Shown piece after piece: positions 1-42,226 of a stretch of DNA of 42,226 bases. The translations under genes and the position numbers were made by a program. The stretch lies in the NCBI GenBank assembly GCA_015055865.1, contig SVHK01000011.1, forward strand, positions 1-42,226. The letters run 5' to 3'. The notes under the pieces are model-generated. The model searched no databases. It worked only from the letters and a program-made list of their open reading frames with translations, and was not told the DNA's origin. Numbering within the stretch: the first letter of the stretch is position 1; each line of letters opens with the position of its first letter. This stretch comes from Clostridiales bacterium. GTDB lineage: Bacteria; Bacillota; Clostridia; Christensenellales; Borkfalkiaceae.

Positions 1-501
1 GATCTTGTGCTTGATTGTGGCGAAGATAAGCCAGATTCGAATGAAGAATACGACGCAACGCCGGAAACACCGCAAGAATATCGTGGTACGAACCGTTTTC
101 ATTCGTATAGACAACAACAGTTGAAATTTTTGCAAACGACGGCTTTGGAAACGGAGAATAAAATCACGTTTGCCGTTTCGCATATATGCCCGATAAAAGC
201 GACGAGCTACGCGGGTAGTGTGTTTGATATCGAAAGAGAATTGTACGGTAGATGGAATGCCGAACTCGAACGTTTGAATATTAAGTTTATGCTTTGCGGG
301 CATTTCCATACGGCGTTTGTGTTGCATAAGGATGATGAAAGAAACTTCTTGCCGCACGAATATCCTGTTATCGTTGGTTCGGTGTGCCTCAAGGAAAGTT
401 TGATGGGTGCGGCGATTACGCTAAATAAGAATGAAATGACGGTTTGTATGACCGACGAAAGTCACTCAATTGCGGAAACATACGTGCTTTCGTTGTCTTA
501 A
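1..501 (+). CDS. Metallophosphoesterase, C-terminal part (5' truncated)
   Basis: The frame is already open at base 1, so the gene begins before the window. The visible residues carry hallmarks of the calcineurin-like phosphoesterase fold: an early LDCGEDK segment, a SHICP segment with a candidate metal-binding His, and a GHFH motif about 100 residues in, the usual late metal-ligand pair of the family. It would hydrolyse a phosphomonoester or diester with a two-metal centre; substrate and location cannot be told without the N-terminus. The C-terminus looks natural, ending with a beta-rich segment. A sialidase fragment in another frame begins at its stop codon. Confidence 0.8.
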   Translation, partial: DLVLDCGEDKPDSNEEYDATPETPQEYRGTNRFHSYRQQQLKFLQTTALETENKITFAVSHICPIKATSYAGSVFDIERELYGRWNAELERLNIKFMLCGHFHTAFVLHKDDERNFLPHEYPVIVGSVCLKESLMGAAITLNKNEMTVCMTDESHSIAETYVLSLS

Positions 502-503
502 AC

Positions 504-977
504 AAAAGTGAGTTTTACGACGGACAAACTTGGTCGGAATTTAGCAAAATCTCTTTGCCAAAGGATGCAGAAAAATTCGGTTGGTATGAACCGCACGCAA
601 TTGAAACGGAAGAGAATCGCCTTTTGGTAACCGTTCGCGTACAGTCTAAGGAAACTTCGCCTGAGGGGATTTCTTTGCTTCCCTTAACTATTTATAGTTT
701 TGAGTCGGTAGATGGTGGTAAGAGTTACAGTGAGCCTAAACCTATGGACATTATAGGTTCACCGCCTCATTTGTACAAAACGACGGACGGAAAAATCATT
801 TTATCTTACGGTAGGCGTGAAATGCCAATGGGGATTCGCGCAAAAATTTCCAAGGATAAAGGAAAGACGTGGGGCGAAGAAATCATTCTTATCGACGACG
901 CTACGCATATTGATTTAGGCTATCCCTCGACGACGGAAATTGAAAAAGGAAAGTATTATACGTTCTTGGGACGTTAA
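504..977 (+). pseudogene. Exo-alpha-sialidase (BNR/Asp-box) fragment
   Basis: An open stretch resembles the middle of a six-bladed sialidase. Two Asp-box repeats are visible (SVDGGKSY and SKDKGKTW), plus a degenerate one (YDGQTW) near the start and a YPSTTEIEKG segment like those preceding a late blade. The frame can be opened at a TTG at 444, inside the upstream gene, but no ribosome site precedes it and the first residues do not resemble the family. Both the N-terminal blades and the C-terminal blade(s) are missing, and there is no signal peptide. I read it as the decayed remnant of a glycan-degrading enzyme; a short expressed protein is less likely. Confidence 0.6.
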
Positions 978-1019
978 TAAATATGGAATGCTAAATTGTC
1001 GTTTTTAGTAGTAATATGA

Positions 1020-1048
1020 TTGATTTTTTTTTATTTTTGAGCTATAAT
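1020..1048 (+). promoter_or_regulatory. Sigma-A type promoter for the PHP-eutH pair
   Basis: TTGATT at 1020-1025 and TATAAT at 1043-1048 are separated by exactly 17 bp. Transcription would start about 100 bases before the PHP gene. The leader contains an inverted repeat (CGCGTTTT near 1098 and AAAACGCG near 1122) not followed by a T-run, so it is not an obvious terminator. Confidence 0.65.
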
Positions 1049-1156
1049 AAATTCTATAATTGGCGTAAATAAATTGTAACGACGTTCTTAAAATTGCGCG
1101 TTTTTGGCGAATAAAAGGTAAAACGCGAAAAATTTAAGGTTATTGGGAGAGAAAAT

Positions 1157-1978
1157 ATGTTATTTCCGCAAAACTTACATACGCATAGCACTTTTTGTGA
1201 CGGGAAAAACGATTGCGAATCGACGGTTTTGAAAGCAATTGAGATTGGCTTTACGGGTATTGGTTTTTCAGGACATTCGCATTGTGATTATATTTATAGT
1301 TCTGCGTCGATGTCGCCCGAAAATACGCGTATTTACAAACAGCAAATTGCAAGTTTGAAAGAAAAATATAAAGATAAAATCGACGTTTTTTGCGGATTGG
1401 AATTCGACCAATATTCCGACGACGATAAACAAGGCTACGATTATATCATCGGGGCGAATCATTACTTGAAAATTGGTAACGAATTTGTTGGGTTTGATAG
1501 AAACGCTACCACCGTTCAAGAGATTATTCGTAATTATTTCGACGGCGATGGGTTAAAATTTGCGAAACAATATTATAGTGAGTTGGCGGAATTGCCGAAA
1601 TACGGCGATTTCGATATCGTAGGGCATTTCGATTTAATTACGAAAAACTGCGAACTTGCTCCGCTTTTTGACGAGAACGACGAAAAATATAAAAGGTACG
1701 CGTTGGATTGTCTTTACGCGTTAAAAGACAAAATTCCCGTATTCGAAATAAATACGGGCGCTATGTCGCGTGGGTATAGAAAAACGCCTTATCCTAATCC
1801 GTTCATTTTAAAAGAAATGGCTAAAGCGGGCGTTGGCATTACGCTCAGTTCGGATTGCCACAACAACGAGTTCTTAGCTTACGGTTTTGACGAAGCGTTG
1901 CGTCTTTGCAAAGCGTGTGGCGTTAAGGAATTGCAAATTTTGACGAAAGGAGGATTCAAGGGATTAAGCCTTGAATAA
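1157..1978 (+). CDS. PHP-domain phosphatase (histidinol-phosphatase family)
   Basis: 273 residues, the normal size for the HisJ/HisK branch of PHP phosphatases. Metal-binding signatures appear in order: HTH near residue 8 (NLHTHSTFCDGKN), GHSH near 40, GLEFD near 80, a GHFD segment around 157 and SSDCHN near 230. The family uses a trinuclear metal site to hydrolyse phosphate monoesters, classically histidinol phosphate in histidine synthesis. No other his genes are nearby, so histidinol phosphate is only one possible substrate. The ATG at 1157 has GGGAGAG just upstream. The stop codon lies 5 bases before eutH, so the two are probably co-transcribed. Confidence 0.85.
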   Translation: MLFPQNLHTHSTFCDGKNDCESTVLKAIEIGFTGIGFSGHSHCDYIYSSASMSPENTRIYKQQIASLKEKYKDKIDVFCGLEFDQYSDDDKQGYDYIIGANHYLKIGNEFVGFDRNATTVQEIIRNYFDGDGLKFAKQYYSELAELPKYGDFDIVGHFDLITKNCELAPLFDENDEKYKRYALDCLYALKDKIPVFEINTGAMSRGYRKTPYPNPFILKEMAKAGVGITLSSDCHNNEFLAYGFDEALRLCKACGVKELQILTKGGFKGLSLE

Positions 1979-1983
1979 TAACT

Positions 1984-3090
1984 ATGTCGCCTATTTCATT
2001 CATTATGGCGTGCTTTTCTTTGTTGGGCGCATTTGATTTAATTATTGGTAATAAATTCGGCATAGGCAAGCAGTTTGAACGCGGTATTATGCTACTCGGC
2101 GCAATGGTAACGTCGATGGCGGGTATGCTTGTTTTAGCGCCGTTAATCGCGCAATTATTGCGTCCTTTTGTGAACGCGGTTTCGAGTGTAATACCTTTCG
2201 AACCGTCTGTTATTCCTGCTATGATACTTGCTAACGATATGGGTGGCGCGCCCCTTGCGATGGAATTTGCAAGTAACGAGCAAGTCGGATATTATAACGC
2301 GCTTATCGTATCCGCGATGATGGGGGTAACCATTTCTTTCAATATTCCGTTTGCGATGGGGGTCGTACCCAAAGAAAAACACGAACAATTATTGTTGGGG
2401 ATTCTTTGCGGTATCGTAACGACACCCGTCGGATGTTTGGTTTCCGCCGTTATCGTAGGGTTGCCTTTGGTTGACGTATTGGCAAGTATTATTCCCTTGC
2501 TTATCTGCGCGATTTTATTGGCGGTGGCGTTATTTTTATTTCCCAACGTCTGCGTGGGAGTATTTAAAATATTAGGTGTCGTTATCAAAACGATTATTTT
2601 ATTCGGGCTTGCCGTGGGTATTTTCGAAGGGTTGACGGGGATAGAACTCGTTCCTTATACCGCGCCAATCCAAGAAGCTTTTGACGTTTGTACCAACGCC
2701 GCGATGGTAATGTCCGGCGCGTTCCCGCTCGTGTATATTCTTTCCAAATTGCTGAATAAACCGATGAAAAAAATTGGCGAATTAATTGGCGTAAACGCAA
2801 CGTCGGCGCTTGGATTCGTATCGACGCTTGCCACCAACGTTACCACGTACGGCAATATGCAAGATATGGACGAGAAAGGCGCGATACTCAACGCGGCGTT
2901 TTCCGTGTCGGCAGGATTTGCATTAGCCGGGCATTTGGCGTTTACGCTTTCGTTTAACGGCGCGTATGCCGTGAGTATGATTGTCGGCAAGATTGTTTCA
3001 GGGCTTAGCGCAGTAGCGTTTGCCTTAGTGTTATTAAAAATCTTAAATAAAAATAAAAATATAGAAACGCAAGAAATAACAACCTTTTAA
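1984..3090 (+). CDS. eutH: EutH-like ethanolamine transporter
   Basis: A 368-residue, very hydrophobic protein with roughly ten membrane segments. Its loops match EutH, the ethanolamine permease of the eut operons: the LANDMGGAPLAM segment, SAMMGVTISFNIPFAMG, and the late GFVSTLATNVTTYGNMQDMDEKGAILNAAF region. It is slightly shorter than enteric EutH. The ATG at 1984 is the first start after an in-frame stop at 1972, and the only good purine run (GGAGGA near 1949) lies in the PHP gene, so translation is probably coupled to that gene. No other eut gene or microcompartment gene is nearby. Confidence 0.85.
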   Translation: MSPISFIMACFSLLGAFDLIIGNKFGIGKQFERGIMLLGAMVTSMAGMLVLAPLIAQLLRPFVNAVSSVIPFEPSVIPAMILANDMGGAPLAMEFASNEQVGYYNALIVSAMMGVTISFNIPFAMGVVPKEKHEQLLLGILCGIVTTPVGCLVSAVIVGLPLVDVLASIIPLLICAILLAVALFLFPNVCVGVFKILGVVIKTIILFGLAVGIFEGLTGIELVPYTAPIQEAFDVCTNAAMVMSGAFPLVYILSKLLNKPMKKIGELIGVNATSALGFVSTLATNVTTYGNMQDMDEKGAILNAAFSVSAGFALAGHLAFTLSFNGAYAVSMIVGKIVSGLSAVAFALVLLKILNKNKNIETQEITTF

Positions 3091-3103
3091 CTGAATACAA
3101 AAC

Positions 3104-3138
3104 CCCGTCTTACAGGGAATCCTGCAAGACGGGTTTTT
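3104..3138 (+). terminator. Intrinsic terminator after eutH
   Basis: A 13-bp stem (3104-3116 with 3121-3133, one mismatch), four-base loop and TTTTT at 3134-3138. It also has A residues on its left side, so it may serve the convergent glmM transcript from the other strand. Confidence 0.9.
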
Positions 3139-3149
3139 ATATAACCTTA

Positions 3150-4541
3150 TTAGTCTATTGCGCCGTGTCCTTTTTGTAAAATTACGTTTACGACTTCGTT
3201 TACGTACTTTTCGCATAAAGAAAGCGTTTCCGCTTCGACCATTACGCGTACGACCGGTTCAGTACCCGATTCGCGTACTAAAATTCTACCCGTATCGCTA
3301 AGGCTTACTTCTACGTTTTTTACGGCTTCGCAAACGTCTTTATCCGTTCGCGCCGTCGCTTTGTCTTTAACCCGTACGTTTTTGAGTACTTGCGGATAGA
3401 CGGTCATTGGCGCGACGAGAGAAGAAAGTTTTTCCTTTTTGTCAATCATCGCTTGCATTACTTTTAAGCTCGTCAAAATCCCGTCGCCCGTCGTGGCGTA
3501 TTGCGAAAAGATGATATGACCCGATTGTTCTCCGCCGAGCGAGTGTCCGTTGGTAACCATATTTTCATATACGTATTTATCCCCAACCGCCGTCTTTTCA
3601 TAGTTTATATTCGCGTCGTCAAGCGCTTTGAAAAAACCAAAATTAGACATTACGGTGGCAACGACGGTATTGGTGGTAAGCTCTCCGCGTTCTTTCATAT
3701 AGGTTGCGTAAAGGTATAAGATTTGGTCGCCGTCTACGACGTTGCCTTGTTCGTCCACGCAAAGACAACGGTCGGCGTCGCCGTCGTAGGCAAAGCCCAC
3801 GTCTAAACCGTTTTCGCGTACGAAATTTTGCAAAGCTTGAATATGCGTTGAACCGACGCCTTGGTTGATATTGACGCCGTTGGGCTCTGCGCCCATAACG
3901 TAAGTTTTTGCGCCGAGCGCGTCGAATACGCTTTTAGCAATCGTCCACGCGCTACCGTTTGCGCAATCAAGCCCAACTTTCCAGCCTTTAAACGAATATA
4001 ATCCGAGTGAGATGAGATACCCAACGTAGCGGTTTCTGCCGGCTACGTAATCTACCGTTCTACCGATATTTTCGCGCGTTGCGTAAGGAACTTGCGTTAG
4101 CCTTTCATTAAATACGTTCACCTTGCCGTCTAAGTAATCTTCAATGAACGAAATAGTGGTTTCGTCCATTTTTTCGCCTATTTCGTTAAAGAGTTTTATA
4201 CCGTTATCGTAAAAGGGGTTATGGCTAGCGGAAATCATTACGCCACAGTCAAACCCGTCCGTTTTCGTAATGTAAGAAACGGACGGCGTCGTCGTTACGT
4301 GCAAGAGATAAGCGTCTGCGCCCGACGAAACGATACCGCCTGAAAGCGCGTATTCGAACATATACCCTGAACGGCGCGTGTCCTTGCCGATGACGATTCG
4401 AGCTGGTTCGTTACAACCCGCGCGTTTTTTCTTTTCCGTTAAATACCAACCGAGAAATCTTCCTACCTTAAACGCGTGTTCGGCGGTAAGATTTTTATTC
4501 GCTTCTCCGCGAAATCCGTCCGTACCAAAATATTTTCCCAT
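3150..4541 (-). CDS. glmM: Phosphoglucosamine mutase
   Basis: 463 residues, full length. It interconverts glucosamine-6-phosphate and glucosamine-1-phosphate on the route to UDP-GlcNAc and peptidoglycan. Visible family signatures: FGTDGFRG at the N-terminus, the phosphoserine loop SASHNP (active Ser about residue 106), the magnesium loop DGDADR at 253-258, the GGEQSGH sugar-binding segment, and the C-terminal phosphate-binding RESGTEP. The ATG at 4541 follows GGGAGAAA. It lies downstream of a GlmU-like beta-helix gene on the same strand, which fits an amino-sugar unit. Confidence 0.97.
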   Translation of the reverse strand: MGKYFGTDGFRGEANKNLTAEHAFKVGRFLGWYLTEKKKRAGCNEPARIVIGKDTRRSGYMFEYALSGGIVSSGADAYLLHVTTTPSVSYITKTDGFDCGVMISASHNPFYDNGIKLFNEIGEKMDETTISFIEDYLDGKVNVFNERLTQVPYATRENIGRTVDYVAGRNRYVGYLISLGLYSFKGWKVGLDCANGSAWTIAKSVFDALGAKTYVMGAEPNGVNINQGVGSTHIQALQNFVRENGLDVGFAYDGDADRCLCVDEQGNVVDGDQILYLYATYMKERGELTTNTVVATVMSNFGFFKALDDANINYEKTAVGDKYVYENMVTNGHSLGGEQSGHIIFSQYATTGDGILTSLKVMQAMIDKKEKLSSLVAPMTVYPQVLKNVRVKDKATARTDKDVCEAVKNVEVSLSDTGRILVRESGTEPVVRVMVEAETLSLCEKYVNEVVNVILQKGHGAID

Positions 4542-4659
4542 TTTTTTCTCCCTTTTTATTATTTTGGCTACGCCACGTCACATAGTTGATTTTTCTCGCC
4601 AAACTGACAAAAATAATTTTAGCGTAAATCAACCATTTTCTGCGACACAGCCATTATTT

Positions 4660-5319
4660 TTAACGTTTTTCTACAACGTCGCCTTGACGTTTATAAATAC
4701 AATTTTCTTTTACCACTCCGCGCACGCACGAAAGGGGATAAACTTGCGCGTTTTTACCGATGACCGTTCCTGGATTGAGTACGCTGTTACACCCAACTTC
4801 CACAAAATCTCCCACGAACGCGCCTACTTTTTTCCTGCCCGTACGTACGATTTCGTTTCCGTCTTTTATCGTGACGAGCGATTTGTCTGATTTTACGTTA
4901 GAAGTGATAGAACCTGCACCCATGTGCGCCTTAAAGCCCAAAATACTGTCTCCGACGTAGTTGTAGTGAGGGACTTGAACGTTGTCGAAAAGGATTACGT
5001 TTTTCAATTCTACCGAATTTCCAACGACGCAATTTTCGCCTACGAGCGCGCTACCGCGGATAAAAGCGCAATGTCTAACTTCCGTTTTTGCACCGATAAT
5101 ACACGGCGCGCCCAAGTATGCCGTCGGCGCAATTTGCGCTTGGCGATGTACCCATACGTTTGGGGAAATTTCCGTATATTCCGATTTATCGAGCGTTTTA
5201 CCTAATTGACAAATAAATTCGCTAATGGATTCCAAAGCTTCCCAAGGATAGACGAACGAACGTAAGTATTCGCCGGCTTTGCTTCGTTGTAAATCAAAAA
5301 GTTGTTCTATCGTTTGCAT
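4660..5319 (-). CDS. Left-handed beta-helix acyltransferase-like protein (GlmU C-terminal-like)
   Basis: 219 residues. After a helical N-terminus of about 50 residues, hexapeptide repeats run through most of the protein (AQIAPTAYLGAPCIIGAKTEVRHCAFIRGSAL split over several turns, then VVGNSVELKNVILF and AHMGAGSITSNV). This is the trimeric beta-helix fold of the acetyltransferase half of GlmU. No nucleotidyltransferase half is present, so the name UDP-GlcNAc pyrophosphorylase often given to such proteins would be misleading. Its position before glmM suggests an amino-sugar or cell-envelope acylation role, but this is inference. A gap of about 120 bases separates it from glmM. Confidence 0.75.
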   Translation of the reverse strand: MQTIEQLFDLQRSKAGEYLRSFVYPWEALESISEFICQLGKTLDKSEYTEISPNVWVHRQAQIAPTAYLGAPCIIGAKTEVRHCAFIRGSALVGENCVVGNSVELKNVILFDNVQVPHYNYVGDSILGFKAHMGAGSITSNVKSDKSLVTIKDGNEIVRTGRKKVGAFVGDFVEVGCNSVLNPGTVIGKNAQVYPLSCVRGVVKENCIYKRQGDVVEKR

Positions 5320-5374
5320 TTCGATTTGCCCCCTTTCTTTTATTATATTAGTGATTATACTGTGTTGGCTACCT

Positions 5375-5425
5375 AAAAAAGCGATAAGGCATCGTTAAAA
5401 ATTTTTGACTTCTTATCGCTTTTTC
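5375..5425 (-). terminator. Terminator after the P-type ATPase
   Basis: GCGATAAG at 5381-5388 pairs with CTTATCGC at 5412-5419 across a 23-base loop. On the minus strand the stem is followed by a run of six T. A shorter T-run lies on the plus strand side as well, so it could work both ways. Confidence 0.7.
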
Positions 5426-5429
5426 GTTA

Positions 5430-8030
5430 TTACGGTCTGAAATGAGAATAATTCAAATCTTTATTTTGTTGCGGTTCTTCGTCTTCGGCGGGGTTGAAAA
5501 GGTCGAAGAAACGAATGAGCATTTCTGATAAAGGTATCGCCGCTTGGACGATAATAATGAGCAATAGAATTTGGGCTAAATTAAAGGAGATGTCGCTCCA
5601 ACCCGTCATTACGATTTCGCCAAGGAAGGGTACGCTAATAATCGTCGAACAAACGAAACACATCGCAACGAACAACGCAAATTTAATACCCGTTAACGGT
5701 TGACAAATTCTAAATAACATTACGAGCCCCGTAAAGGTTAAAGAAATCATTAGCATTGCGTTGTAAACGGGGGTCATATGTCCGTCCGCGCCGATGAATC
5801 CAAACGCGCTTGCAAGCGGAGTAAGGCTTATCACGTATAAGGTTAAAATACCGCCTGCGAGTACGAGTGCGCCCGGTAGAGCTCTACTCAATACGAACGG
5901 GATAAATTTACCTTTCACGCGTTGCGTATTAGGTTGCATCGAAAGGACGAACGAAGGTACTGCGCTGATGAACATCTCGTACATCATCATATTATTCGTC
6001 GTGAAGAAGTAAGCGCTACCGGTTAAGATGCAGGTAAGGGCGAGCGTCAAGGTCAAGAAGGTTTTCATAATATAGAGCGACGCGGAGTCCTTAATATTAT
6101 TGATAACCCGTCTGCCTTCGTTTACGATTTGAGGCATAGAGCCGAAATTATTGTCTTGCAAAACGAGATTGGATACGTTTCTTGCCGCTTCGCTACCCGA
6201 CGCGACGGAGATAGCGCAGTCCGCTTCTTTCATTGCGAGAATATCGTTTACGCCGTCGCCCGTCATTGCGACGGTGTTACCTGCTTTTTTAATAGAACGG
6301 ATTAGGATTGCTTTTTGTTCGGGAGTAACGCGACCGAATACCGTGTACTGATTCGCTGCGTTTTCCACTTCGATATCCGATAAACCTTCGAGCGAAAGGT
6401 ATTGCGACGCGTGACGAATCCCTGCGCGACGAGCGACTTCCGCGACCGTTACGGGGTTATCGCCCGAAATAACTTTCACTTCAACGTCGTTTTCTTTGAA
6501 CCATTTAATCGTTTCGATTGCGTCCGGTCGGATATTGTCCGAAAGAGTGATAATAGCAATCGGTCGAAGGGACGCGGGCGCTTTACCGTTTTGGATTTGG
6601 GAAGTGGAGTGCGCGACGATGAGAACTCTCAACCCCATTTGCGCGTATTGTTTAACGATTTTTTCTACGCGGACGGGCATCGGTTTTAATACGAATTCGG
6701 GTGCGCCCATCACGAACGTACCGACTTCGCCAAACGTTACCGCCGAGTATTTACGCGCAGAGGAGAAGGGGAGTTTATCGGTTGCCGTTAAAACGGTCGA
6801 ATCGCCGAACCGTTCGTAGAGCGCGATGGAAGTTTGGTTGTTGTCTTCGAGCGAAGAGTGCATAGACCCGATGACGTCGTCAATGGAATAGCCCGTGTAG
6901 TTATTGAGTAAGATGCAATCGCTTACTTTCATTCTGCCGTCCGTAATCGTACCCGTTTTGTCCAAACACAACACGTTGACGCGTGCGAGCATTTCAAGCG
7001 AATACATATCTTGTACGAGCGTATTATAACGGGCAAGCCTTATCATACCCACGGAGAGCGCGACGGTCGTTAAGAGTAATAATCCCGACGGAATCATACC
7101 AATAACGACGGACGCCGTTTTTTGAATCGTTTGTTGTAAAGTAACGTCGCCTGCGAACAGGGTATGAAAGAACCCGTTCTCTTTAATGAGTTCCCAATTC
7201 GCGTTGGGCATTGCTTCGTAGTTCGTAAAGAACATAAATACTGCAACGGGGATAATCATTAAGCCGATTGCTTTAATAAATAAGTTTATGGAATTAATAA
7301 TTTCCGAGTTCGGGCGTTTGTATTTTTTTGCTCTCGCCGTCAATTTGCTAATATACGTGTCGTCGCCGATTTGGTCCACGCGAACGGCGATTTGACCGCT
7401 AGCAACGAACGAACCTGCGTAAAGCAAATCCCCGTCTTCTTTTTTAATGGGTACGGATTCGCCCGTTAAGAGCGATTCGTTGACTTCCGCCGTGCCGTCT
7501 ACCGCGATACAGTCGGCAGGGATTTGTTGACCTGCGGAAAGGAGCAAAATATCGTCGAGTACAATTTCTCCGACGTTGATTTCCTTGCGTTTCCCGTCGC
7601 GGATAACCTTTGCGGTGGGCGTAGAAAGAATGGAGAGTTTATCGATTTTTTTCTTCGCGCGGATTTCTTGGAAGATACTTACGAAAATATTCGCGCCAAA
7701 AATGAGCGTGAACGCAAACTGTGGTAACGGCGCTTTTGCAAACCACAACGCAACCGCAACTAAAAGGCAAAGAAAGTTGAAAAACGTGCAAATATTCCCT
7801 AAAAAGATACTTTTATAGCTTTTAGAGTATTTTTTGCCTTCTTTATTATATAACCCTTGTTCGATACGGCTTTTTACTTGCGCCGAACTCAAACCTTTGT
7901 CGGCGTCCGCGTTAAAGCGTTGCGTTGGCGTGGTGATAACCGGTTGTTTATTTTTAAAAGGTAATTTATTTTTCCAATTATTGTTCGAGCTTTTTTTATT
8001 CGGCTCGGTATTTTTTAATTGTTCGGACAT
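5430..8030 (-). CDS. Cation-translocating P-type ATPase, CtpE-like
   Basis: 866 residues with all core P-type ATPase elements: actuator TGES at 189-192, membrane motif IPSGL at 313-317, phosphorylation site DKTGT (Asp357), and TGDGVND at 590-596. Membrane segments lie near 75-125, 250-270, 300-335 and six more after residue 640. There is no Cys-Pro-Cys motif, so it is not a heavy-metal pump. IPSGL and the overall layout suggest the CtpE-like branch, for which calcium uptake is reported in mycobacteria; the substrate here is inference. The first 70 residues are Asn/Lys-rich and probably disordered. It is transcribed alone, divergently from serS. Confidence 0.9.
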   Translation of the reverse strand: MSEQLKNTEPNKKSSNNNWKNKLPFKNKQPVITTPTQRFNADADKGLSSAQVKSRIEQGLYNKEGKKYSKSYKSIFLGNICTFFNFLCLLVAVALWFAKAPLPQFAFTLIFGANIFVSIFQEIRAKKKIDKLSILSTPTAKVIRDGKRKEINVGEIVLDDILLLSAGQQIPADCIAVDGTAEVNESLLTGESVPIKKEDGDLLYAGSFVASGQIAVRVDQIGDDTYISKLTARAKKYKRPNSEIINSINLFIKAIGLMIIPVAVFMFFTNYEAMPNANWELIKENGFFHTLFAGDVTLQQTIQKTASVVIGMIPSGLLLLTTVALSVGMIRLARYNTLVQDMYSLEMLARVNVLCLDKTGTITDGRMKVSDCILLNNYTGYSIDDVIGSMHSSLEDNNQTSIALYERFGDSTVLTATDKLPFSSARKYSAVTFGEVGTFVMGAPEFVLKPMPVRVEKIVKQYAQMGLRVLIVAHSTSQIQNGKAPASLRPIAIITLSDNIRPDAIETIKWFKENDVEVKVISGDNPVTVAEVARRAGIRHASQYLSLEGLSDIEVENAANQYTVFGRVTPEQKAILIRSIKKAGNTVAMTGDGVNDILAMKEADCAISVASGSEAARNVSNLVLQDNNFGSMPQIVNEGRRVINNIKDSASLYIMKTFLTLTLALTCILTGSAYFFTTNNMMMYEMFISAVPSFVLSMQPNTQRVKGKFIPFVLSRALPGALVLAGGILTLYVISLTPLASAFGFIGADGHMTPVYNAMLMISLTFTGLVMLFRICQPLTGIKFALFVAMCFVCSTIISVPFLGEIVMTGWSDISFNLAQILLLIIIVQAAIPLSEMLIRFFDLFNPAEDEEPQQNKDLNYSHFRP

Positions 8031-8088
8031 TGTAAACTCCTTAACTTTACCTAATTAGTAAACCCTAAAGGTTTTTAAAATCTTTACT

Positions 8089-8117
8089 ATTATAGCATAT
8101 CTAAACGGAAAATACAA
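8089..8117 (-). promoter_or_regulatory. Promoter of the P-type ATPase gene
   Basis: Read on the minus strand: TTGTAT (8117-8112), a 17-bp spacer, then TATAAT (8094-8089). The leader is about 55 bases and ends with AAGGAG before the ATG at 8030. Confidence 0.7.
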
Positions 8118-8188
8118 GCAAGGAATGGCTAATTGCTAAAATTTTAGTTAAATTTCAAGAAAACCGACGAAGAAAGGGGGATATTTAA

Positions 8189-8217
8189 TTGATTTTGGGC
8201 GGTAAAAGTTGTATAAT
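8189..8217 (+). promoter_or_regulatory. Promoter of serS
   Basis: TTGATT at 8189-8194, 17-bp spacer, TATAAT at 8212-8217. The ATG of serS is 32 bases further on, behind AGAGGTG. No T-box leader fits in this short leader. Confidence 0.8.
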
Positions 8218-8248
8218 GGTAGAGATGAAAAACGTTTAGAGGTGTTTT

Positions 8249-9538
8249 ATGATTGACATCAATCTCATTAGAACTAATCCTGAATTAGTAAAAGAGAACA
8301 TTAAAAAGAAATTCCAAGACAAAAAGCTTCCGCTCGTCGATAAAGCGTTGGAGCTTGACGGTAAGCGTCGCGCGTTGATTGCGGAGGGCGACGCGTTGCG
8401 TTCGGCGAGAAATACTTTGTCTAAACAAGTCGGCGCGTTGATGAAAGCGGGCGACAAAGACGGCGCGGAAAAAATTAAAGCGCAAGTAAAAGCGGACGCG
8501 GATAGATTGCTCGCCATTGAAAAGGAGAGTGAAGAAGTCGAAGCCGAACTTAAGAAAACGATGATGACGATTCCTAATATCATCGCTGACGACGTACCTA
8601 TCGGTAAAGACGATTCCGAAAACGTAGAATTAAAACGTTTCGGCGAAGCGAAAGTACCCGAATACGATATCCCTTACCATCTTGATATCTTGGAAAACTT
8701 GGACGGTATCGACGTGGATTCCGCGCGCCGTACTTCCGGTCAAGGTTTCTATTATTTGACGGGCGATATCGCTCGTTTGCATTCCGCGGTTTTGACCTAC
8801 GCGCGCGATTTTATGATTGACAAGGGCTTTACCTACGTCATTCCGCCGTATATGATTCACGGCGACGTCGTTTCGGGGGTTATGAGCTTCGACGAAATGG
8901 AAAATATGATGTATAAAATCGAAGGGGAAGATTTGTATTTAATCGGCACGTCCGAACACTCGATGATTGGTCGGTTTATGGGTCAAATTATCGACGGTAA
9001 CAAACTTCCGATGGCAATGACGAGCTATTCGCCTTGTTTCCGCAAGGAAAAGGGCGCGCACGGGATTGAAGAACGCGGTATTTATCGTATTCACCAATTC
9101 GAAAAGCAAGAAATGATTGTCGTTTGCCGTCCCGAAGAGAGCGACGAATGGTACGAAAAACTTTGGAGTTATACCGTCGAACTTTTCCGTTCACTTGATA
9201 TTCCCGTTCGCCAACTTGGTTGTTGTTCGGGCGATTTGGCAGATTTGAAGTATAAAAGTTGCGACGTAGAAGCGTGGAGTCCTAGACAAAAGAAATTCTT
9301 TGAAGTCGGGTCTTGTTCCAACTTGACGGACGCGCAAGCTCGTCGTTTGTCTATCCGTTATAAGGATACCGACGGTAAAACCAAGCTCGCGCATACGCTT
9401 AACAATACCGTCGTTGCGCCCCCGCGTATGTTGATTGCGTTCGTGGAAAATCATTTGCAGGCGGACGGTAGCGTTACCATTCCCGAAGCTTTGCAACCGT
9501 ATATGGGCGGTAAGAAGGTTATTTTACCGAAAAATTAA
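8249..9538 (+). CDS. serS: Seryl-tRNA synthetase
   Basis: 429 residues, full length. It charges tRNA-Ser with serine in the cytoplasm. The N-terminal 110 residues form the charged antiparallel coiled coil that grips the long variable arm of tRNA-Ser. The class II core follows, with motif 2 around FRKEKGAHG and the RGIYRIHQFEKQE segment, the serine/ATP pocket, and motif 3 near the end (PPRMLIAFVENH). It starts 32 bases after an ideal promoter and is followed after 10 bases by a membrane protein gene. Confidence 0.97.
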   Translation: MIDINLIRTNPELVKENIKKKFQDKKLPLVDKALELDGKRRALIAEGDALRSARNTLSKQVGALMKAGDKDGAEKIKAQVKADADRLLAIEKESEEVEAELKKTMMTIPNIIADDVPIGKDDSENVELKRFGEAKVPEYDIPYHLDILENLDGIDVDSARRTSGQGFYYLTGDIARLHSAVLTYARDFMIDKGFTYVIPPYMIHGDVVSGVMSFDEMENMMYKIEGEDLYLIGTSEHSMIGRFMGQIIDGNKLPMAMTSYSPCFRKEKGAHGIEERGIYRIHQFEKQEMIVVCRPEESDEWYEKLWSYTVELFRSLDIPVRQLGCCSGDLADLKYKSCDVEAWSPRQKKFFEVGSCSNLTDAQARRLSIRYKDTDGKTKLAHTLNNTVVAPPRMLIAFVENHLQADGSVTIPEALQPYMGGKKVILPKN

Positions 9539-9548
9539 TCGTTAAACT

Positions 9549-10115
9549 ATGGAAAATAGAGCCCTTGCGCTGGTTGCGAGCTTTATCGCAATGGTGTTCG
9601 TCGTTTTAGCGTATTTCGTTAAAAAGAAAGAACGGTATTTACTTTTTCAGTTGCTTTGCATCGTATTTTTAGTTATTTCCTATTTCTTCACGGCGCAATT
9701 TTTTGCAATGGTGGGGCTTGCGGTCGGGCTTTGTCGTACGTTGGTGTTTTTCTTGTACGAAAAGAAAGGGGAAAAAGCGCCGATAGAATGGGCGTTCGCC
9801 TTTTCCGCTATATCGCTCGCGTCTTATTGTATCGTCAATTTATGGATTTTAAAAGACGCGAAACCGCTTGATATTTTGTGCCTTGCAGGCTTAATTTCCT
9901 ACGCGTTTATTTTTCGAATTCGAAATTTGAAAACGGTACGCTTTTTAATGTTTATTCCAACGACCTTTTCAATACTCTTTAACCTTTTAACGCACGCCGC
10001 TCTTTTCGCTACGTTGACCTACGTGTTCGAGTTGAGCGCGAACGTGGTGTCTATTTTTAAATATCACGTGTTGCCGAGTATTTCTAAAAAAGAGCAAGAA
10101 AAATCGGCAAAATAG
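9549..10115 (+). CDS. YgjV-like integral membrane protein
   Basis: 188 residues with about six hydrophobic helices separated by short charged loops (KKKERY near 27, EKKGEKAP near 72, FRIRNLKTVRF near 120). Pattern and size resemble the poorly understood YgjV family of inner-membrane proteins. No catalytic motif is visible. The short gap after serS and the absence of a terminator suggest co-transcription. Function unknown. Confidence 0.55.
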   Translation: MENRALALVASFIAMVFVVLAYFVKKKERYLLFQLLCIVFLVISYFFTAQFFAMVGLAVGLCRTLVFFLYEKKGEKAPIEWAFAFSAISLASYCIVNLWILKDAKPLDILCLAGLISYAFIFRIRNLKTVRFLMFIPTTFSILFNLLTHAALFATLTYVFELSANVVSIFKYHVLPSISKKEQEKSAK

Positions 10116-10142
10116 ACTGATTTCAAATTATAATTAAATACG

Positions 10143-10330
10143 AACGTAAGGTACGGCTTTTAGTTAAGCCGTTTAATAGGGAAGAGAGAAACCGTTTTTA
10201 GCGGATTGCTCCACTGCCCTCGCAACCGTAAGAACGTTCGCTCTTATTCACTGCGTAAGTGGGAAGGATAGGGGTAGGTACGCGTTTAACGTACCAAGAA
10301 CGTTGTAAGTCGGGAGACCTGCCTTACGTT
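10143..10330 (+). promoter_or_regulatory. Cobalamin riboswitch
   Basis: The outer P1 stem is formed by AACGTAAGG (10143-10151) and CCTTACGTT (10322-10330). Inside are the conserved core GCTCCACTGCCCTCGC (around 10207), the GGGAAGGATAGGGGTAGG region (around 10261) and a perfect B12 box AAGTCGGGAGACCTGCC (10307-10323). A TATAAT at 10129-10134 with a weak -35 could be its promoter. It precedes a terminator and two genes for a likely corrinoid uptake module, so ligand binding should switch expression off. Confidence 0.95.
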
Positions 10331-10405
10331 TTAGTTGACGAATATTCGAGAGACGGCGGATTGTTCGGCGTAACCGTTTTAAGGCGGTTTCTTTTTGCGT
10401 ACCTA

Positions 10406-10446
10406 ATTTCCGTTTGTCTTTGAATAGATAAAACGGAAATTTTTTT
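10406..10446 (+). terminator. Riboswitch expression-platform terminator
   Basis: ATTTCCGTTT (10406-10415) pairs with AAACGGAAAT (10431-10440), followed by six T. It stands between the cobalamin riboswitch and the ribosome site of the lipoprotein gene, so control is probably transcriptional. The antiterminator pairing was not resolved by eye. Confidence 0.85.
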
Positions 10447-10461
10447 AAGGTGGTTTTTAAA

Positions 10462-10920
10462 ATGAAACGCAAAATTTATTTATTGGTTACTTTTTTACTC
10501 ACGCTTATTATGAGCGTAAGTTGTTTGGTCGCTTGTGAAAAAGACGGTGAAACGAAAGTGGTTAGCTTGGAGCAAGTTACCCAAACGGTGGTCGTGATGA
10601 AAGTTACGGAAGCGGAAGAAAACGCGACGGCTTTAAGCAGTTTGACGAAACTTAAAAACGACGGATTGATTGAGTTCGTTGCGGTTGACGGTCCATACGG
10701 CGCGTATATTACGTCCATTAACGGCAAAGAAGAAATCTCGTCGGGGACTTCGGGGTACAGTTGGATGCTTTATACGTCTGATACGGAATTTTCAAACTTG
10801 GAGTTCGGAACGGTAGAATATAACGGCGTACAATACGGACAAGCGTCGCTTGGCGCAAGTTCGCTCGTCGTCAAGGAAGGGCATTTGTATATTTGGGCTT
10901 ATACGGAGTGGAGCTATTAA
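10462..10920 (+). CDS. DUF4430-type lipoprotein, candidate corrinoid-binding protein
   Basis: The ATG at 10462 follows AAGGTGG and is preferred over the in-frame GTG at 10450. The 152-residue product starts with a lipoprotein signal (positive tip, hydrophobic core, LVAC lipobox with Cys25), so it should be anchored outside the membrane. The rest resembles DUF4430, a fold related to the C-terminal domain of transcobalamin and intrinsic factor: a GYSWMLYT segment and, near the end, GASSLVVKEGHLYIWAYTEW. It lies under a cobalamin riboswitch and 3 bases before an ECF S component gene, pointing to capture of a corrinoid. Binding is inferred, not shown. Confidence 0.75.
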   Translation: MKRKIYLLVTFLLTLIMSVSCLVACEKDGETKVVSLEQVTQTVVVMKVTEAEENATALSSLTKLKNDGLIEFVAVDGPYGAYITSINGKEEISSGTSGYSWMLYTSDTEFSNLEFGTVEYNGVQYGQASLGASSLVVKEGHLYIWAYTEWSY

Positions 10921-10923
10921 AAA

Positions 10924-11475
10924 ATGAAAAACGAACGCGAAAGAGAAAATGGAATTAAACGGGGAAAGGAATGGACGGCGAAAGAGTGCGCCTTTCTCGC
11001 CGTGTTCGTCGCCCTTTTAATCGCAACGCAGACGGCGCTTTCGGCGATTCCGGGCGTAGAGCTCGTTACCGTGCTTTTCGTTTCCTTTTCGTTCGTGTTC
11101 GGCGTGAAAAAAGGAACGTTATCCGCAACCGCATTTTCTTTTTTACGGCAGTTTATTTTCGGCTTTTTTCCAAAAGTTTTGATTTTGTATCTAATTTACT
11201 TTAATCTCTTAACTTTTACCTTTGGTTCGTTAGGCAAAAACAGAAAAACTAAGGGGGCAGGGTTGGGTATAATCGTATTTACGGCTTGTATTGGAACGGT
11301 ATTTTTTACGTTGTTTGATAATATTTTGACGCCGATATGGTACGGGTATAGCGCGCAAACGACGAAATTGTATTTTTACGCGTCCTTGCCCGTGGTAATA
11401 CCACAAGTTATTTGTACGGCGGTATCCGTTGGGGTATTATTTGTGCCTTTAAAGAAAGTATTTGAAAGAATTTAA
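10924..11475 (+). CDS. ECF transporter S component (candidate corrinoid-specific)
   Basis: 183 residues, about six membrane segments after a charged N-terminus of 20 residues; size and layout fit the substrate-binding S subunits of energy-coupling-factor transporters. The alanine-rich first helix (LAVFVALLIATQTALSAIPG) and later helices match the group. S components need a shared EcfA/A'/T module, absent from the window and presumably elsewhere. Riboswitch control and the adjacent lipoprotein suggest the substrate is cobalamin, a precursor or another corrinoid. No clear match to CbrT or CblT can be claimed by eye. Confidence 0.75.
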   Translation: MKNERERENGIKRGKEWTAKECAFLAVFVALLIATQTALSAIPGVELVTVLFVSFSFVFGVKKGTLSATAFSFLRQFIFGFFPKVLILYLIYFNLLTFTFGSLGKNRKTKGAGLGIIVFTACIGTVFFTLFDNILTPIWYGYSAQTTKLYFYASLPVVIPQVICTAVSVGVLFVPLKKVFERI

Positions 11476-11487
11476 AGATAAGAACTT

Positions 11488-11530
11488 AAAATGGGCGACG
11501 GAAAAGAACGTTTCCGTCGCCCATTTTATA
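11488..11530 (+). terminator. Terminator of the corrinoid uptake operon
   Basis: A perfect 17-bp inverted repeat (11488-11504 with 11511-11527) around a six-base loop, its right arm ending in TTTT. Confidence 0.85.
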
Positions 11531-11592
11531 TAATGATATATAAAAGCACGGAAAAGTTATAATATTTAATAGATAAATATTATTTCAAATCA

Positions 11593-11621
11593 TTGACATT
11601 GAAAATGAAAAGGAGTATAAT
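11593..11621 (+). promoter_or_regulatory. Consensus promoter of the TRIC-type channel gene
   Basis: TTGACA at 11593-11598, 17-bp spacer, TATAAT at 11616-11621: a perfect sigma-A promoter. It decides the start of the next gene, because in-frame start codons at 11593 and 11620 lie inside the promoter. Confidence 0.88.
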
Positions 11622-11661
11622 GTCTTTGTACGGTATTTTGCTGGGGAACGGGGATATACGA

Positions 11662-12312
11662 ATGATAACGGAAACTATTTTATTAATTCTTGAAGTCGTC
11701 GGTACGATTGCGTTCGCCGTTTCGGGTGCGTTTGTTGCAATAAAGGTGCGGTTTGATATTTTCGGCGTACTCGTAATCGGATGCGTTACCGCTTTTGGCG
11801 GTGGAATGATTCGCGACGTTTTAATCGGTTCGACGCCACCTGCCGTCTTTTCAAGATGGTATATGATTTTAATCGCGGGCTTGACGTCTCTTGCCGTTTT
11901 TTTGATTGCGTGGATATACCGTAAAAAGTTTGACGAAGTAAGGGAGAAGATAGAAAATATTAACAATATTTTCGACGCGTTGGGGCTTGCGGCGTTCACT
12001 GTTATGGGTACGGAGCTTGCTTTTTCGAAAGGTTTGGATTTTAATCCGTTGCTTTCCGTTACGCTCGGCGTTTTAACGGGCGTCGGCGGTGGGGTATTAA
12101 GGGATATTTTAACGGAAACACCGCCTTACATTTTCAAAAAACACGTTTACGCGCTTGCGTCGATTGCGGGCGGAACGTTATATTACGTTTTACGGTTATT
12201 TTTTGCGAATACTTTGCTTGCAAGCGGTATAGCGATGGCGTTCATTATCGCCGTTCGGCTTTTTGCGAGAAAATATCGCTGGAGTTTACCGAAAATACAT
12301 TTTGAAGAATAA
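11662..12312 (+). CDS. TRIC-type cation channel (UPF0126/YadS family)
   Basis: Start chosen at the ATG at 11662, behind GGGGAACGGGG and about 35 bases after the expected transcription start. The 216-residue protein has seven hydrophobic segments and two internal repeats, each with a glycine-rich GGG(M/V)xRD signature: FGGGMIRDVLIGSTPP near residue 50 and GVGGGVLRDILTETPP near 140. This is the hallmark of prokaryotic homologues of trimeric intracellular cation channels. It probably forms a potassium-permeable trimer in the plasma membrane; its physiological role in bacteria is unclear. It is followed after 19 bases by tdh. Confidence 0.88.
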   Translation: MITETILLILEVVGTIAFAVSGAFVAIKVRFDIFGVLVIGCVTAFGGGMIRDVLIGSTPPAVFSRWYMILIAGLTSLAVFLIAWIYRKKFDEVREKIENINNIFDALGLAAFTVMGTELAFSKGLDFNPLLSVTLGVLTGVGGGVLRDILTETPPYIFKKHVYALASIAGGTLYYVLRLFFANTLLASGIAMAFIIAVRLFARKYRWSLPKIHFEE

Positions 12313-12331
12313 ATAAAAGGAAGGAAAAATT

Positions 12332-13372
12332 ATGTTGATGGATGCGATTATCAAACCTGCGAGAGAGCGTGGTTTGGAGTTAGTCAGAAAGGAAGTGCCT
12401 ACGATTGGATTCGGCGAGGCGCTCGTGAAAATTCACTATACGGCGATTTGCGGTACGGACGTACATATCTACGATTGGAACGAATGGGCGCAAAAGACCA
12501 TTCAACCCCCGATGACGATTGGACACGAATTCGTCGGTGAAATCGTAGAAATCAAGGCGGCGGACGATACCTTTAAAGTCGGCGATATCGTATCGGCGGA
12601 AGGACACGTGGTTTGCGGTAAATGCCGTAACTGTCGAGCAGGAAAAAGACATCTTTGTCCGAATACGAAAGGCATAGGGGTTAACCGTGACGGTATCTTT
12701 GCGGAATATGCAAAAATTCCCGTATCCAACTTGTGGCTTTGCGATACGACGAGAATTCCCGAAAAAATGTATTCCATTTTCGACCCGCTCGGCAACGCGA
12801 CCCATACCGCGCTCAAATACAATATGGTCGGGGAAGACGTGCTTATTACGGGCGCAGGTCCGATAGGGATAATGGCGGCGGCGATTTGTCGTCACGTCGG
12901 CGCGAAGAACGTCGTTTTGACGGATATTAGCGATTATAGATTGGACCTTGCGAAAAAGGTGTGCCCCACGATTACGACGGTCAATACGAAAGACAAGCGT
13001 TTGAAAGATTTGCAAAAGGAAATCGGTATGCTTGAAGGGTTCGATATTGGTTTGGAAATGAGCGGTAGTCCGATTGCGTTCAACGAAATGATAGACAATA
13101 TGATTATGGGCGGAAAAATTGCGATGCTCGGCGTTCAAGGTAACGACACGAAAGTCGATTGGAACAAAGTCATTTTCAATATGTTGACGATTAAGGGTAT
13201 TTACGGTAGAGAAATGTTCGAAACGTGGCACAAAATGACTGCGATGCTCAATTCCGGTTTGGATATTTCCAAAATCGTAACCGCGGAACTTAACTATAAA
13301 GACTTCGAAACCGGTTTTGAAATGATGCATAGCGGTAAATCGGGCAAAGTCATTCTCGATTGGACGAAATAA
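12332..13372 (+). CDS. tdh: L-threonine 3-dehydrogenase
   Basis: 346 residues, full length, zinc-dependent medium-chain dehydrogenase. It oxidises L-threonine to 2-amino-3-ketobutyrate with NAD. Visible: catalytic zinc Cys and GHE (ICGTDVHIYDW near 38, TIGHEF near 65), four structural zinc cysteines in CGKCRNCRAGKRHLC (about 95-110), and the Rossmann GAGPIG near 175. The C-terminal YGREMFETWHKM segment is typical of Tdh. It is paired with kbl ten bases downstream, which completes threonine to glycine plus acetyl-CoA. Confidence 0.96.
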   Translation: MLMDAIIKPARERGLELVRKEVPTIGFGEALVKIHYTAICGTDVHIYDWNEWAQKTIQPPMTIGHEFVGEIVEIKAADDTFKVGDIVSAEGHVVCGKCRNCRAGKRHLCPNTKGIGVNRDGIFAEYAKIPVSNLWLCDTTRIPEKMYSIFDPLGNATHTALKYNMVGEDVLITGAGPIGIMAAAICRHVGAKNVVLTDISDYRLDLAKKVCPTITTVNTKDKRLKDLQKEIGMLEGFDIGLEMSGSPIAFNEMIDNMIMGGKIAMLGVQGNDTKVDWNKVIFNMLTIKGIYGREMFETWHKMTAMLNSGLDISKIVTAELNYKDFETGFEMMHSGKSGKVILDWTK

Positions 13373-13382
13373 GGAGATAATT

Positions 13383-14567
13383 ATGATTGATAAGAAATAT
13401 TTTCAAGACATTTTAGACGATATTAAACAAAGCGGTCTTTGGAAAGAAGAACGCATTATTACGACCCCGCAAAGCAGTTCCATTGACACGACCAAAGCAA
13501 ACGGCGTTCTCAATTTCTGTGCGAATAACTATTTAGGACTTTCCAATAACGAAGAACTTAAAAAGGCTGCGATGGAAAGCTACGAAAAGTACGGCTACGG
13601 CCTTTCCAGCGTACGTTTTATTTGCGGTACGCAAACTATTCATAAAGAACTTGAAAACAAGATTTCCGAATTTTTAGGGACGGAAGACACTATTTTATAC
13701 AGTAGCTGTTTCGACGCGAACGGCGGTCTTTTCGAAACGATTACGACCAAAGACGACGCGATTATTTCGGACGAGCTCAACCACGCGAGCATTATCGACG
13801 GCGTAAGACTTGCCAAAGCAACGAAATATCGCTACAAAAATAACGATATGGCGGATTTGGAAGAGAAACTCAAAGAAGCGGACTTGAACGGCGCGAAACA
13901 TAAAGTTATCGTAACGGACGGCGTGTTCTCGATGGACGGTATTATCGCAAATCTTAAGGGCGTATGCGATTTGGCGGAGAAATATAACGCGCTCGTCGTT
14001 GTGGACGATAGCCACGCAACGGGTTTTGTCGGCGATACGGGTCGTGGTACGGCGGAATATTGCGGAGTGCAAGGCAGAGTCGATATTATCACGGGTACTT
14101 TCGGTAAGGCGCTCGGTGGCGCAAGCGGTGGTTTTACGAGCGGAAGAAAGGAAATTATCGATTTGCTCCGTCAAAGAAGTCGTCCGTATTTGTTCTCGAA
14201 CACGGTAGCTCCTGCGATTTGTGGAGCGACGTTGAAAGTTTTGGAAATGATTTCTAACGATACTTCCCGTCGCGACAAAGTTATTGAAAACGCGAAGTAT
14301 TTTAGAAGTGAAATGGAAAAGAACGGGTTTGACCTTGCGGGTAAAGATCACGCAATCGTACCCGTAATGCTTTACGACGCGGTGTTGAGCCAAAAAGTTG
14401 CGGAAAAGATGCTTGAAAAAGGTATTTACGTTACGGGCTTTTTCTATCCCGTCGTACCGAAAGACAAGGCGAGAATTAGAACGCAAATGTCCGCGGCTCA
14501 TTCTAAGGAAGACATCGATAAGTGCGTGCAAGCCTTCGTTGAATGTAAAAAAGAATTAGGTTTTTAA
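13383..14567 (+). CDS. kbl: Glycine C-acetyltransferase (2-amino-3-ketobutyrate CoA ligase)
   Basis: 394 residues, full-length alpha-oxoamine synthase using pyridoxal phosphate. It cleaves 2-amino-3-ketobutyrate with CoA to glycine and acetyl-CoA, removing the unstable Tdh product. Visible: NFCANNYLGLS near 40, SCFDANGGLFE near 105, DDSHATGFVG around 210, and the cofactor-lysine segment GTFGKALGGASGG near 240. The ATG at 13383 follows AAGGAG. No terminator is obvious before the rpsU promoter. Confidence 0.96.
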   Translation: MIDKKYFQDILDDIKQSGLWKEERIITTPQSSSIDTTKANGVLNFCANNYLGLSNNEELKKAAMESYEKYGYGLSSVRFICGTQTIHKELENKISEFLGTEDTILYSSCFDANGGLFETITTKDDAIISDELNHASIIDGVRLAKATKYRYKNNDMADLEEKLKEADLNGAKHKVIVTDGVFSMDGIIANLKGVCDLAEKYNALVVVDDSHATGFVGDTGRGTAEYCGVQGRVDIITGTFGKALGGASGGFTSGRKEIIDLLRQRSRPYLFSNTVAPAICGATLKVLEMISNDTSRRDKVIENAKYFRSEMEKNGFDLAGKDHAIVPVMLYDAVLSQKVAEKMLEKGIYVTGFFYPVVPKDKARIRTQMSAAHSKEDIDKCVQAFVECKKELGF

Positions 14568-14626
14568 CGAGTTAAAAAATCCCCGAAAATATGCCAAAAA
14601 AAGTCAAAAAAAGCAGTAAAAATAGC

Positions 14627-14655
14627 TTGACTTTGTTTTAAGATATTGTTATAAT
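14627..14655 (+). promoter_or_regulatory. Promoter of rpsU
   Basis: TTGACT at 14627-14632, 17-bp spacer, TATAAT at 14650-14655. The leader to the ATG at 14703 is about 40 bases. Confidence 0.85.
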
Positions 14656-14702
14656 CTTATGGTAAACATTAAGCGCGGTAGGCGAAGGGAGTGTGAAAAA
14701 AG

Positions 14703-14879
14703 ATGTCCACGGTTAGAGTTGGTGAAAACGAGAACGTAGAAAGCGCATTGCGCCGCTTTAAGAGAAAATGCTCTCGCGACGGTATCATCGGCGATTTGCG
14801 TAAGAAGGAATTCTATGAAAAGCCTTCCGTAAAGAGAAAGAAGAAGTCCGAAGCTGCAAGAAAGAGAAGCAGAAACTAA
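14703..14879 (+). CDS. rpsU: Ribosomal protein bS21
   Basis: A 58-residue basic protein beginning [20 protein letters not shown] and ending in a Lys/Arg-rich tail ([15 protein letters not shown]). Length, the [12 protein letters not shown] core and the tail are typical of S21, which sits on the 30S platform near the anti-Shine-Dalgarno sequence. It has its own strong promoter and terminator, so it is a single-gene unit. In many Firmicutes a YqeY-type gene follows; here an unrelated hypothetical gene does. Confidence 0.96.
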
Positions 14880-14885
14880 CGAAAG

Positions 14886-14914
14886 AAAAGCTCACGAAGT
14901 TCGTGAGCTTTTTG
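14886..14914 (+). terminator. Terminator after rpsU
   Basis: AAAAGCTCACGAA (14886-14898) and TTCGTGAGCTTTT (14900-14912) form a near-perfect hairpin with a short loop and a T-run. Confidence 0.9.
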
Positions 14915-14975
14915 TTTTGCGAAAAATGGGGTTTGTTGGGGATTTTTGTCCAATTTTAGAAAAGGAGAGAGTATT

Positions 14976-15368
14976 ATGGCGCAAACTGTAAGTTTTAGGG
15001 AGTTGGCAAGGCAAGCGAAAATCCGCGTAAAGAACGGTTTTTGGGAAGATTGTAAGGAAGATTTAAACGAACGGCTAACGCTCGCCAAACAGCTTGGAAT
15101 GAACGAAAGCAAAGCAGGAAGATACTTTAAGGATAAAGTATCTGCGGAAATTTTGGGCGAGAAACAGGACGACTTCTATTTGAAAGTCAAAGAAATGCTC
15201 TTAAAAGACGGCGAAGTATCCGACGCTATCGGTAGATTAACGGACAAGCCCTATTACGAGAGTTTATCCTACGAAGAAAAACAGCGTTACACGTTATCGT
15301 TGAGCGAAAAATACTTGCGCGCGTTGGAGCGTTTCCGCCGTGAAATTGAGTTTGATAAATTAGGCTGA
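14976..15368 (+). CDS. Hypothetical protein, 130 aa, alpha-helical
   Basis: I do not recognise this protein. The ATG at 14976 has AAAGGAGAG seven bases upstream and is preferred over an earlier in-frame start at 14946. The product is soluble, charged and mostly helical, with no cysteines in useful patterns, no membrane segment and no signal. The C-terminal third (YYESLSYEEKQRYTLSLSEKYLRALERF) looks like an amphipathic helical pair. It lies between the rpsU terminator and its own terminator, so it is probably a separate unit, although its promoter is not obvious. Confidence 0.7.
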   Translation: MAQTVSFRELARQAKIRVKNGFWEDCKEDLNERLTLAKQLGMNESKAGRYFKDKVSAEILGEKQDDFYLKVKEMLLKDGEVSDAIGRLTDKPYYESLSYEEKQRYTLSLSEKYLRALERFRREIEFDKLG

Positions 15369-15400
15369 GTTTTAATTGGTACGGTTTTTTAGCTCGTGTA

Positions 15401-15437
15401 AACTTCGCTTTTTTAAACAAGCGGAGTTTTTGTTTTT
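15401..15437 (+). terminator. Terminator after the 130-aa hypothetical gene
   Basis: AACTTCGCTT (15401-15410) pairs with AAGCGGAGTT (15419-15428, one G-U pair) and is followed by a T-rich tail. Confidence 0.75.
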
Positions 15438-15465
15438 GCTAGACGAAATTCGACTTTTAAACCGC

Positions 15466-15494
15466 TTGCAAAAAATAGTCGAATATGGTATAAT
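15466..15494 (+). promoter_or_regulatory. Promoter of pcrA-ligA, implying a near-leaderless mRNA
   Basis: TTGCAA at 15466-15471, 17-bp spacer, TATAAT at 15489-15494. The pcrA ATG is at 15504, only nine bases after the -10 element, leaving two to four bases of leader. No purine-rich ribosome site lies before the ATG. Confidence 0.75.
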
Positions 15495-15503
15495 AATATC
15501 GTT

Positions 15504-17915
15504 ATGAGAAACACGGAAGAAATACTTGAAAAATTAAACGACGAACAAATTAAGCCCGTTCTGGAAACAGAAGGGGCTGTACTCGTTTTGGCAGGGGCAG
15601 GTAGCGGAAAAACGCGTGTTTTGACTTCGCGTATCGCCTACCTCATCGGCGAAAAACGCGTACCTGCCGACGCTATTTTGGCGATTACGTTCACCAACAA
15701 GGCGGCGGCGGAAATGAAAGAGCGTATTGAAAAAATCGTGGATGCGCGCGGTATGTGGGTTTGTACCATTCATAGTATGTGCGTGCGTATTTTGCGTATG
15801 TACGCAACCGAAGCAGGCATAAACGATAATTTCTCTATTTATAGCGAAGTGGAGCGTTCAAATATTATCAAAAAATCTTTTCAAGAATGCGATTTTGACG
15901 ATGAAAAGCTTTTGAAAAACGCGAAATGGCATATTGCAAACGCAAAAATGCTCGGCTACGACCCTGACCGCTACGCGGAAGAATACGCAGGCGATAGAGA
16001 TATTGACGAAATTACGAAAATTTATCGTCGCTATCAAAAGCATTTAAAAGAAAACAACTCGCTCGATTTCGACGATTTATTGAACGAAACGAGAAATTTG
16101 TTGGGTAAAAATGAAGAAGCGAGAGAGTATCTTAGCGGAAGATTTAGATATATTTTGGTGGACGAGTTTCAAGACACGAACGCCGTACAGTACGAGATAG
16201 TCAAACTTCTTTCATTCGTACACGGTAACCTGTTTGCGGTAGGCGACGACGACCAATCTATTTACGGTTGGCGCGGTGCGAAAATTGAAAATATTTTGCA
16301 TTTCGAAAAGGATTTCAAGAACGCAAAAGTGTTTAAATTGGAGCGAAATTACCGTTCGACGAAATCTATTTTACGGCTTGCGAACACCGTTATAAAAAAT
16401 AACGGTCGGCGCAAAGATAAGACGCTTTGGACTGAAAACGAAGAAGGGGACTTGCCGAAAGTCAACGAATCGGAAGAAGAAAGTAGTGAAGCGCGTTACG
16501 TGGCTTATACCATTGCTCGGTTAAGAAAACAAGGATACAAGTATTCGGATTTTGCCGTTTTGATGCGACTGAACGCGTTGACCCGTTCGTTCGAACAAGA
16601 GTTTACTTCGGACGGCGTGCCGTATAAAGTGTTCGGTGGCTTTAAGTTCTTCGAGCGTAAGGAAATCAAGGACTTGCTTGCGTATTTGCGTTTGATTAAT
16701 AACCCGTTTGATAGCGAAGCAACGGTGAGAATTATCAATTTCCCCAAACGCGGAATCGGTGCAAAAACGGTGGATAAATTGCAAAATTACGCGTTTGAAC
16801 AAGAACTTTCCGTGTTTGACGCGTTGCTTGATTTGGACGAAATCGGGTTTACCGGTTCGACCAAGCAAACGCTTGCAGGGTTTGCAAATTTAGTAAAAAA
16901 ATGGATTAGGCTGAGCCAAGAATTGCCTGTAAACGAGCTTGTAAAAACGATTGTCGCGGACACGGATATGCGCGGAGCGTATTCGGATAATTCGGACGAA
17001 AGTATCAATAAGCTCGCCAATATTGAAGAATTTATCAATTCGGTGGACGAATATTGTCGCTTGAACAAAGACGCGTCGTTAACCGACTATCTTAACCAAG
17101 TAACTCTTTCGTCGGACACCGACGAGATGGATAATTCCGACTACGTTACGCTCGCGACCATTCACTCCGTCAAGGGATTGGAGTTTAAGTGCGTGTTCTT
17201 GGTGGGTATGGAAGAAAATATTTTGCCTATTTCAAGAAGTATCGATAATAAAGACGAATTGGAAGAAGAGAGAAGATTGACGTACGTTGCGATTACGCGA
17301 GCGAGAGAGAATTTGTTTTTGACCCGTTCAAAGAGCCGTTATCTTTACGGGAAACGCGAACCGACGATGCGCTCGAGATTTTTAAAAGAGCTTGCCGAAG
17401 AGCTTGATTTGCCGAAGGAGAGCCGTTCGAGCTACGGTTACGGCGTGGACGGTTACGGCGACGACGACCCCGAAAGCTACGGCAATTCCGCTTACGCAGC
17501 GGCGAGATATTCAAATAAATCGTCGTACGGCAGTTCGTCGTACGGAAATTCAAGCTCCTCTTACGGCGGTATGAAACGTAGCGTTTGGAACGGTAATTCC
17601 TACGGTAGTGGCGGTTCGAGTACTCTTTCAACGCGTACGGGGTATGGGCAAACGGGTTCTAATACCGCTACGCAAAAGAAAACGGGTGGCGTGGTTTACG
17701 GCAGTATTGGGAGTTTAGTGAAAAAACCGACGGGATCGGGTAAGGACCTTTCGGGTTTTAAAATCGGCGCGGTGGTTAAGCATCCAAAGTTTGGGCAAGG
17801 CACGATTGTCGGCGTTCGCGGAGAAAAGCAGAATATGCTTGTGGATATTGCTTTTAAGGATTTGGGGATTAAGCAGTTGTCGGCGAGTTTAGCGCCTTTG
17901 ACGATAGTCGAATAA
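15504..17915 (+). CDS. pcrA: UvrD/PcrA-type DNA helicase
   Basis: 803 residues, superfamily 1A 3'-5' helicase acting in repair, replication restart and transcription conflicts. Motifs in order: Q-motif LNDEQ near 12, Walker A AGAGSGKT near 31, DEFQDTN near 220, GDDDQSIYGWRGA near 245, NYRST near 280, VKGLEF near 555 and VAITRARE near 595. Residues from about 640 to 745 form a Ser/Tyr/Gly-rich low-complexity linker. The last 50 residues (GAVVKHPKFGQGTIVGV) form the Tudor-like tail that in PcrA contacts RNA polymerase. LigA follows after 15 bases, a conserved pair. Confidence 0.96.
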   Translation: MRNTEEILEKLNDEQIKPVLETEGAVLVLAGAGSGKTRVLTSRIAYLIGEKRVPADAILAITFTNKAAAEMKERIEKIVDARGMWVCTIHSMCVRILRMYATEAGINDNFSIYSEVERSNIIKKSFQECDFDDEKLLKNAKWHIANAKMLGYDPDRYAEEYAGDRDIDEITKIYRRYQKHLKENNSLDFDDLLNETRNLLGKNEEAREYLSGRFRYILVDEFQDTNAVQYEIVKLLSFVHGNLFAVGDDDQSIYGWRGAKIENILHFEKDFKNAKVFKLERNYRSTKSILRLANTVIKNNGRRKDKTLWTENEEGDLPKVNESEEESSEARYVAYTIARLRKQGYKYSDFAVLMRLNALTRSFEQEFTSDGVPYKVFGGFKFFERKEIKDLLAYLRLINNPFDSEATVRIINFPKRGIGAKTVDKLQNYAFEQELSVFDALLDLDEIGFTGSTKQTLAGFANLVKKWIRLSQELPVNELVKTIVADTDMRGAYSDNSDESINKLANIEEFINSVDEYCRLNKDASLTDYLNQVTLSSDTDEMDNSDYVTLATIHSVKGLEFKCVFLVGMEENILPISRSIDNKDELEEERRLTYVAITRARENLFLTRSKSRYLYGKREPTMRSRFLKELAEELDLPKESRSSYGYGVDGYGDDDPESYGNSAYAAARYSNKSSYGSSSYGNSSSSYGGMKRSVWNGNSYGSGGSSTLSTRTGYGQTGSNTATQKKTGGVVYGSIGSLVKKPTGSGKDLSGFKIGAVVKHPKFGQGTIVGVRGEKQNMLVDIAFKDLGIKQLSASLAPLTIVE

Positions 17916-19889
<1,974 letters not shown>

Positions 19890-19917
19890 AAATATTACAA
19901 AAAATATCGTTGAGCAC

Positions 19918-19946
19918 TTGAAAAATAGGAAAAAGTTTGCTATAAT
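19918..19946 (+). promoter_or_regulatory. Promoter of the yicC-gmk-rpoZ operon
   Basis: TTGAAA at 19918-19923, 17-bp spacer, TATAAT at 19941-19946. The leader of about 65 bases contains a GC-rich hairpin (about 19963-19994, roughly 10 bp with two G-U pairs) before the ribosome site GGGAG. Confidence 0.8.
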
Positions 19947-20018
19947 AATGGCAATATAAGGTTCGCGTGCGCGTAAGGGCGTATGCGCGCGAAAAATTGC
20001 TAACGGGAGAAAACGCGT

Positions 20019-20894
20019 ATGTTGAGTATGACGGGATACGGAAAAGGGGAATATAAAGAAGGGGGATTGGAACTGACTTGCGAAATCAAGACGGTCAATA
20101 ACCGTTATTTAGACGTCTCCGTGAAAATGCCCCGTATTTTCGTGGCGTACGAAGAAGTCATTCGTTCGCTCGTTCGCGAAAAGCTTACCCGTGGTCACGC
20201 GGACGTGTTCGTGGGCTTTAAGGATAAGCGTGAAAAACCTACTTGCCTTTCCGCTGATTTAGCTTTGGCAAAATCGTACGTTGAAGCGGCGAAATCACTT
20301 AAAGAGGCGTTTCCCGACTTAGTCAACGACGTAACCGTTTCTTCCGTACTTCGATACCCCGACGTACTTCGTCAAGACGAGGCGGCGAGTGCGGACGAGG
20401 AAATGATTTTCGCGTTAAAATTTGCGCTTTCACAAGCGCTTGATAATCTCAACGAAATGCGTAAGATTGAAGGGGAAAAACTCAAGGAAGATATGCTTTC
20501 AAGAATGGCGACGATTGAAAGCTTGGTAAAACAAGTGTCTGAGCGCGCTCCGCTCGTTGCGAAAGAGTATAAAGAAAAACTTACTGCGAGAATTAAGGAC
20601 TACCTTGAAGGGATTAATCCCGACGAAGGCAGATTGCTTACGGAAGTCGCCGTGTTTACCGATAAGAGCAATATCGACGAAGAATTGACGAGATTGTATT
20701 CGCATATCGAACAGTTTAGAACGATTTGTGAAGAAGGAATCGTGGGCAGAAAACTCGATTTCTTGGTGCAGGAGTTCAATCGCGAAGCGAATACGACTTG
20801 TTCAAAGAGTAACGACGTCAATATTACCCGTTTGGGGCTTGCTTTAAAGAACGAAATCGAAAAGGTGAGAGAGCAAGTTCAAAATCTCGAATAA
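20019..20894 (+). CDS. yicC: YicC-family endoribonuclease
   Basis: 291 residues, typical for YicC/YloC. The N-terminus MLSMTGYGKG and the C-terminal VQEFNREANTTCSKSNDVNITRLGLALKNEIEKVREQVQNLE region (shown here in part: QEFNREANTT, REQVQNLE) are family hallmarks. Members are described as oligomeric RNA endonucleases involved in small-RNA turnover. It heads the gmk-rpoZ operon. The small remA gene that often sits between yicC and gmk in Firmicutes is absent: only 13 bases separate the two genes. Confidence 0.93.
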   Translation: MLSMTGYGKGEYKEGGLELTCEIKTVNNRYLDVSVKMPRIFVAYEEVIRSLVREKLTRGHADVFVGFKDKREKPTCLSADLALAKSYVEAAKSLKEAFPDLVNDVTVSSVLRYPDVLRQDEAASADEEMIFALKFALSQALDNLNEMRKIEGEKLKEDMLSRMATIESLVKQVSERAPLVAKEYKEKLTARIKDYLEGINPDEGRLLTEVAVFTDKSNIDEELTRLYSHIEQFRTICEEGIVGRKLDFLVQEFNREANTTCSKSNDVNITRLGLALKNEIEKVREQVQNLE

Positions 20895-20907
20895 AGGGGC
20901 TGTACGA

Positions 20908-21465
20908 ATGAGAAACGTTTTAATGGTAGTATCCGGTCCGTCGGGGGTAGGGAAAGGCACGCTCGTCAAAGCGCTTACGAAAAAGCGTAGCGATTTAGTG
21001 GAATCCGTTTCCTGTACGACGAGAGCACCGAGAGAAAACGAAATACACGGCAGAGAATATTATTTTATCTCAAAAGACGAATTTATCAAGCGTGTTGCCG
21101 ACGGGGATTTTTTGGAATACGACGAGCATTTTGGGAATTTTTACGGCACGCCAAAGTCGTTCGTGAAAGAGCAATTACAAGAAAAATCCGTCGTATTAGA
21201 AATTGACGTGATTGGCGGATTGAACGCGAAAAAGGCGTTTCCCGAATGCGTGTTGATTATGATTGCTCCGCCGTCGATAGAAAAGCTTAAGCAAAGATTG
21301 GTTTCAAGAAACACCGAAAGCACGGAAGAAATAGAAAATAGAATGTCGCGGTTGGAGTTCGAACTTTCTAAAAAGGACGAATACGATTACGTAGTCGTTA
21401 ACGACGATTTGTCCGTCGCGCTTGAAGACTTGGAAAAAATATTCGAAAACGAAAAAAATAAATAA
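20908..21465 (+). CDS. gmk: Guanylate kinase
   Basis: 185 residues. It phosphorylates GMP to GDP with ATP. Visible: P-loop SGPSGVGKGT near residue 10, the GMP-binding CTTRAPRENEIHGREYYF segment (about 38-55), and YGTPKSFV near 82. RpoZ follows after 21 bases. Linkage of Gmk to omega is common and fits the role of omega in ppGpp response. Confidence 0.97.
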   Translation: MRNVLMVVSGPSGVGKGTLVKALTKKRSDLVESVSCTTRAPRENEIHGREYYFISKDEFIKRVADGDFLEYDEHFGNFYGTPKSFVKEQLQEKSVVLEIDVIGGLNAKKAFPECVLIMIAPPSIEKLKQRLVSRNTESTEEIENRMSRLEFELSKKDEYDYVVVNDDLSVALEDLEKIFENEKNK

Positions 21466-21486
21466 CCATATAAGGAGAAAATAAAT

Positions 21487-21705
21487 ATGATTAACGAACC
21501 TTCTGTTGATGAAATGATTAGAAAACTCGGTACGGAAGAAGAACCCATTAGCCGTTACGCGCTTTGCACGATTGCGTCTAAACGCGCTCGTCAAATTATC
21601 GAAACGGAAAAAAATCTCGGGCACGAATCCGCAGGTAGAGATAAGGAACTTTTAGCGGCTTGTAAAGACATCGCAAGCGGTAAAGTAGTTATCGCGAAAG
21701 ACTAA
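21487..21705 (+). CDS. rpoZ: RNA polymerase omega subunit
   Basis: 72 residues. Core signature ISRYALCTIASKRARQI matches the omega fold that supports assembly of the beta-prime subunit. The first residues MINEPSVDEMIRKLG are typical for Firmicutes omega. The ATG at 21487 follows AAGGAGAAAATAA. A terminator follows the stop codon, closing the operon. Confidence 0.95.
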   Translation: MINEPSVDEMIRKLGTEEEPISRYALCTIASKRARQIIETEKNLGHESAGRDKELLAACKDIASGKVVIAKD

Positions 21706-21712
21706 CTTAAAT

Positions 21713-21736
21713 CGCCTCGTCAAACGGGGCGTTTTT
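21713..21736 (+). terminator. Terminator after rpoZ
   Basis: CGCCTCGT (21713-21720) pairs with ACGGGGCG (21724-21731, one G-U) around a three-base loop, followed by TTTTT. Confidence 0.85.
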
Positions 21737-21796
21737 AATTCTATCCATAACGGAATAGGGATAGAGAAGTAAGTTTTAGACTAAAAGGAGAAGAAA

Positions 21797-23971
21797 ATGA
21801 TTGCTGAAGTAATCGTAGATATCGCGTCCGGCGAAACGGATAAAATATTTGATTATTTATGCGACGACGACGTGGTCGTCGGCTCTCGCGTGCGCGCACC
21901 TTTTGGTCCAAAAACTTTGCCGGGGTTCGTGATGAACGTGAAAGAAAGCACTACTTACCCTAAAGAAAAGCTGAAAAAAGTTACGCTTTGTGAAGACGAA
22001 TTACCTGCGCTTACGACGGAATGTTTACGGCTTGCGAATAAAATGGCGGAGCGTTACCGCGTTCCGAAAGCGTTGACGTTACGTTTGTTTTTGCCGTCTG
22101 AAATGCGTACGGGAAGGGTAAGAGAGCTTATTAGAAATTACGCGTCTTTGAACGAAACCGACGGGGAATACAAGATTTTAAAAACTGCGAAAAACCAATG
22201 GGGAGCGTTGGAGTTTTTAAAAGAAAACGGGAAAACCGATTGCGCGTATTTAAATAGAGTTTTTCCCGGCGCGGTGAACGCGCTTGCGAAAAAGGGTTAC
22301 GTTACGGTTACGAGCGAACAACTTTTACGCGACCCGTATAAAACGATGGACGGGGAAAAAGTCGAACGGATTTTAACGCCCGACCAAACGCGCGCCGTTT
22401 CGTCTATTCAGCGCGACGCTAAGACGGTACAGCTTTTACACGGCGTTACCGGTAGCGGTAAGACGGAAATTTATCTAACCTTGATAGCGAATTGCTTAAA
22501 AAAAGGACAAAGTTCGATTTTTTTAGTACCGGAAATTTCTTTAACGCCCCAAATGCTCTCACAACTGCGTTCACGCTTTGGGAAAAACGCGGCGATTTTG
22601 CATAGCGGACTTTCCGCAGGCGAGAAATTCGACGAATGGTGGCGATTGCGCACGGGCGAAGCGAAAATCGCAATCGGGGCGCGTAGCGCTATCTTCGCTC
22701 CGCTTGAAAATTTAGGGGTAATTATCGTGGACGAAGAACACGATTCGAGCTATTTTAGCGAATCGTCGCCTAGGTATTCTACCTTTGACGTGGCGTTGCT
22801 CCGCGCTAAATATAACAAGTGCAAACTCGTTTTAGGTAGCGCGACGCCGTCTATTGAAACGTATAAAAAAGCCTTAGACGGCGAGTTTGGATTGATTAGA
22901 TTGACTAAGCGCATTAATCAACGCCCTTTGCCTGAAATTACGATTGCGGATATGCGTAGAGAAGTAAGGCGGGGGAATAATTCGGCTTTTAGCGCCGTTT
23001 TAAAAGAAGAAATAGAAAAGTGCTTGCAAAACGGCAAGCAAGTCATTTTATTTTTAAACCGCAGGGGGTATTCGCAGTCGGTTATTTGTAAGGAGTGCGG
23101 ATACGTAGTAAAATGCGAAGCTTGCGACGTCGCGCTCACTTACCATAAGGAAGAAAAATGTTTAAAATGCCATTATTGCGGTAGTATGTACGAGCCGTTG
23201 ACACATTGCGTTAATTGCGGAAGTCACAAACTCTCTTACGCTGGCACGGGTACGCAACGAATCGTAGACGAGCTGAAAAAACTGTACCCGTCCGCAAGGA
23301 TTTTGCGTATGGATAACGATACGACGCGCGGTAAGGAAGGGCATTATAAGATTTTGAAAGAGTTTGGCGAACACCGCGCGGATATTTTAGTCGGTACGCA
23401 AATGATAGCCAAGGGACACGATTTTCCTGCCGTTACGTTGGTTGGGATTTTGGACGCGGATATGGGACTGCATTTTTCCGATTACCGTAGCGGGGAAAGA
23501 ACCTTCCAACTCATTACACAGGTAGCGGGGCGTAGTGGTCGAGCGAACGAGAAAGGGAAAGTCGTTTTACAAACGTTCAATCCCGAAAACGACGTGTTAC
23601 GTTTTGCGGTTTCGTACGATTACGAAGGGTTTTATCGCAACGAGATTTCCCGTCGCGCCGCGACGGCGTTTCCGCCCTTTTCAAAAATCGTTCGAATCTT
23701 GATTACGGGCGAAGACGAAAAGAAAACCGTCGAGTCGCTAAAGACTGTATATTTAGGGTTAAAAGAGTTGTATCAAGCGCAAATGGAGAAGTTTTTATTT
23801 TTCGATAGAATGAAAGCGCCTATTAAACGCATTGAAAATAAGTACCGTTATCAAGTTTTGATGCGACTTGTTGACACTTCGGTTCTTGCCGACGTGTATG
23901 AAATATGCGCAGGGGCGCGCTCGCGAGATACTCTCGTAACGGTAGAAGAAAATCCCGTTAATTTGAGTTAA
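21797..23971 (+). CDS. priA: Primosomal protein N', replication-restart helicase
   Basis: 724 residues. It reloads the replisome at stalled forks. The N-terminal DNA-binding region (about 1-190) precedes a superfamily 2 helicase core: Walker A HGVTGSGKTE near 217, DEEHDSSY near 312, and the late VAGRSGR motif near 577. Eight cysteines between about 434 and 480 (CKEC, CEAC, CLKC HYC, CVNC) form the two zinc sites typical of PriA. It heads the priA-def-fmt-rsmB-rlmN cluster; no promoter was recognised in the 60 bases after the upstream terminator. Confidence 0.96.
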   Translation: MIAEVIVDIASGETDKIFDYLCDDDVVVGSRVRAPFGPKTLPGFVMNVKESTTYPKEKLKKVTLCEDELPALTTECLRLANKMAERYRVPKALTLRLFLPSEMRTGRVRELIRNYASLNETDGEYKILKTAKNQWGALEFLKENGKTDCAYLNRVFPGAVNALAKKGYVTVTSEQLLRDPYKTMDGEKVERILTPDQTRAVSSIQRDAKTVQLLHGVTGSGKTEIYLTLIANCLKKGQSSIFLVPEISLTPQMLSQLRSRFGKNAAILHSGLSAGEKFDEWWRLRTGEAKIAIGARSAIFAPLENLGVIIVDEEHDSSYFSESSPRYSTFDVALLRAKYNKCKLVLGSATPSIETYKKALDGEFGLIRLTKRINQRPLPEITIADMRREVRRGNNSAFSAVLKEEIEKCLQNGKQVILFLNRRGYSQSVICKECGYVVKCEACDVALTYHKEEKCLKCHYCGSMYEPLTHCVNCGSHKLSYAGTGTQRIVDELKKLYPSARILRMDNDTTRGKEGHYKILKEFGEHRADILVGTQMIAKGHDFPAVTLVGILDADMGLHFSDYRSGERTFQLITQVAGRSGRANEKGKVVLQTFNPENDVLRFAVSYDYEGFYRNEISRRAATAFPPFSKIVRILITGEDEKKTVESLKTVYLGLKELYQAQMEKFLFFDRMKAPIKRIENKYRYQVLMRLVDTSVLADVYEICAGARSRDTLVTVEENPVNLS

Positions 23972-24055
23972 ACGCGTCGGTTGCGCCTTGCAACCCCACA
24001 AGGGCATTACTCCCTTGAAATTTAAAGGGGTATTACATATAAGGAGAAAAAACAA

Positions 24056-24511
24056 ATGGCGATAAGAAATATTGTGCAAGTCGGCGACGACGTATTAAGA
24101 CAAAAATGCGATCCCGTCGAAATTTTCGATGAAAAGCTTTGGAAACTTTTAGACGATATGAGAGATACCGTTAAAAAAGAACAAGGTGCAGGGTTGGCGG
24201 CTCCGCAGGTAGGAGTGCTCCGTCGCGTAGTCGTCGTAGACGTAGAAGAAGGATATTTTGAATTTATCAACCCCGTAATCGTGCAACAAAAAGGGGAACA
24301 AAACGGTTGGGAGGGTTGTCTTTCCGTGCGCGGAAAGAGTGGTATTGTTTCTCGTCCGATGAAAGTTAAATTGGCGTTCCAAGACAGAAAAGGCGAGAAG
24401 TATCTTTTGCAAGCCAAAGGATTTTTTGCCCGCGCTATTTGTCACGAGTTGGACCATTTGGACGGCGTGCTCTATATTGATAAAGCAAGCCATATTCAAA
24501 AGAACGATTAA
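24056..24511 (+). CDS. def: Peptide deformylase
   Basis: 151 residues. It removes the formyl group from nascent N-termini. The three family motifs are present: GAGLAAPQVG near 45, EGCLS near 89, and HELDHLDG near 131 (the HExxH metal site). It lies before fmt, which adds the formyl group, so initiator formylation and deformylation are encoded together. ATG at 24056 follows AAGGAGAAAA. Confidence 0.96.
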   Translation: MAIRNIVQVGDDVLRQKCDPVEIFDEKLWKLLDDMRDTVKKEQGAGLAAPQVGVLRRVVVVDVEEGYFEFINPVIVQQKGEQNGWEGCLSVRGKSGIVSRPMKVKLAFQDRKGEKYLLQAKGFFARAICHELDHLDGVLYIDKASHIQKND

Positions 24512-24612
24512 AAGCTTTAAATCCGTAATTGCTTTTAGTTGAACGGAAGATAGTCGGGTAACGAACGCACGGCTTTTCAAGAGAAGAAATAGAAAAACTT
24601 GGGGTTTAAAAA

Positions 24613-25548
24613 ATGAAAATCGTATATGCAGGTACGCCGTCGTTTGCGGTTGAGCCTTTGAAAAAAATAATAGAAAACGGCTATACCGTGGTCGGCGTTA
24701 TTACGCAAACGGATAAACCGCAAGGGCGAAAGGGTACGCTTACGCCACCGCCCGTGAAGGTTTTTGCGCAAAGCCAAAATGTTCCCGTTTTGCAACCGGT
24801 AAAACTTCGCGACGAGTTGGGCGCGGTAAAAGAACTTGGCGGAGATATTTTAATCACTTGTGCCTACGGTCAAATTTTAAACGCCGAAACGCTAGGGATT
24901 TTTGAAAAAGGGGTCTGGAATATTCACGCAGGACTTCTTCCTAAATACCGTGGCGCGTCGCCTATTCAAAGCTGTATATTAGCAGGAGAAACCGAAACGG
25001 GCGTGTCCATTATGAAAACGGAATTGGGTTTGGATAGCGGAGACGTTTTGCTCGTTGAAAAAACTGAAATCGGCGAAACGGAAACGGCAGGCGAACTTTC
25101 TTCGCGCCTTTCTGAGATTGGCGCAAACGCGATTGTAGACGCGCTTAAATTGCTTGAAAACGGCAATTATTCGCTCCAAAAGCAAAGCGACGAAGGAGTG
25201 AACGTGGTGCGAAAAATCGGCAAAGAACAGGCTAAAATCGATTTTACCAAAACGGCGGAAGAAATCGTTAATCTCGTACGCGCGATGAACCCCGAACCGA
25301 CGGCGTATTCGTGTGTAAACGGCTTGAAAGTAAACGTATTTTTGGCGGAAACGTGCAAAGAATTTTCGGACTTAGACGGGGAATACGGCGAAGTATTGTG
25401 CGAGTCGCCTAAAAAAGGGTTAATCGTAAAATGTAACGGTGGGGCGATAAAGTTTTTAGAAGTGCAACCTGCCGGCGGTAAACGGATTAAAGGCGCGGAT
25501 TTTTTGAACGGTAGAAAGGCGAAAAAGGGGGATAAGTTCGAATGTTGA
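24613..25548 (+). CDS. fmt: Methionyl-tRNA formyltransferase
   Basis: 311 residues. It formylates Met-tRNA-fMet using 10-formyltetrahydrofolate. Visible: MKIVYAGTPSFAV start, AYGQIL near 90, HAGLLPKYRGASPIQ near 107 with the catalytic His, and the GLDSGDVL segment near 140; a C-terminal OB-like tRNA-binding domain follows from about 205. The end overlaps the start of rsmB by seven bases, so the two are translationally coupled. Confidence 0.96.
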   Translation: MKIVYAGTPSFAVEPLKKIIENGYTVVGVITQTDKPQGRKGTLTPPPVKVFAQSQNVPVLQPVKLRDELGAVKELGGDILITCAYGQILNAETLGIFEKGVWNIHAGLLPKYRGASPIQSCILAGETETGVSIMKTELGLDSGDVLLVEKTEIGETETAGELSSRLSEIGANAIVDALKLLENGNYSLQKQSDEGVNVVRKIGKEQAKIDFTKTAEEIVNLVRAMNPEPTAYSCVNGLKVNVFLAETCKEFSDLDGEYGEVLCESPKKGLIVKCNGGAIKFLEVQPAGGKRIKGADFLNGRKAKKGDKFEC

Positions 25549-26780
25549 GCAATCCCGTGTACGACCCTTATCAAATTTTAACCAAAGTATATTCGGAAGG
25601 CGCGCATTTAAAACAAGCGATTGCGGATACCTATATCGAAGAATCGTTTCGCGCGAGAACGGTTAGGATTTGCTACGGCGTATTGGAAAACGACGGGTAT
25701 TTTGATTTTTGTATTCGCCGTTACGCGACGAAAGCGCCGAAGCTTGCCGTGCGCACGATTTTGAAGATTTCGTTGTATATGCTTATTTTTATGGATAAGC
25801 AAAAATATATGGTAACCGATTGCGCGGTTACTTTATGTAAAAAACTCGGTAAAAACGGCGTTAGCGGTTTCGTCAACGCGTTTTTACGTAGGTTTGATAA
25901 GTCGGAAGTGGATGAAAGTATCCCTAAAGGCGCGGAAGGGGACGCCGTTCGGTTTTCTTATCCGTTATACGCCTATAAGTACTTAAAAAAGGAATACGGC
26001 GAAAGAGCGGAAAAAATCGCGTCGGCGAAAAGCGGTGGCGTGTCCGTGCGGTTCGCATCCGGCGGTTTTGCGGAAAAATATTTACAAAAACCGCACGTAT
26101 GCTCCGCGTTTGAAAATAATTTTATTTTTGAAAACTTCGTTCGCGACGACGGTTATGATAGAGGGGAATACACTTTTCAATCGGTGGGAAGTATCGCGAT
26201 TTGTTCGGTTGTGGAGCCGTGCGAGAGTTTGCTCGATGCTTGCGCCGCGCCCGGTGGAAAATCGGTATTGTTGGCGGAAAAATGCAAAAACGTAACTTCG
26301 TTCGAGTTACACGGGCATAGGGTTGAGTTGATTGAGAGTTACGTAAAAAGAATGGGCGTTCAAAACGTAACGGCAAGACGGATGGACAGTTCCGTTTTTG
26401 CGCCCGAATACGCGGAAAAGTTCGACGGCGTACTTTGCGACGCGCCTTGTTCGGGGTTTGGTACGGTTACGGAAAATCCGGATATTAAACTTTTTCGGAA
26501 AGAACAAGATTTCGTTTCCTTGCAAAAAGCGCAAAAAGAAATTTTAGATAATTGTTCGAAATACGTTAAAAACGGCGGGAATTTATATTATTCGACTTGT
26601 TCGCTTTTCGAACGCGAAAACGACGATATCGTAGAAGGTTTTTTGAAAACCCATTCGGACTTTGAAGTGGAAAGAATCGATTGTCCGCTTGCGCACGAAA
26701 AGAAAAAATATGGACTGCAGTTTTTACCGGATACCGCTTACGGCGCAGGGTTTTACGTTTGTAAATTGAAGAAGAAATAG
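25542..26780 (+). CDS. rsmB: 16S rRNA m5C967 methyltransferase
   Basis: 412 residues. The N-terminal 130 residues form the NusB-like RNA-binding domain, followed by a Rossmann methyltransferase. Visible: LLDACAAPGGKS near 228 (SAM loop), CDAPCSGFGT near 297, and YYSTCSLFERENDD near 346, giving the two cysteines of the m5C mechanism. A middle stretch (about 165-200) is less conserved than usual. Coupled to fmt by a seven-base overlap; rlmN follows after 16 bases. Confidence 0.94.
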   Translation: MLSNPVYDPYQILTKVYSEGAHLKQAIADTYIEESFRARTVRICYGVLENDGYFDFCIRRYATKAPKLAVRTILKISLYMLIFMDKQKYMVTDCAVTLCKKLGKNGVSGFVNAFLRRFDKSEVDESIPKGAEGDAVRFSYPLYAYKYLKKEYGERAEKIASAKSGGVSVRFASGGFAEKYLQKPHVCSAFENNFIFENFVRDDGYDRGEYTFQSVGSIAICSVVEPCESLLDACAAPGGKSVLLAEKCKNVTSFELHGHRVELIESYVKRMGVQNVTARRMDSSVFAPEYAEKFDGVLCDAPCSGFGTVTENPDIKLFRKEQDFVSLQKAQKEILDNCSKYVKNGGNLYYSTCSLFERENDDIVEGFLKTHSDFEVERIDCPLAHEKKKYGLQFLPDTAYGAGFYVCKLKKK

Positions 26781-26796
26781 AAAGGGAAAAAGAAGT

Positions 26797-27861
26797 ATGA
26801 AAAAAATCTTGCAAGATTTAAGTTATCAAGAGCTGGAAGAATTAACGCTTTCACTCGGCGAGAAGAAATTTCGCGCAAAACAGCTTTACGACGGGATAAT
26901 GCAAGGTAAGACGATTGACGGTATTTCTTCTTTATCCAAGGCGTTTAAAGAACGATTAAAAGAGCTTTACGAAAACGAGCCGATAAAAATAAAAGAAACG
27001 TATTATTCGTCCGACGGCACGGAAAAATATTTATTCGAGTTCGCCGACGGGAATCTCGTTGAAGGCGTACTGATGAAATATAAGTACGGCTATACCCAAT
27101 GCGTTTCCACGCAGGTTGGGTGTAGAATGGGTTGCAAGTTTTGCGCTTCCACGTTGAACGGGTTGATTAGAAATTTGTCTGCAGGCGAAATTTTATCGCA
27201 AATTTTGCTCGTGAACGCCCTGCATAAATCGGACGTTAAGGAAGGCGCGGGTAAGGACGGTAGGGCGGTTACGAATATCGTTTTGATGGGGAGTGGAGAA
27301 CCGCTTGACAATTACGACGAAGTAATCAAGTTTATGCGACTTTTAACCGCGGAAGGCGGAGTATGTATCAGCGCGAGAAACGTATCTCTTTCGACTTGCG
27401 GTATCGTGCCGAAAATGTATCGGCTTGCCGACGAAGGTTTTCCGTTGAATTTGACCGTTTCTTTGCACGCAACGGACGACGTGGATAGGGAACGGGTAAT
27501 GCCGATTGCAAAGGCGTATAAAATTCCCGAGATTTTAAAAGCTTGCGATTATTATTTCAAAAAGACGGGTAGAAGATACTATTTTGAGTATACCCTAATA
27601 GCAGGCGAAAATTGCGATGAAGAACACGCAAAATCGCTGATAAAACTCTTAAAAGGTAAGCCCTGCCACGTTAACTTGATTCGCTTGAACGAAGTGAAAG
27701 AACGCGATTTAAAAGCGTTAGACGACAAATCGGCGTATCGGTTTTTGGGCGTTTTAGAGCGTGGGGGATTAAGCGCTACTTTGCGCCGACAAATCGGCGC
27801 GGATATAGGTGGCGCGTGCGGACAACTGCGCGCGAGCTATATGGAGAAAAAATCCGATTAA
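26797..27861 (+). CDS. rlmN: Dual-specificity RNA methyltransferase RlmN
   Basis: 354 residues, radical SAM enzyme that methylates C2 of A2503 in 23S rRNA and A37 in some tRNAs. The iron-sulphur motif CRMGCKFC lies near residue 109. The methyl-carrying cysteine is expected in the C-terminal GACGQLR segment near 344, and the second conserved Cys in STCGIVPKM near 205. It ends the priA cluster: a terminator follows. The prpC-prkC-rsgA genes that often come next in Firmicutes are not here. Confidence 0.97.
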   Translation: MKKILQDLSYQELEELTLSLGEKKFRAKQLYDGIMQGKTIDGISSLSKAFKERLKELYENEPIKIKETYYSSDGTEKYLFEFADGNLVEGVLMKYKYGYTQCVSTQVGCRMGCKFCASTLNGLIRNLSAGEILSQILLVNALHKSDVKEGAGKDGRAVTNIVLMGSGEPLDNYDEVIKFMRLLTAEGGVCISARNVSLSTCGIVPKMYRLADEGFPLNLTVSLHATDDVDRERVMPIAKAYKIPEILKACDYYFKKTGRRYYFEYTLIAGENCDEEHAKSLIKLLKGKPCHVNLIRLNEVKERDLKALDDKSAYRFLGVLERGGLSATLRRQIGADIGGACGQLRASYMEKKSD

Positions 27862-27872
27862 ATTGATTGAAG

Positions 27873-27903
27873 TGAGTTCTATATTTATAGAGCTCATTTT
27901 TTT
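27873..27903 (+). terminator. Terminator after rlmN
   Basis: TGAGTTCTATA (27873-27883) pairs with TATAGAGCTCA (27886-27896, one G-U), followed by seven T at 27897-27903. AGGAGGA follows directly on the tail. Confidence 0.85.
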
Positions 27904-27950
27904 AGGAGGATAATAGTGGCAAAAAATTACTGAATCGAATAGGCTATAAT

Positions 27951-28463
27951 ATGAGAATTATTCCGTATGATAGAGAAGCCGTCGTAGAATACGCAAGGCA
28001 ATGGGCGTATTCCCGTAATCCACAATATTATGATTTTTCTTCCATAGGCGGAGATTGTACGAACTTCGCATCGCAATGTTTGTTTGCCGGCTGTGGCGTA
28101 ATGAATTATACGCCGGATTTAGGTTGGTATTATCGCTCCGCTTTTGACCGCGCGGCGGCGTGGACGGGCGTTGAATACTTCTATCGTTTTTTGACGGAAA
28201 ACGCGAAAGGAGACGGCGTAGGCGACGGAGTAGGTCCGTTCGCTATCGAAGTCGGGATAGACGAACTTGAAATCGGTGATTTCGTACAACTTGGTCGTGA
28301 TACGGGGGATTTTTATCATACCCCTATCGTCGTAGGATTTTCGGGCGGAAATACTTTGGTTGCCGCGCATAGCTACGACGCTTTTAATCGACCGTTGACG
28401 AGCTATTCTTTTGATAGAATAAGGTGTTTGCACGTGTTAGGAGCACGTCGAAAGAACTACTAA
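27951..28463 (+). CDS. Amidase_6-type putative amidase, no signal peptide
   Basis: 170 residues. The segment YDREAVVEYARQWAYSRNPQY and the GGDCTNFASQCLFAGCGVMN segment with the candidate nucleophile Cys (near residue 31) are the hallmarks of the Amidase_6 (CHAP/NlpC-like) family of putative cell-wall hydrolases; a conserved His lies in HTPIVVGF near 124. No export signal or anchor is present. The ATG at 27951 has no ribosome site at normal distance: the only good one (AGGAGGA, about 27904) precedes a five-codon GTG reading frame ending at 27933. Another start, or coupling through that mini-ORF, is possible. Confidence 0.75.
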   Translation: MRIIPYDREAVVEYARQWAYSRNPQYYDFSSIGGDCTNFASQCLFAGCGVMNYTPDLGWYYRSAFDRAAAWTGVEYFYRFLTENAKGDGVGDGVGPFAIEVGIDELEIGDFVQLGRDTGDFYHTPIVVGFSGGNTLVAAHSYDAFNRPLTSYSFDRIRCLHVLGARRKNY

Positions 28464-28536
28464 AACTATAAAAAAAGGGCAAGAAAAAATTTTTTCAAAA
28501 AAATAAAAAAAAATTTGAAAAAGTAGTGAAAAACGC

Positions 28537-28565
28537 TTGCATTTTAAAAATAGATATGGTATAGT
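28537..28565 (+). promoter_or_regulatory. Promoter of the tRNA operon
   Basis: TTGCAT at 28537-28542, 17-bp spacer, TATAGT at 28560-28565, sixteen bases before the tRNA-Val gene. Confidence 0.8.
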
Positions 28566-28580
28566 ATATAAGCTTTCGAC

Positions 28581-28656
28581 GGAAGTTTAGCTCAGCTGGG
28601 AGAGCATCTGCCTTACAAGCAGAGGGTCATAGGTTCGAACCCTATAACTTCCACCA
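28581..28656 (+). tRNA. tRNA-Val (anticodon TAC), CCA encoded
   Basis: The acceptor stem GGAAGTT pairs with AACTTCC; the anticodon stem TCTGC/GCAGA encloses loop CTTACAA, giving TAC. The T-loop is GGTTCGAACC-like, and CCA is encoded at 28654-28656. Confidence 0.97.
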
Positions 28657-28660
28657 ATAA

Positions 28661-28776
28661 AAACAGTGCGGATAAATTATGCGGGAATAGCTCAGTGGTA
28701 GAGCGTCACCTTGCCAAGGTGAATGTCGCGGGTTCGAATCTCGTTTCCCGCTCCAAATATCCGTACTGTTTTTTTT
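28661..28776 (+). repeat. Inverted repeat enclosing tRNA-Gly, followed by a T-run
   Basis: AAACAGTGCGGATA (28661-28674) and TATCCGTACTGTTT (28759-28772) are complementary over 14 bp with one G-U pair. They flank the tRNA-Gly gene almost exactly, and T residues continue to 28776. Either a terminator whose loop is a whole tRNA, or a stem for tRNA processing. Confidence 0.75.
28681..28755 (+). tRNA. tRNA-Gly (anticodon GCC), CCA encoded
   Basis: Acceptor GCGGGAA/TTCCCGC, anticodon stem CACC/GGTG with loop TTGCCAA, anticodon GCC, CCA at 28753-28755. It sits inside a 14-bp inverted repeat. Confidence 0.97.
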
Positions 28777-28801
28777 AATTTCTTGCCGACGGACAGGGAA
28801 C

Positions 28802-28876
28802 GGCGCTATAGCCAAGTGGTAAGGCCAAGGTCTGCAAAACCTTTATTCCCCGGTTCAAATCCGGGTGGCGCCTCCA
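28802..28876 (+). tRNA. tRNA-Cys (anticodon GCA), CCA encoded
   Basis: Acceptor GGCGCTA/TGGCGCC, anticodon stem AAGGT with loop CTGCAAA giving GCA, discriminator U as expected for tRNA-Cys, CCA at 28874-28876. Confidence 0.96.
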
Positions 28877-28879
28877 GCG

Positions 28880-28914
28880 AACTCTGTACCTTTGCGGAAA
28901 GGTACAGAGTTTTC
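28880..28914 (+). terminator. Terminator-like hairpin between tRNA-Cys and tRNA-Leu
   Basis: A perfect 14-bp stem (28880-28893 with 28898-28911), GCGG loop and a short T-run. Only about 12 bases separate it from tRNA-Leu, which has no room for its own promoter, so the hairpin is either leaky or a processing element. Confidence 0.6.
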
Positions 28915-28925
28915 CGTAAAAAACC

Positions 28926-29012
28926 GCTCGTGTGGTGGAATAGGCAGACGCAAGGGACTTAAAATCCCTCGGTAGAGATACCGTGCCGGTTCAAGTCCGG
29001 CCACGAGCACCA
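28926..29012 (+). tRNA. tRNA-Leu (anticodon TAA), CCA encoded
   Basis: 87 bases with the long variable arm of tRNA-Leu. Acceptor GCTCGTG/CACGAGC, anticodon loop CTTAAAA giving TAA, CCA at 29010-29012. Its last 14 bases recur twice downstream. Confidence 0.97.
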
Positions 29013-29264
29013 AATAAGCGCCCCTTTTATGAAGGGGTGCTTATTTGGTATTTGAGCCCAATAACTTGAATACGTTACGGTTCAGAAAACGCTATCGTTT
29101 TCTTTGGTGTTTTACACCAAGCCCCGGCCACGAGCACCAAATAAGCACCCCTTTTGAAGGGGTGCTTATTTGGTAATTGCGCCCGCAAACTTGAAAACGC
29201 TACGGTTCAGAAAACGTTTGCGTTTTCTTTGGTGTTTTACACCAAGCCCCGGCCACGAGCACCA
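29013..29264 (+). repeat. Two tandem ~126-bp units each ending in a copy of the tRNA-Leu 3' end
   Basis: Unit 1 is 29013-29139 (127 bp) and unit 2 is 29140-29264 (125 bp). Each starts with a palindrome whose left arm continues from the preceding ACCA (AATAAGC...GCTTATTTGGT), has a linker, then two small hairpins (GAAAACG/CGTTTTC and GGTGT/ACACC), and ends in GGCCACGAGCACCA, identical to the tRNA-Leu end at 28999-29012. The units differ at about a dozen bases and one 2-base indel, nearly all in loops or linker. Confidence 0.92.
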
Positions 29265-29300
29265 CAAAAAAGCTGCCCTTGTTAGGGTAGCTTTTTTGTG
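29263..29300 (+). terminator. Terminator at the end of the tRNA-Leu repeat block
   Basis: A 17-bp stem (29263-29279 with 29284-29300, one G-U pair) with six T in its right arm. It is attached to the last tRNA 3'-end copy and is probably the original operon terminator. Confidence 0.85.
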
Positions 29301-29325
29301 ATTTTATCGAATGCTGGACGGACTT

Positions 29326-29365
29326 GAGTCATTTTGCGAGAGCAAAATGCTTTGCCTAAATAAAG
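29326..29365 (+). repeat. 40-bp hairpin motif, copy A
   Basis: Contains CATTTTGC-GAGA-GCAAAATG followed by CTTTGCC. About 34 of 40 bases match copy B near the tmRNA gene (30451-30490, minus strand), and a stem pair differs in a compensated way (A-T here, G-C there). Confidence 0.8.
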
Positions 29366-29422
29366 AAGATTTATGGATAAATGATTTGTCTTATACGTTG
29401 TAAAATTTAAGCAAATAAAAAA

Positions 29423-29460
29423 TCAAACGCCTTGCGGAAAACTTTCCGCAAGGCGTTTGA
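29423..29460 (-). terminator. Terminator downstream of the small minus-strand operon
   Basis: A perfect 18-bp inverted repeat (29423-29440 with 29443-29460). On the minus strand it is followed by a run of T; the plus side has none. Confidence 0.75.
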
Positions 29461-29599
29461 GATTATTGATAGGATAAGAATTATTTATCGCTTATTTCCA
29501 GATAAGGCAGTTCATAAGGAAAAATCAAATAAAAGCACGGAATCCTTGAAAGTCCACGCTTTCTTTGGTGGGAAGAGAGTAATGTAAGATGAACCGCTT

Positions 29600-29881
29600 T
29601 TATTTCCTAAATAAATCCTTAAATTCTTTCACGAGCTTTTGGTCGGCAACCGAACCCGAAATCACGCGAAAGTCTTCTTGTTTAATTTCGATAACAGGTT
29701 GGATACTTTTTCCTGTAAAGGGGTTATAAAAATCCGCAACAATAAAACCGCGTTCTGCAATTAAATTTTCCATTACTACTCCAATATATCCTTGAAACAA
29801 TCCTTCATTTACATAATTATCATTTAATAAAATAATTGCATCCATTTCTTCCACTAATTCATTGTTTTGATATTTATTCAT
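29600..29881 (-). CDS. Hypothetical protein, 93 aa (DUF4926-like fold possible)
   Basis: An acidic 93-residue protein with alternating short beta segments. The layout (DAIILLNDNYVNEGL, then GYIGVVMENL, then IEIKQEDFRVI) recalls the small SH3-like DUF4926 group, whose members are often annotated near toxins as possible immunity proteins; this resemblance is weak. There is a good ribosome site (AAGGAG) before the ATG. A 42-residue reading frame ends just upstream on the same strand, so the two form a small operon. No toxin gene is visible next to it. Confidence 0.65.
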   Translation of the reverse strand: MNKYQNNELVEEMDAIILLNDNYVNEGLFQGYIGVVMENLIAERGFIVADFYNPFTGKSIQPVIEIKQEDFRVISGSVADQKLVKEFKDLFRK

Positions 29882-29894
29882 AATTTTTTCTCCT

Positions 29895-30023
29895 TAATAG
29901 CTATGTCCTGAATAAGGGGTAACAAGTTCTATGTTACCTTTTTGACCTAATTTCCATATCGTCTTTTTTTAACGATAAAAAGTTTTTTAGTAATTTTTCC
30001 GTTATTTCGTTTAGTAACCCCAT
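29895..30023 (-). CDS. Small protein, 42 aa, unknown
   Basis: Reading the minus strand, ATG at 30023-30021 follows AAAGGAG at good distance, and the frame stays open for 42 codons to TAA at 29897-29895, directly before the ribosome site of the 93-residue gene. The product starts MGLLNEITEKLLKNFL, an amphipathic helix, and ends IELVTPYSGHSY. A good promoter and a 5' hairpin lie upstream. I do not recognise it; the C-terminal segment could be a remnant of a larger protein. Confidence 0.5.
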
Positions 30024-30045
30024 TATATCATACTCCTTTAAATAA

Positions 30046-30083
30046 GGCAAACAAACGAACCCGCTCGGATTCGTTTGTTTGCC
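30046..30083 (-). promoter_or_regulatory. Hairpin at the 5' end of the small operon mRNA
   Basis: GGCAAACAAACGAA and TTCGTTTGTTTGCC form a perfect 14-bp stem (30046-30059 with 30070-30083) with a ten-base loop. The expected transcription start lies at about 30080, so the hairpin would cap the 5' end. No T-run follows, so it is not a terminator in this direction. Confidence 0.6.
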
Positions 30084-30085
30084 AC

Positions 30086-30113
30086 AGTATAACATACTTT
30101 TTTGTTTTGTCAA
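30086..30113 (-). promoter_or_regulatory. Promoter of the small minus-strand operon
   Basis: On the minus strand TTGACA (30113-30108), a 16-bp spacer and TATACT (30091-30086). Confidence 0.7.
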
Positions 30114-30357
30114 CAGGGTACTGTCAACTTTTTACCATTTTAGTATATTTTTATAAAAAATAACCTAAATTGAAAAAATCAATTTAGGTCTAAGTTGGTG
30201 GACTTGGGCGTGTGTAATATGCACCGAGTACACCAAATATTATTAGGGCTCCCAAAAATATTTTGCTTGTTAAAAGATTTTTGGGAAAAAGGAGAAGCAG
30301 GCTTATAGGTCAAGCCGTTGCAATAGCAACGGTGGACAAAATAGCCTTGCTTCGACG

Positions 30358-30377
30358 TGGTGGAGATGGTGGGAGTT
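30358..30377 (-). repeat. Second copy of the tmRNA 3' end (20 bp)
   Basis: These 20 bases are identical to 30563-30582, the last 20 bases of the tmRNA gene including CCA. Identity stops sharply on the gene-internal side. Spacing is 205 bp. Confidence 0.9.
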
Positions 30378-30450
30378 TCGCCTTTAGCGGCGCGCCCCGC
30401 TCCGACGTTCTTAACGTCGTCCTTTGCCGTGTAACTTTTCGAAAAAGTTG

Positions 30451-30490
30451 CTGAATTTGGGCAAAGCGTTTTGCTCTCGCAAAACGGCTC
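30451..30490 (-). repeat. 40-bp hairpin motif, copy B
   Basis: On the minus strand it reads CGTTTTGC-GAGA-GCAAAACG followed by CTTTGCC. It matches copy A at 29326-29365 with the stem pair changed from A-T to G-C. Confidence 0.8.
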
Positions 30491-30531
30491 CCACCCTCAA
30501 CTCCCACCAAGTATTCGTAAATCTAAAAAAA

Positions 30532-30560
30532 TAAAAAGCTCATAAGAGCTTTTTTATTTT
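30532..30560 (-). terminator. tmRNA terminator
   Basis: On the minus strand, AAAAAGCTCTTATGAGCTTTTT-like inverted repeat followed by a long T-run, directly after the tmRNA CCA end. Confidence 0.8.
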
Positions 30561-30562
30561 TT

Positions 30563-30926
30563 TGGTGGAGATGGTGGGAGTTGAACCCACGTCTTACTCG
30601 GCTGCCAAAAAACTTTCTACATACTTAGTTTATCTATTATTTCTTAAATTATAAACGCGGGTAAACACGCTTTTATAATCGCAGAAAGCTAAATACTTTT
30701 ATAAAAACACTTTCCGATTTTTATAAAAGTGTTCCGTCTTGTTGACGCCACGACCCCGACCGACGGATAAATCAGGCGTGACGTTTCGTTAATAAACGAA
30801 GTTACGCTGCAAGAGCGTATGCATTATTATTTGCATTTAAATTTAGGTGGAATGTTTTATCGCAGTCACTCCGTCTGCGGTATGCTTATCCTTTCGCTCA
30901 CCGGCAATCGAATCCGGTGCATCCCC
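30563..30926 (-). ncRNA. ssrA: Transfer-messenger RNA
   Basis: The 5' end GGGGATG pairs with CATCTCC before A-CCA to form the alanine-type acceptor stem, and the 3' side carries a GGGTTCAACTCCC T-arm. Inside, the tag reading frame at 30834-30802 encodes ANNNAYALAA and a stop (preceded by the Ala brought by the tmRNA itself), the usual degradation tag ending. It rescues stalled ribosomes together with SmpB. A TATAAT on the minus strand at 30941-30936 gives the expected start near 30928. Confidence 0.97.
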
Positions 30927-30989
30927 GTATATTTTATTATACACCCGTTTTCCGCTCTTTAAAACACTTTTTTCGTTAGTAAATTTTGG

Positions 30990-31036
30990 ATAGGGCAGAG
31001 TTGCGATGAATTTAAAATGAATAGGGCAGGGTTGCG
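30990..31036. repeat. Short direct repeat upstream of the tmRNA gene
   Basis: ATAGGGCAGAGTTGCG (30990-31005) and ATAGGGCAGGGTTGCG (31021-31036) are 31 bp apart and differ at one base. It lies between the rplL terminator and the tmRNA promoter; function unknown. Confidence 0.6.
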
Positions 31037-31050
31037 GTAAAAATTACTAA

Positions 31051-31090
31051 AAACAACTTTAAGCCGAGCGGAAATCCGTTCGGCTTAAAG
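31051..31090 (-). terminator. Terminator after rplL
   Basis: A 16-bp inverted repeat (31057-31072 with 31075-31090, one G-U pair) followed on the minus strand by TTGTTTTT. Confidence 0.9.
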
Positions 31091-31119
31091 AGTTTTTCGT
31101 CATAAGCGAGTCGTTAAAC

Positions 31120-31485
31120 TTATTTAAGTTCAGCGGTAGCGCCGTTTTCCTTAAGTTTAGCAACGAGAGCTTCAGCGTCAGCCTTGGGTGCGTTTTCTTT
31201 GATAACGCCCATAGATTCAACTGCTTTCTTCGCGTCTGCAAGACCAAGACCCGTAGCTTCACGTACAACCTTGATGATTGCGATTTTGTTGGGACCGATG
31301 TCCTTAAGAACAACGTCGAATTCCGTCTTTTCTTCTGCTGCGGGAGCTGCTTCTGCTGCGCCTGCTGCGGGAGCTGCTGCAACTGCTGCGCTTACGCCAA
31401 ATTCTGCTTCAAGTGCTTTAACAAGTTCGTTCAATTCAAGAACGGTCATAGCTTTTACTTCTTCAATGAGTTTTTGTACATCCAT
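31120..31485 (-). CDS. rplL: Ribosomal protein bL12 (L7/L12)
   Basis: 121 residues. The N-terminal dimerisation helices ([20 protein letters not shown]), the Ala-rich hinge ([21 protein letters not shown]) and the C-terminal factor-binding domain ([20 protein letters not shown]) are clear. It forms the ribosome stalk on L10. It ends the operon: a strong terminator follows and rpoB does not. Confidence 0.98.
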
Positions 31486-31542
31486 GATTTTTTAATCCTC
31501 CGATTTTTAATAATAATGATTTTTTAATAAGAAAATAATAAA

Positions 31543-32052
31543 TTAGTTCGCAGACGCTTCTTTTGCTTTTGCAATTTGATCCAAAACTCCAACGAATTTC
31601 GAAAGAGAAGATTGGAAACAACCGAGCATCTTCGCGATAAGCACTTCCTTGGAAGGAATTGCCGAAAGTTCTTTAACGCCTGCTTTATCAAGATATTTGT
31701 TATCAAGATATGCGGACTTGGGAAGAACTTTTTCCGCCAAAGCGGGGTTTTCTTTGGTAGCTTTTGCGAATATAGCTGCACCACTCGTTTCGTCCGCGCT
31801 GAAAACCATTGCGGTCGTACCGTTAAGGTCGTTGTCGAAATCGGTTACGCCGAGTTCGTTAAACGCTCTTCTTACGAGAGTATTCTTATAAACTTTGTAT
31901 TCACAGTTAGCTTCCTTGAATTTGTTTCTCAAAGCGGTAACTTCCATAACCGTGAGCTTGTTGTAATCAGCAAGAACAACCGATTTGCTGGACGTGATTT
32001 TCGCTTTAATTTCTTCAACGATTTGCTTTTTTGCTTCAATATTAGCCGACAT
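31543..32052 (-). CDS. rplJ: Ribosomal protein uL10
   Basis: 169 residues. The N-terminal rRNA-binding domain (KKQIVEEIKAKITSSKSVVLADY) and the C-terminal helix that holds L12 dimers are recognisable. It lies 57 bases before rplL and behind an L10-type leader with terminator, so it is probably autoregulated by the L10-L12 complex. Confidence 0.97.
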   Translation of the reverse strand: MSANIEAKKQIVEEIKAKITSSKSVVLADYNKLTVMEVTALRNKFKEANCEYKVYKNTLVRRAFNELGVTDFDNDLNGTTAMVFSADETSGAAIFAKATKENPALAEKVLPKSAYLDNKYLDKAGVKELSAIPSKEVLIAKMLGCFQSSLSKFVGVLDQIAKAKEASAN

Positions 32053-32074
32053 GTTTGACCTCCTTTAAGCAGAT

Positions 32075-32225
32075 TTCTCTACTCTTACTTATGACAATAA
32101 AAAAACCTTATACCGTAGGGCATAAGGACGCATTTCGACTTTCTCTAAACGTTTCTTTATACCTCGACGAGTGGAAAAACCATCAAGCCTTACGGCGCTC
32201 GTTTTCTACGGCTCATTTTTTACTT
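32075..32225 (-). promoter_or_regulatory. L10 (rplJL) mRNA leader with attenuator
   Basis: About 150 bases of structured leader lie between the rplJ promoter and gene. Its end holds CCTTAT...ATAAGG followed by seven T (about 32102-32125 read on the minus strand), an intrinsic terminator, as in known L10 leaders. Binding of L10-L12 would favour termination. Confidence 0.8.
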
Positions 32226-32229
32226 GTAC

Positions 32230-32258
32230 ATTATAACATTTTCATCAAAGGCAGTCAA
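32230..32258 (-). promoter_or_regulatory. Promoter of rplJL, overlapping a hairpin
   Basis: Minus strand: TTGACT (32258-32253), 17-bp spacer, TATAAT (32235-32230). The -35 lies in one arm of an inverted repeat CAAAGGCAGT/ACTGCCTTTG that follows rplA. Confidence 0.8.
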
Positions 32259-32303
32259 GTATTTTTAACTGCCTTTGACAAACTTTTTGTTGTTTTTTTA
32301 TCT

Positions 32304-32990
32304 TTACGCTTTGGTAATGACTTTTACGCCAGGACCCATCGTAGAAGCAACGGTTACGCTCTTTACGTATTGACCTTTTGCAGCTGCGGGTTTAGCCTTA
32401 ACAATTGCGTCCATAAGAGCCGTAAAGTTTTCAACGAGTTTTTCTTTTCCGAAGCTCTTTTTACCGATAGGGCAGTGGATAATAGCGGTTTTGTCGAGTC
32501 TGTATTCAACTTTACCTGCTTTAACTTCCTTAATTGCTTTTTCAACGTCCATCGTAACCGTACCGCTCTTAGGGTTAGGCATCAAACCTTTGGGACCGAG
32601 TACACGACCGATACGACCTACCATACCCATCATATCGGGGGTGGTAATCATAACGTCGAAATCGAACCAGTTTTCGTTTTGGATTTTAGCGATGAGTTCT
32701 TCAGCGCCAACGTAGTCTGCGCCAGCCGCTTGAGCTGCATCAGCCTTTGCGCCTTTCGCGATAACCAAAACTTTCTTGGTTTTACCCGTACCGTTGGGAA
32801 GAACGAGAACGCCACGAACTTGTTGGTCTGCTTGACGGGGGTCAACGCCCAAACGAACGTGCATTTCGATGGTTTCGTCGAATTTAGCTTTTGCGGTTTC
32901 GAGCACGATGGAAACTGCTTCCGTCGCGTCGTATTGCTTGGTTAAATCAAATGCTTTTACGCTATCTGCATATTTCTTTCCGAATTTCAT
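32304..32990 (-). CDS. rplA: Ribosomal protein uL1
   Basis: 228 residues. Signatures include the N-terminal [24 protein letters not shown], and the central [30 protein letters not shown] segment (abbreviated: [14 protein letters not shown]). L1 forms the mobile stalk at the tRNA exit site and represses its own operon. It lies 17 bases after rplK on the same strand. Confidence 0.98.
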
Positions 32991-33007
32991 TTTTCTTAAC
33001 CTCCCAA

Positions 33008-33433
33008 TTATTCTTCAACGGTAACGCCCATACTACGAGCCGTACCTGCGATCATGCTCATTGCGCTTTCAAGGGACGTGCAGTTCAAATCGGGCATCTT
33101 CGTCTTTGCGATTTCTTCGACTTGAGCTTTCGTCAACTTACCAACTTTAACGCTGTTGGGTTTTGCGCTTGCCGTTTCAAGACCAAGAGCTTTCTTGATG
33201 AGAACGGGAGCGGGGGGGGTCTTCAAAATGAACGTAAAGGAACGGTCTTGATAAATCGTTACTACTACGGGAATGATAAGACCTGCTTTGTCTGCCGTTT
33301 TAGCGTTGAATTCCTTGGTGAAGCCGGGAAGGTTGATACCGAACGGACCGAGCGTCGAACCGACAGGGGGGGCCGGGGTAGCTTTACCAGCGGGAAGTTG
33401 CAACTTTACGACTGCTGTAATCTTCTTTGCCAT
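33008..33433 (-). CDS. rplK: Ribosomal protein uL11
   Basis: 141 residues. Signature [23 protein letters not shown] at the start (proline-rich thiostrepton-site domain) and the C-terminal RNA-binding domain with GTARSMG at the end. It forms the GTPase centre with L10-L12. The ATG follows AAGGAG. A hairpin resembling an L1 target lies just before it. Confidence 0.98.
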
Positions 33434-33448
33434 AAATATTATCTCCTT

Positions 33449-33493
33449 CGTGGTTTTATCGTGACGCCCTCAAAATTTGACGTCTCTCCCACG
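33449..33493 (-). promoter_or_regulatory. Candidate L1-binding leader of rplK-rplA
   Basis: On the minus strand CGTGG...CCACG closes a structure with an inner GACG/CGTC stem and asymmetric loops (GAGA on one side, ACGATAAAA on the other). Position right before rplK and the GTGGGAG element fit an L1 autoregulatory target. A TATAAT with a weak -35 (AGGACA) lies just upstream (about 33505). Confidence 0.45.
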
Positions 33494-33542
33494 TTTTTAA
33501 CTAAATTATATTCGAGTAAATCGAACTTGTCCTAAATAAGAA

Positions 33543-34103
33543 TTATTCTTCCACCGATTCGGTTTCTTCGGGAAGGCTTGCGTTGATTTTTTCGATTTGT
33601 GTATATTCGACTTCAACGTCCGTTTCTCTACCGAACATCGTGGTGGAAATTTTTGCTTTTTGCGCCGTGTTGTTGAGCTCTTTAATCGTACCCAAGAAAC
33701 CTTTTAACGGACCGTCTTCAATAGAAACGGTATCGCCGACTTGGAACATATTTTCCGTAACGGTCGGGGTTTCAAGACGCATTTTGCGGATTTCGTCTTC
33801 TTTCATCGGGATAGGTCTGCCTTGAGGACCGCAAAATCCCGTAACGCCACGCGTATTCGTAACGTAATACCAAATTTGGTTGGTGTAAATCATCTTGATA
33901 AAGACGTAGCAGGGAAGAAGTTTTCTTTCGACTACTTTCTTTTTGCCGTTCTTTTCTTCGATGACTTGCTCCATTGGTATTTTTAAATCGACGATGTAGT
34001 CGCTAAGATTGTTGTTTTCAATCAACTTCTCAAGGCTATCTTTTACCATCGCTTCGTATCCCGAATAGGTGTGCAAGATATACCATTTGGGTTGCTCGTT
34101 CAT
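33543..34103 (-). CDS. nusG: Transcription termination/antitermination factor NusG
   Basis: 186 residues. NGN domain at the start (KWYILHTYSGYEAMVKDSLE), VEERKLLPCYVFIKM-like segment near 75 (here VVERKLLPCYVFIKM), NTRGVTGFCGPQGRP near 105, and the KOW domain (QVGDTVSIEDGPLKGFLG) near 142. It binds RNA polymerase and couples to the ribosome. It follows secE by 15 bases. Confidence 0.97.
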   Translation of the reverse strand: MNEQPKWYILHTYSGYEAMVKDSLEKLIENNNLSDYIVDLKIPMEQVIEEKNGKKKVVERKLLPCYVFIKMIYTNQIWYYVTNTRGVTGFCGPQGRPIPMKEDEIRKMRLETPTVTENMFQVGDTVSIEDGPLKGFLGTIKELNNTAQKAKISTTMFGRETDVEVEYTQIEKINASLPEETESVEE

Positions 34104-34118
34104 TGCGTACCCTCCAGA

Positions 34119-34349
34119 TTAAGTCAGCGAAATCAATTCAAGCAACCACCCTAAGAATGCGTCTACGCCCGTTACGACGAGCAAAAACGCAACGACGATT
34201 ACGAGAACTACGCCCGTCGTCTTTAATACGGTGGTGAATTTCGGCCAAGTGACTCTTTTTAATTCGGAGAAAGTTTCTTTAAACTTTGCTCCGACACGAC
34301 GAAACCAACTAGGTTTGTTGTTTTTAGATTTACTGGTTGCGTTAGCCAT
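34119..34349 (-). CDS. secE: Preprotein translocase subunit SecE
   Basis: 76 residues with one membrane segment near the C-terminus and the amphipathic FKETFSELKRVTWPKF segment typical of SecE. It clamps SecY in the membrane. It sits between rpmG and nusG, the classical order. Confidence 0.96.
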   Translation of the reverse strand: MANATSKSKNNKPSWFRRVGAKFKETFSELKRVTWPKFTTVLKTTGVVLVIVVAFLLVVTGVDAFLGWLLELISLT

Positions 34350-34392
34350 TCTTTACCTCAAAATGACGCGTAGGTTAAATTACGCGTTTAGA

Positions 34393-34557
34393 TTATTTGG
34401 ATTCTTTGTGTTCAGTGTGCTTTTTGCAGAAAGGGCAATATTTGCTCATAACGAGTCTATCAGGATCGTTCTTCTTGTTCTTCATAGAATCGTAGTTTCT
34501 GCGTTTACATTCGGTGCATTCAAAAGTGATTTTAGCTCTTGCCGTCTTGGTTGCCAT
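34393..34557 (-). CDS. rpmG: Ribosomal protein bL33, zinc-ribbon form
   Basis: 54 residues from the ATG at 34557; the longer in-frame start lacks a ribosome site. CTEC and CPFC pairs make this the zinc-binding form of L33; the [20 protein letters not shown] core is typical. It has its own promoter upstream and leads the secE-nusG operon. Confidence 0.96.
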
Positions 34558-34606
34558 AATCAAAACTCCATACAAAAAAATTACACCCCGTTAGGTGCGT
34601 ATAAAG

Positions 34607-34635
34607 AGTTTACCATATTTAAGAACTCTTGTCAA
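34607..34635 (-). promoter_or_regulatory. Promoter of rpmG-secE-nusG
   Basis: Minus strand: TTGACA (34635-34630), 17-bp spacer, TAAACT (34612-34607). A weak hairpin CACC/GGTG followed by seven T (about 34575-34596) lies in the leader and could attenuate. Confidence 0.85.
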
Positions 34636-35007
34636 TCTTTTTTTTGTGAAAAATAACATATTTTTTCTTTTTTTGTAAATTTTTTTTTACCTTTTCTATT
34701 TATTTTTATATATTTGTACGCGTGCGCGCTCGCATATACGCGCGTAAATATTTGTAGGTTTTATTATTTTACTCAAAGAACAAAGTAAGAACAAAGTGAA
34801 AATTATTCTAAATCCAAACTTCCTTTAACGTAAAAAATAATTTTTCAACGATTAGAACGGCGTATTTTTTATAAAATTCAACTCGTACCTGCCTTACTTG
34901 TTTTTATTTAGACGCGTACACGTACGGGTTGTTTAAACTCCGTTTTAAAAGGAATATAGTAAACGAAGAACGCATATAATAAGCAAAAACTTAACAAGGA
35001 TTTTGAG
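34636..35007. other. Gene-free AT-rich spacer between divergent operons
   Basis: No reading frame of interest. It contains a poly-T/poly-A stretch (34638-34710), a GC-rich alternating hairpin at 34717-34746 related to the one before yicC, and a sigma-E-like promoter at its right end. Confidence 0.7.
34952..34980 (+). promoter_or_regulatory. Sigma-E-like sporulation promoter for yqfC-yqfD
   Basis: GAATATA (34952-34958), a 14-bp spacer and CATATAAT (34973-34980). Compared with the sigma-E consensus (GHATATT, 14 bp, CATACAHT) there is one mismatch in each element. No sigma-A -35 fits the same -10. Confidence 0.65.
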
Positions 35008-35286
35008 ATGCGGTTATATGAAGAAATATACGAAGAATACGCGCAGTCGCGGTGCTCCTTTATACCGTTTTCGGGTGGTTATTTTCAGGGCGTAAAAAAT
35101 ATTCGCTCTTTAAGCGATAGAGAAATTTTGCTTGTTTTAAAAAAAGAGCAAATCAAGGTCGTCGGGGAAGGGTTGCAAATAGCCAAGTATTGCGACGGCG
35201 ATATGCAAATTTCAGGCCGAATTTTCGGGGTGGAAGCGGTAATTGAACAAAAGGAGAGCGGTAAAAATGGAGAAGTGGCTCGTTGA
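35008..35286 (+). CDS. yqfC: Sporulation protein YqfC
   Basis: 92 residues of the YabP/YqfC family: a short beta-rich fold with the ISGRIFGVEAVIEQKE end and a VKNIRSLSDREILLVLKKEQIKVVGEGLQI core (abbreviated here: LSDREILLVL, KVVGEGLQI). YqfC is a mother-cell sporulation protein made under sigma-E. It overlaps yqfD by 20 bases. Confidence 0.88.
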   Translation: MRLYEEIYEEYAQSRCSFIPFSGGYFQGVKNIRSLSDREILLVLKKEQIKVVGEGLQIAKYCDGDMQISGRIFGVEAVIEQKESGKNGEVAR

Positions 35287-36151
35287 AGGGTTAATGCCCG
35301 AAAGAGCGATAGATAGACTGCAAAAAGGGGGAATTTGCGTTTTTTCGGTAAAAAAAATCGAAAAAAAGCAAATACTTTTTTGTATAAACAAAAAAGACCT
35401 TGAAAAAGCCTTTGCAATTTATCCAAATATGTGCTATAATAGTAGTTGTGGAAGTGTATATTCTTTCACGCGCGTAGGCGCGTTAGACGCTCGCGCGCGA
35501 AAAATCGCGATGCAAAGGCTAATAGCCGTGTGTTTGGGCGTTTGTTGTTTTTTCCTTTTAGTCGGCGGGTTTTCGCCTTTCGTTTTACGTATTAAGACGG
35601 TCGGCGCGGACGTTTATAAACGAGAAACGCTGGAGATTCTGAAAGAGAACGGGATAACTCTTTATTCGCCTTATCCAAGCGGTAAGGAAAACGCCGTTTG
35701 TTCGAAAATTTTGGCGCTTGACGGCGTGGAGTTTTGTTCGTTGCAAAAGCGTGGCAATACCGTAATCGTAGAGATTAGAACGAACGTATTTTCGTCTGCT
35801 CGGCAAAGCGAAGGGGATTTGATTTCCCCCTGCGACGGCGTGGTGGAAAGCGCGGTAACGCTCGGTGGGACGTTGCTTAAAAAGTCGGGAGAAAAAGTAT
35901 TGGTCGGCGAGAAGTTGGTCGGGGCGTATTTCGTAAACGGCGAGGGCGAAAACGGGAGCGTAACGAAAACGGCTGTGGTGGCGAAAGTTAAATTGGTTTG
36001 CGAAAAAACTTTCGAAAGGGAAAGTATCCAAGACGGAGTCGCCGAAGCGAGATTGTACGTGGAAAGCTTAGGCGGTACGATAATAGAAATCGTTACGGAC
36101 GGGACGAGCGCGACGGCGCGGTATTCGGTAACGGTAAAAAAGAATATGTGA
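35267..36151 (+). CDS. yqfD: Sporulation protein YqfD (stage IV)
   Basis: 294 residues from the ATG at 35267, which has AAGGAGAG nine bases upstream. The protein has one hydrophobic segment near residue 85-105 and a large extracellular or intermembrane domain (GDLISPCDGVVESAVTLGGT region) typical of YqfD, which works with YqfC in forespore engulfment-stage development. The YqfC-YqfD pair and the PhoH-PgpH-YbeY-Era series behind it follow the usual Firmicutes order. Confidence 0.9.
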   Translation: MEKWLVEGLMPERAIDRLQKGGICVFSVKKIEKKQILFCINKKDLEKAFAIYPNMCYNSSCGSVYSFTRVGALDARARKIAMQRLIAVCLGVCCFFLLVGGFSPFVLRIKTVGADVYKRETLEILKENGITLYSPYPSGKENAVCSKILALDGVEFCSLQKRGNTVIVEIRTNVFSSARQSEGDLISPCDGVVESAVTLGGTLLKKSGEKVLVGEKLVGAYFVNGEGENGSVTKTAVVAKVKLVCEKTFERESIQDGVAEARLYVESLGGTIIEIVTDGTSATARYSVTVKKNM

Positions 36152-36184
36152 ACGGACCGCAAAAGCGGTCGAAAAGGAGAAAAT

Positions 36185-37204
36185 TTGGCTCGAATAAAAC
36201 AAACGGTTGACGTAAAATCCGTGGACAAGCTTGCAAGAATTTTAGGCTCGTTCGACGAGAATTTGAATTTTTTGTCGAGAGAACTTTCGCTCGTCGCTTA
36301 CGTTGACGGCGTAAAAATTATTTTAGACGGGGAAGAAAAAAACGTTATGCTCGGCGCGAACGTACTTGACGCGCTTGCAAAGGCGGTCGAAAACGAACCC
36401 GTTGACGAGAGTAAACTTGCGTACTGCATCGAACTTGCAAAAGAAGGTCGAATTGACGAAATTCGTTCTTTGCAAGGGGGCGCGGTTGCCGTTACGGCGA
36501 AAGGGAAACAGATTAAATGCAAGACGGTAGGTCAACAGAGCTACGTGGACGCGATTAAGAAAAACACCGTCGTGTTTGGCGTAGGCCCAGCAGGTACGGG
36601 AAAAACGTATTTGGCGGTATGTTTAGCGGTGTCAGCGTTTAAAAGTAAACAAGCAGAGAAGATTATTCTTACCCGTCCCGCCGTAGAGGCTGGGGAGAAG
36701 TTAGGGTTTTTACCTGGGGATTTGCAGGAAAAGGTTGACCCGTATCTTCGGCCGTTGTACGACGCCTTACAAGAAATGCTTGGAGTGGAAACGTACGAAC
36801 GGTTGATGGAACGGGGTTATATAGAAGTTGCGCCACTTGCGTATATGCGCGGTAGAACGTTATCCAATGCGTTTATCATACTCGACGAAGCGCAAAATAC
36901 GACCAAGGAGCAAATGAAAATGTTCTTGACGCGTATGGGCGAAGGGAGCAAAATGGTCGTTACGGGCGACGTAACGCAAATGGACTTGCCTGACGGAAAA
37001 GAGAGCGGACTCGTGCACGCGACTAAGATTTTGGACGGCGTGGAAGGGGTATCCGTTTGTCGTTTAACCGCGAAAGACGTCGTTCGGCATCCGCTCGTAA
37101 TGCGAATTATCAAAGCCTACGAGACGGACGAAGAAACTAAGAGTAATCAAAAGGAAAATAACCAAAGAAACCGCGCGAAACCGCGGAAGGAGAGCGTAGA
37201 ATGA
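36185..37204 (+). CDS. PhoH-family ATPase
   Basis: 339 residues. Start TTG at 36185 with AAAAGGAGA upstream; no better ATG lies nearby. Walker A GPAGTGKTY near residue 134, Walker B/DEAQNT near 234, and TGDVTQMDLP near 262 are PhoH hallmarks. An N-terminal KH-like region precedes them. PhoH-like proteins are RNA-linked ATPases of unsettled function, often beside YbeY. The stop overlaps the pgpH start by four bases. Confidence 0.92.
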   Translation: MARIKQTVDVKSVDKLARILGSFDENLNFLSRELSLVAYVDGVKIILDGEEKNVMLGANVLDALAKAVENEPVDESKLAYCIELAKEGRIDEIRSLQGGAVAVTAKGKQIKCKTVGQQSYVDAIKKNTVVFGVGPAGTGKTYLAVCLAVSAFKSKQAEKIILTRPAVEAGEKLGFLPGDLQEKVDPYLRPLYDALQEMLGVETYERLMERGYIEVAPLAYMRGRTLSNAFIILDEAQNTTKEQMKMFLTRMGEGSKMVVTGDVTQMDLPDGKESGLVHATKILDGVEGVSVCRLTAKDVVRHPLVMRIIKAYETDEETKSNQKENNQRNRAKPRKESVE

Positions 37205-38712
37205 ATACGAAAAGGGAAGATTACGAATTAACTAAAAACGAAATGCTAAAAAGCGCGTTGATTTTCTTCTTGCACGCGATTATCGAGCTTGCAATCGTTG
37301 CGGTTTTGTTATTCGGGGATAAACTGGGTACGATAGGCGAAACGGTTAAAAGCAACGCGGCGAACTACGTGTATATGGTCTTTTGCTTGATGTTGCTCGT
37401 AGGGATTTTGTATTTCTATTTTCTGTTCGAAAACAGGAACGTATTGGCGTCGGGGAAAAGCATTACGATGATATTTACCGCGTTGGACGTGTACTTGATT
37501 TTGGCAGTATTAATAGGTTCGAAATTTCACGTGTACGCTCGACCTACCGCGATGGTTGCGCTCTTAATCTTCGCGCTCCTTGGGCGCCGAGAAGCGATTT
37601 TTATGAACGTCATTTGCGCGTTGACAACCTTTATTATCGACAATTTCTCCACGGCGGAAGTAGTGGCGAATAACATTTATTCGTCTATGTTTATTTCTTT
37701 CTCGGCAGGAATGATTGCCATTTTCTTTTTCGACAAAGCGCGAACGAGATTTCAAGTCGTCAAAATAGGTATCGCGATTGTATTGCCCGTATCCATTATT
37801 ATTTTCTTGCTTGAAATTTCCGCGTTAATCAACGCAAGCGCGGGAAATTTGAGCGAGATTTCCGATTTCTCGAACGTTTGGGAGAGTATGGGGTTCGGTT
37901 TGTTCGGGGGTGTTGGCTCGGTCGTTTTATTCCTTGCCGTATTGCCCGTATTCGAAACGGTGTTTAATTGTCTTACCGCGTTCAGAGTCCGCGAATTGAC
38001 GGGGCACGACGCAAAACTTTTGAAAAAACTCCAAACGGAGGCGAGAGGTACTTATAACCATTCCAACACGGTTGCGCAACTTGCCGAAGCCTGCGCGGCG
38101 GCGCTTGGCGAAGACGTCGATTACGCGAGAGCGGCGGCGCTTTATCACGACGTAGGAAAACTTCGTCAGCCCGAATATTTCACGGAAAATCAATGGGGCG
38201 CGAACGCGCACGACGAATTGACCCCCGAGCTTTCGGCGGATATCGTACGTTCGCACGCGCAAGACGGGTACGATTATATCTTAACGCATAGACTTCCGCA
38301 GTTTTTAGCAGACGTAGCGTTGCAACATCACGGTACGTTGCCCATTCGGTATTTCTACGCCAAAGCGTTGAAAATGACGGACGGGAATTTAAATATAGAA
38401 GACTTTTCTTATCTTGGACCGAAACCGCAAACGAAAATCGCGGCGATTATTATGATAGCGGACGCGTCGGAGGCGGCGGTACGCGCGTTGACGGACCGTA
38501 CCCCTAAGTCGGTGGAAAAAGCGGTTCGCGATATTATCGAAGAAAGAATGGATTTAGAACAATTCTCCGATTGCGATATTACGATGTCCGATTTGACGAA
38601 AATCCGTATGACGATAGTTAGCGTATTGACGGGTGTTTATCATCACCGCGTCGATTATCCCAAGCTTAAATATCATCAAGAGGGAAACAAAACGGTAGGA
38701 GAAAATGAATGA
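37201..38712 (+). CDS. HD-domain phosphodiesterase, PgpH-like, short form
   Basis: 503 residues. The C-terminal HD domain (HDVGKLRQPEYF near 319, EARGTYNHSN near 280) and the seven-helix membrane region before it match PgpH/YqfF, which hydrolyses cyclic di-AMP. Family members are usually about 700 residues because a large extracellular 7TMR-HDED domain follows the first helix. Here helix 1 (about 15-39) is followed after about 20 residues by the next helix, so this domain is absent. Cluster position supports the assignment. Confidence 0.85.
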   Translation: MNTKREDYELTKNEMLKSALIFFLHAIIELAIVAVLLFGDKLGTIGETVKSNAANYVYMVFCLMLLVGILYFYFLFENRNVLASGKSITMIFTALDVYLILAVLIGSKFHVYARPTAMVALLIFALLGRREAIFMNVICALTTFIIDNFSTAEVVANNIYSSMFISFSAGMIAIFFFDKARTRFQVVKIGIAIVLPVSIIIFLLEISALINASAGNLSEISDFSNVWESMGFGLFGGVGSVVLFLAVLPVFETVFNCLTAFRVRELTGHDAKLLKKLQTEARGTYNHSNTVAQLAEACAAALGEDVDYARAAALYHDVGKLRQPEYFTENQWGANAHDELTPELSADIVRSHAQDGYDYILTHRLPQFLADVALQHHGTLPIRYFYAKALKMTDGNLNIEDFSYLGPKPQTKIAAIIMIADASEAAVRALTDRTPKSVEKAVRDIIEERMDLEQFSDCDITMSDLTKIRMTIVSVLTGVYHHRVDYPKLKYHQEGNKTVGENE

Positions 38713-39197
38713 GAAAGAACTTCGTAATTTATTCGGATGGTGACGAATTTTCAAGCGAAAACGTTAAAAATCTTGAAAAGGCTTTAGACGGGTTCGTTTC
38801 GTCGAACGTGAAATTGGCGGTGGAAATCGTGTTCGTAGACGGAGATGAAATTCGTCGGTTGAATAACGATAATCGCGGTATCGACCGCGTAACGGACGTT
38901 TTGAGCTTTCCCGCTTTGGACGAAATTAAGGGCTTGCCCCTTAAAAAACAAGATTTTCCTTGCGATATAGACGAAAACGGAAACTTGTTTATCGGCTCTA
39001 TCGTCGTATGTTGCGAACGCGCGAAAGAGCAGGCGCAAGAGTACGGACATTCTTATAACCGTGAATTGCATTATTTGTTGGTGCATGGGGTTATGCATTG
39101 TTTGGGTTACGACCACGAAACGGACGATGAAAAAGCCGAAATGCGCGAAAAGGAAGAACTTGTGCTCAATAAAATGGGGATTACCCGAGAAGATTAA
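38709..39197 (+). CDS. ybeY: Endoribonuclease YbeY
   Basis: 162 residues. The three-histidine zinc motif VHGVMHCLGYDHETDDE near 125 identifies YbeY, a ribonuclease in 16S rRNA maturation and ribosome quality control. Start overlaps the pgpH stop by four bases. DgkA and cdd genes that often lie between ybeY and era are absent: era follows after 24 bases. Confidence 0.95.
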   Translation: MRKNFVIYSDGDEFSSENVKNLEKALDGFVSSNVKLAVEIVFVDGDEIRRLNNDNRGIDRVTDVLSFPALDEIKGLPLKKQDFPCDIDENGNLFIGSIVVCCERAKEQAQEYGHSYNRELHYLLVHGVMHCLGYDHETDDEKAEMREKEELVLNKMGITRED

Positions 39198-39221
39198 AAT
39201 AAAGGAAAAAAGAAAAGAGAA

Positions 39222-40112
39222 ATGAGAAGTGGATATATTGCTGTAATCGGTAGGGCGAACGCGGGAAAAAGTACGTTGATTAACGTGTTGGTCGGGGAGA
39301 AAGTTTCCATCGTTTCTCCCAAACCGCAAACGACGCGAGATAGGATATTGGGGGTATTGACGGAGGACGATTATCAGCTCGTTTTCGTAGATACGCCCGG
39401 TATTTATAAGGCGCGCAACGCGCTTACCGATATGATGATGAGAACGACTGAACAAAGCGCGAAAGAAGTCGATTTCATTTTGTACGTATTGGACGGACAC
39501 GAGGGGGTTAAGGACGAAGAGTTCGAACTCATCGAAAAGTATAAGGCGCTCGGAATCCCTATGGCGATTGCCTATACGAAAATCGATATTATGCCCAAAG
39601 AAAATATTCCCTTGGATATGGCGAAATTCGCCGATTCCGGATTGGATTTGGACGTGTTCCCTATTTCTGCAAGAAAGGGCAAGAATATCCGCGCATTGAA
39701 AGAGTTTCTCGTTTCTAAAATGCCCGAAGGCGAGAAGATGTTTGAAGAAGAAATCGTATCCGATAAAAGCGAACGGTTTATGATTTCCGAGATTATGCGT
39801 GAAAAAATCCTTTTAAAATTCGAAAAGGAAATTCCGCACGGTATCGCGATTGTCATCAATATTTTCCGCTTGGGTGAAAACGGCGTGTACGAAATTAATC
39901 TTGATATCGTTTGCGAACGCCAAAACCATAAGGCGATATTAATCGGTAAGCAAGGTAAAGCGATTAAGGAAGTCTCGTCTTTCGCTCGGCAAGATATGGA
40001 AAAATTCTTGGGGGCGAAAGTGTTCTTAACGACTTACGTTAAAGTCAAAGAAGATTGGCGCGACAAACCCGGTCTTATCCGTGAATACGGTTACGAGGAA
40101 TTCAAAGACTAA
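39222..40112 (+). CDS. era: GTPase Era
   Basis: 296 residues. G motifs: GRANAGKST near 11 (the usual form is GRPNVGKST), DTPG near 58, TKID near 120. The C-terminal KH domain includes LIGKQGKAIK near 240. Era binds the 3' end of 16S rRNA and guides 30S assembly, fitting the adjacent YbeY. Confidence 0.96.
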   Translation: MRSGYIAVIGRANAGKSTLINVLVGEKVSIVSPKPQTTRDRILGVLTEDDYQLVFVDTPGIYKARNALTDMMMRTTEQSAKEVDFILYVLDGHEGVKDEEFELIEKYKALGIPMAIAYTKIDIMPKENIPLDMAKFADSGLDLDVFPISARKGKNIRALKEFLVSKMPEGEKMFEEEIVSDKSERFMISEIMREKILLKFEKEIPHGIAIVINIFRLGENGVYEINLDIVCERQNHKAILIGKQGKAIKEVSSFARQDMEKFLGAKVFLTTYVKVKEDWRDKPGLIREYGYEEFKD

Positions 40113-40209
40113 GGGGGTATGTACGCTTTTACAGGCGTTTCGTTGCGTATAAAATTTTAAAATTTTCGCAAAATAAGAAAGAGCTTTTATGCGATAAGGA
40201 GAAAGTTTT

Positions 40210-40326
40210 ATGCGTGACCAAAAACCGAAAAACAAGACGGCGGAACTTGCTTGGGGTATGTTTGAAAAGACGGGCGACGTCGGATATTATATGCTCTATT
40301 GCGAGCTTTCAAGAAAAAGAGATTAA
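40210..40326 (+). CDS. YqzL-like small protein
   Basis: A 38-residue reading frame with AAGGAG before ATG 40210. The core AWGMFEKTGDVGYYMLYCEL matches the short YqzL family found between era and recO in Bacillus (helix with a Trp and FxxTGxxxxYLLYKEL pattern). Function unknown; the conserved position supports that it is real. Confidence 0.8.
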   Translation: MRDQKPKNKTAELAWGMFEKTGDVGYYMLYCELSRKRD

Positions 40327-40355
40327 CTTATTTTAGGGCTACGAAAGGAAAAGTT

Positions 40356-41075
40356 ATGGAGTTTAAGACGGACGCGATTGTATTAAAATCGGTTGATTAC
40401 AAAGAAAACGATAAACTGCTCACGCTTTTTACTCCGACGAGGGGAAAAGTGACGGCGGGGATTAAAGGGGTTAGAAAACCTAAAGCCAAACTTAATTTCG
40501 CTTCGCAACCCTTTTGTTTTGCCGAATACGTTTTAGCGGAAAAGAACGAGCGTTACACCGTAACTTCGGCGTATCTTTACGACGGTTTTTTTGCGCTTCG
40601 TACGGATATTACTCGCTATTATGCCGCTTGCGCGGTTTTGGAAATTTGTAACGCGCTTTTGATGGAAGAAGAGCGTTGCGACGGTATGTTTATTGCCTGC
40701 GTAGAGTGTTTAAAATCGCTTTCGTTGAGCGACGACGATAGCGCGGAGTGTTTGCTTACTTTCGCTTTGCGCGCCCTTCGTGAAAGCGGTTATCCCGTCG
40801 ATTTGGACGGTTGCGGTGTTTGTGGCGCGGAAATCGCGGATACGCCGTATTTTGATTTTGAGTTCGGCTTTTTTACTTGTAAAAATTGCGCGCAAGGGGA
40901 AAGAGCGAGCCAATCAAATTACGAATTACTTAAAAAATGTGAAGGCTTAACTTACGAAGAAAATAAGACGGAAGGCGGTCATAAACGCGCCCTGCGTCTT
41001 ATTAAGGCGTATTTAACGCAAAAGACGGAAGAAGAATACCCCTGTTTTGGGGAGTTTTTGCGTCTTTACGAATAA
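40356..41075 (+). CDS. recO: DNA repair protein RecO
   Basis: 239 residues from ATG 40356 with AAAGGAAA upstream; a longer frame from 40299 overlaps yqzL and is not supported. N-terminal OB fold (TDAIVLKSVDYKENDKLLTLFTP and TAGIKGVRK), then helices, and a zinc knuckle CGVC near 152 and CKNC near 172. It loads RecA on gapped DNA with RecR. Last gene of the era group. Confidence 0.95.
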   Translation: MEFKTDAIVLKSVDYKENDKLLTLFTPTRGKVTAGIKGVRKPKAKLNFASQPFCFAEYVLAEKNERYTVTSAYLYDGFFALRTDITRYYAACAVLEICNALLMEEERCDGMFIACVECLKSLSLSDDDSAECLLTFALRALRESGYPVDLDGCGVCGAEIADTPYFDFEFGFFTCKNCAQGERASQSNYELLKKCEGLTYEENKTEGGHKRALRLIKAYLTQKTEEEYPCFGEFLRLYE

Positions 41076-41162
41076 CTCGTTGCTTTTAGGGGTGTAACGA
41101 ACGGGGGATAAAATAATCAAAAAGGAAATATAGCGGAAGTCCCCACCGTGAAAGGTACTTAT

Positions 41163-42226
41163 ATGGCAAGAACGAAAAAAGAATCGGCGATAAAACAAGC
41201 CGAACCGCTTGAAAAAGAACAAGCGGAACAAACCGAAACGGGCGTCAAAAAAGCAAAGACGTCGAAAACGAAAAAATCGGTAGAAATGGAAAACAAACAA
41301 GGAAAAGCCGTTCGTCGGGGTAGAAAACCCGTTCAAAAAGCGGTAAAAGTTGAAGAAAAAGTAGAAGAAACGGTTGTAAAAGAAGAACAACCGCTTGAAG
41401 TGAAAACGGAAAAGCAAGAGATAGAAAAGACTCAAAAACCGAAGCGTAGCAAAAAAACGAGCGTTAAAAAAGAAGAGAAAACGTCGGAAATTAAAGAAGC
41501 AAAAGAAGAAAAATCTAAGACGGAAAAGAAGTCTTTGACGCGCGGAGAAAAAAATACGACGATTAAGATGTTGGTGAAAGAAACGTTGGGCGTAAGAGCG
41601 TATAAATGGAGTGAGCTTTTAGAAGAGATTGCAAAAGGTTATCAACAAAAAGTTGACGACGACGAAGTTAAAAACGCGAACGATTTGCGCGGTCGCATCG
41701 GTTCGGTCGTAGACGTGATGAAAAAAGACGGCGAAGTGTTGTTTGACGAGGGTATGTACGCGTTGAAAACGGAAAATCCAAAAACCGTTGAAATGCAAGC
41801 GGATAAAAAACAAGAACCTGAACAAACGGAATTGGTAAAGGAAGAAAAACAAGAAGAAAAGACGCTTTCGAACACTAAAGAGATTGCCAAGCTTTCCCCC
41901 GTGTTTGATATGAGCCTGCTTTTGGGTAAAAAAGCGGAGAATAGGGATAGCAGGGTTGAGAGTAAACCCGTACAAAAAGAAGAAGTTTCGCCTATAAAAA
42001 AGGAAGAAAAGGAAGAGAAAAAAGCCCAAAAGAAAGAAACGACGGAAAGAAAGAAAGCGGAGAGAAAGTCGAATAAGAACGCCGAAGAAAAGCTGAAAGA
42101 AAGCTTTTTAAAGAAAATTCGTTCGCTTGGCGGTAGTTATTTTGAATATTATTCTATCTATTTGTTAGAACGTTATTCCTTGAAAAACGGGCGTAGGGTA
42201 GAGAGTATGCGAGATCGGAAGAGCAC
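41163..42226 (+). CDS. Lys/Glu-rich protein with possible winged helix, 3' truncated
   Basis: The frame is open from ATG 41163 (AAAGG eight bases upstream) to the contig end, at least 349 genomic codons. About 120 N-terminal residues and the 215-305 region are extremely Lys/Glu-rich and must be disordered. Between about 125 and 205 a folded segment (KMLVKETLGVRAYKWSELLE, then DLRGRIGSVVDVMKKDGEVL, then FDEGMYALK) looks like a winged helix. The last residues (LGGSYFEYYSIYLLERY) resemble the first helix of Mrr-type restriction endonuclease domains, but the sequence stops there. Function unknown. Confidence 0.75.
   Translation, partial: MARTKKESAIKQAEPLEKEQAEQTETGVKKAKTSKTKKSVEMENKQGKAVRRGRKPVQKAVKVEEKVEETVVKEEQPLEVKTEKQEIEKTQKPKRSKKTSVKKEEKTSEIKEAKEEKSKTEKKSLTRGEKNTTIKMLVKETLGVRAYKWSELLEEIAKGYQQKVDDDEVKNANDLRGRIGSVVDVMKKDGEVLFDEGMYALKTENPKTVEMQADKKQEPEQTELVKEEKQEEKTLSNTKEIAKLSPVFDMSLLLGKKAENRDSRVESKPVQKEEVSPIKKEEKEEKKAQKKETTERKKAERKSNKNAEEKLKESFLKKIRSLGGSYFEYYSIYLLERYSLKNGRRVESMRDRKS
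42212..42226 (+). other. Illumina adapter sequence at the contig end
   Basis: The last 15 bases are AGATCGGAAGAGCAC, the start of the standard Illumina TruSeq adapter. They are not genomic. Confidence 0.96.

Follow-up and report, generated by a model that had tools for sequence, protein, structure and literature searches.

What are the two short units that stand in tandem directly behind a tRNA-Leu gene of an uncultured gut Clostridiales bacterium (Christensenellales, Borkfalkiaceae; contig SVHK01000011.1), each of them closing with another copy of the tRNA's own 3′ end, CCA included? The window, meaning the whole stretch of 42,226 nucleotides that was analysed, carries a tRNA cluster in the order Val-Gly-Cys-Leu (28581–29012), in which ARAGORN places tRNA-Leu as the last gene. 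The features of the locus are as follows.

28926–29012, plus strand: tRNA-Leu(taa), i.e., tRNA-Leu(UAA), the host gene (ARAGORN; Rfam tRNA)
29009–29049, plus strand: hairpin of unit 1, whose left arm begins in the ACCA of tRNA-Leu (inverted repeat; folding)
29013–29139, plus strand: repeat unit 1, 127 nt, with a terminator-like hairpin, inverted and direct T-arm pieces, two hairpins, and a tRNA 3′-end copy (sequence, repeats, folding)
29064–29070, plus strand: ACTTGAA in unit 1, an inverted T-loop/T-stem piece of tRNA-Leu (sequence)
29078–29084, plus strand: CGGTTCA in unit 1, which repeats the T arm's 5′ half in direct orientation, with the hairpins coming where the tRNA has TTCA^AG (sequence)
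29085–29102, plus strand: hairpin A of unit 1, GAAAACG/CGTTTTC (inverted repeat; folding)
29104–29120, plus strand: hairpin B of unit 1, TTGGTGT/ACACCAA (folding)
29124–29139, plus strand: first copy of the tRNA-Leu 3′ end, including CCA (direct repeat)
29136–29174, plus strand: counterpart in unit 2 of the hairpin that starts in ACCA (inverted repeat; folding)
29140–29264, plus strand: repeat unit 2, 125 nt, laid out as unit 1 (sequence, repeats, folding)
29249–29264, plus strand: second copy of the tRNA-Leu 3′ end, including CCA (direct repeat)
29263–29300, plus strand: terminator-like hairpin after the last CCA (inverted repeat; folding)

An earlier note on this DNA, made from its letters alone, had described two units of 127 and 125 bp that end in the same 14 bases as tRNA-Leu. 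The units and their lengths are confirmed, and the suffix common to the gene and both units turns out to be 16 nt long (CCGGCCACGAGCACCA, at 28997–29012, 29124–29139, and 29249–29264). The claim that the palindrome at the start of each unit draws on the preceding ACCA for its left arm agrees with the hairpins at 29009–29049 and 29136–29174. Some dozen substitutions had also been noted, sparing the stems except for one G-U that became A-U. The recount gives 11 substitutions and one 2-nt indel, with the final 44 nt identical between the units, and changes fall at 1 of the 58 positions of unit 1 that the analyst assigned to stems (the G-U to A-U change) versus 10 of the 69 others (Fisher p = 0.011). 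Relative to shuffled sequences, folding gave z scores of −5.9 (29013–29139), −7.0 (29009–29135), and −5.7 (29138–29262). No ORF of at least 80 aa occurs between 28463 and 29600, in keeping with the remark that the units are too small for an integrase. Since the two Leu units are 87–90% identical throughout, they look like duplicates of each other and not like two independent insertions, and their sequences make the pair look like a tandem duplication of one cassette of the tRNA-linked repeat (TLR) type. Further downstream, a perfect 18-bp inverted repeat (29423–29460) lies between the tRNA cluster and a convergent gene at 29600–29881, and is perhaps that gene's terminator.

Within its own genome (G000; 1.43 Mb in 51 contigs, 94% complete), the full Leu unit is found at this locus only. 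Its exact end had no match in the genome contigs searched, and the Leu units had none in the phage records searched. A pattern for hairpin B matched 15 times in the own genome versus 9 times for a backward control, two of the 15 being the known ones. The suspicion that the unit might occur only here, with no copies at other RNA genes, was half right: this unit does occur only here, and the kind occurs elsewhere too. In the own genome, for example, two tRNA-Thr genes and one tRNA-Ser gene are also followed by repeats of their own 3′ ends.

Copies behind other tRNA genes, which the earlier note had suggested counting, were surveyed in ten genomes (the own genome plus tRNA flanks from nine of the same genus) by taking each cluster-final tRNA with at least 150 nt downstream and looking for its own 15-nt end within 450 nt at no more than two mismatches; ends from other isotypes, differing at six or more of the 15 positions, served as swapped controls. 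Among those of the listed matches that were used, the kind recurs: the tRNA's own 3′ end comes again downstream of 22 of 80 cluster-final tRNAs, versus 0 of 5144 swapped comparisons on the same flanks, and the own end lies behind 1 of 102 non-final tRNAs. The hosts of the 22 repeats are tRNA-Thr (nine), Lys (three), Tyr (three), Leu (two), Trp (two), Ala (two), and Ser (one). Units are mostly 97–206 nt long, with up to four in tandem (tRNA-Lys, G037); the listed segments outside that range are two longer ones, in which internal copies were missed, and one 46-nt piece.

Several of these flanks show further peculiarities. Two tandem tRNA-Val-like genes precede an intact tRNA-Val in G000 (L038:1201–1580, contig C44), their T loops split between TTCG and AGCC by a double hairpin of about 46 nt, and these could be pseudo-tRNAs or processed RNAs. 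Behind tRNA-Trp at L092 (G048, contig C4) and L075 (G037, contig C7) stand three tandem degenerate tRNA-Trp copies of about 97 nt and about 107 nt each, respectively, every one with its own terminator-like hairpin. At L036, L039, and L027 of G000, the strand opposite the flanks of tRNA-Glu, tRNA-Pro, and tRNA-Lys appears on visual inspection to code for stretches that resemble one another and the C-terminal part of an integrase. Finally, contigs C4, C5, C24, and C35 of G000, as well as contigs of G037, G041, and G029, stop no more than about 500 nt from a tRNA gene, as might be expected if tail repeats break assemblies.

The window itself holds a second host gene and two further repeats, which belong to another core type, class II.

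30563–30926, minus strand: tmRNA, the second host gene in the window (ARAGORN; Rfam)
30358–30510, minus strand: intact class II repeat behind tmRNA, with the 3′ end of tmRNA copied in its closing stem and in its CTCCACCA tail (match to class II profile R1 at 30366–30510, 122.2 bits)
29313–29361, plus strand: left end of a broken class II remnant, with an inverted tRNA-Leu 3′ end (29315–29327) and part of a hairpin (29332–29361) (inverted repeat; comparison with class II)

The remnant scores at best 50.1 bits against the class II set, and 120 control pieces of the window reach no more than 30.2. The class II copy at 30366–30510 is not covered by any Rfam 15 match up to E 5; two weak matches overlap its first 13–14 nt, on the tmRNA side.

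In this bacterial family, cassettes of at least three core types, sorted by eye, stand behind many tRNA genes and tmRNA. The class I layout consists of inverted and direct T-arm halves, GTTCGCGCGAG, a variable part, a hairpin, and then the tail. A profile built from 12 class I sequences (R2) matches 60 of 301 genomes at E 0.0001, including 48 of the 57 within the genus. RNAalifold returned three pairs only for the class I alignment, and no covariation is therefore claimed for this type. The Leu units have a compact form of the class I layout (ACTTGAA, CGGTTCA, two hairpins, and tail). They reach no more than 2.2 bits against R2 with filters off, the best R2 score in 28500–31000 being 7.0 bits at 30312–30331, and R1 does not match them at E 0.0001 with default filters; membership of the Leu units in either profile family is accordingly rejected, and it is the layout alone that they have in common. 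The compact module, GAAAACG(4)CGTTTTCTTTG, occurs in 5 of 57 same-genus genomes. It lies behind tRNA-Glu in G027 (L012), splits a tRNA-Glu-like T arm at a contig end in G011, and sits within palindromic intergenic repeats in G015, where no tRNA was called in the 3-kb loci. At L010 and L018 of G015 (contig C9), the compact hairpin module splits intergenic GATTGCCAC..GTGGCAATC repeats, by eye at CG^AGC. Other core types were found at some tRNA-Thr and tRNA-Trp loci.

Class II is the best-preserved repeat family, and its covariation is strong. Without the terminator, a copy measures about 145 nt and comprises an inverted host 3′ end, GGGTGGGAG, hairpins, CGGGGCG..CGCTAAAGG, and a direct copy of the host end. 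Six class II sequences support five helices, in which 19 of 39 pairs are changed on both sides versus at most four in slid controls, the structure having been drawn from those same sequences. On 92 chosen sources, R1 gave 100 matches, 98 of them distinct; 94.6% of the cells of these 100 rows are paired and 35 of 37 pairs are changed on both sides, with 760 such cells versus at most 143 in slid controls, counts that lean toward the structure because the rows were aligned to the model. At E 0.001, R1 matches 77 of 301 genomes, including the own genome, 47 of the 57 in the genus, and members of 9 of 97 genera, and all 77 genomes fall in one family. In an order-wide draw, the 22 of 396 genomes with a match were all of that same family. 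Copies number three in G000 and up to ten in one genome (G177). At the Rfam gathering level, the class II repeats of L142, L160, and L170 match nothing, and one exact class II core variant had no match in viral contigs.

In 53 of the 100 class II matches a tRNA or tmRNA lies 33–58 nt upstream (within a limit of 30–60 nt; median 51, about the length of one terminator), and 49 of these 53 have a matching tail and 4 a decayed one. A further 13 have a tRNA further upstream together with a tail copy somewhere upstream, 12 have an upstream tail copy and no intact gene called, two have a gene further upstream and a decayed tail, and four have less than 120 nt of upstream sequence. The remaining 16 show neither a host gene nor a tail copy upstream, and an Rfam scan of these loci at the gathering threshold turned up no RNA gene. 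The close hosts are tRNA-Ser (19), Leu (13), Pro (8), Thr (3), Val (2), Gln (2), Gly (2), Lys (1), and Arg (1), and tmRNA (2). Tails are 18–22 nt long and, in many rows, have one to three mismatches to the host.

Both ends of a class II copy are matched to its host, and the closing stem is formed by the copied tRNA end paired with an inverted copy of that same end. Of 12 possible pairs, a left arm forms 11.1 with the right arm of its own row and 8.1 with the arms of other rows; for the 6 positions on the acceptor side, which vary among tRNAs, the values are 5.4 and 3.2. CCA follows close behind the closing stem in 84 of the 100 matches. The other 16, of which one is truncated at the end of its contig and one is matched only in part, still have 10.6 stem pairs on average. 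The cores, by comparison, are tied to neither host nor genome. Among 60 rows of the genus, mean core identity is 0.796 within a genome at other hosts, 0.801 between genomes at the same tail, and 0.814 otherwise, and neither label brings cores closer than shuffled labels do, although cores near 80% identity throughout may make this test insensitive. In G177, identical 113-nt cores lie at two loci with different tRNA ends, the left and right arms differing between the loci and each fitting its own; core-only gene conversion or a recent copy could explain this pattern. The repeat at L192 combines a left arm that suits tRNA-Leu with a tail that suits the tRNA-Ser of L167, and judged by these two ends it is a recombinant through the core.

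The stretch following a unit often resembles the stretch following the tRNA, with at least 80% identity at 20 of 50 loci versus 12 of 2450 swaps. At no fewer than 10 of those 20 loci another unit, or its left end, comes next, and tandem duplication therefore explains part of the excess. One site shows precise presence and absence. Where G035 has tRNA-Phe, CAC, and tRNA-Thr, G027 has, inserted between CCA and CAC to the nucleotide, a class I unit of 183 nt that ends in CCCCAAGGCACCA; in four other genomes the gap between tRNA-Phe and tRNA-Thr has other lengths. Gain of the unit and its clean loss by recombination between direct repeats fit this site equally. At a different set of loci (L141, L155, L161, and L166), the 3′ part of a tRNA alone precedes the repeat, as if an element had split the tRNA and its end had been left with the repeat. 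In one of these, L166 (G177, contig C6), a longer palindromic repeat lies in direct copies on either side of the tRNA-end fragment and the repeat. The suggestion of the earlier note, either insertion of a small element at the CCA end or amplification of a structured RNA, comes near the mark, given the recurrence behind tRNAs and tmRNA, the precise presence and absence between G035 and G027, and the covariation; for the Leu pair, "inserted twice" looks less apt than duplication.

The closest known counterparts are the tRNA-linked repeats of E. coli, which were reportedly described in 1978. As far as the available excerpts of PMC8144298 (2021) go, those of strain K-12 amount to 22 genes at ten loci, their 3′ 18–19 bp are identical to the upstream tRNA or rRNA, and their function was not known before that paper. 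The same excerpts place RrA, RrB, and RrF, the TLRs behind 5S rRNA, between two terminators, with transcription by read-through of the first and with binding to Hfq and CsrA; two terminators, and an end that copies the 3′ end of the upstream RNA, are features they have in common with the cassettes described here. In excerpts of other papers, rttR is counted among sRNAs with REP-like sequences (PMC12306157) and a motif in RtT RNA is named (PMC7657543).

A sample of eight tRNA regions and one rRNA region of K-12 was compared directly. Four of these tRNA regions (tyr, argQ/argZ, lysV, and the lysT operon) contain tail copies, with tandem copies at offsets 159, 337, and 515 behind tyrV. As in class II, host-matched closing stems from an inverted copy are seen at tyr and lys loci: the fold of the tyr units is closed by an inverted tRNA-end copy, GGGGAAGGAT/ATCCTTCCCC, and behind lysT, lysW, lysY, and lysZ an inverted copy of ten nt with one mismatch does the same. 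The excerpts of PMC8144298 do not mention this E. coli closing stem. The arg units have a weaker inverted copy (3–4 mismatches in 14), and lysV and lysQ have none, presenting instead a terminator, an inverted and a direct T arm, and then the core. For rrnB, a short script found no inverted 5S copy and missed the published 5S copy too, which makes that comparison weak.

Taken as a whole, the E. coli TLRs (rttR; Rfam RF00391, RtT) resemble the present cassettes in standing behind tRNA genes, in closing each unit with a CCA-bearing copy of the tRNA end, and in their tandem copies; they differ in their core sequences, and tmRNA is also a host here. The Leu units lie behind a tRNA gene on the same strand, as TLRs do behind tRNA or rRNA genes. 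TLRs number one to five copies per locus at several loci per genome, and here the Leu locus has two copies and the tRNA-Lys locus of G037 has four. The TLR 3′ end has 18–19 bp identical to the upstream gene; the Leu units share 16 nt with theirs, and class II tails of 18–22 nt carry one to three mismatches in many rows. R1 matches the E. coli tyr units in the closing stem only (E 0.074–0.1), and this proves nothing by itself since a terminator hairpin from the rRNA region does equally well (0.081). Conversely, Rfam RtT matched the E. coli tyr and lysT-operon repeats (L226 and L234) as a positive control, matched 0 of 61 genomes here and none of the class II loci L142, L160, and L170, and is absent among the matches listed for window positions 28500–31000 up to E 5. 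By their layout, the E. coli TLRs and these cassettes are of the same kind; common descent would be a separate matter.

Other short elements offer looser parallels. REP/BIME repeats are short, intergenic, and palindromic, and the compact module likewise occurs in the palindromic intergenic repeats of G015, but the ends here are matched to the particular tRNA gene that acts as host. Duplication of the tRNA 3′ end is also a trait of integrative elements that attach at tRNA genes. Unlike these, the units here have no ORF of at least 80 aa (28463–29600) that could encode a recombinase, and the class II structure covaries.

The layout, the distribution, the host-matched ends, the covariation of one core type, and one presence/absence site are established. 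The reading that we prefer, at a probability of roughly 0.7, is that these are TLR-type cassettes, gained or lost precisely after CCA and probably read through and processed as small RNAs. Each cassette would consist of a terminator-like hairpin, a folded module, and a CCA-bearing copy of the host tRNA 3′ end, placed directly after the host CCA. Cassettes would be transcribed by read-through and cut out as small RNAs with a 3′ end mimicking that of a tRNA. We propose that recombination between direct repeats would keep the right arm identical to the tRNA, and that fold-back copying between the inverted arms would keep the left arm. A bolder and rather doubtful version makes the cassette a bacterial counterpart of the tRNA-tailed SINE, copying itself behind new tRNA genes with no element-borne enzyme and rewriting both arms, such that on landing the right arm would become a direct copy and the left arm an inverted copy of the new host's end. 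A reverse transcriptase (PF00078) was found in G037, G177, and G226 and not in the other five of the eight genomes searched (G000, G027, G035, G041, and G231), all of them carriers and incomplete. A resident reverse transcriptase therefore seems not to be needed, with the caveat of incompleteness, and a retro-copy route is disfavoured.

It is conceivable, with the odds against it, that the repeats are simply selfish DNA, that is, small non-autonomous elements with tRNA 3′ ends as their targets, which would fold as single-stranded DNA while being transferred or replicated and whose RNA would have no role. The independence of core identity from host gene and genome (0.796, 0.801, and 0.814), the unit present in G027 and absent from G035, and the identical 113-nt cores of G177 behind two tRNA ends, with both arms matched to each locus, all accord with mobility, although gene conversion of the core would yield the G177 pattern as well. 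In the internal helices, 29 wobble cells are G-T and 14 A-C, a strand bias that is weak, in cells that are not independent, and with which folding as DNA is thus compatible. Against selfish DNA, no linked enzyme was found in a search for reverse transcriptase alone (the five incomplete genomes above lack PF00078), the exact class II core variant is without a match in viral contigs, and ends that vary with the host gene leave no fixed terminal sequence for a transposase to recognize.

An origin as scars of integrated elements, in which integrases left attL/attR-like duplications of tRNA ends, appears improbable. Integrases that target tRNA genes duplicate this very segment, and the stretch from T loop to CCA, which is the usual attachment core, is what the direct repeats span; moreover, a tRNA 3′ half stands alone before some repeats (L141, L155, and L161). 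Neither five covarying helices nor an inverted tRNA end would be expected from that origin, the covariation weakens it, the units are mostly 97–206 nt, and the Leu locus has no ORF of 80 aa or more (28463–29600). Least credible of all is an account confined to the tRNA-Leu locus, either a simple tandem duplication in place or an assembly artefact. It would suit the restriction of the full unit to this locus in the own genome, but of the 11 positions at which the units differ ten are outside stems, and the same layout recurs at tRNA-Thr, Ser, and Val genes in the own genome and its relatives. Differences that spare stems, together with folding below that of shuffled sequences, are not a pattern that an assembly artefact would give. 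As a full account, an artefact or an isolated duplication is rejected by the 22 of 80 versus 0 of 5144 in the tail survey, among the matches listed.

For the biology of the family, then, the preferred TLR-type reading means that the kind of element, on sequence comparison, is already known from E. coli, and that the cores and the class II family found here differ from the known ones. Judged by its layout, the Leu pair is a compact and modest member, and its interest lies in the family that it revealed. A TLR layout in a distant phylum, with covariation and several copies per genome, provides comparative material that E. coli alone lacks. The closing stem built from the host tRNA's end is a testable core feature, and comparison across the family indicates which parts should matter for processing, tRNA maturation, or spread. 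If the SINE-like reading were true, the occurrence of the same host-tailored stem in E. coli would point to an ancient, or repeatedly evolved, life on tRNA genes.
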